Shown in pieces: positions 1-61,700 of a stretch of DNA of 61,700 nucleotides. The notes under the pieces were generated by a model that searched no databases, was not told the origin of the DNA, and saw only the letters and a list, made by a program, of their open reading frames with translations. The translations under genes and the position numbers were made by a program. How positions within the stretch are numbered: the first letter of the stretch is position 1; the number at the start of each line of letters is the position of its first letter. Origin of the DNA: Halanaerobium sp. MA284_MarDTE_T2 (GTDB lineage Bacteria > Bacillota > Halanaerobiia > Halanaerobiales > Halanaerobiaceae). Location of the stretch: contig NZ_QPJE01000013.1 in NCBI RefSeq assembly GCF_003337245.1, positions 1 to 61,700 of the forward strand. The letters run 5' to 3'.

Positions 1-120
1 AATACAAAAGGCAAGTTAGAGGATATACTGTTGGGCTAACAGGATTTTAAGCCTGTGGAGATGGTGGGTTACCACTTCTAAGAAGCAGGAATCCTCGTGG
101 GCTTGCCCCGAGGAGGGTCA
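1..120 (+). mobile_element. Right end of an IS200/IS605-type (TnpB) element with omega-RNA-like scaffold
   Basis: Positions 3-50 read as a short C-terminal coding tail ending ...TVGLTGF and a TAA stop, like the end of TnpB. They run straight into a structured non-coding segment (51-120) with the GCCTGTGGAG and AAGAAGCAGGAATCC blocks typical of TnpB guide RNAs. A terminal hairpin pairs 93-101 (CCTCGTGGG) with 106-113 (CCCCGAGG) around CTTG, followed by GAGGGTCA. In this family the guide starts just after the right end, here at 121. The segment is an exact inverted copy of 61581-61700. The transposase and left end are not in the window. Family assignment is by pattern from memory. Confidence 0.75.
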
Positions 121-124
121 ATAG

Positions 125-2872
125 GTGGCAGAAAAAGAATTTTACAGACAGAAAGCAAAGGATGTTGTAAAAGCTTTAGAGAGCAGTCTTCAGGGGCTGA
201 GCCAATCAGAGGCAGAAAAAAGACTGAAAAGAGATGGGAAAAATGTTCTTGAAGCAGCTAAAAAAAGGTCATTATTTATAATCTTTTTACAGCAGTTTAA
301 AGATGTACTTGTGATCTTACTTTTAATAGCCGCTGTCATGTCATTATTAATCGGAAGTTATCGTGACGCTTCAGTAATGTTTTTGATTGCTATAGTTAAC
401 TCTGTAATTGGATTTATGCAGGAATATAAAGCTGAAAAAATAATTGATTCCTTAAATAAATTGGTTAATTCACCTTCAAAAGTAATTCGTGATGATCAAA
501 TCGGAGAAATTCCGCAGGAAGAATTAGTTGTCGGAGATATTGTTAGTCTGGAAGAAGGAGATAAAATTCCAGCTGATTTGAGAATTATAGAATCATTTAA
601 TTTAAGAACAAATGATGTTTCTCTAACCGGTGAATCTATGCCACAGGAAAAGCATTCCAACCAAATTGAAGAAGAAAGACCACTAGCAGACCGGGACAAT
701 ATGGCCTATCTGGGAACAACAGTTGCCTCCGGTTCAGCCAAGGGAGTTGTAGTTGAAACTGGAATGGAAACTGAAATGGGCAAAATTGCTTCGATGACCC
801 AGGAAGAAGATAAATCTCGCTCCCCTCTTCAGGATGAACTGCATACAGTGGCCAATCGAATTGGTATTTTTGCAGTAGCAGTTGGATTTACACTTTTTGG
901 TGTAAGTATTTACAGAGGTTATGGATTGAACTTCGCTTTAATATATGCTCTTGGTGTAGCTGCAGCTGTTGTACCTCAGGCTTTACCGATGCAGGTTACA
1001 GTAGCTCTGTCTCAGGGAGTAAAAAGACTGGCAGGAAAAAATGCAGTAGTCAAAAAGCTTTCTTCTGCTGAAACTCTTGGTTCAACCAATGTTATCTGTA
1101 CAGACAAAACTGGGACTTTAACCAAAAATGAAATGACAGTTAAAAAAGTATATTTTGATGGTAGGGAGTATGAAGTAACAGGACTAGGTTATGAGCCTGA
1201 AGGCGAACTTTTAGGTGAAGATGGTGAACCGCTGACTGAAGAAGAAATTGCAGAAATGGAAATTATCTTTGATGCTGCTACAATGGCTTCCAATGCAGAA
1301 ATTCATGAGCCAGATGAAGATCACCCCGGCTGGTATGCAATAGGTGATCCAACAGAGGCTGCGCTAATTACTCTTTCTACAAAACTTGGTACTCGCTCTC
1401 CTAAAGAAGATGAAGAAAATCCTGAATTACATGAATTCAGTTTTGATTCTGACCGCAAAAGAATGAGTTCAATTAGAGAATTTGAAGATGGAAATTATCT
1501 TAAGATGAAGGGTGCTCTGGGGAGTGTACTTTCTGTTTCCAAACATATTCTCAAAGATGGAGAAATAGTAGAGATTACAGAAAAAGACAAAGAAAGATTA
1601 CAGGAAATAAATGAAAAGTATTCAAAAGATGCAATGCGGGTTTTAGCAGTTGCCTACCGCAAACTTGAAGATGATGAGACAGATTATGTTTTAGAAGAAA
1701 TAGAAAAGGATGTTATTTTTCTGGGAATGGTGGCGATGATTGATCCTCCAAAAGAAGGAGTTAAGGAAGCCATTCAGGAATCACATGATGCCTATATTGA
1801 TACCTATATTATGACTGGTGATCATGCAACTACTGCCCAGGCAGTAGGTAAAGAAATTAGTCTTTCTGTTGATGATGAAGATGTACCAGTATTTACCAGC
1901 AAAGATTTGGAAGAGATGAGTGAAGAAAAACTTAGACAGACTATGGAAGAAAACAAGTCACTTATTTTTTCTAGGGTATCACCTGAGGATAAATTGCGGA
2001 TAGTTAAAAATTTAAAAGAACAGCAGAAAATTGTTGCTGTAACAGGAGATGGAGTTAATGATGCTCCAGCACTAAAAAGTGCTCATATTGGTGTTGCTAT
2101 GGGGCAGATGGGTACAGATGTGTCCAAAGAAGCATCAGAGTTGATTTTGCTGGATGACAGTTATCCAACCTTAGTTTATGCGATTAAAGAAGGAAGGACC
2201 ATTTATAATAATTTAAAGAAAACAATTCTGGGAACATTAACTGCCAATGGGGCTGAATTAACACTGGTTCTGCTTGGATTAATTGCAGCAGCACTTTTTG
2301 ACTTACCGATTCCAATACTGGCTATTCAGATTCTATCAATTGACCTCCTAGCTGAAATTTTACCATTAACAGCTTATACTTTTGATCCAGCTTCAGAGCA
2401 GATAATGACCTCACCGCCAAGAAGTCAGGATGACCATATTGTTAATAAAAAAAGTTTCAGCAGGTTTGCCTTTATGGCTTTAGTAATTGGAGGTTTTGCT
2501 TATTTAAATTTCTATTCTTTCATTAACGGACAAATTTCAGCTGTTAGTGAAGGAGGAAAATTATATGCTCAGGCGACAACAATCAGTTATTTAACTGTTG
2601 CCTGTCTGCAGTGGATAAATATTATGTCTTTAAGATATGAATATCAGAGTATTTTTTCTAAGAACTTTTTTAGTAACCCCAAAATACTATATGCAATTTT
2701 GATTTCAATTGGATTAGTATTAGGAGTAGTTTATATTCCATATATAAACGATTTTCTCGGTTTTGCCGGGGTAGGAATAGCCGCCTGGAGTAGAATTCTA
2801 ATTTCCAGTGTGTTATTTTTAATCTTAAATGAAGTTATTAAGTTTTTCAGACGTCGAAAAGCAAATGTATAA
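125..2872 (+). CDS. P-type cation-transporting ATPase (P2-like)
   Basis: ATP-driven cation pump of the inner membrane, 915 aa, full length for a P2 ATPase. The order is N-terminal cation-ATPase domain, two membrane helices, actuator domain with TGES at 168-171, two helices, phosphorylation site DKTGTLT with Asp327, nucleotide-binding domain, hinge TGDGVNDAP at 640-648, and a C-terminal helix bundle. The helix-4 ion motif is VVPQALP instead of the PEGL of Ca2+ pumps, and helix 6 carries QILSIDLLAEILP instead of NLVTDGLP, so the transported ion cannot be assigned. The GTG start at 125 lies 7 bases after GAGGAGGG, which belongs to the transposon end, so the Shine-Dalgarno site is supplied by the insertion. 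No native promoter is in the window. Confidence 0.93.
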   Translation: MAEKEFYRQKAKDVVKALESSLQGLSQSEAEKRLKRDGKNVLEAAKKRSLFIIFLQQFKDVLVILLLIAAVMSLLIGSYRDASVMFLIAIVNSVIGFMQEYKAEKIIDSLNKLVNSPSKVIRDDQIGEIPQEELVVGDIVSLEEGDKIPADLRIIESFNLRTNDVSLTGESMPQEKHSNQIEEERPLADRDNMAYLGTTVASGSAKGVVVETGMETEMGKIASMTQEEDKSRSPLQDELHTVANRIGIFAVAVGFTLFGVSIYRGYGLNFALIYALGVAAAVVPQALPMQVTVALSQGVKRLAGKNAVVKKLSSAETLGSTNVICTDKTGTLTKNEMTVKKVYFDGREYEVTGLGYEPEGELLGEDGEPLTEEEIAEMEIIFDAATMASNAEIHEPDEDHPGWYAIGDPTEAALITLSTKLGTRSPKEDEENPELHEFSFDSDRKRMSSIREFEDGNYLKMKGALGSVLSVSKHILKDGEIVEITEKDKERLQEINEKYSKDAMRVLAVAYRKLEDDETDYVLEEIEKDVIFLGMVAMIDPPKEGVKEAIQESHDAYIDTYIMTGDHATTAQAVGKEISLSVDDEDVPVFTSKDLEEMSEEKLRQTMEENKSLIFSRVSPEDKLRIVKNLKEQQKIVAVTGDGVNDAPALKSAHIGVAMGQMGTDVSKEASELILLDDSYPTLVYAIKEGRTIYNNLKKTILGTLTANGAELTLVLLGLIAAALFDLPIPILAIQILSIDLLAEILPLTAYTFDPASEQIMTSPPRSQDDHIVNKKSFSRFAFMALVIGGFAYLNFYSFINGQISAVSEGGKLYAQATTISYLTVACLQWINIMSLRYEYQSIFSKNFFSNPKILYAILISIGLVLGVVYIPYINDFLGFAGVGIAAWSRILISSVLFLILNEVIKFFRRRKANV

Positions 2873-2890
2873 TTTGCAGACCAGCAGACC

Positions 2891-2926
2891 GTACCAGGTA
2901 CAAAAAGGCCTTTTTGTACCTGGTAC
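2891..2926. repeat. GTACC-type 36-bp perfect palindrome
   Basis: GTACCAGGTAC, A5, GG / CC, T5, GTACCTGGTAC form a perfect 36-bp palindrome between the convergent ATPase and symporter genes. It is preceded by GCAGACCAGCAGACC, also present before the identical copy at 13091-13126. The position fits a bidirectional terminator. It is one member of a dispersed family (11116, 13091, 27459, 35355, 39937, 59941). Confidence 0.85.
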
Positions 2927-2937
2927 ATCAACATAAG

Positions 2938-4425
2938 TTACAAAATATTTTTCTCCACACACTCTTTTTGCAGATAACAGATAAATTCTTCTGCCTTTTT
3001 TTCCGGTGCTTCAGTTAGCAGACTTACAAAAATAAAAACAATACTAGAAATTAAAAGAGTCCAGATTCCTGCTCCCTGTCCTAAAGGGCTCCATCCAAAA
3101 AATTGGAGGTAAAGAGCAGTCAATGAACCAATAATAATACTGCTCAGTGACCCGGCAGCAGTAGCTTTTTTCCAGAAAAAAGCACCAAACATTGAAGGAA
3201 CAGTAACAAGCAGTCCAACTGAAGCTGCTACAGAAAGAACCGCTATAAGATCAAATTCCTGAACTGCAAAGAAAAACCCTAATAAAGCGATAACTAAAAT
3301 AGATAATTTTGCAGTCCTCAATTGTTTTAAACTTTTATCTTTATCCAGCCTATCCTCCATATTCTTAAATATATCCTTTACAATCAGTGACGAAAGTGTA
3401 AGCATTATCGAATCAATAGTAGAAATGGCTGCTGCTGTAATTCCAATCATTGCTGTTAAAGCAAGAATCGGCGGTACATATCTTGAAGCCAAAAGTTCTG
3501 GAGTAGCCAGATCAGCATTTTGAAGACCGGGTATCAATAAGCGGGCAGAAAATCCCCAGATTACTGAAACAATGGTAAAAATAAAGCCAAAAATTAAAAA
3601 ACCTTTTATCATTGTTTTCATAGATTTTAAATCACGAGGAATAAATAGACGCTGACTCACCTGTGGATTGGAAATAGAAAAGAAAAACCAGGGCAGGCTG
3701 AGAGCTAAAAAATTATTGAATTTAAAAAATCCGGGGCCAGGCACTGTAAGCATATTGCCATCCAGATGAGAAAGAGAGTAAAAAAATTTTGAAAACCCTC
3801 CTAAATGCTGATAAACAACATAAAAAAGTATAATAATACTCACAGTGATCATAATAAGTGACTGCAGGGAATCAGTCCAGCTGATAGATTTCATACCGGC
3901 AGTTAATGCCCAGGCAATTGCGAGTACACCAGCAGTAATAACTCCAACAATAAATGGAATCTTCCCATTAGAAAGACCATTTAAAAGATAGCCAACTCCC
4001 ATCAGCTGAACCGCTAAATAGGGAATCAAAAATATACATGCTGAAAGTGAAGCAGCAAAAGCTATCCACCTATTTTGATAGCGGTCACCAAGCATCTCAT
4101 ATGGTGAAACATAATTGTTTTTCCTGCCTATCAGCCAGAAACGGGGCCCAAAAAAAGCTACAAGAGAAAGCCCTGACAAATATATCAATTCAAAACCCAG
4201 TGCTCCTACTCCACCTGAATATGTAAACCCGGCCAGTCCAATCATCATAAAGGCACTATAAGTTGTGGCACTGTAGGAGAGAGCAGATACAATACCACCT
4301 GTGTTTCTCCCATTTAAAAAGTATTCTGTAATTCCTTTACTCATATTTTTCCGAGCCATTAAGGCAACTAGTGAACCAACAAATATGTATAGAATCACTG
4401 CCGTATATAGATATGCAGCTGGCAT
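2938..4425 (-). CDS. Sodium:solute symporter family (SSS) transporter
   Basis: Sodium-coupled uptake protein of the inner membrane, 495 aa with about 13 hydrophobic helices spread over the length, as in the PutP/PanF (SSS) family. The N-terminal half has the usual helix-2/3 region with SYSATTYSAFMMIGLAG, and the middle has QVSQRLF. The start codon overlaps the stop of the small membrane gene upstream (TAATG), so the two are translationally coupled. That arrangement recalls the PanF/YhdT pair. NiaR lies just upstream on the same strand, which makes a vitamin or its precursor one possible substrate, but no operator is obvious in front of this pair. Substrate unknown. Confidence 0.85.
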   Translation of the reverse strand: MPAAYLYTAVILYIFVGSLVALMARKNMSKGITEYFLNGRNTGGIVSALSYSATTYSAFMMIGLAGFTYSGGVGALGFELIYLSGLSLVAFFGPRFWLIGRKNNYVSPYEMLGDRYQNRWIAFAASLSACIFLIPYLAVQLMGVGYLLNGLSNGKIPFIVGVITAGVLAIAWALTAGMKSISWTDSLQSLIMITVSIIILFYVVYQHLGGFSKFFYSLSHLDGNMLTVPGPGFFKFNNFLALSLPWFFFSISNPQVSQRLFIPRDLKSMKTMIKGFLIFGFIFTIVSVIWGFSARLLIPGLQNADLATPELLASRYVPPILALTAMIGITAAAISTIDSIMLTLSSLIVKDIFKNMEDRLDKDKSLKQLRTAKLSILVIALLGFFFAVQEFDLIAVLSVAASVGLLVTVPSMFGAFFWKKATAAGSLSSIIIGSLTALYLQFFGWSPLGQGAGIWTLLISSIVFIFVSLLTEAPEKKAEEFICYLQKECVEKNIL

Positions 4426-4625
4426 TAATTATCCCCCCAGTAAGATGTTATTTTAATAGTTAAATAAATATCAGTTAAAGCAAATATGCTCCAAAATAAA
4501 AATGCGCCCTTAAATGAATTAATAGAATTTAAAAAATTATAGGGTATAACAAAAGCTGAAATCACAAGAAAAACCATAATACATATATATATCAGCCTCA
4601 ATCTCTTTAATTTGTCTCCTTTCAC
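4425..4625 (-). CDS. Small two-helix membrane protein, symporter partner
   Basis: A 66-aa protein with a basic N-terminus and two hydrophobic stretches (about residues 10-30 and 38-58), ending in a short charged tail. It starts with GTG at 4625 behind GGGGAG; an ATG three bases upstream runs directly into a stop. Its stop overlaps the start of the SSS transporter by one base. Small proteins of the YhdT or DUF3311 type commonly accompany SSS symporters, and the size and topology fit, but I cannot name the family with certainty. Confidence 0.7.
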   Translation of the reverse strand: MKGDKLKRLRLIYICIMVFLVISAFVIPYNFLNSINSFKGAFLFWSIFALTDIYLTIKITSYWGDN

Positions 4626-4788
4626 ATAAATCCACTCCCCTTTATTGAGATTATCACCTTTAGTAAATATAATATTTTATCAGCACCTATTTTAGCTTTT
4701 TGAATATTATCACCTAAAAAAATGATTTTAACAAAACTTATTTACAGTAAAACTTTACACATGTCTTTACAGCTAAAACAAAAACAAA

Positions 4789-5352
4789 TCATTCTTCAAG
4801 CAGATATCCTTTTTCTCTCAGTTCTGCCTTAATTTTTTCTATCACCTGCTCATTGACTGCCTCAATTGTATGCAGATGAACTCCATCAGTTAATTCCGAA
4901 AGCAGTGAAGCCTCATTTTGCTGATAATTATCAATAAAAATATTAACATCATCTATGCTGCTAATCATGAGATTGCCGCTGAGCTCACCATAAATTGGAT
5001 GCTCAACTTTAACATCAATAATCCTCCCACCATAGTTTACTACTGTAAGCAGCTCATCCCTCAATTCATCATTATCTCCATGCCTGCAGGCAATAGAAGC
5101 TTTAACAGTAGGTATACCAAGATTATCTTCATAAAAATAGCCCTGAGAAGTAGCCACTATTCCTTCACCCCGGGCACGCAGAAGAGCTATATCCTGAACA
5201 ATAACCTGACGGCTTACATCAAATTCTTCTGCCAGCTGTGAACCAATTACAGCTTGTTTTGCATTTTTTAATCTCTGCAGCAGTTTGTTTCTCCTCTCCT
5301 CAGTTTTAATTTTTACCACCTCACTTTTATAATCTGTTAAGTATTTTAACAT
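4789..5352 (-). CDS. niaR: NiaR-type transcriptional repressor of niacin/NAD genes (HTH + 3H domain)
   Basis: DNA-binding repressor that senses nicotinic acid in Firmicutes. It has an N-terminal winged HTH (SRQVIVQDIALLRARG) followed by a 3H domain whose three His motifs are visible: CRHGDN, VEHPIYGEL and DGVHLHTI. The coordinates give the longest frame (187 aa). The ATG at 5352 is unlikely to be the true start, because a promoter (TTGACA at 5371-5366, 17-bp spacer, TAAAAT at 5348-5343) has its -10 box inside the first codons. A good Shine-Dalgarno (GAGGTGG) stands before an ATT codon at 5310, and a GTG lies at 5319. Either start gives a protein matching the usual family N-terminus. Probably autoregulated. 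Confidence 0.88.
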   Translation of the reverse strand: MLKYLTDYKSEVVKIKTEERRNKLLQRLKNAKQAVIGSQLAEEFDVSRQVIVQDIALLRARGEGIVATSQGYFYEDNLGIPTVKASIACRHGDNDELRDELLTVVNYGGRIIDVKVEHPIYGELSGNLMISSIDDVNIFIDNYQQNEASLLSELTDGVHLHTIEAVNEQVIEKIKAELREKGYLLEE

Positions 5353-5371
5353 CTGTATTGACAGATGTCAA
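5343..5371 (-). promoter_or_regulatory. niaR promoter with overlapping palindromic operator
   Basis: TTGACA (5371-5366), a 17-bp spacer and TAAAAT (5348-5343) form a near-consensus promoter. The perfect inverted repeat ACATCTGT-CAAT-ACAGATGT (5349-5368) fills the spacer and overlaps the -35 box, so a bound repressor would block RNA polymerase. Autorepression by NiaR is inferred. Confidence 0.7.
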
Positions 5372-5380
5372 GATATTATA

Positions 5381-5625
5381 TTGAAAAAAAAAGAACAGTC
5401 AGCTGTTATTGTCCTTGCACCATCTCGCTCCAATTCTTTTGCTACTTCTAATTATAACTTCCACACCACTTTTATCTTTTTCCAGCAGCTGTTTAAAGTT
5501 CACTCCTTTTACAAGTTTATACCTGATAGGATAATCATAACTACTGGCATTACCAACATCTCCTGCATTTCCTGGAATAAAAGGTGCCACATAATCTAAA
5601 AGTAAAATTCCAACAGCTTCATCAT
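5381..5625 (-). pseudogene. Remnant of an aspartate/glutamate racemase family gene
   Basis: Reading the minus strand from 5625 gives DEAVGILLLDY, then IPGNAGDVGNASSYDYPIRY, the typical N-terminus of one Asp/Glu racemase subfamily (GILxLDxxFPxxPGDxGNxxTFxFPVxY). After about 65 codons the frame must change to continue as AKELERDGARTITADC, which matches the next conserved stretch. The sequence then ends in a T run with no C-terminal two thirds. No start codon is in frame (ATGATG lies one base off). So there are at least two frame defects and a large 3' deletion. It lies downstream of the YheO-type regulator, a common partner of such racemases. Confidence 0.65.
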
Positions 5626-5632
5626 AATTTAT

Positions 5633-5836
5633 CTAATTTTCATTAGCTTTATAGAGCATAAGTTTCCCTCCATAAGGACCCTCCATAAGGACTGCTTTTT
5701 TATCTAAAGCAATCTCAAAATCCATTCTGAATGCTGTATTAAATTTAAGATTACACCTCCACAATACCAAACATTCGGCAGTTCGCAACAGATAAAGAAA
5801 AGCAAACAGCTGGATAATTTTTAAACGCCTATCCAT
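5633..5836 (-). CDS. Short ORF of doubtful coding status
   Basis: A 67-codon frame that begins inside the last codons of the YheO-type gene and ends just before the racemase remnant. It contains a hydrophobic start and the stretch KKAVLMEGPYGGKLMLYKANEN. I recognise no family. Given the decayed gene next to it, this may be random or a remnant; the conserved GGAGG-like bases in it may be a relic ribosome-binding site for the racemase. Confidence 0.2.
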   Translation of the reverse strand: MDRRLKIIQLFAFLYLLRTAECLVLWRCNLKFNTAFRMDFEIALDKKAVLMEGPYGGKLMLYKANEN

Positions 5837-6467
5837 TTAGATATCGATAAATTGTAGCTTCTGACGTTTCTAGTTCACCGGCTACTTCAGAAATTGAATT
5901 TTTAAGTAGAAAAACTCCTTCTTTTTCCAGTTCCTTTACAACTGCTTTTTTCTCATCCGCTGTCATTCTTTTTGGTGGAACAGAAATTCTGCTGATGTGC
6001 TTTTCTATAATTGAATGCATAAGTTCTTCTATTGAATTAGTAAATTTTTCTGATGAATTGTCTTCAATTGTTTTATTTTCCCTTTTATCACCTGTAATAA
6101 ATTCATTCAACAGATCTCTGGCTTCGATAAATTTACTTACATCAAAATTTAAACAGAGCATTGCTGCAACTTTATTATCTTTTTTTATAAAATATGTTGA
6201 AGATCTTAAAGCCTTACCATCTTTTGTTTTGCCTGTATAATTTGTCATATAATCTTTCTCTAAATCATGACCTTCTCTGACAATTTTTAAGGCGAGATCT
6301 GTGAGTGCATCTCCTACCTTTCGCCCACTAATATGTCCATTTTCGATTGCAATAATGGAATTTTCCAGATTATTTAAATCATGAAGCACAACCTCACAGT
6401 TTTCTCCCAGAACTTCTGCCAGAAATTTAACAAGTGGTTTATAATTATCTAAATACTCACTACTCAA
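5829..6467 (-). CDS. YheO/DauR-like transcriptional regulator (PAS-like + HTH)
   Basis: Cytoplasmic DNA-binding regulator, 212 aa. Residues 1-120 form the YheO-type PAS-like sensor domain (LAEVLGENCEVVLHDL, NGHISGRKVGD, TYFIKKDNKVAAMLCLNFD). The C-terminus carries the HTH (ISEVAGELETSEATIYRYL). Proteins of this type, such as DauR of Pseudomonas, control amino-acid catabolism genes. It starts with TTG at 6467 behind GAGGAGG at 7 bases. As the last gene of the ridA - desulfidase - symporter group, it probably controls that operon, although a terminator precedes it. Confidence 0.88.
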   Translation of the reverse strand: MSSEYLDNYKPLVKFLAEVLGENCEVVLHDLNNLENSIIAIENGHISGRKVGDALTDLALKIVREGHDLEKDYMTNYTGKTKDGKALRSSTYFIKKDNKVAAMLCLNFDVSKFIEARDLLNEFITGDKRENKTIEDNSSEKFTNSIEELMHSIIEKHISRISVPPKRMTADEKKAVVKELEKEGVFLLKNSISEVAGELETSEATIYRYLNG

Positions 6468-6544
6468 CTTTTTTCCTCCTCTAAAATAGTCTCTATATTT
6501 TTATTCAATAATTAATTAAAGTACCCTTTTTTGAAATGAGCAAA

Positions 6545-6580
6545 AGTCCCTGAAATCTAATATATATATATCAGGAACCT
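6545..6580 (-). terminator. Intrinsic terminator after the symporter gene
   Basis: On the minus strand AGGTTCCTGA pairs with TCAGGGACT around an AT-rich loop and is followed by TTTT. It lies 100 bases after the DAACS gene. Confidence 0.55.
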
Positions 6581-6676
6581 TTAATCATTTTTAATTATTT
6601 TAAATTAAATATAAACAGCTGTATTTTATATAAAACCGAAAGCAAATCTTCTAACTATTATTTTTTAAATATGTAA

Positions 6677-7846
6677 TTATGCTGTTTTTTTTCTATTTAA
6701 TCCGGTCAGCATCAGTGCAATTGCCCCATCACCGGTAATATTACAGGCTGTACCAAAACTGTCCTGTATAGCAAAAATAGTTAACACAAGTCCTACCCCG
6801 GTCTGATCAAAACCTAAAATACCGGTGACCAATCCCAGAGATGCCATAACTGTTCCACCTGGAACTCCAGGAGCTCCAATTGCAAAGATCCCCAGCAAAA
6901 TTGCAAATAAAAACATGGTCGACATTGATGGTACGCTACCATAAAGCACTTTAGAAATAACCATTACAAAAAATGTTTCTGTTAAAACTGAACCACACAG
7001 GTGAATAGTTGCTCCTAATGGAATAGCAAAATTAGTTATTTCTTCTTCAAGCACTTTAGATTTTCCGGCTGATTTTAAAGATACAGGCAAAGTTGCAGCA
7101 CTGGACATTGTTCCAACGGCGGTTAAATAAGCAGGAACATAATGTTTAATAACTTCCAGCGGGTTTTCTCCAGATATCATACCTGCAATTGAGTAAAGAA
7201 CAGTTAACCAGATAAAATGACCGACAATAACTAAAATTATAATAGTAAGAAACACTGGTAAATGTTCAGTAATTGTTCCTTCATATGCCAGCTCTGCAAA
7301 AGTTGTAGCAATAAAAAACGGCAGAATTGGTATGACTATTTTTTCAACTAGTGATAAAATCATATTCTGCATTTCATCCAGCAGGTCTGATATCATTTCT
7401 GCTTTAGTCCAGGCAGCTGAAAGGCCAACGAAAAGAGCTAAAACAAGGGCACTCATAACAGGCATAATAGCCGGGATATCTAATTGAAACATTATTTCGG
7501 GAAGTTCTCTTAAAGAAGTGGTTTCTTCGGCAATATTTAAAAATGGAATTATTATTCGTCCTGATACAATGGCAAATATAGCAGCCCCTAAAGATGAAAG
7601 ATATGCAATAGACACCGCCTGACCCAGCAGTTTACTTGCTTTTTCCTGCAGCCTTGTTATAGAAGGAGCTATAAATCCAATAATAACAAGTGGTACCGAG
7701 TAAAATATAAGCTGTCCCAAAACATATTTAATAGTAGAAACAACCTGCATAATATCTTTATTTACATAAACACCTATAAAAACACCCACAAAAACTGCCA
7801 CCAGCAATCTAAATACAAGATTGTCTGTAAATTTCTTTTCGCTCAT
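6677..7846 (-). CDS. Dicarboxylate/amino acid:cation symporter (DAACS family)
   Basis: Sodium- or proton-coupled uptake of an acidic or neutral amino acid or dicarboxylate, 389 aa, inner membrane. Eight or so hydrophobic helices are visible, with the hallmark loops GTMSSAATLPVSLKSAGK (the serine-rich hairpin), PLGATIHLCGS and GAPGVPGGTVMASLG near the C-terminal ion and substrate site. It starts at ATG 7846 behind GGAGTG. It follows the cysteine desulfidase gene by 100 bases, so its substrate is probably an amino acid broken down by that operon, such as serine, cysteine or aspartate (inference). Confidence 0.92.
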   Translation of the reverse strand: MSEKKFTDNLVFRLLVAVFVGVFIGVYVNKDIMQVVSTIKYVLGQLIFYSVPLVIIGFIAPSITRLQEKASKLLGQAVSIAYLSSLGAAIFAIVSGRIIIPFLNIAEETTSLRELPEIMFQLDIPAIMPVMSALVLALFVGLSAAWTKAEMISDLLDEMQNMILSLVEKIVIPILPFFIATTFAELAYEGTITEHLPVFLTIIILVIVGHFIWLTVLYSIAGMISGENPLEVIKHYVPAYLTAVGTMSSAATLPVSLKSAGKSKVLEEEITNFAIPLGATIHLCGSVLTETFFVMVISKVLYGSVPSMSTMFLFAILLGIFAIGAPGVPGGTVMASLGLVTGILGFDQTGVGLVLTIFAIQDSFGTACNITGDGAIALMLTGLNRKKTA

Positions 7847-7946
7847 TTATAATCACTCCTGTATTATTTAATAAATATTTCACAAAATATCACATTATTA
7901 TTATAAAAAATAACAGTAGATAAAATTTAACTGAATTCCATTATTT

Positions 7947-9227
7947 TTAATTATTTAACATAACTTTAAGCATTGCCTGATCTGTCGAAATCATACCTGG
8001 ATTACAAACATAGGCCAGATTATCAATCAGATCTTTAAAGTTGTCTGCCAGCAGGCCATCTTTAGTATCTACTGACTTACCTTCCACTGCCAGTTTAGCA
8101 GAAATTACAGCCCACTCCACTGCAGTGGCTATTTTTAAAGCACAGCCTTCTTTTGCACCATCACAAACAATTCCACTTACAGACCCCAGAACATTTAACA
8201 TTGAAGAAAAAATCTCTTCTTTTTTCCCATCAAGCATATATACAGTACTTGCACTCACACCTACTCCTGCTGCAACAGCAACTCCACACATTGCCGAGAG
8301 ACTTCCGGTAGCTGTTTTTATATATAATGTTATTAAATTACTTAAGGCTAAAGCTCTGAGCAGTTTTTCTTCACTAACATTTTGATGTTTTGCTACAGCA
8401 TAATTTGTTATAAAATTTACTATTCCCTGATTTCCACTTCCTGCACTGCTCATAATTGGCAGTCTACTGCCTGTCATTCGTGCTTCAGATGCTGCAGAGG
8501 CCAACATTCTGGCTTCAGATATCATATTGTCATTTAAAAATTCTTCATCTATAAATTTTCTGAATTTACTGCTGAGGCTGTTTTTAATTTCCAATCCTTC
8601 TTCAGCAACTTTTAGATTCATTTCAACACCATCTTTGAGAAATTTAATATTTTCTAAAGGTACGTTTTTAACATAATCTAAAATATCAGTAAACGAATAA
8701 TTATTAATTCCTTTACAGTCAGCATTATCATTATCATCATTATTAATTTCAAATTTGTCAAACTCACTATCTCTACTTATTTTTTCTATTTTAACAATAT
8801 TTAGATGATTATCAGCAATAATTACACGGACTTTTTCTTCTGGAGTTATTAACTGAGTTTCAATATAAAGTCCACTGATATCATCTCGTATTTTTAAATC
8901 TATTATTTCTCTTTCAATAATTTTGTGAGCAGCTCTTATATCATCTTCTTTAACACCTTCAATTACTTCTAGCTTTTTTGTATAATCACCCATTACCATA
9001 CTCAGAGCAGCCGCCATAATTGGACCCTTATGATTTGTGCCGGGAATTCCTACTCTGGCAGCGTTTTTATAAATATTGAGGCTCACCATAATTTTAACTT
9101 TTTCTATTTCACTATTTATTTCATCTTTTGCCCTTGCTAATGCATAAGCTACTGCAACCGGCTCTGTACATCCCAGTGCCGGTTTTATCGTTTCTTTTAA
9201 TAGATCTGTTATTTTATCTGTTTTCAT
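7947..9227 (-). CDS. L-cysteine desulfidase / UPF0597 family (serine dehydratase alpha-like)
   Basis: Iron-sulfur lyase of the CdsB/YhaM family that breaks L-cysteine into sulfide, ammonia and pyruvate; related to the alpha chain of L-serine dehydratase. 426 aa, cytoplasmic. Visible motifs are KPALGCTEPVAVAYALA at the N-terminus, SSAGSGNQGI, MCGVAVAAGVGVSA and GIVCDGAKEGCALK, with the Cys residues that should hold the cluster. The longer frame begins with GTG at 9236, but ATG at 9227 is correctly spaced from AAAGGTG and is taken as the start. It follows ridA by 25 bases. RidA hydrolyses the enamine/imine that such lyases release, a fitting partner. Confidence 0.9.
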   Translation of the reverse strand: MKTDKITDLLKETIKPALGCTEPVAVAYALARAKDEINSEIEKVKIMVSLNIYKNAARVGIPGTNHKGPIMAAALSMVMGDYTKKLEVIEGVKEDDIRAAHKIIEREIIDLKIRDDISGLYIETQLITPEEKVRVIIADNHLNIVKIEKISRDSEFDKFEINNDDNDNADCKGINNYSFTDILDYVKNVPLENIKFLKDGVEMNLKVAEEGLEIKNSLSSKFRKFIDEEFLNDNMISEARMLASAASEARMTGSRLPIMSSAGSGNQGIVNFITNYAVAKHQNVSEEKLLRALALSNLITLYIKTATGSLSAMCGVAVAAGVGVSASTVYMLDGKKEEIFSSMLNVLGSVSGIVCDGAKEGCALKIATAVEWAVISAKLAVEGKSVDTKDGLLADNFKDLIDNLAYVCNPGMISTDQAMLKVMLNN

Positions 9228-9252
9228 ATAAATCACCTTTCTATGTTATTAC

Positions 9253-9627
9253 TTATCTGGCAATAGCTTCAATTTCAATTAAAGAATTTTTAGGAAGTTT
9301 TGCTACTTCTATACATGATCTTGCCGGTGGAATATCTCCAAAATATTCTTCATAAATTTCATTTACTTTATCAAAATTACCTAGATCAGATAGAAATATT
9401 GTAGTTTTAATGATATTATCCATTCCAAGATTTGCTTTTTTAAGAACGTTTTTTAAATTTTCCAAAACCTGTACTGTCTGTTTTTCAATATTATTTTCTA
9501 CCATTTCTGAAGTTTCTGGATTAATAGGAATCTGGCCTGATGTAAAAATAAAGCCCTCAATCTCAATTCCCTGTGAGTATGGACCTATTGCTGCCGGTGC
9601 AGCTTCTGTATTAATCTGTTTTTTCAT
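9253..9627 (-). CDS. ridA: RidA family 2-iminobutanoate/2-iminopropanoate deaminase
   Basis: Small cytoplasmic enzyme (124 aa from the ATG at 9627; a TTG two codons upstream is possible) that hydrolyses reactive enamines and imines formed by PLP- or Fe-S-dependent amino-acid lyases. The family signature is intact: IGPYSQGIEIEGFIFTSGQIPINPET at the N-terminus and PARSCIEVAKLPKNSLIEIEAIA at the end with the substrate-binding Arg. It is the first gene of the operon with the cysteine desulfidase and symporter. Shine-Dalgarno AAAGGAG lies 10 bases before ATG. Confidence 0.93.
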   Translation of the reverse strand: MKKQINTEAAPAAIGPYSQGIEIEGFIFTSGQIPINPETSEMVENNIEKQTVQVLENLKNVLKKANLGMDNIIKTTIFLSDLGNFDKVNEIYEEYFGDIPPARSCIEVAKLPKNSLIEIEAIAR

Positions 9628-9720
9628 AAACAATCATCTCCTTTTAATTTTTATATTATTAAAACTTAAATATTGCTTATATACTTTTGTTAATAATTAT
9701 TTATTGTTTTAATAATATAT

Positions 9721-9754
9721 TATTATAATAACAATATATTATTATTATGTCAAT
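9721..9754 (-). promoter_or_regulatory. Candidate promoter of the ridA operon
   Basis: TTGACA at 9754-9749 on the minus strand is followed by a very AT-rich stretch with TATTAT/TATAAT-like boxes 18-21 bases downstream. The whole 9660-9780 tract is almost pure A/T with ATTATTAT repeats. It lies about 100 bases before ridA. Confidence 0.5.
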
Positions 9755-9793
9755 ATATTTATTATTATAATAATAGTTTTTTATTTAAAGCAA

Positions 9794-9823
9794 AAATCCC
9801 GCCAATTAATTTCAGCGGGATTT
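9794..9823 (-). terminator. Intrinsic terminator after the M20 peptidase gene
   Basis: AAATCCCGC pairs with GCGGGATTT around a 12-base loop; on the minus strand it runs into TTTTTGCTTT. It lies 43 bases after the stop at 9867. Confidence 0.85.
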
Positions 9824-9866
9824 CACAGACATTATTAAATTTATACATTTGAATTCTGAGCATTTT

Positions 9867-11042
9867 TTATTCTAGAAAATTTAGAGCTGTTTTGACCAGC
9901 ACCTTAATTCCTGCTCCAATTGATCTTTCATCAAAAATAACTCTAGCATTGTGCAGGGAAATACGGGAATTATCATCTTCATTGGCTGTTCCCAGTCTTA
10001 TCATTGCTCCTGGAGTATTTTCTAAATAAAAAGCAAAATCTTCTCCTCCCATTGAAGGCTCGTCTAACTTAACAACATTTTCTTCTCCCAGCATTTCAAC
10101 TGCTGACCTTTCAATGGTATCAACTACATTTTCATCAGCCACCAGAGGTGGAACTCCCTTATTAACTTGAAGTTCAGCTTCCCCACCCATACTGATCGCT
10201 GTATGTTTTATTATTCTTTCCAGTCTATCAAAAATTTCCATACGAGTTTTATGTTTAACAGTCCTCACTGTCCCCGTCATAACAACTTCATCCGGTATAA
10301 TATTTGAGGCTGTACCAGCATTTAAAGTTCCAACTGTTACTACTATTGGATCCAGAGGTGATGTTTCTCTGCTCACTGCAGTTTGAATTTTTGTCAGTAT
10401 ATATCCAGAAATTATTACCGGGTCAATACAGTCTTCAGGATGTGCTGCATGACCACCTTTTCCTCTAACTTTTACTATAATTTCATCTGCAGAAGCAGTT
10501 GTCGGTCCTTTTTTTAAACCAACTTTTCCTCCTTCAAGATTGGGCCAGGTATGTACTGCAACAGCTGCATCAACATCAGGATCCTTCATACATCCTGCTT
10601 TCATAAGAGCTACTGCTCCACCCAGCTTTTCCTCTGCCGGCTGAAAGAAAAATTTAATATTCCCTTTAATCTGATCTTTATAATGACTCAAAACTTTTGC
10701 TGCACCAAACAGTACTGAAGTGTGAATATCATGGCCGCAGGCATGCATAACATGTTTATTTTGTGAAGCAAAAGGAAGTCCTGTCTCTTCCTGAATTGGC
10801 AGTGCATCCATATCAGCCCTTAAAGCAATCGTTTTACCTGGTTTATCACCTCGTAGAATCACAATCAAACCTGTTTTAAGTCCGTCTTTTATAATTTCTA
10901 AACCTTCAACCTGAGATAGCTCATCCTCCAGCAGTTTTGTTGTTTCAACTTCTTCAAAACTCAATTCTGGATTCTGATGAATTTTACGCCTGAGTTCTAC
11001 TGCTTCCTTATCAATCTTTTCAGTTAACTTTGTTAGATCCAT
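9867..11042 (-). CDS. M20D family amidohydrolase (N-acyl-amino acid/hippurate hydrolase type)
   Basis: Metal-dependent cytoplasmic hydrolase, 391 aa, normal length. Catalytic motifs are visible: ALRADMDALPIQEETG (metal and catalytic Asp), HACGHDIHTS (metal-binding His), FFQPAEEKLGGA (catalytic Glu) and GGEDFAFYLE near the C-terminus. The dimerisation domain lies at about residues 180-290. The family cleaves N-acyl amino acids, hippurate or indole conjugates; the exact substrate cannot be read from sequence. Monocistronic: its own terminator follows and a repeat-rich gap of 288 bases precedes it. The Shine-Dalgarno GGAGAA is rather far (12 bases) from the ATG. Confidence 0.93.
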   Translation of the reverse strand: MDLTKLTEKIDKEAVELRRKIHQNPELSFEEVETTKLLEDELSQVEGLEIIKDGLKTGLIVILRGDKPGKTIALRADMDALPIQEETGLPFASQNKHVMHACGHDIHTSVLFGAAKVLSHYKDQIKGNIKFFFQPAEEKLGGAVALMKAGCMKDPDVDAAVAVHTWPNLEGGKVGLKKGPTTASADEIIVKVRGKGGHAAHPEDCIDPVIISGYILTKIQTAVSRETSPLDPIVVTVGTLNAGTASNIIPDEVVMTGTVRTVKHKTRMEIFDRLERIIKHTAISMGGEAELQVNKGVPPLVADENVVDTIERSAVEMLGEENVVKLDEPSMGGEDFAFYLENTPGAMIRLGTANEDDNSRISLHNARVIFDERSIGAGIKVLVKTALNFLE

Positions 11043-11115
11043 CTTTTACTTAATTCTCCTCTACTTTTAGATTTTTGAATATTTATTTTATTATACTATG
11101 CAATTTGTGCAATTC

Positions 11116-11181
11116 GTACCGGGTACAAATTATATTTTTCACATGTACCGGGTACATATCACCCTTTTTTGTACCGGGTAC
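11116..11181. repeat. Three direct copies of GTACCGGGTAC
   Basis: The 11-bp odd-centred palindrome GTACCGGGTAC occurs at 11116, 11145 and 11171, upstream of the M20 peptidase gene. The first and third are flanked by AAA and TTT so that they can pair with each other with a central mismatch. This is the G variant of the GTACC repeat family. Confidence 0.8.
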
Positions 11182-11202
11182 AGAAAAACCATAAAAACAA
11201 AA

Positions 11203-11241
11203 AATATAATCCCACCGTAAAAATATCGGCAGGATTATATT
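11203..11241 (-). terminator. Intrinsic terminator after the flavoprotein gene
   Basis: On the minus strand ATATAATCCTGCCG pairs with CGGTGGGATTATAT (one mismatch) and is followed by TTTTTTGTTTTT. It lies 90 bases after the stop at 11331. Confidence 0.8.
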
Positions 11242-11330
11242 AATTGTATTTAATGTTAATATGACTTTATATAATGTTTAATATTTAATATCTAAAAACT
11301 GCAGTATTCAAACATTTATACGTAATCCAT

Positions 11331-13040
11331 TTATTTTACAAATTCAGCAGCTTTTGCCCCTGCAGTTTTACCAAAGGTTGTTATATCTGCCAGAGCATTT
11401 CCGCCAAGCCTATTAGCTCCATGAATTCCGCCTGTTACTTCACCAGCAGCATATAAGCCTTCAATAACTTCACCAGATTTATTTATTACTTCTGTACTTA
11501 AATTAATCTTAACTCCACCCATTGTGTGGTGAACAGCAGGTCCAACTTCCACTGCATAATAAGGAGCTTTAGTCAATTCTGACTTCATATTTTCTCTGCC
11601 AAAATCTTTGTCGTTTCCGGATTTTACAAAGCCATTATATCTATTTACAGTTGATTTAAGCTGGTCTGCATCTAAGTTCATTTTTTCTGCTAAAGCTGTA
11701 AGAGACTCTGCTTCTGTTAGCAGTCCTGCTTTATAATAACTTTCAATTGCAGAAAGACTTTCTCTTACACCCTGATCAAAGATTAAAAATGCAGTTTGAC
11801 CTTCCTGATCCAGCTCTGCAGCAGAAACAATATCTCTTGTTTCCAGCTCATCTACAAATCTCACTGCGTCTCTATTAACCAGAATAGCGCCATTACCTCT
11901 GACAGCCTCGGTAATCATTTTATTTTTAACAGGTACAACAGTCGGGTGTGTCTGAATTTCTTTCATATCAACTAACGCAACATTTAATGGTGCCAAAAAA
12001 TCTAATGCATCACCGGTTGCTCCAGGTGCATTGGTTGTTCCAAATCCTTTAAGACTTGGATCAAATTTAACAACTTTTTCGGGATTGGCTCCAAAACCTC
12101 CTGTAGCAACAATTACAGCTTCTGCATTAATATTATAACGCCCATTTTTATTTTCAACAGTAATACCATTCACCGCATTTCCGTTGTGGAGAATTTCTAC
12201 TGCTTTTGTGCTTAATCTAATATCAACACCAGCTTTTTTGGCGTTTTTTACAAGAACATCTACCAAATGTGAGCCGACTGCAGCACCACCAGCAGGTCTG
12301 TGAGCTCTACTGACACTAGCTCCTCCAAGTCTTCCTACATCTGATAAATCAACACCAAGTTTTGTAAGCCAGGCAACTGTTTCATCTGCTGTTTCAGTTA
12401 ATTTATTAACCAGCAGTGCATTATTTTTCAGCTTACCGCCAAGCATTGTATCTTCAAAAAATAGATCTGCATCATCTTCAATACCATTTGCTTTTTGAAA
12501 TTCAGTTTCTGCCGCATTTAAACCACCAGTTGCATAGGCAGTATTCCCACCAAGTATTGGCATTTTCTCAACAAGAATTACATCTACACCCCTACTGCTG
12601 GCTTCAATTGCTGCACTAAGTCCAGCACCACCACCACCAATAACTACAATATCAGTAGAGGTATCAGAATTTGTTTCTTTTTTAACAGCAGTTTTGGCAG
12701 TCAGTGTTATTCCTGCTTTACTGACAGCATCTTCAACTGCAGAAATAATTGCCTTACTTGTAACCGTTGCACCAGAAACAGTATCTACATCTATACTGTT
12801 AGATGCTATGATATCAGAAATCACCTGATCAAAAGCAGGATCAGTAAAATTTGATTCTTTACTTTCCAGAACATTAATTTCCTTTATTTCCTGATTTTCA
12901 ATAATCACTTCCAGCTTAAGATTTCCATTATGCCCTTCTGCCTCACCAGTATAACTTTCCTCCGCCAGAACACTACCTGCAGCTGAAACTATCAGAAGCA
13001 GCACCAGAAATAGTACAGCTGTTTTACTTTTTAATCTCAT
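11331..13040 (-). CDS. Exported FMN-binding/FAD-dependent reductase (fumarate/urocanate reductase type)
   Basis: Extracytoplasmic flavoprotein, 569 aa. Residues 1-26 are a signal peptide (basic start, long hydrophobic core, ALA-like cleavage before AEESY). Residues 27-110 form an FMN-binding domain with the flavinylation motif DTVSGATVT (Thr92 as FMN acceptor, normally loaded by ApbE). From 130 a FAD-binding fold begins with DIVVIGGGGAGLSAAIEASS. The C-terminus has VGPAVHHTMGGVKIN and GLYAAGEVTGGIHGANRLGG, typical of fumarate-reductase flavoproteins. There are no CXXCH haem sites, so electrons must enter through FMN. The substrate may be fumarate, urocanate or another enoate. ATG at 13040 is chosen because GGAGGG stands 7 bases before it; the ATG at 13055 lies upstream of that site. 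Confidence 0.9.
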   Translation of the reverse strand: MRLKSKTAVLFLVLLLIVSAAGSVLAEESYTGEAEGHNGNLKLEVIIENQEIKEINVLESKESNFTDPAFDQVISDIIASNSIDVDTVSGATVTSKAIISAVEDAVSKAGITLTAKTAVKKETNSDTSTDIVVIGGGGAGLSAAIEASSRGVDVILVEKMPILGGNTAYATGGLNAAETEFQKANGIEDDADLFFEDTMLGGKLKNNALLVNKLTETADETVAWLTKLGVDLSDVGRLGGASVSRAHRPAGGAAVGSHLVDVLVKNAKKAGVDIRLSTKAVEILHNGNAVNGITVENKNGRYNINAEAVIVATGGFGANPEKVVKFDPSLKGFGTTNAPGATGDALDFLAPLNVALVDMKEIQTHPTVVPVKNKMITEAVRGNGAILVNRDAVRFVDELETRDIVSAAELDQEGQTAFLIFDQGVRESLSAIESYYKAGLLTEAESLTALAEKMNLDADQLKSTVNRYNGFVKSGNDKDFGRENMKSELTKAPYYAVEVGPAVHHTMGGVKINLSTEVINKSGEVIEGLYAAGEVTGGIHGANRLGGNALADITTFGKTAGAKAAEFVK

Positions 13041-13090
13041 AATAAAACCCTCCATTCAATTATTGTGCAGACCAGCAGACCAAGCAGACA

Positions 13091-13126
13091 GTACCAGGTA
13101 CAAAAAGGCCTTTTTGTACCTGGTAC
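13091..13126. repeat. GTACC-type 36-bp perfect palindrome
   Basis: Identical to the element at 2891-2926, also preceded by GCAGACCAGCAGACC (13065). It lies between the dhaK-like gene and the flavoprotein gene, both on the minus strand, 4 bases after the dhaK-like stop, where it can serve as terminator. Confidence 0.85.
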
Positions 13127-13130
13127 ACAC

Positions 13131-14141
13131 TTAGAGGCAGGTGAATCCAACTGCATCACAGTCAGCTGCAAACAGCTCTTTTAATTCATCATCAACTTTA
13201 GTAAGAGTTATAGAATAACCTGCCATTTCCTGTGAAGTAAAGAATTCTCCAATATAGTTTTTAAATATTTTTATACCCTTTTCCTGAAGCATATTATATA
13301 CCTTTCTATAGGAAATATACATCTCCAGTCTTGAAGTAGACCCAAGACCATTAATCAGAACTACAACTTCATCTCCTTTTTTGTAGGGAAGATCTTCCAG
13401 AACAATATTTAAAAGATCTGCCGTAATCTCATCATTTGTTTTCATCATTTCTCTTCTAATACCGGGTTCTCCGTGGTGGCCGACGCCAATTTCCATCTCC
13501 CCTTCAGCCAGCTCAAAACTTGGCTCTCCATTTGTTGGCATTATACAGGGCTTATGAGCAACTCCCATACTTCTTGTATTGAAAAGAGCTCTTTCAGCCG
13601 TTTCTTTAATTTCATCAAGGCTGTAACCTTTTTCAGCCATAGCCCCAGCCAGCTTCCAGATAATCACCTCACCGGCAACTCCCCGCCTGTTTTTCATCTT
13701 TTCCTTTGGCGCAGAAGCAACATCATCATTTATAATCACAGTTTTAACATCTATTCCTTCTTCTTCTGCCATTTCTGAAGCCATTTCAAAATTCATAATA
13801 TCTCCACTGAAATTACCTATACAACAAATAACTCCCTTTCCACCATCTGCAGCCTTAATTGCCGCATAGATATGGTCAACAGAAGGGGAAGAAAATATAT
13901 CTCCAACAGCAACTGCATCAAGAGCACCATCACCAATATAGCCCATAAATGCGGGCAGATGTCCTGAACCCCCACCAGAAACGACTCCAACCTTTCCTTC
14001 AATAGGAGCTTCTTTTTTTGCTACTGATCTTTCCGAAACCTGCTTAATCCTGTCCTCATGTGATTTAACAAAACCATCGATCATTTCTTCAATAAGCTCT
14101 TCCGGGTCATTAAGATACTTTTCATAATTTGGATTACCCAT
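13131..14141 (-). CDS. Dihydroxyacetone kinase DhaK-type subunit
   Basis: Substrate-binding half of a dihydroxyacetone-type kinase, 336 aa, about the length of DhaK alone. The N-terminal SGGGSGHLPAFMGYIG loop and the covalent substrate His in GVGHHGEPGI are present; GVAHKPCIMPTNGEPSF matches the family. No DhaL (ATP or ADP domain) or DhaM is encoded in the window, so the phosphate-donating partner must lie elsewhere. It is 18 bases downstream of the HAD phosphatase and belongs to the operon with the araM-like gene. Known relatives also phosphorylate erythrulose and other short ketoses, so dihydroxyacetone is only the default substrate. Confidence 0.88.
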   Translation of the reverse strand: MGNPNYEKYLNDPEELIEEMIDGFVKSHEDRIKQVSERSVAKKEAPIEGKVGVVSGGGSGHLPAFMGYIGDGALDAVAVGDIFSSPSVDHIYAAIKAADGGKGVICCIGNFSGDIMNFEMASEMAEEEGIDVKTVIINDDVASAPKEKMKNRRGVAGEVIIWKLAGAMAEKGYSLDEIKETAERALFNTRSMGVAHKPCIMPTNGEPSFELAEGEMEIGVGHHGEPGIRREMMKTNDEITADLLNIVLEDLPYKKGDEVVVLINGLGSTSRLEMYISYRKVYNMLQEKGIKIFKNYIGEFFTSQEMAGYSITLTKVDDELKELFAADCDAVGFTCL

Positions 14142-14159
14142 AAACCCAGCCCCCTTATA

Positions 14160-14957
14160 TTATTTTTTCAGCTGCTCCATTATATCAGCAACTGAATTAA
14201 AAACATAATCAACTTCCTGTGGGCTTTCCGCAACAGTTTTTTGGGTTGATTCACCACTGAGAACCAGAATGCCTGTAATACCGGCATTGATAGCCATCTG
14301 AATATCAGTATAAATTCTATCTCCAACCATTGCCATTCCCTCTTTTTTAATACCCAGTTTTTTGGAGACATAATCTACCATCAGAGTATTTGGTTTTCCA
14401 ACCACAAGCGGCCTCTTCCCGGTTGAAGTTTCCAGCAGACTTATAATAGAGCCACAGTCAGGCATGCTTTTCCCGTTTTCTAATGGACAGACAGAATCAG
14501 GATTTGTCGCTATATATTCTACACCCTCTAAAATGAGATCATGTGCATCCCACAGCTTTTTATAATTTAATGTTTTATCAAAACCGAGGACAAGAAAATC
14601 TATCTCTTCGTTTTTGTCTTTTACTAGTTTGAGACCTGCACTGGCCAGCTCCCTTTCTAATGAAGGTGTCCCCACCGGATATACAGCAGCATTCTCCTTA
14701 TGTTCTCTTACATAATTGGCTGTCACCTGACCTGAATTAACTATCTTTTCCAGCGGAACATCAAGCCCAAAATTTTTTAGCTTTTTTTGATAATCATCTG
14801 TATTTTTAGAAGAATTATTGGTAAAAAACACATACTCTTTATCCTGTTCTTCAAGTAATTTTATAAAATCAACTGCTTGATCAATAAGCTGATTACTCAA
14901 GTATATAGTTCCATCCATATCAAGCAAAAAACAATCGATATCTTTAATACTGTTCAT
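14160..14957 (-). CDS. HAD-IIA family sugar/glycerol phosphatase (NagD/AraL type)
   Basis: Cytoplasmic phosphatase of the haloacid dehalogenase superfamily, 265 aa. Motif I is LLDMDGTIY with Asp13 (nucleophile) and Asp15; motif II is FFTNNSS; GKPNT and MVGDRIYTDIQMAINAG are motifs III and IV; the cap is of type C2a. It sits between the araM-like gene (105 bases upstream) and dhaK (18 bases downstream). The pair araL-araM in the Bacillus subtilis arabinose operon has the same two families side by side, suggesting a role in removing phosphate from a small phosphosugar or glycerol phosphate. Confidence 0.9.
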   Translation of the reverse strand: MNSIKDIDCFLLDMDGTIYLSNQLIDQAVDFIKLLEEQDKEYVFFTNNSSKNTDDYQKKLKNFGLDVPLEKIVNSGQVTANYVREHKENAAVYPVGTPSLERELASAGLKLVKDKNEEIDFLVLGFDKTLNYKKLWDAHDLILEGVEYIATNPDSVCPLENGKSMPDCGSIISLLETSTGKRPLVVGKPNTLMVDYVSKKLGIKKEGMAMVGDRIYTDIQMAINAGITGILVLSGESTQKTVAESPQEVDYVFNSVADIMEQLKK

Positions 14958-15062
14958 TAACTATCATTCCTTTAACTGTATTAATTTGCTTTATATCTCC
15001 TTATTTTTTTAGCTTCTCTCTATATTAATCTCTTCTTTCACCCTTTATTATTTTTAATAAAG

Positions 15063-16394
15063 TTAAAGTTTTTTCTCCAACTCTGCCACCGCATCCTGAG
15101 ACCACTCTTCAATTAATCCAAGCTGTGTTAAAAGAGTGAGGATAGAGTAGCGGGCCCTAATTTCAAAGCCGTAATTCACTGCTTTATTTAACCAGTCTCG
15201 ATTTAAATTTTTTACATCTTCTCTTTCAAAAAATCCGAAATCATCCAAAATTTTTTCTATACTTTGAAGCTTATCTTTATATTCTCTAATATAGCTTTTT
15301 AGATTTTCTTCTTTCTCCAGCAATCTCGCCTGAGATATTTTTTCTCTTTCCCAGCGTTTATCAAGAAGATTGAGTATTTTAGGTGCTTTATCCAGATATA
15401 TTTCCTTTATATTTTTTTCTCTCAGTTTGCGGTTGTGTTTAATTTCCAGTTCAGAAAAATCAGTTTCCAGCAGCCGCAGATACATATTACTTGTTATAAC
15501 TGCAGCAACCCCAACTTTAATGCCGTGTGTTGGTACAGGTTGCTTAAATATGCCAGAATACATATCAAAAAAATGAGATATCTGATGTTCACCTGCAGAT
15601 GCAGGTCTTGAGTTCCCGACCATCATCATCGCAATCCCGGAATATATAAGACCTTTTGTTAGTAATTCAATTCCTTTAATCTTTCGATCTATAATAGTTT
15701 TATAATTATCCATCAGCTCATTCAGCACATTTTCTACCATATTATAAGCTTCCTGACAGAAATATGCATCAAGCAGTTCTCTCTGCATTTTCCATCCTAA
15801 TAGAGAGGTCACTTTGCCCAGCAGATCACCGATTCCTGACTGAATTAACTTCCAGGGAGAAGCTGCCAGAATATTTAAATCAGCAGCAATAAACTCTGGT
15901 GGTGTAATATCATAAGATTTTTTAACCCCTTCTGCAGTAATAGAGGCAATTGAAGATGCATAACCGTCCATTGATGGTGCTGTGGCAACAACAGAATAAC
16001 CTCTTCCCATTTTTCGCGCTGCATAAGCAGTAAGATCATTTATACTTCCTGAACCAACTGCAACAATATATCCATCATCATCTGTCCCTGCTAAAACACT
16101 AAAAATAGCATCAGGGTCAGGAACCAGGTGGTCATCGCCTTCTTTTTCCTTAAGCAGTATTTCTTTTACTTCAAATCCGGCTTCATTAAGTACCGACTGC
16201 ACAGCATTACCGGCAGCTTTTTTAGTGTTTTTATCATTTATAACATAGATTTTTTCTTCCTCTGTTACTTGCTTAATTAACTCGGGCAGTTTATCAACAG
16301 CATTTTCTTCGATCAAAACTTCTTTTATTGGAATCTGATGTGTTCTTCCACAGGAACATTTTTTTCCTGAAATTTCATTAATATTTAAATCCAT
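15063..16394 (-). CDS. araM: sn-glycerol-1-phosphate dehydrogenase (AraM/EgsA family)
   Basis: NAD(P)-dependent metal dehydrogenase that interconverts dihydroxyacetone phosphate and sn-glycerol-1-phosphate, 443 aa. The N-terminus has CSCGRTHQIPIKEVLIEENAVDKLP, typical of AraM. The dinucleotide loop is VAVGSGSINDLTAYAARK; ATAPSMDGYASSIASI follows. Metal-site regions are ASPWKLIQSGIGDLLGK, SAGEHQISHFFDM and PTHGIKVGVA. ATG at 16394 is chosen because AAAGGAG stands 7 bases before it; the upstream ATG at 16469 has no such site. First gene of the araM - HAD - dhaK operon, divergent from a DeoR regulator. Confidence 0.9.
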   Translation of the reverse strand: MDLNINEISGKKCSCGRTHQIPIKEVLIEENAVDKLPELIKQVTEEEKIYVINDKNTKKAAGNAVQSVLNEAGFEVKEILLKEKEGDDHLVPDPDAIFSVLAGTDDDGYIVAVGSGSINDLTAYAARKMGRGYSVVATAPSMDGYASSIASITAEGVKKSYDITPPEFIAADLNILAASPWKLIQSGIGDLLGKVTSLLGWKMQRELLDAYFCQEAYNMVENVLNELMDNYKTIIDRKIKGIELLTKGLIYSGIAMMMVGNSRPASAGEHQISHFFDMYSGIFKQPVPTHGIKVGVAAVITSNMYLRLLETDFSELEIKHNRKLREKNIKEIYLDKAPKILNLLDKRWEREKISQARLLEKEENLKSYIREYKDKLQSIEKILDDFGFFEREDVKNLNRDWLNKAVNYGFEIRARYSILTLLTQLGLIEEWSQDAVAELEKKL

Positions 16395-16817
16395 ATTATT
16401 TCTCCTTTCAGTAATATAATTAAAAATTATTAAGGAGTCATACTTTAAAATTACAGCTGTTAGAAACAAATTATTTAAATTTGTCTAATTTACAGATATT
16501 TATCCACTTAAATACTAACATAATATAAAAATTAAAGCAAGTAATTATTATTGTTTCTTTCTGTTTATTTCTGTTTATTTTTATAATGTTTAAAAATTGT
16601 ACTCCTAATGACATTAAATTCGGCTTTATCACACTTTAAATAAAGATTACCATTTTAATTGATCAAGACTAAACTATTTTTACATGCTTTGAATACTAAA
16701 TACAGTATGAATAAAGTTGATTAAATTATCATTTTATTGGTAGTTTTTATTTTCTTTTATTTTAGACATTAAATAAAAAAATAATTTAAAATATATAAAC
16801 ATATGATTGTAATTTGC
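16395..16817. other. A+T-rich divergent intergenic region
   Basis: About 420 bases between the araM-like gene and the DeoR promoter. I see AT-rich sequence and short repeats such as TTTCTGTTTATTTCTGTTTAT (about 16558), but no ORF, RNA or clear palindrome. Confidence 0.5.
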
Positions 16818-16883
16818 TTGACATTCAAAATATTATAAAATACAATTATAATAAATGACAGTAGTTTTAAACCTACTAGGAGG
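16818..16883 (+). promoter_or_regulatory. Promoter and ribosome-binding site of the DeoR regulator
   Basis: TTGACA (16818-16823), a 17-base spacer and TACAAT (16841-16846) make a near-consensus sigma-A promoter. AGGAGG at 16878-16883 lies 8 bases before the ATG. Confidence 0.75.
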
Positions 16884-16891
16884 TATTTTAG

Positions 16892-17662
16892 ATGCTTTCT
16901 CATACAAGGAAAAATAAAATTTTAGAAATTTTAAAAAGACATAAACAAATCTCCACCCAGGAACTGGAAAAACAACTTTCTGTATCAGGTGCAACTATCC
17001 GCAATGATCTGACCCAGCTCGAAGAAAAGGGTTTAATAAAAAGAATTCACGGTGGTGCTGTTCTGCCAGAAAGAGAGAGCAAAAACAGCTTCCGCAGTTT
17101 CCACAAAAGAAGTGAAAAAAATGTGGAGGAAAAAAAGGCAATTGGAAAAGTGGCAAAAAACTATATAGAAAACGGTCAGACAATAATACTTGACGCCAGC
17201 TCTACAGTTCTCTACCTCCTTCCCTATCTAACCCAATACGAAAAACTGACAGTAATAACCAATGGCATTTATACCGCATTAGAACTTAAAAATGAAGAAG
17301 ACTTTAATGTTATTCTGCTGGGAGGAATTGTAAGGCCTAAATCCGGTTCTGTAGAAGGACTTATCGGCAGCTGTATGCTCAATGATATTTCTGCTAATCT
17401 GATGATTACTTCTGCGCACGGATTCAATGTCAAAAATGGATTAACAGATTTTAATTTTTATGAAGTAGAATTAAAGAAAAAAATGGTAGAAAAATCCGAC
17501 AGATTAATTGCAGTCCTGGATCATACTAAAATAGGTCATACTTCTGCTGCTCAATTTGCCAGCAGTAGTGAAATCGATCTCCTTATTACAGATTCTCAAA
17601 TAAATGATAAAGATCTTAAAGAAATAAAAGATTCCGGTATAGAAATAATTATTGGAAAATAG
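16892..17662 (+). CDS. DeoR/GlpR family transcriptional regulator
   Basis: Repressor of sugar metabolism genes, 256 aa, full length. The N-terminal winged HTH reads ILKRHKQISTQELEKQLSVSGATIRNDLTQLEEKGLIKRIHGGAV, with the IRNDL and HGGA signatures of the family. The C-terminal DeoR sensor domain (about 75-235) contains ILDASSTVLYL and VITNGIYTALEL, which bind sugar phosphates. It is divergent from the araM - HAD - dhaK operon and the only regulator adjacent to it, so that operon is the likely target (inference). Confidence 0.92.
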   Translation: MLSHTRKNKILEILKRHKQISTQELEKQLSVSGATIRNDLTQLEEKGLIKRIHGGAVLPERESKNSFRSFHKRSEKNVEEKKAIGKVAKNYIENGQTIILDASSTVLYLLPYLTQYEKLTVITNGIYTALELKNEEDFNVILLGGIVRPKSGSVEGLIGSCMLNDISANLMITSAHGFNVKNGLTDFNFYEVELKKKMVEKSDRLIAVLDHTKIGHTSAAQFASSSEIDLLITDSQINDKDLKEIKDSGIEIIIGK

Positions 17663-17758
17663 GAAAAAAATTAGAACAGTTAGACTTAAAAAAATATAAA
17701 GAAACATTTTTTATGTGCCGTGTTTTATTATATTTAAGTATTTAATGTACAGCCAAAT

Positions 17759-19012
17759 TTAACTGAAATTATCAAGCAGATAATCCTCTGCTTCTTTTGA
17801 CCAGAGCCCGTTATTTGCTTCAACTATATCTGCCAGCTCAGCGAACCTTTTATCAACTTCAGCTTTATCTCTTAATTTTTTAAGAGGTGTTAATTCCATA
17901 TTTATATTGGTATAAATCAGCTTCTTCCCTCCAGGAAGATCGGGTAAATTTAAAATAGTTTCTTCTGCACTATCAAGTCCACCAATATGTGTAATCATCT
18001 TGGCTGGTTTAAGACGCGATTCAGCAAAAAGATCAAGCGCCTCTCTCATATCAACATCATTACCACCAGATGAACCAGTAAAATGTGTATTTGAGTAGTG
18101 AACATTATAAAAATTTACTTCAGCAGAAAATTCTTTATCTGTTGGTCCAGCAAAAAAATGCAAATTGCCGTCATCTCCCAAAAGCTCATCTCCATCTTCT
18201 ACTAACTTTTTAATAGGAGCATAAACAAATACATCATCAATACCCTGTCCATGATTTAATTCTCTAATTTTCTCCAGATAATTTTCTTCTTCTGCTGGAT
18301 TTATATAGTGAAGCTCAATTCCGTCTTCAGCAGCTTCTTCTACAGAAAATATGTCAGCTGCTCGCTGAAGCCTTTTTTCATTTATATCTACCATAATTAA
18401 AAGAGAAGGTCTTCTATCAGAATGAAGTGCATAATCTAAAGCACCAAGACCCATAGGTCCTGCAGCACCTAAAAGAACAGTACTTCCTCTCTCAACAATT
18501 CCCATCTCATGTTTATAATCCTCTGTATGATGGTAAACAGACTTATACCCTCCGATCACACAGGAAATAGGTTCCGCCAGAGAAGCTTCAAAAAATGCAT
18601 CACCTTTATATTTAAAAATATAATCTGTCTCAATTACCTCAGATGGAATAATTACATATTCACTGTTTCCACCATAATATGGGTAAGAATATCCGGCTGT
18701 TACAGCTTTTCCTTCATAGACAAGGGCAGGCTGAATAGTAAATTTCTCACCTTTTTTATACTTATCCTTCCATTTTGAACCAACCTCTATTATCTCACCT
18801 GCAAATTCGTGGCCTGTAATAATCGGATTTTCTGAAACATTATCAGGTACACGTTTGTGGTCTGCACCCTGAAGAGCAGTTTTGTAGGTCGACATACAAA
18901 TGCTGTTTGTAACTACTTTTGCCAGAATCTCATCTTCTTTGATTTCAGGAAGCTCAAATTTTTCTAAACGAAGATCTTTTTTCCCATATAATCTGAGTGC
19001 TCTAGTTTTCAT
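17759..19012 (-). CDS. Zinc-type medium-chain dehydrogenase, L-sorbose-1-phosphate reductase-like
   Basis: NAD(P)-dependent polyol/ketose-phosphate dehydrogenase, 417 aa. The start MKTRALRLYGKKDLRLEKFELPEIKEDE, NPIITGHEFAGEIIEVG and GDAFFEASLAEPISCVIGGY match the SorE (sorbose-1-phosphate reductase) group as I remember it. The Rossmann loop is VLLGAAGPMGLGALDYA. The structural zinc Cys cluster of classic alcohol dehydrogenases is absent, as in SorE. Last gene of the aldolase - kinase group, 64 bases after the aldolase. A 25-bp motif shared with the proS leader lies just upstream (19036-19060). Confidence 0.85.
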   Translation of the reverse strand: MKTRALRLYGKKDLRLEKFELPEIKEDEILAKVVTNSICMSTYKTALQGADHKRVPDNVSENPIITGHEFAGEIIEVGSKWKDKYKKGEKFTIQPALVYEGKAVTAGYSYPYYGGNSEYVIIPSEVIETDYIFKYKGDAFFEASLAEPISCVIGGYKSVYHHTEDYKHEMGIVERGSTVLLGAAGPMGLGALDYALHSDRRPSLLIMVDINEKRLQRAADIFSVEEAAEDGIELHYINPAEEENYLEKIRELNHGQGIDDVFVYAPIKKLVEDGDELLGDDGNLHFFAGPTDKEFSAEVNFYNVHYSNTHFTGSSGGNDVDMREALDLFAESRLKPAKMITHIGGLDSAEETILNLPDLPGGKKLIYTNINMELTPLKKLRDKAEVDKRFAELADIVEANNGLWSKEAEDYLLDNFS

Positions 19013-19035
19013 ATTATTCCTCCTGGTTAATATTC

Positions 19036-19060
19036 CGTTACGTCAAATCTAATAGTTTTT
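19036..19060 (-). repeat. 25-bp motif shared with the proS leader
   Basis: CGTTACGTCAAATCTAATAG plus T5 is identical at 46032-46056. In both places it lies 20-25 bases upstream of a minus-strand start codon. Function unknown. Confidence 0.7.
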
Positions 19061-19075
19061 TGTTTCCTTTATCAA

Positions 19076-19936
19076 TCAAACTCTGTTATCAGCAAATAAA
19101 TCTTCTATTTTTCCAGCCACAGCATCACTTAGAGAATTTCTAATCGGTTCAAAAAGTACATCTGGAGTTGGGTCAATTCTTCCTTCTTGCTCTGCCTTTT
19201 TGGCAGCTTCTAAAAGTCCCTTATACATTGAAATTCTCAAATCAGCAAAGATGTTAATTTTTGCAATACCGTTTTTGATAGATTCCTGAACCTGTTCTAC
19301 AGGTGTACCAGAACCACCATGAAGTACCAAAGGAATCGAACTGATCTCATTAATCTCTTTTAAACGTTCAATATTTAATTCCGGTTCGGATTCATAAACA
19401 CCATGAGCGGTACCGATCGAAACTGCTAAAGCATCAACACCAGTTTTTTCGATAAATATTTTTACATCCTCTGCTCTGGTAAGCTGGGAATCTCCTTCTC
19501 TGCTGCCGTCAAGTTTCATTCCTCCCACATGCCCCAATTCAGCTTCAACTGTAACTCCTTTAGTATGTGCATAGTCAACTATTTCTTTTGTATTCTTAAT
19601 ATTTTCTTCAAAAGGAAGTTTAGAGCCATCATACATTACTGAAGTAAAACCATTATCAATCGCCTGTTTTATAAATTCGAAATTTTCCGCATGATCAAGG
19701 TGAAGCACAATTGGTATATCGTATTCTGGAGCAACTTTATTGATCAAACCTGCAATATAACTAAATCCTTTACCTTCAAGATCGTGTCTTAAAGACATTA
19801 AAATTACAGGTGATTTCTTCTTTTCTGCAGTATCCAAAATAGTTCTGATCATAAAATCTTCAATACAGTCAAACGCTGGAACTGCATAACCTTCTTTTCT
19901 TGCCTGGGGCAGTACTTCATTTAAATTAGTCAGCAT
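19076..19936 (-). CDS. Class II ketose-bisphosphate aldolase (GatY/KbaY/Fba type)
   Basis: Zinc-dependent aldolase that splits a ketose (bis)phosphate into dihydroxyacetone phosphate and an aldehyde, 286 aa. Motifs: VLHLDHAENFEFIKQAIDNGFTSVMYDGS (zinc His and catalytic Asp), TVEAELGHVGG, AVSIGTAHGVY and LVLHGGSG. Substrate range (fructose-1,6-bisphosphate, tagatose-bisphosphate, a ketose-1-phosphate) is not decidable; the kinase and dehydrogenase neighbours favour a dedicated sugar route. ATG at 19936 is taken because it is 10 bases from AAAGGAG; the ATG at 19945 touches that site. Confidence 0.9.
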   Translation of the reverse strand: MLTNLNEVLPQARKEGYAVPAFDCIEDFMIRTILDTAEKKKSPVILMSLRHDLEGKGFSYIAGLINKVAPEYDIPIVLHLDHAENFEFIKQAIDNGFTSVMYDGSKLPFEENIKNTKEIVDYAHTKGVTVEAELGHVGGMKLDGSREGDSQLTRAEDVKIFIEKTGVDALAVSIGTAHGVYESEPELNIERLKEINEISSIPLVLHGGSGTPVEQVQESIKNGIAKINIFADLRISMYKGLLEAAKKAEQEGRIDPTPDVLFEPIRNSLSDAVAGKIEDLFADNRV

Positions 19937-20063
19937 AATTATCATTCTCCTTTTTTAGACCTGGGATAGTAATTTATTTTAATAAAATAAATAAAAATTT
20001 TAGGGGTTTTTGAAACTTAATTTTAAAAAATATAGTCATTCAAGATTTATTTGATATTTTATT

Positions 20064-20111
20064 CCTGTTTTCTCTCTTATTGAAGTTATTAAATTATTAC
20101 GAGAAAACAGG
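20064..20111. promoter_or_regulatory. Perfect 11-bp inverted repeat in the aldolase leader
   Basis: CCTGTTTTCTC (20064-20074) pairs with GAGAAAACAGG (20101-20111) around 26 bases, in the 266-base gap between the kinase stop and the aldolase start. No strong T run follows, so an operator or leader structure is as likely as a terminator. A direct repeat AATTGATCAGTTT lies at 20189-20217. Confidence 0.5.
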
Positions 20112-20202
20112 TTGGTGTTTATTAACCCATCATCTTAATAGTCATTTAACAAAGCAGTTATACAACTTGACAAACATCGAAATGAGTTTAATTGATCAGT
20201 TT

Positions 20203-21735
20203 TTAATTGATCAGTTTATCAACATTGTTTCTGATTTCATAATTAGCTTTAAATATATCTTTAAGAGCTGGGTACAAATGTTTATATACTCTTTCATAGT
20301 ATTCTTCATAAATTTCGTTGATCTTTGGATCTGGCTCAATTTTATCAATAAGTTCTAGTTTTTCTTTTGCCACTTCATAACTTTCAAATAAGCCAACACC
20401 ATTACCGGCAATATAAGCTGATCCTACTTCAGCACTTACATGACCGCCAATGTAAACAACATTCATGTTCAGGGTGTTTGCTAAAATTTCTCTCAGTAAT
20501 TTACTTTTAGCCATACCACCTGTTACAACCATATCTTCACTAATTTCAGTACCTGAGGCTCTAATGTATTTCAAGTTGTCAAGCAGAGCATATGCTACAG
20601 ATTCGAGTCCAGCTCTAAATACATTGGCCCTGGTGTGGTCTGTGGATAAACCAAAAATAACTCCTCTAGCTCTTGCATCCCAAACAGGTGATCTTTCACC
20701 TGCAAAATACGGCAGGATAGTTAATCCATCTGAACCAGGTTTGATTTTTGCTGCTTCTTCATTCATTTTATCATAGGCATCTTCAGCTTCATGTGCCATG
20801 ATATTTTCTCTAATCCACTTATATACTCCACCTGTAAATACAGGTGCTGCACTAGTTAGATACATATCAGGATAACCAGGGGCGGGGGTAACAAGCATAT
20901 TTTCTGCAAAGTCATCAGATTTTCCTAAAAATCCCCAAACTGCTGAAGTACCTAAGGCTACAACATTTTCTCCAACTTCACTAATACCAGCAGCCATTAC
21001 ACTAGCAAATGCATCTCCTGCTCCAGCAACAACTGGAATACCAGGTTCCAACCCCGTTTCTTCACTTATTTCTGGAAGAGTTTCTCCAATTATTTCTTCA
21101 GGCCTAACAAGATCGGGCATCTTATTAATATCCAGTCCAAGTTTATTGAACATTTCAGCATCCCACTGCTTTTTGCGGATATCGAACCCTATACCTGTAC
21201 AGGCAGCCTGAGTATAATCCATACAGATTGTTCCAGTTAGTTTGTTAAGTACATAATCTTTAATGTTTACAAATTTATCTGCTTTTCCGTAAATCCCAGG
21301 CTCCTTATTTTTCAGCCAGAGCAGTTCCACCAAAGCATAATAGGAGTCAACAGTGTTTCCACTTAACTCAAATACTTTGTCTACACCAATATTATCTTTT
21401 ATCCATTCAGCTTCTTCTGTACCTCTTCTGTCCAGCCATAAAATTGCAGGAGCTAAGGGTTCTCCATTTTTATCTATCGGTAAAACATCTGGAGTTAACC
21501 CGCTGACACCAAGTCCCACAATGTCGCCATTTTGTTCTTCAACCCAATTTGTAGCCTCTTTAACTACCTCACAAAAACTGTTCCAATATACCTCTGCTTC
21601 CTGTTCAGCCCAACCTGCTTTAGGTATATTATACCCGTGGTTGGTGTAAAATGAATTTTCAAATTCACCTTCTTCATTAATGATCGCCGCCCTTGCGCCA
21701 CTTGTGCCTATATCTACTCCTAATACATACTTCAT
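20203..21735 (-). CDS. FGGY family carbohydrate kinase (xylulokinase-like)
   Basis: ATP-dependent sugar kinase, 510 aa, normal length. The N-terminal FGGY domain starts VLGVDIGTSGARAAIINEEG and has GLGVSGLTPDVLPID and PAILWLDRRGTEEAEW; the C-terminal domain has ALGTSAVWGFLG, LPYFAGERSPVWD and VVTGGMAKSKLLREILANTL. Xylulokinase is the nearest well-known type, but related ketoses or polyols are possible. Shine-Dalgarno AGGAGG precedes the ATG. Its leader holds a strong terminator hairpin (21806-21856), and the gene upstream encodes the antiterminator GlpP, so control by antitermination is plausible. Confidence 0.92.
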   Translation of the reverse strand: MKYVLGVDIGTSGARAAIINEEGEFENSFYTNHGYNIPKAGWAEQEAEVYWNSFCEVVKEATNWVEEQNGDIVGLGVSGLTPDVLPIDKNGEPLAPAILWLDRRGTEEAEWIKDNIGVDKVFELSGNTVDSYYALVELLWLKNKEPGIYGKADKFVNIKDYVLNKLTGTICMDYTQAACTGIGFDIRKKQWDAEMFNKLGLDINKMPDLVRPEEIIGETLPEISEETGLEPGIPVVAGAGDAFASVMAAGISEVGENVVALGTSAVWGFLGKSDDFAENMLVTPAPGYPDMYLTSAAPVFTGGVYKWIRENIMAHEAEDAYDKMNEEAAKIKPGSDGLTILPYFAGERSPVWDARARGVIFGLSTDHTRANVFRAGLESVAYALLDNLKYIRASGTEISEDMVVTGGMAKSKLLREILANTLNMNVVYIGGHVSAEVGSAYIAGNGVGLFESYEVAKEKLELIDKIEPDPKINEIYEEYYERVYKHLYPALKDIFKANYEIRNNVDKLIN

Positions 21736-21805
21736 ATAATTTTCCCTCCTAATTTTGATATATGTTAATTGTTAAAAACAGCAAAATTTAAAATCTAAAC
21801 ATAAA

Positions 21806-21856
21806 AACCCCACTCTAGAACAACAGAAAATATCCTATTGTCTAAAAGCGGGGTTT
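21806..21856 (-). terminator. Terminator between glpP and the FGGY kinase, possible antitermination site
   Basis: On the minus strand AAACCCCGCT pairs with AGTGGGGTTT across a long loop containing TAGACAATAGGA and TGTTGTTCTAGA, followed by TTTTATG. It sits 70-120 bases before the kinase ATG. It can end glpP transcription or attenuate the kinase operon. Confidence 0.75.
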
Positions 21857-21990
21857 CTTATCACATACCCTTTTGATTGATTTTGTTTTGATTAATATAA
21901 TAAAAGTGTTGATCATTAATATTTTGTTTTAATATTTTGAAAATTAAGGAACTTAGATTACGGTTTAGAAGGAATTAATAAATAAAGAAT

Positions 21991-22563
21991 TTAGGGCCAT
22001 AAATCTTTGCTGCTGGTAGTCAATCCATCTAGACCGGCTTCAAATATTTTTTCTACAAATTTTCGATTATCTATATAGCCGGCTGCCAGCAGTGGTATAT
22101 CTGGATTCACACTTTTTATTTTTTTTTTAACCTTCAAAGCTAAAGGTGAAGGCAGCAGTTCACATGCATCAGGATTTGAGCTCCTCAAACTTTCTAGCGC
22201 AAAATCTGTTGACATAGAATCCATAAAAAAGAAACGCTGGACAGCATAAAGGCCTTCTTTTTTAGCCAAACTTATAGTCTGGGGATTGGTGGAAAATAAT
22301 CCATCTACCCGAAAAAAGTTTTTTAGTAATTTTATTCCAGTATGATCTGCTTTAAAACCACCTATTAAGTTGGTATGAACAAAAACAAATTTACTCTTTT
22401 TATGGCAGGTTTCCGAGATAGATTTTAAATTACCAATATGAACATTGGATAAATAAAGGACAGGAGCAGAACTCTTAAGGGCCTCATTAAGATATTTCAG
22501 CTTTTTTACAGATGGAATAATGAGTTTATCAGAAAAAATGTCTCCAACTCTTCTTTTGTTCAT
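21991..22563 (-). CDS. glpP: GlpP-type glycerol-3-phosphate-responsive antiterminator
   Basis: RNA-binding antiterminator of a TIM-barrel-like family, 190 aa. Characteristic segments are VLYLSNVHIGNLKSI, FVFVHTNLIGGFKADHTGIKLL, FFFMDSMSTDFALESL and PLLAAGYIDNRKFVEKIFEAGLDGLTTSSKDLW. In Bacillus GlpP with glycerol-3-phosphate prevents termination in leaders of glpFK and glpD. No glycerol kinase or facilitator gene is in the window; the nearest downstream gene with a leader terminator is the FGGY kinase. The ribosome-binding site is weak. A degenerate MITE copy lies upstream. Confidence 0.9.
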   Translation of the reverse strand: MNKRRVGDIFSDKLIIPSVKKLKYLNEALKSSAPVLYLSNVHIGNLKSISETCHKKSKFVFVHTNLIGGFKADHTGIKLLKNFFRVDGLFSTNPQTISLAKKEGLYAVQRFFFMDSMSTDFALESLRSSNPDACELLPSPLALKVKKKIKSVNPDIPLLAAGYIDNRKFVEKIFEAGLDGLTTSSKDLWP

Positions 22564-22702
22564 TTTGATCTTTATTCACAACCTTTTATTATTCTTCACT
22601 TATACTTTTACTTATTATCATATTTATAATTATAACATTAAATTTGAAACAAGTCAAAAGATTATGAAAAAGGACAGCAATTAATTTTTACCCTTTATTG
22701 CT

Positions 22703-22930
22703 GGAGAGAAATAGGGTCGAACTACAAAATGTAATCCCTCATATTAGCTACATCCTACAGTATTCAGGACACCAGCACATCCTGTGCGTCAAAATCATGA
22801 ATCAGGAGAACTCTTTAATTAATGTACCATATTTTCGTACCATAGTTGAGTTTTAAATGAATCTAAAAATTACATTTATAAAGAAATCTCTTTTTTTGCA
22901 TCTCTAAAAATAATTTTGGAGAAACTCTTT
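22703..22930 (-). mobile_element. Diverged copy of the nested-palindrome MITE-like element
   Basis: Shares GAAATAGGGTCGAACT, TTGAGTTTTAAATGAATCTAAAAAT and the end TTTTGGAGAAACTC with the element at 47384-47642, in the same orientation, but the stems are decayed and the middle is rearranged. The rest of the 589-base gap 22564-23152 holds nothing I recognise. Confidence 0.6.
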
Positions 22931-23152
22931 AATATGAATGAAAATTTGCAATTTTAAATCAATATTCTGAATTATTTCACCAATACAAACTGCAGACAGC
23001 AGTACAGCCTGTATTGGTTTGGTTTTAATATATTTTTATAATATTTGTATTAATTGATAAGTTATTTTGCTACAAACTTTTGTGGTATAAATTCAAATTA
23101 TGCTGCTAAACTCCGTACAGTATTGAAATTTAATTTAACATTTATTTTTCCT

Positions 23153-23806
23153 CTATTTAGCACCCTGGGTTTTATTCCAGTCATCCAAAAATTTCTCAAT
23201 GCCTATATCTGTAAGGGGATGCTGGGAAAGTTTTTCTATTACATTAAATGGGATAGTTGCAATATCTGCCCCGGCAAGTGCTGCCTCTTTGACATGCATG
23301 GGGTGTCTTATACTGGCAGAAATAATTTCAGTTTCTATACCATAGTTATCAAAAATCTGCACTATTTCTCTTACAAGGTTCATACCATCTGCTGCTATAT
23401 CATCCAATCTTCCTATAAAGGGACTTACATAGGCTGCTCCTGCTTTTGCAGCCAGAAGTGCCTGATTAGCCGAAAAAACAAGGGTCACATTTGTATCTAT
23501 ACCCTGTTCACTAAGTGCTTTAACAGCTTTCATTCCCTCCATTGTCATCGGAATCTTAACAACTACATTATCAGCTATCTCGGCCAGTTCTTCTGCCTCT
23601 TTAATCATCTCTTCAGCTTTGAGACCAACCACTTCTGCACTAACCGGGCCATCCACTATTTCACAGATCTCTTTTATTCTTGTCTCAAATTCAATATCTC
23701 CCTCTTTTGCCACCAAAGATGGATTTGTTGTCACACCATCTATTAAACCATAACTTTCTGCTTCTTTAATTTCTTCAAGATTGGCAGTATCAATAAAAAA
23801 TTTCAA
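23153..23806 (-). CDS. FSA/TalC-type transaldolase or fructose-6-phosphate aldolase
   Basis: Small Schiff-base aldolase, 217 aa. It begins [13 protein letters not shown] with [17 protein letters not shown], and the catalytic lysine is Lys84 in [45 protein letters not shown] and [27 protein letters not shown] are typical of this short subfamily. It starts with TTG at 23806. It precedes glpP and follows rpiB in the carbohydrate set. Members act either as true transaldolases or as fructose-6-phosphate/dihydroxyacetone aldolases; sequence alone does not decide which. Confidence 0.92.
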
Positions 23807-24004
23807 TCTTATCAGCCCCTTATAATTTATAGTAATTTATATTGTAGATTTTTGTATACTGATTTTTTTATTAGAACAAAATGTCCTTCGGACTTCTTTA
23901 TTACAGTAAGGTTAAATTTTGTTGACGTCGAAAATTATGAATCCATAAATTTTATCCACAATAAACCACCTGGTATAATTTCCTAGACATTAAAAAATAC
24001 TGGT

Positions 24005-24487
24005 TTATTCAATTCCCTTAAAATTCTCTTTTTCTATCTCATAAATCTCTTTTAGTTTTGGGGTTGAACGTCCAGGTTTAAATTCCAGTCCAAGCCATTC
24101 TTTAACTATTTTCTTTGCCAGTTCTGGCCCGGTTATTCTGGAACCAAGTGTAATAACATTTGCATCATTACTTAAGCTGGCCCGTTCTGCTGCATAGCTG
24201 TCATAAACCTGAGCAGCATATATTTTGGGAAATTTGTTAGCTGTAATTGCCATACCGATTCCCGTACCGCAGAGTAAAATACCTTTTTTTTCATAATCGC
24301 TTTCTACTATCTTTTCTACAGCTCTTTTTGCCACTGATGGGTAATACTCATCCTCATCAGCTGAATTAAGACCCACATCTTCATATTCTATTTCTTCTTC
24401 TTCCAGCAGTTCTTTTAAAACTTCTTTTAATTCAACAGCTGCCTTTGCTGCACCAATAACAATTTTCTTTTTAGCTTTTTTACTCAT
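24005..24487 (-). CDS. RpiB/LacAB family sugar-phosphate isomerase, divergent
   Basis: Aldose-ketose phosphate isomerase fold, 160 aa. The Cys loop GILLCGTGIGMAITANKFP (Cys73) and NDANVITLGSRITGPELAKKIV are conserved. Two RpiB hallmarks are missing: the N-terminal SDHAG motif reads AAKAA (residues 13-17), and the ring-opening His before NDANV is Ser106. LacA and short-chain (tetrose-phosphate) isomerases of the family also vary at these places, so ribose-5-phosphate is not a safe substrate call. Strong Shine-Dalgarno AGGAGGTGGGG. It lies in the same gene row as the transaldolase and SorC regulator. Confidence 0.85.
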   Translation of the reverse strand: MSKKAKKKIVIGAAKAAVELKEVLKELLEEEEIEYEDVGLNSADEDEYYPSVAKRAVEKIVESDYEKKGILLCGTGIGMAITANKFPKIYAAQVYDSYAAERASLSNDANVITLGSRITGPELAKKIVKEWLGLEFKPGRSTPKLKEIYEIEKENFKGIE

Positions 24488-24723
24488 TTCCCCACCTCCT
24501 AATTGCTGATTTATAAATTAAATTTTAAAAATTATCTTTTATTTTCTTTAATTTAAATATTAACACAATATGAAAGCAAAAGCAAGCATATTTTATTATT
24601 TATTTTTATTTATTTTTATATTTTTTTATTTAAGCTGAATTAATAAAAATTAGTAAAATACATTAAATACTAATTTTAAAAAATAATTTAAATTAATGAT
24701 TTCAAATGAAAACTGAAGATAAT

Positions 24724-25680
24724 TTATTCTGATTTTTCTATTATTTTTCTGGCGGTAATTTCATCTGTTATCAATATATCGATTAAATTTCCTCTAAGTG
24801 TGGCCAGTATAGCATCTAACTTTTCTTCACCACCGGCAACTCCAGCTACTGTCTTCATTTCTTTTAGTGTATCAAGACTTACCCCTATTGTTCTCTTATC
24901 AATTTCAGGGATACAAACTTCACCATTTTTATCAAAAAATCTCCAGCAGATATCTCCAACAGAATTGTGATTCATTAAAAGATTTATCTCTTCCTGATTA
25001 AAATAACCGGTTTCCTTTAAAGTGGATTTTTCTATTTCAGGGCCAATCCCCACAAAAGCTATATTTGCTTCTTTCGATTTTTCCAGCACTTCTTTAGTTT
25101 CCTGATTGTTTTTCAAATTTTCTCCAATATCAGGACTGTCCACAACAGCAGGTGCATAAAGATAATAGCCTTTCCCCTGGTATTTATTCAATATTTTTTC
25201 CACTAAAATATTGGCCTGAATATCTGTCACCAGATTCCTCGATCCACCAACCATAGAAACTACCTTTAGATTATCTACAGATTTATTGAAATTTAAATTT
25301 TTTACCATAGAACGCAGGGTTGTTCCCCAGGAGATAGCTATTGTCATACCACTTTTTACTACATCTTCAAAATACTGTGCGGCTGCTTTGCCTATTCTAT
25401 CTTTTAAGTCATTATATTTCTCATCATATTCTGCAATAACAGCATTTTTAAGTCCAAATTTTTTAACCAGCTTGTCTTCCAGGTCCAGCATATGGCATTT
25501 ATCTTTTACATCTATAATTTTAAACTGAACAATTCCTTCTTCTTCTGCCTCTTTCAGCATTTTAGAAACAGTAGGACGAGAAATATAAAGTCTGTCAGCA
25601 ATTTCCTGCTGGGTTAAACCTTCATTATAATAATATCTTGCTGCTTTAAGCTTTTTACAGTACCTTTTATTTTCATCCAT
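24724..25680 (-). CDS. SorC family sugar-binding transcriptional regulator
   Basis: 318-aa regulator. The N-terminal HTH reads YYNEGLTQQEIADRLYISRPTVSKMLKEAEEEGIV; the remainder is the sugar-phosphate-binding domain with ISWGTTLRSMV, VVSMVGGSRN, VGIGPEIEKSTL, VGDICWRFFDKNG and VAGGEEKLDAILATLRGNLIDILITDE. SorC proteins respond to sugar phosphates and control adjacent catabolic operons, so it most likely regulates rpiB, the transaldolase and perhaps the kinase/aldolase/dehydrogenase genes downstream. The start ATG at 25680 follows GAGAGGGGAA. Confidence 0.92.
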   Translation of the reverse strand: MDENKRYCKKLKAARYYYNEGLTQQEIADRLYISRPTVSKMLKEAEEEGIVQFKIIDVKDKCHMLDLEDKLVKKFGLKNAVIAEYDEKYNDLKDRIGKAAAQYFEDVVKSGMTIAISWGTTLRSMVKNLNFNKSVDNLKVVSMVGGSRNLVTDIQANILVEKILNKYQGKGYYLYAPAVVDSPDIGENLKNNQETKEVLEKSKEANIAFVGIGPEIEKSTLKETGYFNQEEINLLMNHNSVGDICWRFFDKNGEVCIPEIDKRTIGVSLDTLKEMKTVAGVAGGEEKLDAILATLRGNLIDILITDEITARKIIEKSE

Positions 25681-25741
25681 GTTAAAATTCCCCTCTCCAT
25701 CCAGACAAACAGCAATTTTCCCATGTCAAGCAAATATTTAA

Positions 25742-26001
25742 TAGGAGTTTCCCCAAAATTTATTTTCAAGCTGCAAAAAGGGGCTTTAGTCATCAACGAA
25801 ATTTTTAGATTTATCTAAAACACAATTCGGGTGTGAAATAGGGCACACTAATCAATGAGTCCTCCTGACTCATGATTAGCTCACTCCATCCTGCAGTTCA
25901 ACCCTATTTCTTCCTTCATTTCGTTAAGATTCATTGACTAAAAATTTCAATATTCCTGCATCTCCCTTTTTTGCAGCAGTATATAAAAAATGGGGAAAGT
26001 C
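25742..26001 (+). mobile_element. Nested-palindrome MITE-like element, copy A
   Basis: About 260 bp, nearly identical (a few substitutions) to the inverted copy at 47384-47642. Ends are imperfect terminal inverted repeats (GGAGTTTCCCC / GGGGAAAGTC). Inside, successive blocks pair in nested order: CTGCAAAAAGGG with CCCTTTTTTGCAG, TTTAGTCA with TGACTAAA, AACGAAAT with ATTTCGTT, GAAATAGGG with CCCTATTTC, and AATCAATGAGTC with GACTCATGATT. It fills the gap between the SorC regulator and lipoate ligase. No ORF. Confidence 0.8.
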
Positions 26002-26009
26002 TATAATAT

Positions 26010-27008
26010 TTAAAAATCCCGTTTTTTTATCCAGTCTACCAGATCAGAAATCATCTCTTTATTACCTTTATCTTTTAGACCCTTTACAGTTTCAATAATA
26101 TTTTCCTTGGTAAAGCGAACACCTTCCAGCACAGGACCCAGCTCTGCAAACAGTTCTGCTTCCATTGCATCAGAATAAACTTTTGCTTTTTCTATCACAG
26201 CATTAACAGAATTAAGCGCTATTTCTACTTCACCCCAGTCAAATCTGTTGGAAAATATTATATCAAATTCAGTAGTTTCTCCATATCTCCAGTCCCAGGA
26301 AGAATATTTTTCATAAAGATCTGCAATTTCTGGCATTTCTGAAGGTGTATAATGCAAAATTTCTTCTGGCTCTACATAAATACTGCTAAAACTTTTTTCC
26401 AGCTTTTCTTTAAGTGAGTCCAGATTAATTTTATCATTAATTTCTTTTAAATTAACAACTCTTGAACGTACAGATTCTATCCCTTTGGAAATAATCTTTT
26501 CTTTTGATACCTGCAGATATTCCACTAGAGATTTAATATCTGTATCCAGCAGTATTGTTCCATGATGATATGCTTTTTTACTGCCAAAATAAAAGGCATT
26601 ACCGGAAAATTTCTTTTCACCAATTACAAGATCATTTCTGCCGGAAAATTCAGCATCAATTCCCAGTCCTTTTACTGCTTCCAGGATAACTGACAGCTGT
26701 TTTTTGAGATTATAACTATCTCTGTCCATCAAAAAAGTAAAGTTTAAATTACCCATGTCATGATAGACAGCTCCTCCTCCTGATAATCTTCGAGCAAGAT
26801 ATCCATCATTTTCTTCCTCCAGAAGGCTGCAGCGGCACTCCTTCCAGGCATTTTGATTTCTGCCTATTACAACTGTATTATCATTCTGCCACAGGTATAA
26901 TATTATCTCATCATCATCAACACTGTTTAACAAATATTCTTCTAAAGCCAGGTTGTACCATGGATTAAATTCTTCTGAATAAATTATTTTAGATTTTTTA
27001 ATACTCAT
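26010..27008 (-). CDS. lplA: Lipoate-protein ligase
   Basis: Attaches free lipoate through lipoyl-AMP to lysines of lipoyl domains, 332 aa, with the catalytic domain and the C-terminal accessory domain. Signature motifs: NLALEEYLL, LWQNDNTVVIGRNQNAW, RRLSGGGAVYHDMGNLNFTFL, GEKKFSGNAFYFGSKKAYHHGTILLDTD. Last gene of the minus-strand operon that begins with the 2-oxoacid/acetoin-dehydrogenase-like E1 and E2 genes; its obvious client in this operon is Lys43 of that E2. Start ATG behind AAAGGAG. Its stop abuts MITE copy A. Confidence 0.93.
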   Translation of the reverse strand: MSIKKSKIIYSEEFNPWYNLALEEYLLNSVDDDEIILYLWQNDNTVVIGRNQNAWKECRCSLLEEENDGYLARRLSGGGAVYHDMGNLNFTFLMDRDSYNLKKQLSVILEAVKGLGIDAEFSGRNDLVIGEKKFSGNAFYFGSKKAYHHGTILLDTDIKSLVEYLQVSKEKIISKGIESVRSRVVNLKEINDKINLDSLKEKLEKSFSSIYVEPEEILHYTPSEMPEIADLYEKYSSWDWRYGETTEFDIIFSNRFDWGEVEIALNSVNAVIEKAKVYSDAMEAELFAELGPVLEGVRFTKENIIETVKGLKDKGNKEMISDLVDWIKKRDF

Positions 27009-27026
27009 AATACTCTCCTTTTTAAA

Positions 27027-27341
27027 TTATTCTTCTTCCTCTAATATATCTTTAATGTCTTTTGCTATTCTGTAGGGTTTTGTAAGCAGCCTTTTGGGTA
27101 AAGAATATAAAATAGAAAATTTCTTCTCTTTAAGCTGTTTGCTCAGCTTAAAGGGCTCTGTCAGGATGTGTTCAACTGTGTCAACTGTATAGTGCTCCAG
27201 CAGTTCTTTTTTGTCAATTCCATGTGAGCTGCCGCATTTATTGCATTTTATTGTCTGAATTTCATCATTTATATAGGTTACTATATGGGGGGTTTCTTCA
27301 TCACATTTTACACAGTATAATTCTGTTTCAACTTTTTCCAT
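27027..27341 (-). CDS. Zinc-ribbon protein of unknown function
   Basis: A 104-aa protein with an N-terminal zinc ribbon: CVKCDEETPH and, 19 residues on, CNKCGSSHG. The rest is basic and alpha-helical (KQLKEKKFSILYSLPKRLLTKPYRIAKDIKDILEEEE). Small proteins of this shape occur in Firmicutes without an assigned job. It lies between the SAF-domain oxidoreductase and lplA, 18 bases before lplA, so it is cotranscribed with the lipoate ligase. Shine-Dalgarno GGAGGTG is clear. Confidence 0.8.
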   Translation of the reverse strand: MEKVETELYCVKCDEETPHIVTYINDEIQTIKCNKCGSSHGIDKKELLEHYTVDTVEHILTEPFKLSKQLKEKKFSILYSLPKRLLTKPYRIAKDIKDILEEEE

Positions 27342-27458
27342 TAATCTAAAACACCTCCAGATTTAATCTTGTAAATTTAAAGCTGTTCAATTTTATTATA
27401 AGATAATATAATCAAAATAGCAATTGCAGATTGGAACAAAAACTTGGCAAAAAATATA

Positions 27459-27498
27459 GGTACCAGACACCGAGAAATTTTTTTAAGTGCCTGATACC
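27459..27498 (-). repeat. GTACC-type hairpin acting as terminator
   Basis: On the minus strand GGTATCAGGCAC pairs with GTGTCTGGTACC; the two non-Watson-Crick positions are G-U pairs in the minus-strand RNA (C-A mismatches on plus). A TATATTTTTT run follows. It lies 13 bases after the oxidoreductase stop. Confidence 0.7.
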
Positions 27499-27510
27499 TG
27501 CTTCATTTTT

Positions 27511-28797
27511 TTACAGCATCTTATCCTGAATCATTCTCAGCTGATAGATAATGGAATCTTTTTTAATTTCAACATCATCATAGGTTAAAAGATCACCTTT
27601 TTTAACATCTGTTTTCATTACAGCACCATGAGTCAGACCCAGGGGGAGGAGGTTTTTCTCTCTGGCAGTCTCAGCTTTTTCGATTGAACCGTGGACAGTA
27701 AAGCCGCCAATCCCATCAAGAGTTTCACCTGTTTTGAGATCCTTTTTAGCCACTGTTATTGTTTCACTGACCAGACCAAACTCTGGAGCAATTGCTGCCT
27801 CTCCCTTAATTACTGCTCTCGCTGCAGAGATTGGAGTTTCCAGACTAACCAGGTGATAAGGTCTGTAGAGTAGATAATTAGGTCCAGAACCCATCTTGGA
27901 GTAAGCAAAACTATCTTTAACTCGCTGATTATCAGAGGTTACTATAACAAATACCCCTGGTGCTACATTTCCAAGCGAATAATCGACTACTCCTTTGCTG
28001 TTCAGGATTCCACCCTGTTCTTTTAGAGAAAATTTTTGGGGAAGATCTTCTACATTGGTAGTTGGCCCATGCATGCCGACAACATCTGGTACAAGGCCTG
28101 TTGCATTGGAGACAGCTGCCATTTCTACCATCGTTTTTGTACCATCAACAAAGGTAGCCAGCATTCTAGGAGTAGTTCCCTTCTTTTCTGCCGTCTCTCG
28201 AACAGTATCCGGATTTGCATCAAGCTGAAGTGGATTGTTTTTACCTTTTCCGGCAGCTACTACTTCAAGTCCCATACTCTTTGCATAATCATATATTTCC
28301 ATAATAGCTGCTGGCTCATCACCGGCTGCACCAGTATAGGTTACACCGGCCCTTTTGGCCATTTTATTAAGGATAGGTCCTATCACAACATCAGCTTCAA
28401 CATTCATCATAACTATATCTTTACCATTCATAATGCTGTTTAATCCAACTTCAGCACCTACTTCTGGTACTCCTGTTGCATCTATTACTACATCAATATT
28501 ATCCACTTCTGTCACTATATTGGAATCAGATGTAATTACTGCTTTGTCCTGCATAACTAAATCTTCTATTTCGGTTTTGCTACTGCTTTCTCTAATCTGG
28601 TTTCCATTTAATCCTGACAGTTTATATGCTGTTTGAGCATTTTCCAGATTAATGTCTACTACAACGGCAATATCTAGTCCCGGCATTGAAGAAGCCATAC
28701 TCACAATATCGGTACCCATCTGACCGGCACCTACCAGAGCAACTTTGATCTTATTTCCCATACTTTCTCTCTTTTTTAACTCATTATAAAGTCTCAT
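27511..28797 (-). CDS. Homoserine-dehydrogenase-like oxidoreductase with C-terminal SAF domain (DRL-related family)
   Basis: NAD(P)-dependent oxidoreductase, 428 aa. A Rossmann fold starts KVALVGAGQMGTDIVSMASS (about residue 18), with DVVIDATGVPEVGAEVGL and TYTGAAGDEPAAIMEIYDYAKSMGLEVVAAGKGKNNP. The catalytic half contains LATFVDGTKTMVEMAAVSNATGLVPDV and GSGPNYLLYRPYHLVSLETP; the last 90 residues form an SAF-type domain. This group is annotated as predicted homoserine dehydrogenase (COG4091). The Brucella DXR-like enzyme DRL, which makes 2-C-methyl-D-erythritol 4-phosphate from DXP, comes from a related or the same family (from memory). Here it lies directly after a polyol PTS, 20 bases from srlB, so a polyol-phosphate dehydrogenase role is likely. 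Confidence 0.85.
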   Translation of the reverse strand: MRLYNELKKRESMGNKIKVALVGAGQMGTDIVSMASSMPGLDIAVVVDINLENAQTAYKLSGLNGNQIRESSSKTEIEDLVMQDKAVITSDSNIVTEVDNIDVVIDATGVPEVGAEVGLNSIMNGKDIVMMNVEADVVIGPILNKMAKRAGVTYTGAAGDEPAAIMEIYDYAKSMGLEVVAAGKGKNNPLQLDANPDTVRETAEKKGTTPRMLATFVDGTKTMVEMAAVSNATGLVPDVVGMHGPTTNVEDLPQKFSLKEQGGILNSKGVVDYSLGNVAPGVFVIVTSDNQRVKDSFAYSKMGSGPNYLLYRPYHLVSLETPISAARAVIKGEAAIAPEFGLVSETITVAKKDLKTGETLDGIGGFTVHGSIEKAETAREKNLLPLGLTHGAVMKTDVKKGDLLTYDDVEIKKDSIIYQLRMIQDKML

Positions 28798-28817
28798 TAT
28801 ATCACCTTTTATTTAAA

Positions 28818-29183
28818 TTATTTTTTGATTATCTTAATAATAGTTCCTTTTTTAATATCTGGCAGTGGAGATTTTTCTACATTAATATCTCCAGGAAGCT
28901 GTGCTTCATCTCTACCGTTAAATCTTAAAGTTGAATGTCCCAACCTGCTTATATTCTTATTAACTACTTCACCAACAGCGGTGATCTTATAATCGTTATC
29001 ATCTATACTTATAATATCACCTGCTTCTATCTCACCCTTTAGCTCTGCTTCTGTATGAATAACAGAGATTTCGGCCAGTTCTGCAGGTGCATTATTATTA
29101 AAAAGAACTATTAAGTCCTGTTCCAAAAATTCGTCAACACCTTCACCTAATCCAGTAACTTCTACTTCATAGATTGTTTCCAA
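28818..29183 (-). CDS. srlB: PTS glucitol/sorbitol-type EIIA component
   Basis: Phosphocarrier of the glucitol PTS family, 121 aa, full length. His43 in ISVIHTEAELKGEI matches the phosphorylated histidine region; KITAVGEVVNKNISRLGHSTLRFNG is the conserved core. It starts with TTG at 29183, 9 bases after GGAGGAGG. It accepts phosphate from HPr and passes it to SrlE. The order srlA - srlE - srlB is the usual one. The dehydrogenase normally coupled to sorbitol uptake (SrlD) is not present; instead the SAF oxidoreductase follows. Confidence 0.93.
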   Translation of the reverse strand: METIYEVEVTGLGEGVDEFLEQDLIVLFNNNAPAELAEISVIHTEAELKGEIEAGDIISIDDNDYKITAVGEVVNKNISRLGHSTLRFNGRDEAQLPGDINVEKSPLPDIKKGTIIKIIKK

Positions 29184-29324
29184 AATTATTCCTCCTCCTG
29201 TATAATTAAGTACAATAACAGCTTTAGAAAAAGTACTAGTATTGCTTTGTCTGCTGCTCTATATCAATAAACAAATTTTGCCTTTTGCTGTATTAGTATT
29301 AATAAGCATTAAGTATATTATCTC

Positions 29325-30338
29325 TTATGAATAGAGGCCAAAACTGGCAAAGTAGGCAATTATTGTTGCCGCTGGCCCTGTTATTACTCTGGAAATCAGT
29401 ACAGCCGGAACTCCAATTTCCTGTGTTTCTGGTTCAGCTTCACCAAGACTTAAACCTACCGGAACAAAATCACAGCCAACCTGAGGATTAATAGCAAACA
29501 GAGCCGGCAGTGCAAATTGTGGCGGAATATTACCTTTTCCAATTTCTACACCTATCATAACACCAATAATCTGGGCAATTACTGCACCGGGTCCAAGAAT
29601 AGGGGACAGAAACGGAAGTGATGCAATAATTGTTAATAATAGAAGTCCAGGTAGTGTACTTGCCAGTGGAGAAAGTGTATTAGCAATAAATTCTCCAAGT
29701 CCAGTAGCATTAATAATACCAATTATTGTTGCGATAAAGGCCATAAAAGGAATAATATTTTTTATCAGCTGATCTATTGTTTCACGTCCTGCCTGATAAA
29801 ATATTCCTACTACTCCACCCATAGCTCTACCTATATTGGCAATAAATCCTGTTATACCACCCTTTTCTTCTTCAGCAGCAGCTTTTTTAGCATTAATATC
29901 TTCTTTTTCTTCTCCAGCTTCGGAAGCTCCTGCAGCTTCTACTTCACTTTCTACAACCTCTGATTCATCTTCTGCATACTCAATAGTACTTTCTTTTACT
30001 CCAGAAACATAAATATCTTCTTTTATAAATTTTGCAAGTGGCCCAACCTGTCCGGCCGGAGTTAAATTAACAGTAGGAATTCTTTTTTTCGGATAAACTC
30101 CTGCCCGTGCAGTACCACCACAGTCAATTACAACACACATAATCTTTTCTTCTGGAACACTATTTGTAAAAGCATCTATTGCCTCTGCTCCACTCATTTC
30201 AGCAATTTTTTTGGCAATCGGATCGATTCCACCACCGGTTATAGATGCAACTACATTTTTTTTATCTGTTGGTTTAAGGACAAGCGGCCCTCCCCAACCA
30301 CTGCTGGAGCGATTAATTTTTACAGCTTTATAAGCCAT
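29325..30338 (-). CDS. srlE: PTS glucitol/sorbitol-type EIIBC component
   Basis: Membrane permease subunit, 337 aa from ATG 30338. The N-terminal EIIB domain begins YKAVKINRSSSGWGGPLVL and carries the phosphocysteine Cys73 in VVIDCGGTARAGVYPKKRIPTVNL. A low-complexity Glu/Ala-rich linker (about 125-165) leads to the EIIC part with GLGEFIANTLSPLAS and NPQVGCDFVPVGLSLGEAEPETQEIGVPAVL. The ATG at 30338 is chosen because AAAGGAGG lies just before it; the frame opens 11 codons earlier. Confidence 0.92.
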   Translation of the reverse strand: MAYKAVKINRSSSGWGGPLVLKPTDKKNVVASITGGGIDPIAKKIAEMSGAEAIDAFTNSVPEEKIMCVVIDCGGTARAGVYPKKRIPTVNLTPAGQVGPLAKFIKEDIYVSGVKESTIEYAEDESEVVESEVEAAGASEAGEEKEDINAKKAAAEEEKGGITGFIANIGRAMGGVVGIFYQAGRETIDQLIKNIIPFMAFIATIIGIINATGLGEFIANTLSPLASTLPGLLLLTIIASLPFLSPILGPGAVIAQIIGVMIGVEIGKGNIPPQFALPALFAINPQVGCDFVPVGLSLGEAEPETQEIGVPAVLISRVITGPAATIIAYFASFGLYS

Positions 30339-30486
30339 TACTTTTCCTCCTTTTATGATTATATTAATCATAACTTTTTAGATTTTTAGTTTGTTTTGCT
30401 TAAATCCTGCCATTCCAGTCAAACAGTTCAGCTGTTTAGATGCTGTTTAACTGACCTGCCAAAACTTTTTTGGATTTAAAATAATA

Positions 30487-31023
30487 TTAAAATCCTTCTA
30501 ATTCTACACCTTCTCTGTTCATCATCCAGACAGTTATACGTTCAGTAACAAGACCTCTTATAAAGATTACTACCACACCAACTATAAAGTACCTTATAGC
30601 CAGAGCGCCAAGAGAAAATCCTGCTTCCTGAATACCGTTGGCAATTCCCATATAGACAAATAATTCAGCCGGATTGGCATGTGGAAAAAGACCCAGGATT
30701 GGATGAACAAATGAAACTGCTGCATCATAAAAAGCGGGCTTATATCTTTCGGGAAGAAAAGTTCCAAATGTATAAGCCATTGGATTGGTCAGGAAAAAGA
30801 CAGCCATAATTGGAAGAAGTGTATAGCGGAGAATAATATTACCGCCAATTCTCTGGGCAAATTTATTTACCCTTTCTTCTCCAATCATGTTTTTAATAGC
30901 ATAAACAGCTGTCATCAGAGCAACAAGAGTTGGAACTATCCCTGTAAGAAAACCAACAAATGTTTTACCACCTTCATTAAATAAACCTATAAACCATTCT
31001 GCAAAAACAGTTAATGCTTCCAT
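30487..31023 (-). CDS. srlA: PTS glucitol/sorbitol-type EIIC component
   Basis: Membrane subunit that translocates the polyol, 178 aa with four to five hydrophobic helices (GFLTGIVPTLVALMTAVYAI, RYTLLPIMAVFFLTNPMAYTFGTFLPERYKP, LGALAIRYFIVGVVVIFIRG) and the ending VWMMNREGVEL. These match the SrlA family. ATG at 31023 is 9 bases after GGAGGTG; the frame continues upstream into the Shine-Dalgarno itself (TTG 31041). A 380-base gap with a long inverted repeat separates it from gutM. Confidence 0.92.
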   Translation of the reverse strand: MEALTVFAEWFIGLFNEGGKTFVGFLTGIVPTLVALMTAVYAIKNMIGEERVNKFAQRIGGNIILRYTLLPIMAVFFLTNPMAYTFGTFLPERYKPAFYDAAVSFVHPILGLFPHANPAELFVYMGIANGIQEAGFSLGALAIRYFIVGVVVIFIRGLVTERITVWMMNREGVELEGF

Positions 31024-31403
31024 TAATTTTAACACCTCCAAAATTTTTGTTAAAACTTAAATCATCAGCAAACTTTTTAACCTTTGCACCACCTCCATTT
31101 TAGATTTTCTTCAGTTTTATGAGTTATTATAAATCAAGTATAAAGATTGGAGTATTTTAGTCAGCTGGCTTTCTCTGTAAACAGTATATTAACCATTTAA
31201 AAACAAGTATTTTTAAAATATTTCTTCCAAGTCTAATTATTTATAATATTATGAATAAATTTTAATACAGAGTTTCAGAGTTAAATGAAGCAGATTTCTG
31301 GGCAGGTTTTATTCCGCATTTATGCTGTTCTGCTGTTTATAATGATTAACCTGTTTAAAATCCACTTCATTATTAATTATACTGTTAAAAATATGTTAAA
31401 AAA
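31024..31403 (-). promoter_or_regulatory. gutM-srlA leader region with interrupted long inverted repeat
   Basis: AATGAAG (31284-31290), GATTT (31293-31297) and CAGGTT (31303-31308) pair in order with AACCTG (31348-31353), AAATC (31358-31362) and CTTCATT (31365-31371). The loop contains GCATTTATGC. No T run follows, so it looks more like an operator or RNA leader than a terminator. The remainder is AT-rich without an ORF. Confidence 0.5.
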
Positions 31404-31775
31404 TTAATCCTCACTCTGAAACTGTGATTTTAAATTTTCCACTGCTTTTTTTACCGCTTCTGTTTTAGCTTTATTTTTAAATTCTTTTTCTTCAAGCTCG
31501 GCTAAAGACTTGCCGATCAGCTCTTTGTCTTTTTTGAAGCGGGCAAATACTGTTATTCCACTCATTCTTTCGGCATCTATAATTGTTTTAGAATCATCAC
31601 TTACCAGAAACACAATAGTGCCGGCACTCAGTTTTCGTGATACTTTACCAATACCAAGCTTTCCCTTCTTTTTTAATTCTCTTATTCTTTTGCGGTAGTT
31701 AGAAATCTGCAGGAATGTAAACAGTGCCTGCAGAATCCAGGCAATTATGATTAATATTATTACTCTTACCCACAT
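31404..31775 (-). CDS. gutM: GutM/SrlM-type glucitol operon activator
   Basis: A 123-aa protein with one N-terminal membrane helix (about residues 3-22, VRVIILIIIAWILQALFTFLQI) and a cytosolic domain containing KLGIGKVSRKLSAGTIVFLVSDDSKTIIDAERMSGITVFARFK, the GutM signature. GutM proteins are accessory activators of glucitol PTS operons. ATG at 31775 is preferred over the GTG at 31784 because AAAAGGTG lies 8 bases before it. It stands between the E2 gene and srlA, tying the dehydrogenase-complex genes and the PTS into one unit. Confidence 0.87.
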   Translation of the reverse strand: MWVRVIILIIIAWILQALFTFLQISNYRKRIRELKKKGKLGIGKVSRKLSAGTIVFLVSDDSKTIIDAERMSGITVFARFKKDKELIGKSLAELEEKEFKNKAKTEAVKKAVENLKSQFQSED

Positions 31776-31933
31776 AAAATTCACACCTTTTCTGGTTAAG
31801 TGATTTTATTAAATATATTTAAAGAAATTCCTATTTAAATTTATAGTATAGAAATTTCCTTTTTAAGCAGCCGCATTGAAATATATATTCACACACTAAA
31901 AAAGCTAATTCCCTGTTTTTTCCTTACAAGTGA

Positions 31934-33187
31934 CTAAAACATGACTTTAGCCGGGAATTCCAGCAGATCTTTTATTTCTTTGAGAAATACTGCAGCTGGT
32001 GCACCTTCTACCAGCCTGTGGTCAAAGGCAAGGCTCAGCCACATCATTGGCTTAATTGTAATTTCATCATCTACGACAACAGGTTTTTTCTTTATTGTTC
32101 CAACTCCCAGTATTCCACTCTGAGGAGCATTGATAATCGGTGTAAATATTTCTGTGCCATACATACCCAGATTGCTTATAGTGAGAGAACCACCTGTTAT
32201 TTCATCTGACTTAAGTTTGTTATTTCTGGCTTTTTCTATAAGTTCTTTTTTCTCTCTTACAATATCTTTTATATTTTTTGCTTCCAGATTTTTAAATACC
32301 GGAACTGTAAGCTTATCATCGACTGAAACTGCAAGTCCTATATTTACTCCCTCATTATGAACAACTTCTACATCATCTTCCATATATGCATTCATAATAG
32401 GATGTCTTTCCATTGCTGCAGCTACTATTTTAATCAGAAGATCGGTTATAGAAACTTTAAGCACATCATCTTTCTGCATCTGATTCCAGCTATCTTTAAG
32501 TTCAATTATTTTTTCCATATTTACTTCACTGGTTACTGTCACATGGGGTATATCTGTCCAGCTTTCTTTAACTTTTTTGGCACTGGACCTTCTAATACCA
32601 CTTAATTTTTCTCTATAAGCTTTAATTTCTGTTCCTTTTTCCATTTCTGCTATATAGTTTTCGATATCTCTTACTTCTATTACATTATTTTCTCCTGTTG
32701 GTTCAACTTTACGCAGATCTATATTTTTCTCTTCAGCAATTCTTCTTACAGCAGGTACTGTTTTTACTTTATCTGTTATTATTTCATCTTTGACTTCTAT
32801 GTCATTTTCTTTTGTCGACTGTTCTTTTTCTGCTGCAGGAGTTTTTTCAGTTTCTTCTGTTTTTTCTGCAGCTTCTTCTTTATCTTGCACTTCTGCTTCT
32901 TTTTCTGAGCCAGCTTCCTTATCAGCAATTAAGTCTTCAATATCTTCTCCTTCTTCACCAATATATCCAATTACTTCAGTGACAGGCACAACATCATCTG
33001 CATCATATATTTTTTTGAGCAGAACACCAGATGCAGGAGCTTCAATCTCAAAATTTGTTTTATCACTGAGAACTTCTAATATTACTTCACCCTCTTCAAC
33101 TGCATCACCTTCATCAACCAGCCAGTTAACAATCTGACCTTCTTCCATGGTCATGCTGAGTTTGGGCATAATCAGCTCTTCTGCCAT
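31934..33187 (-). CDS. Dihydrolipoamide acyltransferase (E2) of an acetoin/2-oxoacid dehydrogenase complex
   Basis: Core of a lipoate-dependent dehydrogenase complex, 417 aa. Residues 1-80 form one lipoyl domain with Lys43 in LSDKTNFE as lipoylation site; an acidic Glu/Lys-rich linker (about 85-140) follows. The E1/E3-binding domain (VPAVRRIAEEKNIDLRKVEPTGENNVIEVRDIENYI) and the catalytic domain (about 190-417) come next. The catalytic His390 is in DHRLVEGA, where the usual HRxxDG motif has Glu instead of Asp. It is 46 bases after E1beta. No E3 gene is nearby, so E3 must be shared. Lipoate ligase is encoded in the same operon. Confidence 0.92.
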   Translation of the reverse strand: MAEELIMPKLSMTMEEGQIVNWLVDEGDAVEEGEVILEVLSDKTNFEIEAPASGVLLKKIYDADDVVPVTEVIGYIGEEGEDIEDLIADKEAGSEKEAEVQDKEEAAEKTEETEKTPAAEKEQSTKENDIEVKDEIITDKVKTVPAVRRIAEEKNIDLRKVEPTGENNVIEVRDIENYIAEMEKGTEIKAYREKLSGIRRSSAKKVKESWTDIPHVTVTSEVNMEKIIELKDSWNQMQKDDVLKVSITDLLIKIVAAAMERHPIMNAYMEDDVEVVHNEGVNIGLAVSVDDKLTVPVFKNLEAKNIKDIVREKKELIEKARNNKLKSDEITGGSLTISNLGMYGTEIFTPIINAPQSGILGVGTIKKKPVVVDDEITIKPMMWLSLAFDHRLVEGAPAAVFLKEIKDLLEFPAKVMF

Positions 33188-33233
33188 AATATTTATACCT
33201 CCTTATAAGTCCATACTTACTTATATACTTATG

Positions 33234-34208
33234 TTATTTAGTTAATTTCATTACAGCATCAATAATTTTTTCTTCACTTGGAATAAATTCTGCCTCTAAC
33301 ACTGGAGAAAATGGTACCGGAGTATTTGGACCTGTAACTCTCTTAATTGGCTTTTCCAGATAATAGAATGCTTCACTGTCAGAAATTCTTGCCGCTATAT
33401 CTCCACCAACTCCACCTCTCCTTGGAGCTTCGTGAACTATAACTACTTTACCAGTTTTACTTACAGACTTAACAATACTTTCCATATCAAGTGGAACCAG
33501 TGTTCTTGGATCTAGTACCTCTGCATCCACTCCTTTTTCTGCAAGTGTTTCAGCAGCATTTAATGCTTTAAATACCATATGAGAAGTCGCTATTATAGTT
33601 ACATCTTTTCCTTCTCTTTTTATATCTGCTTTTCCAAATGGAATAGTATATTCCTCTTCGGGAACTTCGCCTTTTTCGCCATAACCTTTTTTATGTTCTA
33701 CAAACATGACAGGATTATCATCTCTAATGGCTGTTTTGAGTAATCCTTTTAGATCATATGGTGTAGAAGGCATTACAACTTTGAGTCCTGGAATATGATA
33801 AAGCAGTGCTTCCAGGCTCTGAGTATGCTGAGCTCCAGCTTCTGCTGCTCCGGCCGGCATCCTCATTACAAATGGTGCATTCTGCTGGCCGCCAAACATA
33901 TAATGAATTTTTGCCCCCTGATTCATAAGCTGATCAGAAGCTATTGTAACAAAATCCATAAACATTATTTCTGCTACCGGGCGCATCCCCAGCAGTGATG
34001 CTCCAACAGCTGCCCCTGCTATTGCGGCTTCGGAGATAGGAGTATCTCTAACTCTTTCCTCACCAAATTCTTCTATTAAATTACCTGTAACACCAAAAGC
34101 ACCACCATAAACTCCAACATCTTCACCTATTATAAAGACATTTTCGTCTCTCTGCATCTCTTCACGCAGTGCTTCTCTTACTGCTTCTCTTCCTGTTATA
34201 ACTCTCAT
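33234..34208 (-). CDS. TPP-dependent dehydrogenase E1 beta subunit (AcoB/PdhB type)
   Basis: Beta subunit of the thiamine-diphosphate E1 component, 324 aa, full length. Conserved regions: REALREEMQRDENVFIIGEDVGVYGGAFGVTGNL, TPISEAAIAGAAVGASLLGMRPVAEIMFMDF, RMPAGAAEAGAQHTQSLEALLYHIPGLKVVMPSTPYD and the C-terminal VVIVHEAPRRGGVGGDIAARI. The start overlaps the E1alpha stop by one base (TAATG), as expected for subunits made in equal amounts. Acetoin-type and pyruvate-type E1 proteins are alike; the context (no E3, polyol PTS) favours an acyloin substrate. Confidence 0.92.
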   Translation of the reverse strand: MRVITGREAVREALREEMQRDENVFIIGEDVGVYGGAFGVTGNLIEEFGEERVRDTPISEAAIAGAAVGASLLGMRPVAEIMFMDFVTIASDQLMNQGAKIHYMFGGQQNAPFVMRMPAGAAEAGAQHTQSLEALLYHIPGLKVVMPSTPYDLKGLLKTAIRDDNPVMFVEHKKGYGEKGEVPEEEYTIPFGKADIKREGKDVTIIATSHMVFKALNAAETLAEKGVDAEVLDPRTLVPLDMESIVKSVSKTGKVVIVHEAPRRGGVGGDIAARISDSEAFYYLEKPIKRVTGPNTPVPFSPVLEAEFIPSEEKIIDAVMKLTK

Positions 34209-35185
34209 TATAATTCCACCTCCCTATCTACATATACATCATCAAATATTTCGTCTTTGTCCGGATATGGACTTTCTTTTGCAAATTCTACTGCTTCTTT
34301 TACTTCAGCATCAACTTCATTTTTAATCTCTTTTATTTTATCTTCATCGAGCAAATTCTGTTCGATGAGTATTTGTTCAAAATCAGCGATTGGATCTCTT
34401 TGTTTCCATTCTTCTTCTTCTTCCTTTGTTCTATAAACCTTGGCATCACTCTTAGAATGACCTTTCCAGCGATATGTCTCTGACACTATCAGGCTGGGGC
34501 CGCCGCCATTTCTTGCTTTCTTAGCAGCTTCTAAAACTGTATCATATACTTCTAGAGCTTTATTTCCATCTACTCTAACACCTGGTATACCATAGGCTTC
34601 CCCTCTTTTAGCCAGATCTTTAATCTTAAATGCTTTTTCTATTGAAGTTGACATTCCATACTGATTATTTTCACAGAGAAATACTACTGGAAGATTCCAG
34701 GCTGCTGCCAGGTTTGTAGCTTCATGAAAAGCCCCCTGATTCATGGCTCCATCACCAAAAAAGTTAAGTACAACTTCATCGCGGTTCTGCATCTTAAGTG
34801 CCAGAGCAGCTCCAACAGCTATTGGAATACCTCCCCCAACAATACCATTTGCCCCCAAATTATTTGTACTGGTATCAATAATGTGTAAAGAACCGCCTTT
34901 ACCTTTACAGGCTCCAGTTCTTTTTCCGAACAGCTCCGCCATCATTTCCTTAATATCAGATCCCTTTGCAATAGCATGACCATGACCTCGGTGGGTACTG
35001 CTTATATAATCTTCATCTTTTAAAGCATTAATTGCTCCCACTGCGGTAGCTTCCTCACCTATATAAAGGTGAGTTGTCCCGGTAATATCACCTCTGGAAA
35101 TAAACTGATCTACTTTTCTTTCAAACTGTCTAATTCTCCACATGTCTCTGTACATCTTTAATTTTTTCGCTTCAGACAATTCCAT
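34208..35185 (-). CDS. TPP-dependent dehydrogenase E1 alpha subunit (AcoA/PdhA type)
   Basis: Alpha subunit of the E1 component, 325 aa. The TPP motif runs from GDGAMNQGAFHEATNLAAAW (GDG at 144-146) to ENN (172-174). SSTHRGHGHAIAKG and CKGKGGSLHIID are typical of AcoA. It decarboxylates a 2-oxoacid or cleaves an acyloin, forming hydroxyalkyl-TPP that is oxidised onto the E2 lipoyl group. ATG at 35185 is 8 bases from GGAGGTG; the longer frame would begin inside that site. First gene of the minus-strand operon running to lplA, divergent from the PRD regulator. Confidence 0.92.
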   Translation of the reverse strand: MELSEAKKLKMYRDMWRIRQFERKVDQFISRGDITGTTHLYIGEEATAVGAINALKDEDYISSTHRGHGHAIAKGSDIKEMMAELFGKRTGACKGKGGSLHIIDTSTNNLGANGIVGGGIPIAVGAALALKMQNRDEVVLNFFGDGAMNQGAFHEATNLAAAWNLPVVFLCENNQYGMSTSIEKAFKIKDLAKRGEAYGIPGVRVDGNKALEVYDTVLEAAKKARNGGGPSLIVSETYRWKGHSKSDAKVYRTKEEEEEWKQRDPIADFEQILIEQNLLDEDKIKEIKNEVDAEVKEAVEFAKESPYPDKDEIFDDVYVDREVEL

Positions 35186-35567
35186 TGCCTTCACCTCCAC
35201 GCGTTATTAACTTATTTTTTTACATTTGTTCTATTTTATATCTTTTGTAAATTAAATGCATCTTAATGGTACCATCAGAAATTAGGTCTGTCAAGGTAAA
35301 TCTGATAATTTTTCTTAAAATTTTTTCTATTCTTAATTGTGCTTATAATCACTTGTACCGGGTACAAAACAGGGGGTTTTGTACCCGGTACTAATTAATG
35401 ATTAACAATTATAAAATCCTTCCACATTAATCTGGAAATATCATCCGAGTTATTTCATTGTTTTAAAAAATCTCCTGTGATAATATTAAACTTGGAATAA
35501 TACTTTTAATAATAGTAATATAGAGAAAAGTAAGATAATTTTGCAAGATATGGAGGTTTGACCATTA
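35186..35567. promoter_or_regulatory. Divergent promoter region of the E1 operon and PRD regulator, with GTACC hairpin
   Basis: 382 bases between divergent genes. GTACCGGGTACAAAAC (35355-35370) pairs perfectly with GTTTTGTACCCGGTAC (35376-35391), a 16-bp stem with a 5-base loop. Because both flanking genes point away, it is not a gene-end terminator here. TATGGAGGT lies before the regulator ATG. An AT-rich stretch at 35480-35520 probably carries the plus-strand promoter. Confidence 0.6.
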
Positions 35568-37571
35568 ATGCAGTTAACATATGAAAGATTAAATAAGATT
35601 ATATACCTTCTTCTTCAATCAGATTCTCCTATTACTATACAGGCTCTGGCCGATAAATTGACTATATCACGTCGCACAGTCCGAAAAGATCTCAAAGAAC
35701 TGCAGAAATTTTTGGACAAAAAAGGATTTAAACTTATTAAAAAACCAAATGTTGGTGTCTGGCTTGAGCTCGACGATAATGAAATGGAGCTGCTTCAAAA
35801 TGAACTGCTGGATAATCTCAAAAACAGCAAACAGCTCACACCAAAACAAAGACAGAACTATATTCTTAAACTTATTTTTGAAAATAGTGATTATAATGTC
35901 AGCGATCTATCCAGAGAGCTGTATGTTTCTGATGCAACTATTTATAAAGATCTGAAAGATATTAGAGACTGGTTAAAAAAATACAATCTGCAGCTTATAA
36001 AAAATGAAAATGGATTAAATATAGAAGGAAAGGAAAAAAACTGGCGCAAGTTTACTGCAGAACTGCTGGTAAAGGTTCAAAATGAAAGTATTTTAAATAA
36101 CTTTTTGAACATAAATGATGATAATTCGCGCATTGATCAATCAGTTTACAGATCTTTAAAAGATCTTTTTACAGATGTAAATATGGACAGGCTGATTGAA
36201 GTTTTAGAAAATATTTTAATTGAAGTGGAAAATGAACTTGATTTTTCCTTTACAGATCAGACCTTTAATGGGCTAATTATACACACTGCCATCAGTATAG
36301 AAAGATTAAAAGCCAATAAAAATATTGTGATGGATAAAGACAGTTTAAACAGCTTAAAAAACAAAGAAGAATACAGAATTGCAAAGTTTATTGCCAAAAA
36401 AATAAATAAAGAGCTTGATATTAGCCTTCCTGATTCGGAGATTGGATATATGTGCCTGCACATACTTGGCTCTAAATCTTTAAAAAATGTTGATACAGAT
36501 AACCTGGATGATCTGCTCAAAACTGTTGACCCGGAAATTATAGAAACTGCCAGCAGTATTATAGAAATGTCAGAGGATATTTTGAATGTCAGCCTGCAGA
36601 ATGATAGAAAACTGTTTACAGGTCTTATTCTTCATTTGAGACCAGCTGTCAACCGACTTAGATATGGTCTAAGTCTGCGTAATCCGCTGTTGGAAAATAT
36701 AAAGAAAAATTATCCCAATGTTTTTGGAGCGGCATGGGCTACCAGTATTATTTTTAAGGAAAAACTAGATCTGCAGATTAAAGAAGAGGAAGTAGCATAT
36801 ATTGCACTACATCTGGGAGCAGCATTGGAAAGAAGAAAAAGGACTGTCAATCTGCTGCTTGTATGTGGAAGTGGTATTGGTACAGCACAGCTTTTAGCTT
36901 CCAAACTGCAGGAAAACTTTGTTAATATCAATATCAGTGATTCGATATCACTGCACAGCCTAAAAAATTATAATTTAACCAGTATTGATTTAATTATTAG
37001 TACTGTACCAGTAAAAATTGAAGAAAAGCCTTTTATACAGGTCAATCCTCTTCTGCTGGAAGAAGATATCAAAAAGATTAAAGGTGAACTAACTCAGTTT
37101 AAAAACAGCCTGAGTTTTAATACATATGCAGAAATAGACAACTCTTTATTTGACAAAGATTTAATTTTTCCTGATTTAAATATTAATTCAAAAGAAGAAC
37201 TTCTTAATTTCTTAATTAATAAGCTTGTACAAAAAGGAATTGTTAAAAAAAATTTCAGCCAGTCTGTTTTTGCAAGAGAAGAACTTACATCCACAGAAAT
37301 AACAAAGGGTATGGCCATTCCACATGGTGATAACGAATTTGTGCTGAGATCACGTGTTGCAGTTGCCATACTCCAAAAAGGAATCAAATGGAGTGATGAT
37401 TCTAAAAATGTTAATATTATATTTCTGCTTGCCTTAAAAGATAAAGCCAAAGCTAAAAAATTTTTTAGAGTCTTTAATCTTCTGGTAAAAGATGAACAAT
37501 TTTTTGATAACTTAATTAGGGCAGATTCTGTAGATCAGATATACAGCCAGTTATCTAAAAACACTCTTTAG
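35568..37571 (+). CDS. PRD-domain PTS-regulated transcriptional regulator (BglG/LicR/MtlR type)
   Basis: Activator of PTS operons controlled by phosphorylation, 667 aa. Order: HTH (about 8-60, ITIQALADKLTISRRTVRKDL), second HTH (NVSDLSRELYVSDATIYKDLKDI, about 105-130), PRD1 (about 190-290) with TAISIERLK, PRD2 (about 305-405) with LHLRPAVNRLRYGL and ALHLGAALERR, an EIIB-gat-like domain with Cys433 in VCGSGIGT, and an EIIA-fructose-type domain with His586 in MAIPHGD. It heads the galactitol-type PTS genes and is divergent from the E1 operon, so it may sense and control both. Translation start follows TATGGAGGT. Confidence 0.93.
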   Translation: MQLTYERLNKIIYLLLQSDSPITIQALADKLTISRRTVRKDLKELQKFLDKKGFKLIKKPNVGVWLELDDNEMELLQNELLDNLKNSKQLTPKQRQNYILKLIFENSDYNVSDLSRELYVSDATIYKDLKDIRDWLKKYNLQLIKNENGLNIEGKEKNWRKFTAELLVKVQNESILNNFLNINDDNSRIDQSVYRSLKDLFTDVNMDRLIEVLENILIEVENELDFSFTDQTFNGLIIHTAISIERLKANKNIVMDKDSLNSLKNKEEYRIAKFIAKKINKELDISLPDSEIGYMCLHILGSKSLKNVDTDNLDDLLKTVDPEIIETASSIIEMSEDILNVSLQNDRKLFTGLILHLRPAVNRLRYGLSLRNPLLENIKKNYPNVFGAAWATSIIFKEKLDLQIKEEEVAYIALHLGAALERRKRTVNLLLVCGSGIGTAQLLASKLQENFVNINISDSISLHSLKNYNLTSIDLIISTVPVKIEEKPFIQVNPLLLEEDIKKIKGELTQFKNSLSFNTYAEIDNSLFDKDLIFPDLNINSKEELLNFLINKLVQKGIVKKNFSQSVFAREELTSTEITKGMAIPHGDNEFVLRSRVAVAILQKGIKWSDDSKNVNIIFLLALKDKAKAKKFFRVFNLLVKDEQFFDNLIRADSVDQIYSQLSKNTL

Positions 37572-37666
37572 TTTAATTATATTAAATTTCTGTCTCGACA
37601 ATTATAAAAAATTTTTATTCCACAATTTTATCACTATATTATTTATCAAAAAGGGAGATGTAATTT

Positions 37667-38152
37667 ATGAAAAAAAATTCTACATTACTGAATATTGATA
37701 ATATGGTCAAAAAAGATTTAATACTTATAAATGATCACTCTAAAACAAAGGAAGAGCTGTTCAAAAAAGTGTCCAATATTTTAATGAAAAAAAATATCGT
37801 TAAAGAAAGCTATTATAATGCACTGCTTGAAAGAGAAGCTGTTTTTCCAACAGGTATAAATACAGAACCAATAAATGTTGCCATACCACATACAGACAAT
37901 AAACATATCAAAAAAGCTTCTTTAATGGTGGTAAAGATGGCTGAACCTATCACTTTTAAGCAGATGGATGATCCAAATAAAGAAGTGAATGTTGAAGTCC
38001 TATTCTTTTTACTTATAGACGAAAAGGAAAAGCAGAGCAAATTTTTAAGCAAACTTATTATGGCTTTTCAGAATTCTGACTTTTTAAAATCTATCAAAAA
38101 GTCTGATGATAAGCATGAAATACTTAATTTAGTTAAAACAAATTTGCAGTAG
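37667..38152 (+). CDS. PTS EIIA component (fructose/mannitol/galactitol class)
   Basis: Soluble phosphocarrier, 161 aa. The phosphorylated residue is His75 in NVAIPHTDN, and the fold segments EELFKKVSNILMKKNIVKESYYNALLEREAVFPTGI and ADPI-like MAEPITFKQMDDP are as in GatA. It takes phosphate from HPr and passes it to the EIIB encoded 67 bases downstream. ATG at 37667 is behind GGGAGATG. Confidence 0.93.
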   Translation: MKKNSTLLNIDNMVKKDLILINDHSKTKEELFKKVSNILMKKNIVKESYYNALLEREAVFPTGINTEPINVAIPHTDNKHIKKASLMVVKMAEPITFKQMDDPNKEVNVEVLFFLLIDEKEKQSKFLSKLIMAFQNSDFLKSIKKSDDKHEILNLVKTNLQ

Positions 38153-38219
38153 ATTTTAATTTTACAGTGGTTAATTTAATTTTTAGCAAATTCTTATTAA
38201 AAAAAGGGGGTGAATACCA

Positions 38220-38507
38220 GTGAAAAAAAATATTTTACTTGTCTGTGGTACCGGTATTGCAACATCAACTGTAGTGGGAGAAAAAATTAAAGAAATTGCG
38301 AAGGAAAATAATTTTGATGTCAATATCAATCAGGTTAAAGTTACAGAAGCCAAAAGCCATCTTAAAGATAATAAAGTGGATCTGCTAATTGCTACAACTC
38401 AACTTCCATTTGAAGTTGATGTTCCTTATGTAAAAGGTCTTCCTTTTATTAGCGGAGTTGGAGAAGAAGAAGTAATAGAAGAAGTTAAAAATATATTAAA
38501 GGACTAG
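38220..38507 (+). CDS. PTS galactitol-type EIIB component
   Basis: 95-aa EIIB with phosphocysteine Cys9 in ILLVCGTGIATSTVV, the P-loop typical of GatB. It starts with GTG at 38220 behind GGGGGTG. It transfers phosphate to the polyol carried by the EIIC encoded next, 18 bases downstream. Confidence 0.93.
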   Translation: MKKNILLVCGTGIATSTVVGEKIKEIAKENNFDVNINQVKVTEAKSHLKDNKVDLLIATTQLPFEVDVPYVKGLPFISGVGEEEVIEEVKNILKD

Positions 38508-38525
38508 AGTAAAGGAGGAAATATA

Positions 38526-39854
38526 ATGCAAGCTGCTATTCAATATTTACTTAATCTGGGAGCACAAGTTTTTCTGCCAATTATAATCTTTATTATGGGA
38601 CTAATTTTTAAACAAAAACCCGGAAAAGCTTTTAAGTCTGGATTATTAATAGGTATCGGCTTTGTTGGTATTAACCTTGTACTTAATTTACTGGTGAGCA
38701 ACCTTGGACCTGCAGCAAAAGCTATGATCGACAATTTTGGGATCTCTCTCAATATTATTGATGTAGGCTGGCCCGCTTCTGCAGCAATAGCTTATGGTAC
38801 AAAGGTTGGCGCTTTTGTTATACCAATTGTGCTTCTGGTCAATGTTGTTATGATTTTCTTTAAGCTTACTAAAACCTTAAATGTTGATATCTGGAACTAC
38901 TGGCACTTTGCTTTTACCGGTTCCCTGGTAGCTGCTGTTACTAACAGTCTGACCTGGGGACTTATTACTGCTGCCCTCAATGCAGCAATTGTTCTTGTTC
39001 TGGCTGACTGGACAGCTCCCATGGTGCAGAAATTCTACAACATACCTAATATATCTCTGCCACATGGATTTTCTGCAGCATATGTACCAATTGCAATACC
39101 TTTAAATGCCATGATAGATAAAATACCTGTAATAAATGATATTGAACTTGATCCGGAAACAATACAGGAAAAATTTGGTGTTTTTGGTGAACCAATCTTT
39201 ATGGGACTTGTATTAGGGATTATTGTCGGAATGCTTGCCCAATACAGCATTCCCCAAATTTTGAATCTTGGTGTTACAATGGCCGCCGTTATGCTTCTTT
39301 TCCCCAGAGTGGTAAAAATTCTTATGGAAGGTCTGACACCTCTATCTGAATCAGCTAAAAAATATATGCGCGAAAAGTTCCAGGACAGAGAATTTTATAT
39401 TGGACTTGACTCCGCAATTGCAATAGGGCATCCAAGTGCTATTTCTACAGCTCTTATCCTGGTTCCACTGACAATCTTTTTAGCTGTAATTATACCTGGT
39501 AATGGTGTGCTTCCATTTGGAGATCTGGCCACACTGCCATTTATGGTGGTCATGATTATCCCGATTACAAAAGGTAATATATTTAGATCTACTTTAATCG
39601 GAGCTATTATCATCGGAGTTGGGCTGCTGATAGCTACCAACCTGGCACCAATGATTACATCTGCAGCTAAAACAACTTCTTTTGAATTCCCAGAAGGAGC
39701 CAATATTATCTCCAGTATCTGTGATGGTGGTAATCCTCTTACCTGGTTGATAGTTAAATTCATGAACCTGGGTGTAATTGGTGTTGGAATAATTGCAATA
39801 GCTGTTGTTGGATTTGGATATTATATATATAGAAATAAAGGTGCTGCCGCGTAA
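38526..39854 (+). CDS. PTS galactitol-type EIIC component
   Basis: Membrane translocator of the GatC family, 442 aa, with about ten hydrophobic segments. Motifs: IQYLLNLGAQVFLPIIIFIMGLIFKQKPGKAFKSGLLIGIGFVG, GWPASAAIAYGTKVGAFVIP, LPHGFSAAYVPIAIPLNAMIDKIP and SICDGGNPLTWLIVKFMN. Substrates of this family include galactitol, arabitol and other polyols. No dehydrogenase or kinase gene follows; the next gene is a methionine-pathway gene, so the intracellular enzymes must be elsewhere, possibly in the divergent operon or the 13-26 kb set. Confidence 0.93.
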   Translation: MQAAIQYLLNLGAQVFLPIIIFIMGLIFKQKPGKAFKSGLLIGIGFVGINLVLNLLVSNLGPAAKAMIDNFGISLNIIDVGWPASAAIAYGTKVGAFVIPIVLLVNVVMIFFKLTKTLNVDIWNYWHFAFTGSLVAAVTNSLTWGLITAALNAAIVLVLADWTAPMVQKFYNIPNISLPHGFSAAYVPIAIPLNAMIDKIPVINDIELDPETIQEKFGVFGEPIFMGLVLGIIVGMLAQYSIPQILNLGVTMAAVMLLFPRVVKILMEGLTPLSESAKKYMREKFQDREFYIGLDSAIAIGHPSAISTALILVPLTIFLAVIIPGNGVLPFGDLATLPFMVVMIIPITKGNIFRSTLIGAIIIGVGLLIATNLAPMITSAAKTTSFEFPEGANIISSICDGGNPLTWLIVKFMNLGVIGVGIIAIAVVGFGYYIYRNKGAAA

Positions 39855-39889
39855 AATATATGTGTTATAGATTATCATACAATTACAGC

Positions 39890-39972
39890 AGATGTCAGAT
39901 ATCTGAATTTAACAGGTGTCTGGCATCTAACTGTGTGTACCAGGTACAAAAAGACCTTTTTGTACCTGGTAC
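39890..39972 (+). repeat. Tandem hairpins after gatC: G-U stem plus GTACC palindrome
   Basis: AGATGTCAGATATCTG (39890-39905) pairs with CAGGTGTCTGGCATCT (39913-39928); the three non-Watson-Crick pairs are G-U in the plus-strand RNA. Nine bases later a GTACCAGGTAC...GTACCTGGTAC palindrome (39937-39972) differs by one central base from the copies at 2891 and 13091. Together they probably end the PTS transcript. Confidence 0.7.
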
Positions 39973-39999
39973 AAGTGATATTTTGCACAAAATTAATTC

Positions 40000-40028
40000 T
40001 TGACAAGATAAATAAACTATGTTAAAGT
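40000..40028 (+). promoter_or_regulatory. Promoter of the SAM riboswitch-metY transcript
   Basis: TTGACA (40000-40005), 17-base spacer, TAAAGT (40023-40028), 17 bases before the riboswitch P1 stem. Confidence 0.7.
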
Positions 40029-40044
40029 ATTAAAAAACAAATAA

Positions 40045-40149
40045 ACTTATCAAGAGTGGTGGAGGGACTGGCCCTTTGAAGCCCGGCAACCAGCAGTCTA
40101 TATACTGCCCGGTGCTAATTCCAGATGGATTATTCCTGAAGATAAGGAG
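40045..40149 (+). ncRNA. SAM-I (S-box) riboswitch
   Basis: Classic S-box sequence: CTTATCAAGAGTGGTGGAGG, GACTGGCCCTTTGAAGCCCG, GCAACCAGCAGT, ACTGCCCGGTGCTAATTCC and closing GATAAGGAG. P1 is ACTTATC (40045-40051) with GATAAGG (40141-40147). It is followed by a terminator and the metY-like gene, so high S-adenosylmethionine should stop transcription. Confidence 0.97.
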
Positions 40150-40159
40150 TACGTAATTT

Positions 40160-40198
40160 ATCCCACTTCTACTTTTAGGAGCTGGGATTTTTGTTTTT
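40160..40198 (+). terminator. Riboswitch expression-platform terminator
   Basis: ATCCCACTTCTA pairs with TAGGAGCTGGGAT and is followed by TTTTTGTTTTT. It ends 26 bases before the metY-like start. Confidence 0.9.
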
Positions 40199-40224
40199 AA
40201 AATAATATTCAGGAGGGAAATTAA

Positions 40225-41502
40225 ATGAGTTTAGAATTTGATACTTTAGCGGTACATGCAGGTTATAACCCGGGAGATAACAAAAAATCAGCTACTCTCC
40301 CCATTTATCAGACATCATCTTACTTATTTGAAAACACAGAACATGCAGCAGATCTTTTTGCTCTAAAAGAAAGTGGAAATATTTACACAAGAATTCAGAA
40401 TCCTACCAATTCGGTTCTAGAAGAAAGAATTGCAGCTTTAGAAGGTGGGGTCGGTGCTTTAGCACTTTCTTCAGGACAGGCAGCAGAAGTTGTTGCTCTC
40501 TTAACTATCTGTAATCAGGGAGACCATATTGTAAGTGGGAGTGCAATCTATGGTGGAACCCATAATCTATTTAAACATACTTTTAAAAAGATGGGTATAG
40601 ATGTAAACTTTGTTGATACAGAAGATCCAAAAAGCTTTGAAAAAGCAGTCAGAGATAATACAAAAGCTTTTTACTTAGAAACTATCGGAAATCCATCTCT
40701 GACTGTACCTGATTTAGAAGAAATAGCAGAAATTGCTCATCAGAATGGTTTACCGCTGATAGTGGACAATACTCTTGCCTCACCATACCTCTGCAGGCCT
40801 TTTAAATATGGAGCAGATATTGTTCTTCATTCTACAACAAAATATATTTCCGGTAATGGTAATTCTATCGGTGGTGTAATAGTTGACAGCGGTAATTTTG
40901 ACTGGAATACCGGAAGATTTCCGGGGTTGGTAGAACCAGATCCCAGCTACCATGGAATAAAATTTCAGGAAGAGTTTGGAGAGGCTGCCTATATCATTAA
41001 AGCAAGAGTACAGCTGCTGAGAGATTTGGGAAGTGCACCCAGTCCATTTAATTCTTTTTTAACCGCAGCCGGTTTGGAAACATTGAGCCTCAGGATGGAA
41101 AAACATTCGCAAAATGCACTTAAGACAGCAGAATTTCTGCAGGCAGATGATAGAGTTGAATGGGTCAGCTATCCAGGTCTTAAAAATCACAGCACACATG
41201 AAAATGCAAAAAAATATTTAAGTAATGGTTATGGTGGTATGATTGCATTTGGTGTAAAAGGTGGTAAAAAGGCAGCTGAAAAGTTTATCAATAACTTAGA
41301 ACTATTTCTACATGTCGCCAATCTGGGAGATACAAGATCACTTGCCATTCATCCGGCAAGTACAACTCATCAGCAGCTTAATGAAGAAGATCTAAAAAAG
41401 ACCGGTATCTCTCCGAATTTAATTAGACTTTCTATTGGAATTGAAGATATTAAAGATATTAAAGCTGATCTGGATCAAGCAATAGAAAAATCACGGAACT
41501 AA
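40225..41502 (+). CDS. metY: O-acetylhomoserine sulfhydrylase
   Basis: PLP enzyme that makes homocysteine (or methionine) from O-acetylhomoserine and sulfide (or methanethiol), 425 aa, the usual length. It starts [30 protein letters not shown]; the PLP-binding Lys206 is in [33 protein letters not shown] and [18 protein letters not shown] are family signatures. The SAM-I riboswitch upstream supports a role in methionine synthesis. Shine-Dalgarno AGGAGGG. Confidence 0.95.
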
Positions 41503-41626
41503 TTATTTTTCTTTGAATTAGAAAATTATTAAGTGATATCTGCAGGAATTAGTTTAAAATACGTGAATTATATAAATAGATATATTTTTTCATAATTTGT
41601 AAAATTTATTATTGAGGTGAAAATTA

Positions 41627-42592
41627 ATGAAAAATAAGATTATCATTTATATGATTCTTTTCCTGCTTTTATTTTCTTTTACCACTGCAGCTTCTGCAGA
41701 AGATCTCACTCACGAATTTGATCTAAGCATTGGAACTCTGAATGGTTATACTGAATATGAGATTGGAGCTATCGATTCTGATATTTCTTCAGGATATACT
41801 TTTAGAAGTCTGCTTGAATTTCCATTAGATGTAGAGATGATTAACATAAGCTACAGAAATAATTTAAACATTCAATCTTTAAATATTGGTGGTATAGAAT
41901 TTGATATTGCAAAAAATATCAATGATGATGCGGGGACTTTTAAGGATTCTGACTGGTTAGCAGCAACAGGAATACATGTGAAGGATATTATAGGCAAGTC
42001 TTCTACAGAAGTTGAAGATATAACTAAGTGGAATTTAAAAATTAAAGCACCTTGGAACTCAGCAGGGTATAACTGGGAATATTCCATAAATGTTGGATTT
42101 AAACAAGATAAATATGATTTAGTGACATATGATCTGAACCAGACTACTTTAACAAACATCTCTAATTATTATCCAACTATATTTCCTCCTAAAGGAACAG
42201 TGCAGAAAGTAGCAGGAGATAATATTACTTATAAAGCAACCTATGATATTCCTTATGTAGGTGTGGAATTCCAAAATAACCTCAATAATTTGAATTTAGA
42301 ATTTGTTATTAATTACTCAAACTGGGTTGATATGGAAGATGAAGATCGTCATCTTCTTCGAAATTTAAGCGCTAAAGGAAAAGGTGAGGGAAGTTCTCTG
42401 ATGATTGGCGGAAAAGCAAGCTACAAATTAGGACCTGCTGCAGATATATTTCTCAATATAGATTACAATAAAACAGAAGTTGATGGAAGCCAGAAACAAT
42501 ATTTTTCAGATGGAAGTTTTGCAGAAGGTATTGATTATAAAGCTGAACAGGAATATACACAGTATATGGCAGGAATTACATGGAAGTTTTAA
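41627..42592 (+). CDS. Omptin-family outer membrane protease homologue
   Basis: Predicted outer membrane beta-barrel endopeptidase, 321 aa. Residues 1-24 are a signal peptide ending ASAEDL. The rest alternates like a barrel and ends with YMAGITWKF, an aromatic C-terminal strand. Resemblance to OmpT runs through the length: LSIGTLNGYTEY at the first strand, KDSDW (Asp107, Asp109) matching the OmpT DQDW pair, DIPYVGVEF, YSNWVDMEDEDRH (Asp240, His242) matching OmpT YSGWVESSDNDEH. So all four catalytic residues and their spacing (133 versus 127) are kept. Omptins are best known from Proteobacteria. Alignment is from memory, not computed. Monocistronic. Confidence 0.82.
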   Translation: MKNKIIIYMILFLLLFSFTTAASAEDLTHEFDLSIGTLNGYTEYEIGAIDSDISSGYTFRSLLEFPLDVEMINISYRNNLNIQSLNIGGIEFDIAKNINDDAGTFKDSDWLAATGIHVKDIIGKSSTEVEDITKWNLKIKAPWNSAGYNWEYSINVGFKQDKYDLVTYDLNQTTLTNISNYYPTIFPPKGTVQKVAGDNITYKATYDIPYVGVEFQNNLNNLNLEFVINYSNWVDMEDEDRHLLRNLSAKGKGEGSSLMIGGKASYKLGPAADIFLNIDYNKTEVDGSQKQYFSDGSFAEGIDYKAEQEYTQYMAGITWKF

Positions 42593-42607
42593 TTTTTTTC
42601 TTAAAAT

Positions 42608-43840
42608 CTACTTTCGTCCTTTATTAATATACATTTTCTGATCGGCTTCATTAAAAATCTCATCCAGACTTTGAGAACTGTTCTTTAAAACAGAAGCACC
42701 CAGCGAAATGGAAAGTTCCTGGGGCAGATCATTTTGCTGATTAAACTTATCAATATTTTCTCTGATCCGCTGACAGTATTTATGAACTGATTCAGCATCT
42801 GTTTTAGGCAGAATTACAGCAAACTCATCACCACCAATTCTAGCTGCTACATCCTCACTTCTGCTGGTATTTTTAAGTATTTGAGCAGTACTCATGATAA
42901 ATTTATCTCCCATTTTATGACCATAGGCATCATTTATCTTTTTTAATCCATCTAAATCTCCAATCACCACAGCAACTGGTAGCTTGCGGGAAGATTCCAG
43001 CCTTTCCAGCTCATTTTTAAAATATCTTCTATTATATAAACCGGTCATTTCATCATGAAAAGAAAGAAACCTTATTTCTCTCTCCTTTTTCTTGCGCTGA
43101 CTGATATCTGTATAAAGAGCATATATTCCAATCTGACCATTGCTTAAATTAATTGGAAATCCCTGAAGAAAAACATCTATTTTTTTACCATCTTTACTTT
43201 TTCTAACAGTTTCACCTGTAACTTTTTCTCCTTTTTTTATTTTTTCAGTATAATATCTACCTGTACTTTCTATTTCCTCAGGAAGCAGAAAATCATCAAG
43301 ATTGTATCCCTTAATCTCTTCTTCAGTATAACCAAATATTTCTTCAAACTTTTTATTAACCTTAATTACACAGTGATTTTTATCCATTAGAGAAATTGCC
43401 TCTGTTGAATTATTAAAAAGCTGCTCAAAATAGATTTTTTGTTCTTTTAACTTCTGCTCAGTCTCCTTTAATTTAGTGATATTGCGGATAGAAGCTACTA
43501 CTACCTTGCCCATTATATGTTCAGGCTCAACAGCTGAAAAAAGAGCATTAAAGTATTTTTGCCTGCCATCAAGCAAAAGACTATATTCAAATTTTTTAAC
43601 TTCACCTTTTTTAAAGTTAGATCTGCAGATGTTGATAAATTTTTCTGCTTCAGCCGCTGGTAATATATCCCGAACATTTTCCCCAACAAGGTTCTTCTTC
43701 TGATCAACTAAATCATCAGAATTTGAAGTTAGAATATTCAGATAATTCCCCTTGCTGTCCATCAAAATAATTATTTCCGGCAGTGCTCTCAAAATAGTAT
43801 CTAAATATTTGGAGTTTAATTTTTCAATATCAATGTTCAT
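42608..43840 (-). CDS. PAS-PAS-GGDEF diguanylate cyclase
   Basis: Signalling enzyme making cyclic di-GMP, 410 aa, no membrane helix. Two PAS sensor domains (about 10-120 and 130-245; NSTEAISLMDKNHCVIKVNKKFEEIFGYTEEEIKGYNL) precede a GGDEF domain. The active site GGDEF is at 336-340 in RIGGDEFAVILPK; SFHDEMTGLYNRRYF marks the domain start. No EAL domain. There is no clear inhibitory RxxD five residues before GGDEF (the sequence is SEDVAARIGGDEF). Stop 16 bases from the omptin stop, convergent. Confidence 0.93.
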   Translation of the reverse strand: MNIDIEKLNSKYLDTILRALPEIIILMDSKGNYLNILTSNSDDLVDQKKNLVGENVRDILPAAEAEKFINICRSNFKKGEVKKFEYSLLLDGRQKYFNALFSAVEPEHIMGKVVVASIRNITKLKETEQKLKEQKIYFEQLFNNSTEAISLMDKNHCVIKVNKKFEEIFGYTEEEIKGYNLDDFLLPEEIESTGRYYTEKIKKGEKVTGETVRKSKDGKKIDVFLQGFPINLSNGQIGIYALYTDISQRKKKEREIRFLSFHDEMTGLYNRRYFKNELERLESSRKLPVAVVIGDLDGLKKINDAYGHKMGDKFIMSTAQILKNTSRSEDVAARIGGDEFAVILPKTDAESVHKYCQRIRENIDKFNQQNDLPQELSISLGASVLKNSSQSLDEIFNEADQKMYINKGRK

Positions 43841-44244
43841 AACTTAATCTACCTCCTCCCTTATCAATTATCATTAACAGATATTGAATTTTTAAAAACA
43901 GCAGTTAAATTGTCTCCTCTCACATCTAAACCTATTTTTTATTCAGCTCTTCAACTGAAAATACTTTACTCCTGCATACTCTCTGTAAAAACAGTGACAA
44001 ATATTATTTTTATCTAAAATAGCCAATAAATTGGCTGTTTGAAATTTAATCTATATGTAATTAAAAGCTCCATCTAAATCTTGTTTTTGATTTAGGAAGA
44101 GAGGTTCATACCTTAATTTTTGCTGATGATAATCTCCGTATAGCCGGTTAATTTATAATTATATTGTATATTATTTATAAAATATTATCAATTATCAGCT
44201 GATAAAATATCTAAGTTTTTTTGATATTATTTTTGAAAACTTAA
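43841..44244. other. Intergenic region with two short palindromes
   Basis: Holds the GGAGGAGG ribosome-binding site of the GGDEF gene, the dyad AGCCAATAAATTGGCT (44021-44036) and CTAAATC/GATTTAG (44074-44095). No ORF and no match to a cyclic di-GMP riboswitch that I can see. Confidence 0.5.
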
Positions 44245-44279
44245 AATAATCCTGCTGAACTGGTCCCAGCAGGATTATT
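44245..44279 (-). terminator. Intrinsic terminator after proS
   Basis: AATAATCCTGCTG pairs perfectly with CAGCAGGATTATT around 9 bases, followed by TTTT on the minus strand. Confidence 0.85.
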
Positions 44280-44301
44280 CCTTTTACATCTCAAAGATGA
44301 T

Positions 44302-46008
44302 TTAACTTAAATCAGCAAGCAACTCTTTAATTTTAGCTGTTTCATCACCAGTACTGATAGTAAATTCTTTACCTGTTTGTCGGTATTTAACTTCTAATTT
44401 TCCAGCTGATAAAGAACGTTCGCCAATTGTTATTCTAATTGGACAACCGATCAGATCAGCATCATTAAATTTAACTCCTGCTCGTTCATTACGATCATCT
44501 AATAAAACTTCAATTCCCTCATTATTCAACTGCTTATAGAGATCTTCTGTTTTAGCTATTACTTCTTCACTTTCACCAAGTTGTAATAAATGAACCTGAT
44601 AGGGTGCAAGAGCAAGCGGCCATTTTATACCATATTCGTCATAGTTTTGCTCAATTGCAGCAGCAATTGTTCTGGTAATTCCAATTCCATAACAGCCCAT
44701 TTCCATCATCTGAGATTTGCCATCTTCATCTAGATAAGTTGCATTAAAAACTTCACTATATTTAGTTCCTAATTTAAAAATCTGACCAACTTCTATTCCT
44801 TCAGCAAATTTCAGTTTACCTCCACAATGCACACATTCTTCGCCCTCTTTGACTTTGCGAATATCAAAAGTTTCCTCTAAATCAAGATCACGAGAAAAAT
44901 TAAAATGAATAAAATGTTGATCTGCTTCATTAGCACCAATTACTCCATCAACAATTTTACTAACAGAATGATCAGCAATAATTTTCACTTCTCCAATATT
45001 AACAGGGCCAGTAAATCCTTTAACCGTATTTAATTCCTCATAAACCTGATCACCAGCCAATTCCAGGTTGACAACACCTAATAGATTAGCTAGTTTAACT
45101 TCATTTACTTCATAGTCACCTCTAATTAAAGCTAGAACAATTTCACCCCGTTGAGTTTCATAAAGAACAGATTTTACAATCTGTTTAATTTCTAACTCTA
45201 AAAATTCTGCTACCTGATCAATTGTTTTGGCAGCAGGGGTTGATACTGCAGACAGCTCCGCATCACCAGCAGTTTCTTCTTTAAGATCCAGCACTGATTC
45301 GGCCAGGTCTAAGTTAGCAGCATAATCACAGCTATCACAATAGACAATAGTATCTTCACCAACTTCGGCCAAAACCATAAATTCATGAGAATTATCTCCT
45401 CCAATTGGTCCACTATCAGCCAAAATTGTGCGGTACTTAAGACCACAGCGATCATAAATTTTACAATAAGCATCATACATTTTCTGATAGCTTTGATCAA
45501 GACCTGCTTGATCACGGTCAAAACTATAGGCATCTTTCATAATAAATTCTCGACCTCTCAGCACTCCAAATCTGGGTCTAATCTCATCCCTATATTTAGT
45601 CTGAATTTGATAAAGATTTAAAGGTAAATCTTTATAAGACCTAATTTCATCTCTAACCAGATCAGTTACTACCTCTTCGTGAGTTGGTCCCAGACAAAAA
45701 TCCCGGTTATGTCTATCTTTTAACTTCATTAATTCTGGGCCGTAGTCATCAAACCGTTTCGACTCTTTCCAGAGAGCAGCTGGCTGTAGAGCTGGCATTA
45801 AAAGCTCCTGAGCTCCCGCTCTATTCATTTCTTCCCTAACAATTTGTTCAAACTTTCTGATCACATTATAACCCAACGGTAAGTAGGTATAAATACCTGA
45901 AGTCAATTTACGCATCAGGCCTGCTCTAAGCATAAGCTGATGACTAACAATTTCTGCATCAGCTGGAGTTTCTTTTAAAGTAGGTATGTACATTTTTGAC
46001 ATTTTCAT
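44302..46008 (-). CDS. proS: Prolyl-tRNA synthetase
   Basis: Charges tRNA-Pro, 568 aa, bacterial type with the editing (INS) domain between class II motifs 2 and 3. Motifs: MRKLTSGIYTYLPLGYNVIRKFEQIVREEMNRAGAQELLMP, motif 2 YRDEIRPRFGVLRGREFIMKDAYSF, editing-domain region KSVLYETQRGEIVLALIRGDYEVN, motif 3 CYGIGITRTIAAAIEQ. ATG at 46008 lies 7 bases after AAAGGGGG; the longer frame starts upstream of it. No T-box is visible in the 200-base leader. It lies next to proline uptake and reduction genes. Confidence 0.96.
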   Translation of the reverse strand: MKMSKMYIPTLKETPADAEIVSHQLMLRAGLMRKLTSGIYTYLPLGYNVIRKFEQIVREEMNRAGAQELLMPALQPAALWKESKRFDDYGPELMKLKDRHNRDFCLGPTHEEVVTDLVRDEIRSYKDLPLNLYQIQTKYRDEIRPRFGVLRGREFIMKDAYSFDRDQAGLDQSYQKMYDAYCKIYDRCGLKYRTILADSGPIGGDNSHEFMVLAEVGEDTIVYCDSCDYAANLDLAESVLDLKEETAGDAELSAVSTPAAKTIDQVAEFLELEIKQIVKSVLYETQRGEIVLALIRGDYEVNEVKLANLLGVVNLELAGDQVYEELNTVKGFTGPVNIGEVKIIADHSVSKIVDGVIGANEADQHFIHFNFSRDLDLEETFDIRKVKEGEECVHCGGKLKFAEGIEVGQIFKLGTKYSEVFNATYLDEDGKSQMMEMGCYGIGITRTIAAAIEQNYDEYGIKWPLALAPYQVHLLQLGESEEVIAKTEDLYKQLNNEGIEVLLDDRNERAGVKFNDADLIGCPIRITIGERSLSAGKLEVKYRQTGKEFTISTGDETAKIKELLADLS

Positions 46009-46031
46009 AAAAAATCCCCCTTTCATATTCT

Positions 46032-46056
46032 CGTTACGTCAAATCTAATAGTTTTT
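46032..46056 (-). repeat. 25-bp motif shared with the sorbose-phosphate-reductase-like gene leader
   Basis: Identical to 19036-19060 (CGTTACGTCAAATCTAATAG plus T5), again immediately upstream of a minus-strand ribosome-binding site. Confidence 0.7.
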
Positions 46057-46223
46057 AAAAAATATTGATAATATCACAGCTGTTAGGAAATATCATAAAT
46101 TATAATTTCTATAACTTTTTCTAGATTCCTGCTAAAACAGCTTGTAAATTTATTTAATGTAGCTGTATCAGGAAAATTTATTTGCCCGAAACCAGCACTG
46201 CTGTTAAATAATTAATCTATTAT

Positions 46224-47324
46224 TTATTTTATTACTATCATTTCTTTATTATAATTATTTAATTTTTGTCCTTTTCCATCTTCAATTAAAATTATATCTT
46301 CCACTCTCATACCAAATTTACCAGGTATATAGATTCCTGGTTCAACACTAAAAGCCATACCATCTTTCAATTCCAATTTATTCCCATTTTTAATAAATGG
46401 GCCTTCATGAACTGCTCTACCAATACCATGTCCGGTCCTGTTTATAAAGTTCTCACCATATCCTGCTTCTTCAATAATATTTCTTGCGGCTAAATCTACT
46501 TCTTCAGCTGTAGAACCAACATTGGCTGCTTTTTCTGCTTTTCTGTTTGCCTTTAACACAATCTCATAAACCTTTTTCATTTCTTCAGTAGGTTCTCCAA
46601 CAAATACAGTTCTAGACATATCAGAACAGTATCCCTTATACTTACAGCCAAAATCCAAAACTATTACATCCTGTTTTTCAATTACTCTTTTGTCGTTATT
46701 ATAATGAGGCTTAGAACTATTTGGACCGGATGCTACTATTGTTTCAAAAGATAGTGATTCACCTCCATGTTCTAACAGTAATTCTTTTATTTTTTCTTTT
46801 ATATCTCTTTCTGTTATGCCAGGCTTTATAAACTCAACAATATCTGCAGCTGCTTTATCAGCAATCGCTCCAGCTTTTTTTAAATATTTTCTTTCAGTTT
46901 TATCTTTTATCATTCTGATCTGTGAAACGAAATCCTGACCTGAAATAAAATTAGAATTCAATTCTTTTTTCATTTCTAACATTTCAACTGCTGTTACTGC
47001 CTGGTTAACTGCAATCACTTTATTTCTTAAATCATACTTTTTATCAGCTTCTTTAAAAGCTTTTAAAAAACCTTCGCCATCTCCCCACTGATATATATCT
47101 TCCTCTTCACCTAAAACTTCTCTTGTTTCTTCATAATAAAGTTCTGGACTTATGTAAAAATGCTGTCCATTGTTTAAAACTACTAACCCCTTAAATCGTT
47201 CGCCTTCCCAAGAATTTATTCGTGCAAAATATTCCAAATCAGTGTCTGCGCCAATAATTAAGAAATCTACATCATTTTCCTTCATTACTTCTGCCAGCTT
47301 ATCGATCTTTTTCTGCCAAACCAT
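46224..47324 (-). CDS. M24 family Xaa-Pro aminopeptidase/dipeptidase
   Basis: Metallopeptidase releasing amino acids next to proline, 366 aa, with the N-terminal creatinase-like domain and the C-terminal pita-bread domain. Metal ligands are visible: LDFGCKYKGYCSDMSRT (two Asp), RTGHGIGRAVHEGP (His), FSVEPGIY and MRVEDIILIE (two Glu). It would supply free proline to the reductase pathway. ATG at 47324 is behind GGGGAGGAT; the frame extends upstream into MITE copy B, which is not part of the protein. Confidence 0.93.
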   Translation of the reverse strand: MVWQKKIDKLAEVMKENDVDFLIIGADTDLEYFARINSWEGERFKGLVVLNNGQHFYISPELYYEETREVLGEEEDIYQWGDGEGFLKAFKEADKKYDLRNKVIAVNQAVTAVEMLEMKKELNSNFISGQDFVSQIRMIKDKTERKYLKKAGAIADKAAADIVEFIKPGITERDIKEKIKELLLEHGGESLSFETIVASGPNSSKPHYNNDKRVIEKQDVIVLDFGCKYKGYCSDMSRTVFVGEPTEEMKKVYEIVLKANRKAEKAANVGSTAEEVDLAARNIIEEAGYGENFINRTGHGIGRAVHEGPFIKNGNKLELKDGMAFSVEPGIYIPGKFGMRVEDIILIEDGKGQKLNNYNKEMIVIK

Positions 47325-47383
47325 AAATAATATCCTCCCCATATAATATACATTGAACTTAAAATAATAACTTAGATTACTGG

Positions 47384-47642
47384 ACTTTCCCCATTTTTTA
47401 TATACTGCTACAAAAAGGGGAGATGCAGGAATATTGAAATTTTTAGTCAATGAATCTTAACGAAATGAAGGAAGAAATAGGGTTGAACTGCAGGATGGAG
47501 TGAGCTAATCATGAGTCAGTAGGACTCATTGATTAGTGTGCCCTATTTCACACCCGAATTGAGTTTTAGCTAAATCTAAAAATTTCGTTGATGACTAAAG
47601 CCCCCTTTTTGCAGCTTGAAAATAAATTTTGGGGAAACTCCT
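47384..47642 (-). mobile_element. Nested-palindrome MITE-like element, copy B
   Basis: Inverted near-identical copy of 25742-26001, with the same terminal repeats and the same five nested stem blocks. A few substitutions separate the two, among them CAGTAGG against CCTCCTG in the loop. It lies upstream of the M24 peptidase gene. No ORF. Confidence 0.8.
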
Positions 47643-47716
47643 ACTTAGATTACCTTTGATTTAAAATCAACAATAAAACTAAATAATTTTACTAACACCG
47701 CATAAAAATATCATAA

Positions 47717-47750
47717 AAACCACATTTAATCATATTAAATTGAGTGGTTC
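47717..47750 (-). terminator. Intrinsic terminator after the proline symporter gene
   Basis: On the minus strand AACCAC and AATTTAAT pair with ATTAAAT and GTGGTT, followed by TTTATG. The sequence 47751-47938 before it is AT-rich and featureless. Confidence 0.6.
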
Positions 47751-47938
47751 TGGAAAAAGAGATTCTAATTTCTACAAAACAATCTCGACCATAAATATCA
47801 TTGATGCTCATCTGCCTCCATGGTTTTAAGTAATTATTTCTGGGCTGATTTTAGATCAATCAAAACAGGAATCAAAATAAATATTCGCATCATTTATGAT
47901 AGAGAAATTATGCAATGCTAGAGAAATAATTTAAAACA

Positions 47939-49342
47939 TTATGCATTTTCAGCTTCTAAAAAATTAACCTGGTCCTGTGTAGCTAAACTTACGATTATCA
48001 ATACCACTATTGCCAATGGACCTGCTATCACAATACTATTTAATCCAAATGGGGTACCCAATAAAACATCCCAGATTAACACAGTAGCTCCTCCAGAGAT
48101 TATAGATGCTAATCCTCCGGGCTTAGATGCTTTTTTCCAGAAAAGAGCTGCCAGCAGTGATGGAGTAATTGCTGCTCCATACATTGAATAAGCGTACATC
48201 TGCATACTCAAAATATTTGGGAAAAATGTTCCCATTACTAATGCAGCCACCGCCAGAATAAATATAGTTATTCTCATAGCAACTAATTTTCCTTTATCTG
48301 AAATATTTGGTTTAAAAAAATTTATGTAGAGATCATATACTATATTTGTCGAAGCAGAGAGCAAGTAAGAATTAGCTGTGGTAACAAAAAGTGCTATAGA
48401 ACATGCAATTATTAATCCACCAACCACGAGTGGTAATCCCATTGCCACCTGAAAAAATGCTGTATCAGGATTAGCTAATCCTGGATATAATACTATTGCC
48501 ATTACTACCATAGCGATTATTAAAATATCTAATAACAGTGCCAGACCAAACAGGCCAAAACCTGATTTATTTGCTTCTTCAGGGTCTTTGGCTGCTCCAA
48601 AACGCTGATAGAGATTTTGTTCTCCTAAAACAAGAAATATTGTAGGAAGCATATACCCTATAAGCTGAATATTTGAAAGCCCACCAGTAACTGTAGTTTT
48701 TTCTGCGGGTATTGAAGCAATTATTTCAGAAATACCACCGGCCTGACTGACTGCTATGGGAAGGCCAATTAAAATTGCTCCAAATATCAGCAGAGTACCT
48801 ATTGCATCTGTATATGCTACTGAGACAAGTCCACCTACCATAGCAAGAAATACTATAACAGCAGCACTGATAAGAGTACCTACCTGCACACTCATACCGG
48901 TAACAATATTTAATATATAGCCGCCAGCTTTAAATTGATAGGATACTATTCCAACATATGCAAGTATTATACAGACTGCCACAAGAACTTTAGCTAAAAC
49001 TCCATATTTTTTTTCAATCAATTCTGGCAGAGTATAGTTAACTTTTTCACGAATTCTTTTAGCTAAAAATAAAGCTATCAATAATAATCCCACTGGTTCA
49101 CCAATTAAATGAATCATACCGGCTATTGGTCCACGCTCATAAATAAAATTAGCGGTCCCAGTAATCATACCACTACCCATCCAAGTAGCCAGTAAAGTAC
49201 CAACTAAAACTGGAAATGGGAGAGAACGACCAGCTCTAACAAAACTATCACTATCTGTGATATATTTTTTGTTCAAATAAACTCCATAAAGAGAAATACC
49301 GATCAAATAAGCAAAAATAAAAATCAAATATTGTGTTTTCAT
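47939..49342 (-). CDS. Sodium:solute symporter (SSS), probable sodium:proline symporter
   Basis: Inner-membrane sodium-coupled transporter, 467 aa, about 13 helices. Typical segments: LATWMGSGMITGTANFIYERGPIAGMIHL, QFKAGGYILNIVTGMSVQVGTLISA, GGLVSVAYTDAIGTLLIFG, GEQNLYQRFGAAKDPEEANKSG and VTTANSYLLSASTNIVYDLY. Position between the M24 peptidase and the proline reductase genes makes proline (or a proline derivative such as a betaine) the likely substrate; this is inferred from context. ATG behind GAGGAGATG. Confidence 0.85.
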   Translation of the reverse strand: MKTQYLIFIFAYLIGISLYGVYLNKKYITDSDSFVRAGRSLPFPVLVGTLLATWMGSGMITGTANFIYERGPIAGMIHLIGEPVGLLLIALFLAKRIREKVNYTLPELIEKKYGVLAKVLVAVCIILAYVGIVSYQFKAGGYILNIVTGMSVQVGTLISAAVIVFLAMVGGLVSVAYTDAIGTLLIFGAILIGLPIAVSQAGGISEIIASIPAEKTTVTGGLSNIQLIGYMLPTIFLVLGEQNLYQRFGAAKDPEEANKSGFGLFGLALLLDILIIAMVVMAIVLYPGLANPDTAFFQVAMGLPLVVGGLIIACSIALFVTTANSYLLSASTNIVYDLYINFFKPNISDKGKLVAMRITIFILAVAALVMGTFFPNILSMQMYAYSMYGAAITPSLLAALFWKKASKPGGLASIISGGATVLIWDVLLGTPFGLNSIVIAGPLAIVVLIIVSLATQDQVNFLEAENA

Positions 49343-49464
49343 TTTTTCATCTCCTCAGATAATGTTTTGATTAATATTAAAATTTTAATATTAAACAACC
49401 AACAAAATATATGCCTATAAATTATTAACATTACCCCCTTTTTATTGATATGTAGTAGTATAAT

Positions 49465-49608
49465 ATGACCAGTATTAGTTTTATCGCTGGTTCATCTATT
49501 CTGGAATATTCCCTATTTTCTCACTATGAAAACCTTAGATACTGTGGAAATAACGGTATCGGATATGTCACCAAAGCTAAAATGCAGAATGAAATTAAAA
49601 AGTCTTAG
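49465..49608 (+). pseudogene. Possible transposase remnant (47 codons)
   Basis: An open frame on the plus strand in a 441-base gap between minus-strand genes. It encodes EYSLFSHYENLRYCGNNGIG followed by YVTKAKMQNEIKKS and a stop. The G-IGYVTKAKM part resembles the beta-strand of DDE transposases of the IS4/IS1380 type. No ribosome-binding site and no other part of such a gene nearby. Weak call. Confidence 0.3.
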
Positions 49609-49671
49609 CTTAATTTACATGTGAAATTTTAAACTAGTATAATTATATTATTTCTTATTTAAAAAATCAAA

Positions 49672-49709
49672 GGAGATAACCAGCACTCTAATAGAGCAAT
49701 ATTATCTCC
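49672..49709 (-). terminator. Intrinsic terminator at the end of the prd operon
   Basis: GGAGATAA pairs with TTATCTCC with an inner CTCT/AGAG stem; on the minus strand TTTGATTTTTT follows. It lies 75 bases after the TauE/SafE gene. Confidence 0.8.
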
Positions 49710-49783
49710 TCCTGCCAAAACATATTATTTAAAGTAAATTATTTATATTTTAGCTAATCTGAATTATTTCATGTTTATAATAA

Positions 49784-50641
49784 TTATTTACTGTATGCAG
49801 CTCTAAACATAGTAACTGAAGTATAAAAAATTACACAGATTACTAACCAGGTTAAAATATTGAGTGGTAAAGTTTTAACTATATAAGCTGCAATAAAAAC
49901 ACCGATAGCTCCTCCAATAGAAATTGCCAGAGAAGCTTTTCTGTTATAAGCACCTTCCTTAATAAATTTAACAGAAGCAACCGGCATTAAAAAGGCACAG
50001 GATCCCATCATAATAGGAAAAGCAACCCGGGCACTCATTCCCAGCATGTAAACTAAAGCCATACAGGGAGCATAAAGCCCAATTCCTAGTGTCATTAAAG
50101 CACCTAGAATCAAATTAACTCCATTTGCAATTATTAGTTTTAAACCAGTTAAACCAACTGCTTCTCCACCAACTGGCATCCAGCCCAGCTGACCTGAAAT
50201 CATTAAAACAGCAGTAATAAACAAGGCAAATGCCATTCCATACTGTACCTTTTTCTCTGGTAATTTAGATACAATTCCAGCTCCAATCCAGGCTCCTACT
50301 GTAGCTGATGCTATCATGCTAAATAAAGTTATGGGATCAACATTTATTACTGAAATAAAAATAAATGCTTCAATAATTACAGGAATTGTACAGGAAACAT
50401 TTAAAGTTCCTGGTAAAATACGATCACTAATCTGCTTAAATCCTCTCAATAAGGCTGTCGTAGGTGCAAAACTACCAATGCCAAGTGTATCAAAAAAATT
50501 GGTTGCAAATCCAATTGCTCCTGATTTAAACCAATCTGTTCTATTTTCTAAATTACTATAATTTTTTACTGTATCTCGGGCCAGCTCCACACCAAACCAG
50601 CTACCCAATAAAGCTAACATACCTAATAAAATATTAATCAA
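49784..50641 (-). CDS. TauE/SafE family (sulfite exporter-like) membrane protein
   Basis: Inner-membrane transporter of the TSUP family, 285 aa, with about eight helices and the repeated GxGxGxxxxP-type motifs (NFFDTLGIGSFAPTTALLRGF and LGIGLYAPCMALVYMLGM). Family members export sulfite or small organic anions, or import them; the substrate is unknown. It is the last gene of the proline block, 47 bases after proline racemase, so a product or co-substrate of proline fermentation (such as 5-aminovalerate) can be imagined but not shown. TTG at 50641 fits AAAGGAG best; GTG at 50650 overlaps that site. Confidence 0.85.
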   Translation of the reverse strand: MINILLGMLALLGSWFGVELARDTVKNYSNLENRTDWFKSGAIGFATNFFDTLGIGSFAPTTALLRGFKQISDRILPGTLNVSCTIPVIIEAFIFISVINVDPITLFSMIASATVGAWIGAGIVSKLPEKKVQYGMAFALFITAVLMISGQLGWMPVGGEAVGLTGLKLIIANGVNLILGALMTLGIGLYAPCMALVYMLGMSARVAFPIMMGSCAFLMPVASVKFIKEGAYNRKASLAISIGGAIGVFIAAYIVKTLPLNILTWLVICVIFYTSVTMFRAAYSK

Positions 50642-50696
50642 TTTATTCACTCCTTTTAATAGTTTATTTATCTAATTCATTAAAAGATCAGATTAT

Positions 50697-51701
50697 TTAT
50701 AAACAAAATCCATTTTGGAGAGGATCATCTGGATCAATTACAAATTGGTTAAACCCTGTTATATAGGCATTAGCAGTTATTTGAGGGACTACAGCTTCAA
50801 AATCTCCTACCTTAGCCAGACCTACTATTTTTCCTTTAAATAAAGTTCCAGTTATACTTTCATATACAAACTCTTGATTTTCTTTTAACTCACCTTTTTT
50901 ATATAAAGTAGCTAATTTAGCACTTGTTCCTGTTCCACAGGGAGAACGATCCAGCTGGCCCTGGCCAAAAACAACTGCATTCTTCTTATCAGCAGCTGGA
51001 TTAGTTGGATCATCATAAATTTCCACTAAATCAACCTGATTAATATGCGGTTTTTCTGGGTGCTGAACTTTAATTGTCTGATTAACAATATCTCTAATTT
51101 GAATCCCTACTTTTTTTAGCTGATCAGCATTTGCATGATTAACCTGTAAGCCAAGATCTTTAGCATTTACAATTGCGAAAAAACTACCTCCAAAAGAAAT
51201 ATCTAACTTAACTGCACCAATTTCTGGCACTTCAATTTCTAAATTTTCCTTATAAACAAAAGAGTTAACATTAATTATAGAAACTGATTTAGCTTTACCA
51301 TCTTTAACTTCTACCCTGGCTTTAATTAAACCAGCCGGTGCTTCTAAAACTACATCGGTATAAGGTTCTTTGACTTCTACCATACCGGTCTCAACTGCAA
51401 CTGTGGCTGCTCCAATACTGCCATGACCGCACATATTTAGATAACCACCACCATCCATAAACACAATTCCTAAGTCTGCTTCTTCTGTAGTTGGGGGTAG
51501 AATAATGGAACCAAACATATCATTATGGCCACGCGGTTCAAACATTACTGTAGTTCTGATGTTATCCAAATATTCTTCTAAATATGCTTTCTTTTCAGCC
51601 ATATTTTTACCTGGAACTTTTGGCACACCACTAGTTATAATTCTGGTGGGTTCTCCCATAGTATGAGAATCAACAGCTTGAATACTTTTAATAAAATTCA
51701 T
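50697..51701 (-). CDS. prdF: Proline racemase
   Basis: Cofactor-free racemase converting L- to D-proline, the substrate of the reductase, 334 aa. The two catalytic cysteines are visible: MCGHGSIG (about residue 89) and RSPCGTGTSA (about 253). DSHTMGEPTRII, EPRGHNDMFG and SITGTLFKGKIVG are further signatures. Cys-Cys marks a true racemase rather than the Cys-Thr trans-3-hydroxyproline dehydratase. Downstream of prdE by 198 bases; Shine-Dalgarno AAGGAGG. Confidence 0.95.
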   Translation of the reverse strand: MNFIKSIQAVDSHTMGEPTRIITSGVPKVPGKNMAEKKAYLEEYLDNIRTTVMFEPRGHNDMFGSIILPPTTEEADLGIVFMDGGGYLNMCGHGSIGAATVAVETGMVEVKEPYTDVVLEAPAGLIKARVEVKDGKAKSVSIINVNSFVYKENLEIEVPEIGAVKLDISFGGSFFAIVNAKDLGLQVNHANADQLKKVGIQIRDIVNQTIKVQHPEKPHINQVDLVEIYDDPTNPAADKKNAVVFGQGQLDRSPCGTGTSAKLATLYKKGELKENQEFVYESITGTLFKGKIVGLAKVGDFEAVVPQITANAYITGFNQFVIDPDDPLQNGFCL

Positions 51702-51899
51702 AATTTACCTCCTTATGAAATTGATTTATCTCTTAAATACTTACTTATCAGCAGTCTTTCATTTTTCTTCAAACTAGAAAAATAGAATTTTAAGGCATAA
51801 ATAATAATTTTTGGAAATATAGGGGTGACTTATATAAAAAATTAAGCTTTTTCCTAAAAAGTTCTTCCTTTATATAATTTAAACTAGCTTATTTAAAGT

Positions 51900-52361
51900 T
51901 TATCTTTTCATTTTAAGTTTTAAAAATGCCAGCGCTTTTTTGGCATCAAGCTCATCAACAGTATTTTCACCAACAACTTCTGTTTCTATTCCAGATTCTG
52001 ATTTATTTATATCTATTATTGTATCCATATACCTATTTTTTACAACAAATTTACCCTGTATACCAATAAAACTAAGTCCAACTACTTCTATATCCCGAAC
52101 AGCTATTTCTTTTATTGTATTGGCAAAATCTACATCAGAATTACCCCAGCCATCTGCTGAAACTATTGCTCCGTCAACCTGCATTGCTTCCGCCCACTGA
52201 GCAGCTCTCTTCCCAACATAATATTTTTCTTTTTGTGATTGCGGAGTGCCAACTATAATTACTCCCATAAGATTAATATCTTCATCTTTATTTATGATAT
52301 TTAAGAGCGGATCACGAAAATGATGTAAACTTGTTTCCTTTGTTGATGGACCAATTCCCAT
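51900..52361 (-). CDS. prdE: PrdE, paralogue of the C-terminal part of PrdA
   Basis: 153-aa protein of the proline reductase locus. From MGIGPSTKETSLHHFRDPLL on it follows PrdA from Cys493 (CIGPASKETSRHYWREPLV) to its end: VIIVGTPQSQKEKYYVGKRAA, DGAIVSADGWGNSDVDFANTI, GIQGKFVVKNRYMDTIIDINKS. Where PrdA has the Cys that becomes the pyruvoyl group, PrdE starts with Met-Gly, so it cannot be processed that way. It follows prdD by 30 bases; together they correspond to a whole PrdA without its N-terminus. The exact role of PrdD and PrdE in the family is not settled. Confidence 0.9.
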   Translation of the reverse strand: MGIGPSTKETSLHHFRDPLLNIINKDEDINLMGVIIVGTPQSQKEKYYVGKRAAQWAEAMQVDGAIVSADGWGNSDVDFANTIKEIAVRDIEVVGLSFIGIQGKFVVKNRYMDTIIDINKSESGIETEVVGENTVDELDAKKALAFLKLKMKR

Positions 52362-52391
52362 AATTAAACACCTCTTATTTATAATAAAATA

Positions 52392-53147
52392 TTATGTCAT
52401 GGCTCTAATTGCCCCATCTCGATATTCATTAGGAGATAGTATTACTGGCATATTGCCCATGTCGATAATTGATCTACCACCTTTAAATCCTGATGGCTCA
52501 TCAGCTAAAATCTGGTTATCATACATTGCTCCCTGACCGGCAACCTGCTTGACTAACACAATTTTTTTCTTATCTGGATTTATTTTTTCTTCATATTTAT
52601 GTATTTCATCTGCTTTTCGTCCATCTATATTTTTTAGTTTTTCACGGATCAAATCCAAAAAATTGTCACAAGCTGCATGAACACTCTGAGCTGCTTTTCT
52701 TTCAAAAAGATATTTTTCTTTAACTATAACTTCAAAATTAATTATATAGTCATCTTTTGCCGGGGTACCTGCTCTTCCAAAAATAACTCTATCAGAAAGT
52801 ATGCCTTCAGAAGATCCAAATTCGGCCATCTGTCTTCCTTTTTCGTCCGCACAGCTTAAGAGCAAATATACCCCGGTTAATGTATGAGTAATGCCAGTTC
52901 CTAAATTACCAAGTGCTTTAACTGAGATAGGGATAAAATCCAGGATATTATTCACATATTGATCATGTCTATCTGGTGAAATAATTTTTAAATTTATATC
53001 TTTTATTATTTCATTTTGAAAATCTATTTTATTTAGATATTCTCTATCCAGTTTGAGAACATTATCTTTTATTTCTGTAAAAGATCCTAGTTCTACTTTA
53101 TTAATATTAAAAGCTTTGATTGTCAATTTGCGTTTTTCCCCCGACAT
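52392..53147 (-). CDS. prdD: PrdD, paralogue of the central part of PrdA
   Basis: 251-aa protein. It follows PrdA residues of about 240-492: AFNINKVELG, IISPDRHDQYVNNILDFIPI, MAEFGSSEGILSDRVIFGRAG, KKKIVLVKQVAGQGAMYDN and MGNMPVILSPNEYRDGAIRAMT. It stops exactly at the residue that precedes the processing Cys in PrdA (HALT-C). Shine-Dalgarno AGGAGG. Upstream is prdB (44 bases). Such PrdA paralogues accompany proline reductase genes in clostridia. Confidence 0.9.
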   Translation of the reverse strand: MSGEKRKLTIKAFNINKVELGSFTEIKDNVLKLDREYLNKIDFQNEIIKDINLKIISPDRHDQYVNNILDFIPISVKALGNLGTGITHTLTGVYLLLSCADEKGRQMAEFGSSEGILSDRVIFGRAGTPAKDDYIINFEVIVKEKYLFERKAAQSVHAACDNFLDLIREKLKNIDGRKADEIHKYEEKINPDKKKIVLVKQVAGQGAMYDNQILADEPSGFKGGRSIIDMGNMPVILSPNEYRDGAIRAMT

Positions 53148-53191
53148 TTTTATCCTCCTGTTTATATCCCTTTTATTATCAATTTTTAGCT

Positions 53192-53917
53192 CTAAATTTT
53201 AGCATTATACTCATAAGGTAGTTTTACTATTCTTCCTGGAGTTTCTATTTCTTCTAACTGTTTTAATGTATCACGCACAATATTCAACTGCATTTCAGCA
53301 TTGTTTGGTTCACCTGCATTAGCTCCCATAGGTACTAAAGGAGCAGTCACTCTTGGTGCACCATTTTGACGAACTACTGGAGGTAATGCTGCAATAATAA
53401 TTGTCGATATACCAGCACTTTCAATCGCTCTCTGCACAATCACGGCAGAGCGGTGGCAGGTACCTCAGCCAGCAGTTAATAAGACTGCATCAACACCTTC
53501 TTCTTTAAATATTTCAGCAATTTTGGGGCCAGTTTCTTCTTTGAAGACTTTTACATCACCCCCACCTCCCATAAAGCCTACATGTTTGGAAGCTACTTCT
53601 TTAATAAATCCTTCTGATTCAAGCTCTCTCAATCTGTCCAGAGGAAACATACAGTTGATGTCTTTGTTAACATCACTATTATCATAGCCACCATGTGAAA
53701 CCATTAAATCTTCACTTGAGGCATCACCTGGAATAATTCGATATCCTGTATCACCTGCCAAATTAAATCTTTTATCACTCTTTAAATGTACTCCAGCTGC
53801 AGTAGCAAGCGCTACTTTCATTTCTTTTAAAGGTTTTTCTACCGGTGTCCAGACAACTTCGGGAGTAATCGGAACATAAATTTCGGACTGCAGTCCTTTT
53901 ACAACGGTTAAACTCAT
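53192..53917 (-). CDS. prdB: D-proline reductase subunit PrdB, selenoprotein
   Basis: Catalytic selenocysteine subunit that reduces D-proline to 5-aminovalerate, 241 aa. An in-frame TGA at 53467-53465 is codon 151, giving LLTAG-U-GTCHRSAV, the UxxC motif of the family; the frame continues without interruption to 53192 (IESAGISTIIIAALPPVVRQ). A hairpin just after the UGA (CGCTCTGC with GCAGAGAGCG, two-base bulge) fits a bacterial SECIS element. Total length agrees with known PrdB. Its ATG overlaps the stop of the small gene upstream (ATGA). Programs that read TGA as stop split it into two ORFs. Confidence 0.97.
53410..53467 (-). promoter_or_regulatory. UGA recoding site and candidate bacterial SECIS hairpin in prdB
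   Basis: UGA at 53467-53465. About 12 bases later CGCTCTGC pairs with GCAG(AG)AGCG around CGTGATTGT, with GU in the apical loop, the expected place for SelB binding. Confidence 0.75.
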
Positions 53918-54207
53918 TTTGCTCCTCCTTTACTTTTTTTATTATTTTTTCTAAGCTTTTTTATATTACTTCTTTTTATATTGGCTAAATAATCTTCATT
54001 TACATCAGAAGCTAAAACTTCTGGATATGTCATCATAAAACCTACTTCCTGACCAACTTTTATTTTATAATCACTAATCAACATGCGGCGGGGAATATAG
54101 ATTTCTCCCATACGCCCTTTGAAATCAATTGCTACTGCACAATCATTTATTTCAGTTATAATACCTTCATAATATCTTTCTGTGGAAATATATTTTAAAT
54201 TATTCAT
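53914..54207 (-). CDS. Small conserved protein of the proline reductase locus
   Basis: 97-aa protein between prdA and prdB. It has a beta-rich middle (YYEGIITEINDCAVAIDFKGRMGEIYIPRRMLISDYKIKVGQEVGFMMTYPEV) like an S1/KOW-type barrel and a very basic tail (KRSNIKKLRKNNKKSKGGAK). A protein of this size at this place is usual in clostridial prd operons; function unknown. It overlaps prdB by four bases (ATGA), and its last codons GGAGGA provide the prdB ribosome-binding site, so translation is coupled. Confidence 0.85.
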   Translation of the reverse strand: MNNLKYISTERYYEGIITEINDCAVAIDFKGRMGEIYIPRRMLISDYKIKVGQEVGFMMTYPEVLASDVNEDYLANIKRSNIKKLRKNNKKSKGGAK

Positions 54208-54254
54208 CTGTCTAATCTCCTTTTTGATATTTTTTTGCAGTCAGCAATTTTGAT

Positions 54255-56357
54255 CTAATTATCTTTTTCATCTTTTTCATAAATTTCTTTTCTCTTTTTG
54301 CTCATTTTAAGGGAAGTTTCATTAGGAGCAAGTTCTATTTTTTCTCCTAGAGTATCTTCAATTACTTCGATATTATTTAACTTAACATTTGGGTTCCAGG
54401 ATCTTTCCGGTGCTTTAATTTCTTCACCAGCTACTTTGCTTTTTAGCATAGCTATTGCTCTTATGGCATCTTCTTTAGTCAGACAGTTATTTTCTAAAAT
54501 TTCATTTTCAATACCCTGTCTGGATTTATTTAGATCAACCATAGCATCCATATATTCATTACCAACTACAAGCTGGCCCTGTACTGCTGCATAGGTGACT
54601 CCTACAACCGGAACTCCTCTTTTACCCACCTGTTCAATATTACTTGCAAAGTCCACATGGTTATTTCCAAATCCTTCTGTAGTAACAATGGCACCATCAA
54701 GGTCCATAGATTCTACCGCCATTCCCAGTAATTTTGATACATAGAATTTTTCTGAATTTACCTGTGGTGATCCAATTAAAATTACTGTTGTTAAATCTAT
54801 TTCATCATCATTCATAGCTTCCATTACTAGAGGTTCTCTCCAGTAATGTCTTGAAGTCTCTTTAGAAGCTGGGCCAATACAGGTTAAAGCATGAATACAG
54901 CCATCTATAACCTGTAGTGGTGAGACTACAATCGGAACATTACCTAAATCTACATTTGCTTTAGCACCAAGTGTGCCTACTGGTTCAACAGGAAGTAAAT
55001 AATTATCATGCATTGCTCCCTGGCCCATTATTTCCTTTATAATAGCAACTTTTTTCTTCCCTGGCCGGCGCTTCTGAACAAATTCCTCTTCCCTTACTTT
55101 AAGGCTTTCGTCCAACTCTTTGAGAACTTCACGAATTTCCTGAGTGATAAAATCAGTTGCTTTATGAGCTGCCATAGGTCCAGGCCTTTCCATTCCTGTT
55201 CCAGCTTTAACTTTAACATCTGTCTTAATAAATATTTCGCCTTTTTCTGGTGCACCGGGGCGGCCCCACATAATATTTCTTTCTAAAATACCTTCTGAAG
55301 AACCAAATTCTCCAATCTGTACACCTTCTTCATCTGTTCCAGTTACCATTACAATTACTCCATCAATAACTCTTGTGATGCCTTCTCCAAGTTCTCCTTC
55401 TTCTTTAACTGCAATTGGCTGAACATCCATAATAGTATTACTGAATTTATCATAATCATCAGGAGTTATTATATCTATTTTGAGATCAACAACAAGATCT
55501 TCTGAATCTACAGCATCCTGACAGATATCCTTTCTAATGTAAAGGGTTTTATCCTCAATTTTGCTTTCTCTAGCAAATTTTACCTCATTTATTTCGAAAT
55601 ATTTGCGCTTTAGTTTACGTACAATTATTTCTTCTTCTGCCTTTTTTTCTTTATCTGCTGTATCTTTAATTTTTAAACTTTTGCTTTGATTTGATTCTGC
55701 AATAGTTTGTGCACCCCCCTGTACAGTAGTATTGAGAGGTAATTCTATATCAATACCTTTTCCCTCATCTATCTTTATTTTAAGTACTCCACCTCTTTGA
55801 ACATTATTTTGATTTGATTTTCCACCTTCTTCAGTTGTGGAATCAGGATATTCTTTAATTACTGCTTTTTTAATTGGAGTTAAAGCTGGTAAATCCTGAG
55901 AAAGAGTTTTACCTACTGCTTCCCTCCTGCTTAATACATTATCACTGTCATTTAAATCAATGAGAAGAGAATCTTCTAATTTATCAAAATGCATTGGATC
56001 TTCTAAATCGTCTATAGTAATTTTTTCACCTGCTTTTTTATTTATCTTAAGCACTGCTGCCTGGTCTTCATTACTTAATTTAATGTCTTCATCCTCTTCC
56101 ATTTTTTTAATATCTTCAAACATTTCTGGAGTAAATGGTGTCAGAGAATCAACAGTTTCTTTAAGTTTGGCACCTATTACCTCCCCTATTTTTAAACAAT
56201 TGTCCGGAATTTCCAGCAGGTTTGAATCAACTAGATCTGGAATAATAGCTGGATCTTCCAGGTTCTTTGCAGAAATGACTGTTCCGGCTTCTGTACGGCA
56301 GCAGCCAACTGCTACTTCATTTTTCATCTTTTGTGCTTCTTCAGCAGAAATTGACAT
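54255..56357 (-). CDS. prdA: D-proline reductase proprotein PrdA
   Basis: Precursor of the two PrdA-derived subunits, 700 aa. Self-cleavage before Cys493 in HALTCIGPASKET gives the larger N-terminal chain (1-492) and a C-terminal chain (493-700) whose Cys becomes the pyruvoyl group that binds D-proline. Residues 1-190 repeat Lys/Glu-rich stretches with paired segments (KKMEEDEDIKLSNEDQAAVL); the central part resembles PrdD, the C-terminal part PrdE. MGQGAMHDNYLLPVEP and GFGNNHVDFASNI are conserved. Start ATG behind AAAGGAG. 137 bases after prdC; no sigma-54 box of its own is visible. Confidence 0.95.
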   Translation of the reverse strand: MSISAEEAQKMKNEVAVGCCRTEAGTVISAKNLEDPAIIPDLVDSNLLEIPDNCLKIGEVIGAKLKETVDSLTPFTPEMFEDIKKMEEDEDIKLSNEDQAAVLKINKKAGEKITIDDLEDPMHFDKLEDSLLIDLNDSDNVLSRREAVGKTLSQDLPALTPIKKAVIKEYPDSTTEEGGKSNQNNVQRGGVLKIKIDEGKGIDIELPLNTTVQGGAQTIAESNQSKSLKIKDTADKEKKAEEEIIVRKLKRKYFEINEVKFARESKIEDKTLYIRKDICQDAVDSEDLVVDLKIDIITPDDYDKFSNTIMDVQPIAVKEEGELGEGITRVIDGVIVMVTGTDEEGVQIGEFGSSEGILERNIMWGRPGAPEKGEIFIKTDVKVKAGTGMERPGPMAAHKATDFITQEIREVLKELDESLKVREEEFVQKRRPGKKKVAIIKEIMGQGAMHDNYLLPVEPVGTLGAKANVDLGNVPIVVSPLQVIDGCIHALTCIGPASKETSRHYWREPLVMEAMNDDEIDLTTVILIGSPQVNSEKFYVSKLLGMAVESMDLDGAIVTTEGFGNNHVDFASNIEQVGKRGVPVVGVTYAAVQGQLVVGNEYMDAMVDLNKSRQGIENEILENNCLTKEDAIRAIAMLKSKVAGEEIKAPERSWNPNVKLNNIEVIEDTLGEKIELAPNETSLKMSKKRKEIYEKDEKDN

Positions 56358-56494
56358 AATTATTCTCCTTTCTTTTCTTATCTTTTATTTTCCAATATCT
56401 TTAAATTAATATATTTTTAATTCACTATGTTAAATTGAACTATCATAAGTAAGTTATTTTTATATATTTTTTACATAAACTAATAATTAATGCT

Positions 56495-57793
56495 TTATGC
56501 ATCTAATTTTAGTCTTCTTGTGAGCGGATAATTTAATGTTCTAAAAACATGGTCAGTATGGTGATAAACTGGAATGCCCAGTTTAGGTGCACAGCACATT
56601 ACTGTATTTGAACAGTCACTACAATTGGCAATAAGTACTCTTTCTGCCCCTGCTTTTTTTAGTTTCATTATTTTTTCAACCTGGCCAGGACATTCTCCAG
56701 GAGTTTTACATTTTAAACTGCCATTATTTTCAACAACATTTTTGCACTGTTCTACACCGACAACTTCTGCACCCATTTTTTCAGCTATATCCCGCAGCCT
56801 TGCTTCATCAGCACCACAGGCACAAACAAGTAATCCCAGTGGTCCAGTATATTCTGGAAAGGGAAGAGTTATTAGCGCTCCACCATCGACTTTTGTTAGA
56901 ACTGCCTCTTCCAGAGAAACAGCTTTACCTGTATATGGTCCGCCAATTATTAATTCACCATAATCTCCCTTTATACCACCTGCTTTTTCAATTAACAATT
57001 TAATGGGGGTTCCAATCGGAACTCTTAATTTTACGACCCTTGTTTTTTCTCCATTTAACTTACCAGCAATTGTTATATCTTTATCTATTACCGGTTTTCT
57101 TTTTTCTACAGCCTCACTGATATTAAAAATTGTTTCTGCATTTAATACTACAGAATTTACCTCCAACGGCAGCTGATCTGGTTCCAACCATTTACCAAAA
57201 ATTTCTTTGATAATTGCTCTTTCTTCACCCATAGGGTATATGTCTCTCAACTTTTTAACTTTAATATTATTTTCTGATGAAGTTTTTTCTTCTAAAGCTT
57301 TTACAGCTTTTTTGTTTTTAGCTTTTATCGCAATATATGCCTCTTCTGCCCCAGTAATTTCCATTACATATTTAATACCTCTAATTATAGAGGTGGGGTC
57401 TTTTTCAATTAAACTGATGTTATGGTTAAGTATTGGTTCACATTCAACACAATTAGCAATAACAAAACCGTTATTTAATTCACAATTAAGCTTAACATGT
57501 GTTGGGAACCCTGCTCCACCAGCACCTACAATGCCGGCTTCTTTAATCATTTCTAGATAGTCATCACTTTTATTCAGTTTTAAAAAATCATCCTTCTCTA
57601 CTTCCTGACTGGATTCAATAATAACTTCTGTTTCTGTAATTTTTTTAACTTTACCAGAAACACTGGCATGGATATTTGCCCCCAGTCCATCAGCTTCTGC
57701 AATAAGTTGACCTCTTTTTACTGCAAAATTTTCATTTACGATTACTTTTGATAATGATCCTATATGCTGTTTTAATGGTATCTTAAAATCCAT
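56495..57793 (-). CDS. prdC: PrdC, RnfC-like electron transfer protein of proline reductase
   Basis: Electron donor linking NADH or Rnf to proline reductase, 432 aa. N-terminal barrel-sandwich motif (IPLKQHIGSLSKVIVNENFAVKRGQLIAEADGLGANIHASVSGKVKKI), then the RnfC/NuoF-like flavin-binding fold (IVGAGGAGFPTHVKLNC, VIANCVECEPILNHN), and a Cys-rich C-terminus (CACGADEARL, CPGQVEKIM, ANCSDCSNTVMCCAPKLG). All likely redox positions are Cys; no in-frame TGA is seen. ATG at 57793 is preceded by GGAGGTG and lies about 25 bases after the start predicted from a sigma-54 promoter. Confidence 0.93.
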   Translation of the reverse strand: MDFKIPLKQHIGSLSKVIVNENFAVKRGQLIAEADGLGANIHASVSGKVKKITETEVIIESSQEVEKDDFLKLNKSDDYLEMIKEAGIVGAGGAGFPTHVKLNCELNNGFVIANCVECEPILNHNISLIEKDPTSIIRGIKYVMEITGAEEAYIAIKAKNKKAVKALEEKTSSENNIKVKKLRDIYPMGEERAIIKEIFGKWLEPDQLPLEVNSVVLNAETIFNISEAVEKRKPVIDKDITIAGKLNGEKTRVVKLRVPIGTPIKLLIEKAGGIKGDYGELIIGGPYTGKAVSLEEAVLTKVDGGALITLPFPEYTGPLGLLVCACGADEARLRDIAEKMGAEVVGVEQCKNVVENNGSLKCKTPGECPGQVEKIMKLKKAGAERVLIANCSDCSNTVMCCAPKLGIPVYHHTDHVFRTLNYPLTRRLKLDA

Positions 57794-57828
57794 CACTGCA
57801 CCTCCTTTATTTCTCATTATATTAATAA

Positions 57829-57844
57829 TGCATAGTCTGTTCCA
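57829..57844 (-). promoter_or_regulatory. Sigma-54 (-24/-12) promoter of the prd operon
   Basis: TGGAACAGACTATGCA on the minus strand keeps the invariant GG and GC with exact spacing of the consensus TGGCAC-N5-TTGCW. It lies 36 bases upstream of the prdC ATG and downstream of the sigma-54 activator gene prdR. Confidence 0.75.
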
Positions 57845-57865
57845 TAAAGTCAACTTGAAAGAAAA

Positions 57866-57905
57866 AAGACCCAAAAAAGGCCGAATCAGCCTCTTTTAGG
57901 TCTTA
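57866..57905 (-). terminator. Intrinsic terminator between prdR and prdC
   Basis: On the minus strand AAGACCTAAAAGAGGC pairs with GCCTTTTTTGGGTCTT (G-U and one mismatch) around TGATTCG, followed by TTTTTC. It insulates prdR from the sigma-54 promoter. Confidence 0.85.
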
Positions 57906-57941
57906 AATAACGTTTTTTATTAAATTTTTCTATATATTTTA

Positions 57942-57995
57942 TGACGAATTTTAGTCATTCTGACATCATTATTTTGAGTTGACGAAATTTAATCA
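57942..57995 (-). promoter_or_regulatory. Two candidate PrdR enhancer sites
   Basis: TGACGAATTTTAGTCA (57942-57957) and TGACGAAATTTAATCA (57980-57995) are direct copies of one partly palindromic 16-mer, 38 bp apart. They lie 98-151 bp upstream of the -24 element, the normal distance for a sigma-54 activator. Confidence 0.65.
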
Positions 57996-58027
57996 TTTTT
58001 TATAACTCTATTTTGTTCCGAATAATA

Positions 58028-59770
58028 CTAGATATTATATTTATTAATTTTTGAGTGAAGTGTAGTTCTGGGGATTTTTAGCAATTCTGCCGCCAGCTTA
58101 ATATTACCATCTGATATATTGAGTGCCTGTTTTATTAATGATGATTCGTATTCTTCAACTGCACTTTTTAAGCCAACACTTTCGGTATAAATACTATCAA
58201 TATTTTCTCTATTTAAAACCTTTTCACGTATATAGTGGGGGACAAGCTCAGGGGTAATTACTTCATCATCCTGAGCAAGTGCAAGTAAGTGTTCTACCGC
58301 ATTTTTTAACTCTCTAGCATTTCCCGGCCAGTCATAGTTCATCATAATATCCATTACTTTGCTTTCAACTTTTGGTACTTTTATTTTATTTTCAGCCGCT
58401 ATTTCCTCTAAAAAATGCTGAAAAAGCAATATAATATCCTCTTTCCGCTCTCTAATTGGCGGCAGGTTAATATTAATTACATTTATTCTGTAGTATAAAT
58501 CTTCTCTGAATTCGCCTTTTTTAACCATCCTGCTTAAATCTTTATTTGTTGCTGAAATTACTCTTAGATTAAGTTCTAATTTCTTTTCTCCACCTATTTT
58601 TTTTATAGTTTTATCCTGAAGCACCCTAAGCAGTTTAGCCTGCATAAATAAGGGGAGGTCTGCTATTTCGTCTAAAAAAATGGTTCCATTATTTGCCAGC
58701 TCAAAAAGTCCTTTTTTTCCTCCTTTTTTAGCGCCTGTAAATGCACCTTCTTCATAACCAAAAAATTCACTTTCAAATAATTCTTTAGGGATAGCACTGC
58801 AGTTTACTGGTACAAAATATCCCTCTACATCACTGTAATTGTGGATGGCTCTTGCAAAAACTTCTTTGCCGCTTCCACTCTCTCCAGTTATTAAAATAGA
58901 GGCACTGCTTTTTGCAACTCTTTTTGACATATCTATTTTTTCTTTAATAGCCTTACTCTGGCCTACCACATTACCAAAATTATTATCAGTCTTTTTATCA
59001 ATCTCTTTTTGCAAAAACTCTATTAAATCATTGGCCTGTTTTAGTTCTTTCTGCATTTTTTTTACTTCAGAAATATCGCGGTCTGTACTTACTACCCCAA
59101 AAAATTTGCCCTTAATATAAATTGGAACTGCACTAATTATAATATGACAACCTTTACGTGGTGTATGATAAATATTTTTTACTTTTTTTCTTGTTTCTAA
59201 AATTTTAACATCAATAGCATTGGGAAAAAAATCCTGAAGCAGTTCTCCTATAATTTTTTTTGAAGTAATTCCATAAAGATCTTCAGCCTTATTATTCCAG
59301 ACTAAAACTCTACCTTCTTTATCAATTAAACAAACAGCCTCACTGATATTATTAATTATATATTTGAGAATAACACTTATTTTTTCGATCCGCATATAGA
59401 GAAAATTTCTAATATGCTCCTGTCGAATTACCCCAACCAATCGTGAGCCGCGGATAACCGGCAATCTACCGATACCTTCTTTTACCATCAAATCTCTGCA
59501 CTTAAGCAGAGTATCCTCAGGTCTAATATAAATTATATCTCTTTTTAAAAGCTCGTTAAAACTATCCCCATTTTTATGACAGATACTATAAAGATCTTTT
59601 AAGGTTATTATTCCTCTAATATTATCTGCTTCATCGACTATAAAAATTTCTTTTTTTGTATTCTTCATCAATATGTCTGAAATATTTTCTATGCTACTTC
59701 CTTTTTTTATTTTAATAAAATCTTCTGCCATTATTTCTTTTGCCTGAATGTCATAGCTTGCTAACTTCAA
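58028..59770 (-). CDS. prdR: PrdR, sigma-54-dependent activator of proline reductase genes
   Basis: Enhancer-binding protein, 580 aa. Two N-terminal CBS repeats (about 1-125; IVDEADNIRGIITLKDLYSI, LPVIRGSRLVGVIRQEHI), a PAS domain (about 130-235; LIDKEGRVLVWNNKAEDLYGI), the AAA+ domain (about 265-490) with Walker A GESGSGKEVFARA, sigma-54 contact loop GAFTGAKKGG, Walker B TIFLDEIADLP, and a Fis-type HTH at the end (NIKLAAELLKIPRTTLHSKI). It starts with TTG behind GGAGGAG. Located upstream of the prd operon with its own terminator; the two 16-mers and the -24/-12 promoter that follow are its likely targets. Confidence 0.94.
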   Translation of the reverse strand: MKLASYDIQAKEIMAEDFIKIKKGSSIENISDILMKNTKKEIFIVDEADNIRGIITLKDLYSICHKNGDSFNELLKRDIIYIRPEDTLLKCRDLMVKEGIGRLPVIRGSRLVGVIRQEHIRNFLYMRIEKISVILKYIINNISEAVCLIDKEGRVLVWNNKAEDLYGITSKKIIGELLQDFFPNAIDVKILETRKKVKNIYHTPRKGCHIIISAVPIYIKGKFFGVVSTDRDISEVKKMQKELKQANDLIEFLQKEIDKKTDNNFGNVVGQSKAIKEKIDMSKRVAKSSASILITGESGSGKEVFARAIHNYSDVEGYFVPVNCSAIPKELFESEFFGYEEGAFTGAKKGGKKGLFELANNGTIFLDEIADLPLFMQAKLLRVLQDKTIKKIGGEKKLELNLRVISATNKDLSRMVKKGEFREDLYYRINVININLPPIRERKEDIILLFQHFLEEIAAENKIKVPKVESKVMDIMMNYDWPGNARELKNAVEHLLALAQDDEVITPELVPHYIREKVLNRENIDSIYTESVGLKSAVEEYESSLIKQALNISDGNIKLAAELLKIPRTTLHSKINKYNI

Positions 59771-59940
59771 TATTTACTCCTCCCCCAGGGTTCTAATGTA
59801 ATTTATTGAACTTTTATAAGAATTAATATTAATTTATGTACTATTTTTCACAAAAATTCTTATCCACTTTTAAAAAATACTTATTATTAGTAGATATTCG
59901 CAATTATTATAACTTATTAAACAGAAATGAGCAAATAAAA

Positions 59941-59978
59941 AATCAGGTACCTGAGATTTTCCAGCCTGGTACCTGATT
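59941..59978 (-). terminator. GTACC-type hairpin terminator after the MobA/ModE gene
   Basis: AATCAGGTACC pairs perfectly with GGTACCTGATT around 16 bases and on the minus strand runs into TTTTTATTT. It is both a member of the GTACC repeat family and a convincing intrinsic terminator. Confidence 0.85.
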
Positions 59979-60028
59979 ACAAAATTACCGTATTTAGCAT
60001 TTGGCAAAATCTTTTTCAATATATTTCT

Positions 60029-60991
60029 TCAATATATTTCATCCCAAAAATCTCTGCCAAAATATTTATTTTCCAACCTAGTTATTTCAAAATGTGCTTC
60101 TTTACGGAAAGCCAAAAAATTGTTTAAAAACTTTCTTCCTTTGGAAGTCAGCTTTGAGCCACCACCAGAAGAACCACCTTTATGTCTTTCAATCAGTTTA
60201 AACCCCAGCCTATGCTCAATATCATTTATCAAATTCCAGGCCTGACTGTACGACATATTGATATCCTGAGCAGCCTTATTGAGAGAACCATATCTGTCAA
60301 TTCGCAAAAGAATGTCACAGGGGCCATCCCCAAAAACTTTATCACTTTTTTCCAGCCATAATTTATAATTTAAATTTATACTCTCATCTTCAACCTTATT
60401 TTTATACTTTTTATATTCATCAAAATAATCTATATCCAGAATAATATTCTTATCATCAACCGGAAAATACAAAACATCTTCTGGATGTCTTTTAATCAAA
60501 TTTCTAAGCCCATAAGGTGAATTTGTAAGCTGTTTAATCTGAGGTACCAATTCTTTAGAAATTATGACAGGATGGCCTCTAACATCATCATAAACTGGAA
60601 CAATTATTTTTTTGCTGTCTGCCAGATATTTCTCTATAATTAGATTATAAGTATCAGGAGCAATCATTGGTTTATCAGCCAGAGTGATAAGAATATGTTC
60701 TGTACTCGGGGCCAGGTCTTTAAGTCCTCTTTTTATAGATGAAAGCATACCAGTTTGATAATCTGCATTAACCAATACCCTTATTTTTTCATTAATAATA
60801 TCTTTTATATGCGGATATATCTTTTCAGCCTCTGCGCCAAGAATTATTCTTATTTCTCCGTCAAACAGGTCAGTTTTTATTAAATTATTTACAGTTGTTT
60901 CAAGTATCGTGGAATCAGAAAAAGGCAGGATTTGCTTTAATGCTCCCATCCTATTACTTTCACCTGCAGCTAATACAAGAGATGTAATCAT
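60029..60991 (-). CDS. MobA-like NTP transferase fused to a ModE-type HTH domain
   Basis: 320-aa two-domain protein. Residues 1-195 form a MocA/MobA-like nucleotidyltransferase: SLVLAAGESNRMGALKQILPF (NTP loop), TLADKPMIAPDTY and VPVYDDVRGHPVIISKEL. Residues about 210-320 are a LysR/ModE-like winged helix: ILLRIDRYGSLNKAAQDINMSYSQAWNLINDIEHRLGFKLIERHKGGSSGGGSKLTSKG. It probably attaches cytidylate to the molybdenum cofactor and regulates molybdate or hydroxylase genes. ATG at 60991 is behind GGAGG; the longer frame starts earlier without a site. It lies near XdhC genes, which mature molybdenum hydroxylases. Confidence 0.88.
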   Translation of the reverse strand: MITSLVLAAGESNRMGALKQILPFSDSTILETTVNNLIKTDLFDGEIRIILGAEAEKIYPHIKDIINEKIRVLVNADYQTGMLSSIKRGLKDLAPSTEHILITLADKPMIAPDTYNLIIEKYLADSKKIIVPVYDDVRGHPVIISKELVPQIKQLTNSPYGLRNLIKRHPEDVLYFPVDDKNIILDIDYFDEYKKYKNKVEDESINLNYKLWLEKSDKVFGDGPCDILLRIDRYGSLNKAAQDINMSYSQAWNLINDIEHRLGFKLIERHKGGSSGGGSKLTSKGRKFLNNFLAFRKEAHFEITRLENKYFGRDFWDEIY

Positions 60992-61095
60992 AAATACCTC
61001 CAATATTTTCAAGTCGTTAAGTTTAAAAAACTCTAAAAATATATCAATTACTTTAGCTATTTAATTTATTATACCTACAAATATATTAATATTTT

Positions 61096-61413
61096 CTAGT
61101 CAATTAAATCAATTACCTCAACAAATATATCAACATTGCCTCCACATATTCCACCATGTTCAGCTATATCCTTATTGGTCAGATTATAATTTAACTTCTT
61201 AGATCCACCTGTTTTTATTAACTTTTTACTTTCTTCAATAATTTCAGCTTCTACAGGTCCTCCACCAATAGTTCCATATGTAGAACCATCAGGATATATT
61301 ATCATTTTAGCACCTGCATTGCGGGGAGAAGAGTCTTTAGTTTTTATTACTGCTGCCAGCACAAGTTTTTCTCCACTGTAATTAATAATTTTCTCAAATA
61401 GTTCTTTATTCAC
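61096..61413 (-). CDS. XdhC/CoxI N-terminal domain protein
   Basis: 105-aa stand-alone N-terminal domain of the XdhC/CoxI family: LVLAAVIKTKDSSPRNAGAKMIIYPDGSTYGTIGGGPVEAEII and the Cys motif HGGICGGNVDIFVEVI. XdhC inserts sulfurated molybdenum cofactor into xanthine dehydrogenase-type enzymes. In most bacteria this domain and the Rossmann domain are one chain; here the Rossmann part is encoded by the preceding ORF (61406-61580), which overlaps by eight bases. GTG start 8 bases after GGAGG. Confidence 0.88.
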   Translation of the reverse strand: MNKELFEKIINYSGEKLVLAAVIKTKDSSPRNAGAKMIIYPDGSTYGTIGGGPVEAEIIEESKKLIKTGGSKKLNYNLTNKDIAEHGGICGGNVDIFVEVIDLID

Positions 61414-61580
61414 GGCCCAGCCTCCTTACCTTAACAATCTGAGAAATAATTGAAACTGCTATTTCTTCAGGTGTTTCACTGCCAATCTCTAAACCGATCG
61501 GAGCATAAACTCTATTAATAAATTTTTTATCTATATTATCTTTTTCCATTAATTCTTCAAAAATAAGGTTCACTTTTGTT
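61406..61580 (-). pseudogene. XdhC C-terminal (Rossmann) domain fragment cut by transposon end
   Basis: Open to the transposon boundary at 61580, this frame gives VNLIFEELMEKDNIDKKFIN then RVYAPIGLEIGSETPEEIAVSI and a stop. The last part is the typical end of the XdhC C-terminal domain. The N-terminal two thirds of the domain are missing, replaced by the inserted right end. Either the gene is truly interrupted or the contig has joined a repeat here. Confidence 0.8.
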
Positions 61581-61700
61581 TGACCCTCCTCGGGGCAAGC
61601 CCACGAGGATTCCTGCTTCTTAGAAGTGGTAACCCACCATCTCCACAGGCTTAAAATCCTGTTAGCCCAACAGTATATCCTCTAACTTGCCTTTTGTATT
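61581..61700 (-). mobile_element. Right end of an IS200/IS605-type (TnpB) element, inverted copy
   Basis: Exact reverse complement of 1-120, with the TnpB tail, guide-RNA-like scaffold and terminal CCTCG/CGAGG hairpin. Its guide position would read AACAAAAGTGAACC into the xdhC fragment. Confidence 0.75.

Follow-up and report, generated by a model that had tools for sequence, protein, structure and literature searches.

A sigma-54/PrdR-type switch upstream of prdC in Halanaerobium sp. MA284_MarDTE_T2 and a co-varying recognition helix and target site in one PrdR branch

The prd locus and its control region

We analysed a stretch of 61,700 nucleotides from Halanaerobium sp. MA284_MarDTE_T2 (referred to as the window), in which a prd gene cluster and its control region are located on the minus strand. 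The features are given in the order in which this strand is read, with the evidence in brackets.

58028..59770, minus: prdR, encoding a sigma-54 enhancer-binding protein (CBS-CBS-PAS-AAA+ with GAFTGA-HTH_8; domain search, NF041552 equivalog)
58049..58075, minus: codons of the PrdR recognition helix, I566-PRTTLHS-K574, in which H572 and S573 mark the branch (helix comparison, tree, alignment columns)
57980..57995, no strand: UAS 2 TGACGAAATTTAATCA, predicted PrdR dimer site (sequence, relatives, genome search)
57942..57957, no strand: UAS 1 TGACGAATTTTAGTCA, predicted PrdR dimer site (sequence, relatives, genome search)
57866..57904, minus: intrinsic terminator at the end of prdR, separating the UAS pair from the prdC promoter (18 pairs and a T tract, -25.5 kcal/mol, z -6.1 versus shuffles)
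57829..57844, minus: sigma-54 -24/-12 element TGGAACagactATGCA upstream of prdC (sequence reading and matrix scan; host-dialect match)
56495..57793, minus: prdC, first gene of the controlled operon (TIGR04481, 641 bits, cut-off 490)
54255..56357, minus: prdA (TIGR04480, 962 bits, cut-off 700)
53914..54207, minus: CBO2463/CBO2479-domain protein of the prd operon (NF041553)
53192..53917, minus: prdB with one in-frame TGA (TIGR04483 on its first part; 88% identity over 241 aa to genome G046)
52392..53147, minus: prdD (TIGR04482, 363 bits)
51900..52361, minus: prdE-like gene (match to the C-terminal part of PrdA)
50697..51701, minus: prdF, proline racemase (PRK13969, 576 bits, cut-off 556)
49784..50650, minus: TauE/SafE-family membrane protein (PF01925; beside prd genes in relatives too, loci L015, L017 and L067)
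47939..49342, minus: sodium/solute symporter, possibly a proline carrier (superfamily-level match only; a relative lies beside prdR in locus L187)

The prdR product comprises two CBS domains, a PAS domain, an AAA+ domain with the GAFTGA motif and a Fis-type HTH, and narrowly exceeds the cut-off of the TF_PrdR equivalog NF041552 (797.1 vs 795 bits, model positions 4-577). Its neighbourhood is that of a PrdR as well, with prdC, prdA, prdB, prdD, the prdE-like gene and prdF located downstream on the same strand; the TGA within prdB we take to be the expected selenocysteine codon of the selenoprotein PrdB family. The genome encodes a single RpoN and, PrdR included, six bEBPs whose sigma-54 activation domain is complete; both the sigma factor and a GAFTGA activator for a sigma-54 promoter are present.

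The -24/-12 element, TGGAACAGACTATGCA, carries GG and GC 10 bp apart, ends 36 bp before the prdC ATG at 57793 and is the single GG-N10-GC site in the gap between prdR and prdC. The two 16-bp dyads span 98-151 bp upstream of the T at -24, beyond the terminator. An initial annotation of this DNA had described the element with its distance to prdC, the two upstream copies of TGACGAAwTTTArTCA, the terminator separating prdR and the UAS pair from the promoter, and the GAFTGA loop in the adjacent PrdR, all of which we recovered with the same positions and letters. The prd genes of Halanaerobium sp. MA284_MarDTE_T2 sit behind a sigma-54 switch of a known kind. By its letters alone the -24/-12 match is not significant, since the window contains 37 matches where 26 are expected, and a clostridial matrix puts the element at rank 10 of 123,370 positions; what makes it significant is its context, together with the comparison to relatives and to other sites of the host.

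Spelling of the prdC promoter and the sigma-54 dialect of the host

In 84 other prd loci, TGG-N10-GC precedes the prd gene in every case (84/84) and the promoters share the consensus TGGCAY-N5-TTGCW. The prdC promoter of the window departs from this consensus by two substitutions, C to A at letter 4 and T to A at the start of TTGC, and it is the weakest of the 85 according to a matrix that is clostridial and not that of the host (9.6 bits vs a median of 21.7). The exact GG-GC spacing emphasized by the initial annotation is correct, but the phrase hides how far the letters lie from the clostridial ones.

Since these letters are weak by clostridial standards, prdC could instead be driven by an overlapping housekeeping (sigma-70) promoter, the -24/-12 match then being due to chance. 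Indeed, TTGACT-17-CATTAT (9 of 12) overlaps the element at 57853-57825, and the -12 GC is followed after about 10 bp by a perfect TATAAT, itself preceded at 17 bp by TGGAAC. We nevertheless consider this explanation very unlikely, because shuffled sequence contains more sigma-70-like matches than the region does (16.7 vs 10), each of the 84 other prd promoters in the training set has TGG-N10-GC at the same position, the activator PrdR carries GAFTGA and has conserved upstream sites, and the spelling of the element recurs beside other bEBP genes of the host.

This last point concerns the intergenic sites near the five other bEBP genes (TGGAATAAATATTGCAT, TGGAACGATATATGCAT, TGGAACAATTAATGCAT, TGGAACGATTAATGCAT, TGGAATAAGAAATGCAT and TGGAATAAAAAATGCAT), which read TGGAAY-N5-WTGCAT, the alignment extending through GCAT, and which indicate that the prdC promoter is an ordinary one for this host, spelled in its own sigma-54 dialect. 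There are 29 exact TGGAAY-N5-WTGCA matches in the genome, compared to none for the reversed-pattern control. Four of the five other bEBP genes have such a match no more than 1.5 kb away (chance about 1e-5), and for the fifth the distance is 5.3 kb. An earlier reading of the prdC element as a degraded promoter, derived from the clostridial matrix, was dropped given that these sites share the same spelling. The four canonical TGGCAY-N5-TTGCW matches in the genome are not promoter-like and lie in apparent coding or repeat sequence. Exact TGGAAY-N5-ATGCA is also found in coding sequence, both in the host genome and throughout the order, so that letters alone do not define promoters; whole-order counts of both spellings are uninformative, since coding matches dominate, and the dialect is drawn from pattern searches and selected genome stretches.

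TGG(A/T)AY-N5-(A/T)TGCA is also located near bEBP genes in H. polyolivorans (L070), H. congolense (L085) and the genomes G019 and G001, whereas G027 differs in having TGGCAT-N5-TTGCA. A difference in the RpoN box, which reads RRTLAKYR in the host and RRTVAKYR elsewhere, might explain the dialect; G019 has the ordinary box and uses TGGTAT-N5-TTGCAT. The host-dialect spelling of the prdC promoter appears to be new. As a side observation, the TGGAAY-N5-WTGCAT sites at the host (G000) loci L352, L360, L362, L372, L374 and L375 are often followed by an AT-rich stretch resembling TTAATATA.

Upstream dyads and the recognition helix of PrdR

The published PrdR site, TGT-N10-12-ACA, which describes a motif and does not define the PrdR protein family, is absent from the prdR-prdC region of the window, where TGAC-N8-GTCA is found instead. 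The exact site TGAYKAAWWTTMRTCA occurs in the 2.47-Mb host genome at UAS 1 and UAS 2 only. For comparison, PrdR loci were drawn from the order of the window, from named genomes and from the orders of Anaerosalibacter and Geosporobacter (about 117 stretches of at most 14 kb each), resulting in 89 loci with prdR followed by prdC, prdA or prdF, and 87 once duplicates were removed.

The conservation of the 16-mer in relatives, a check that the initial annotation had proposed, is borne out among PrdR proteins with the same helix as in the window (IPRTTLHSK, HSK in short): TGAC-N8-GTCA with at most one arm mismatch is present in 16/16 of their regions, 13 of them exact, compared to a mean of 0.71 and a maximum of 5 in shuffles. 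Most PrdR proteins pair with another dyad, which corresponds to the form given by Nie 2019. TGTC-N8-GACA (at most one mismatch) is found in 61 of 64 regions next to a ..TLYYK helix (YYK; 38 exact, shuffle mean 3.9) and in six of seven next to a ..TLHYK helix (HYK; two exact, shuffle mean 0.3), i.e. in 67/71 together, while shuffles reach at most 8 regions in any helix class. The motif predicted by the initial annotation belongs to the PrdR branch of the window only. An unbiased count of all 4-bp dyads, without a preset motif, yielded the same two families, TGAC and TGTC.

In an alignment of 580 residues, only five columns separate the PrdR proteins of the TGAC class (residue in at least 90%) from the remaining ones (at most 10%). 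Those inside the DNA-binding domain are two, 572 and 573, and both are located in the recognition helix. Position 573 is Ser in 16/16 proteins of the TGAC class and Tyr in 102/102 of the rest, and position 572 is His in 16/16 compared to Tyr in 94 and His in 8 of the other 102. Since the HYK proteins retain the TGTC type, position 573 is the one pointed to. According to our own ungapped alignment, the two residues would be equivalent to Y426 and R427 of LuxO, whose alanine mutants have lost DNA binding (PMC11407668), and we infer that they set the half-site and caused the change in specificity. In the PrdR tree, all HSK proteins, including that of the window, form one clade (SH-aLRT 97) with the HYK group as its sister (support 93), which indicates that the switch of helix and site happened once; other changes on the same branch may also have contributed.

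Both types are found in one Anaerosalibacter genome (G038), in which L174 (HSK, TGACTAATATTAGTCA) and L203 (HYK, TGTCAAGAAGTTGACA) each precede their own prdC. The second of these prdR genes (L203, G038:C43:66211-79833) contains an in-frame internal TGA, and is accompanied by its prd operon and by sites of the TGTC type. A further observation concerns genome G039, which besides an HSK PrdR encodes a PrdR-like bEBP with the helix STLYFK (L291, G039:C1:2714500-2734000); the gene for this bEBP precedes one for a sodium/solute symporter and is directly followed by a TGTC-N8-GACA dyad, TGTCTGAAAATTGACA.

Taken as a whole, the comparison argues for a recognition helix and DNA target sites that changed together in one PrdR branch, from ..TLYYK/..TLHYK to TTLHSK and from TGTC to TGAC, a co-change that appears to be new. 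Alternatively, every PrdR might bind TGAC and TGTC dyads alike, TGAC having arisen by neutral drift and the helix change being incidental. That the switch occurred only once is compatible with this view, as is the presence of TGAC-N8-GTCA with at most one mismatch in 20/64 YYK regions, some of them hybrid (TGAC..GACA). The exact sites, however, separate nearly fully, with TGAC in 13/16 HSK regions compared to 1/64 YYK and 0/7 HYK regions, and TGTC in none of the 16 HSK prdR-to-prd intergenic regions compared to 38/64 and 2/7; moreover, the discriminating columns of the DNA-binding domain fall only within the recognition helix, at the LuxO Y426/R427 equivalents (PMC11407668; our ungapped alignment). 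We therefore regard drift as unlikely.

The dyads could also be sites of another regulator, given that the genome encodes five other sigma-54 activators and that PrdR is a predicted occupant. This would be hard to reconcile with the 87 regions, across which the dyad type follows the helix of the neighbouring PrdR, and with G038, in which the two prd loci differ to match. In addition, three of the other bEBP helices of the host read IAVRSLYYK, ITRATLYNK and ISRQSLRYK, and the exact dyad site is found nowhere else in the genome, which makes a different regulator most improbable. Binding by the adjacent PrdR remains our preferred reading, without extension to a universal code: an unrelated bEBP with the helix ARNTLYSK (L021), i.e. 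with Ser at the equivalent position, has TGT-type dyads (TGTTAGA), and the general rule that Ser at this position gives TGA was rejected on this account.

Origin of the locus, proposed mechanism and relation to known systems

Few genomes of the order to which the host belongs encode PrdR (4/38 at E <= 1e-150, of which one exceeds the cut-off), and the PrdR of the window groups in the tree with those of G046 and G038, which belong to the order of Anaerosalibacter. Identities to G046 amount to 65% for PrdR, 65% for PrdC, 73% for PrdA and 88% for PrdB, compared to 43%, 54%, 57% and 75%, respectively, for G019, a member of the same family as the host. For RpoN, in contrast, identity is 39% to G046 and 44-49% to G019. 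This opposite relationship indicates that the prd module was probably acquired horizontally, the donor presumably being Tissierellia-like, as far as the direction of transfer can be deduced from such comparisons. The G019 locus (L197) also has prdR followed by prdC, but with its more distant PrdR it differs in helix (IPRSTLYYK), site (TGTCAGTTTTCTGACA) and promoter (TGGTATGAAAATTGCA), and is apparently a separate acquisition. The rpoN gene of G019 (C38:74613-75704) is broken by an internal TAA and extends over two frames, despite the presence of prdR-prdC with a sigma-54 element, which could reflect a sequencing error.

In general, bEBPs bind to a UAS, form a loop and use ATP hydrolysis to remodel the closed complex of sigma-54. 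For the window, we propose that prdR has its own transcription unit, which would end at the terminator (57904-57866), and that PrdR dimers would occupy the two dyads in the prdR 3' region, followed by formation of the AAA+ oligomer. This oligomer would loop to the sigma-54 polymerase held at TGGAAC-N5-ATGCA and open it, so that transcription of prdC-prdA and the rest of the operon is predicted to begin near 57818. The acquired locus would have kept UAS of the donor type, the letters at -24/-12 following the host dialect. Binding to the dyads would be triggered when the CBS/PAS part senses proline status, by analogy with C. difficile, where PrdR controls proline-dependent growth (PMC12285225). 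We consider this explanation as a whole, from the separate prdR unit to the branch change and the acquisition, highly probable.

Scanning the host genome also pointed to a possible second target. At G000:C10:18069-18202 (L365; wider L376), an intergenic promoter in the host dialect, TGGAATATATAATGCAT, has a dyad resembling those of the PrdR branch, TGATTAATCTTAATCA, 118 bp upstream and precedes a gene for an OPT oligopeptide transporter (PF03169, 194 bits) with a leader of about 350 bp, in which no Rfam family was matched. The chance that one of the roughly 11 listed one-mismatch UAS-like sites lies within 200 bp upstream of any of eight intergenic dialect promoters is about 0.007. None of the sigma-54 activators of the genome is located on the contig of this gene, which we regard as a possible PrdR target and as a lead rather than a result. 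Tentatively, and with clearly less confidence than in the mechanism itself, the observations could be joined as follows: a helix change centred on Tyr to Ser at 573 re-targeted one branch from TGTC-N8-GACA to TGAC-N8-GTCA, two mutually insulated circuits can share a cell as in G038, and one member moved to a halophile, in which the core promoter alone took on the recipient dialect and PrdR gained the oligopeptide transporter as a further target.

Control of prd genes by sigma-54 and PrdR is already known and not new, reportedly since Bouillaut 2013. A search of the open-access literature did not yield an experimental determination of a PrdR site. According to Nie 2019 (PMC6615313), control by sigma-54 and PrdR was predicted for nine Clostridiales species from Alkaliphilus, Clostridioides, Clostridium and Geosporobacter, with a UAS of TGT/ACA inverted repeats 10-12 bp apart that is likened to the NifA/FhlA type, and sigma-54 bound at C. 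difficile prdC and prdA in EMSA. The Geosporobacter PrdR in our set (L201) is of the YYK type. The window shares with this Clostridiales system the activator family, the target genes, the arrangement of a -24/-12 element with upstream dyads, and a 16-bp dyad with 3-bp ends and a 10-bp spacer. It differs in the half-site (TGAC, not TGTC), the helix (TTLHSK, not (S/T)TLYYK), the promoter (TGGAAY-N5-ATGCA, not TGGCAY-N5-TTGCW) and the order prdR-prdC-prdA, with the UAS, the terminator and the promoter between prdR and prdC. Ends and spacer are likewise shared with the NifA/FhlA-type UAS (TGT-N10-ACA), as are a Fis-type HTH dimer and a sigma-54 promoter, whereas the third base of the half-site is A in the branch of the window and not T.

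The branch offers a testable case of a target change in a sigma-54 activator, in which essentially two helix residues and a single base of each half-site are involved and natural examples of both pairings occur within one genome. Neither the published PrdR motif nor the textbook -24/-12 consensus would detect the prdC promoter, so that a separate matrix is needed for predicting regulons in Halanaerobiales. Apart from the prd locus, the window contains a SAM riboswitch (RF00162, 76 bits) at 40044-40148 on the plus strand and, at 60029-61012 on the minus strand, a gene for a MobA-like nucleotidyltransferase fused to a ModE-type LysR HTH domain.
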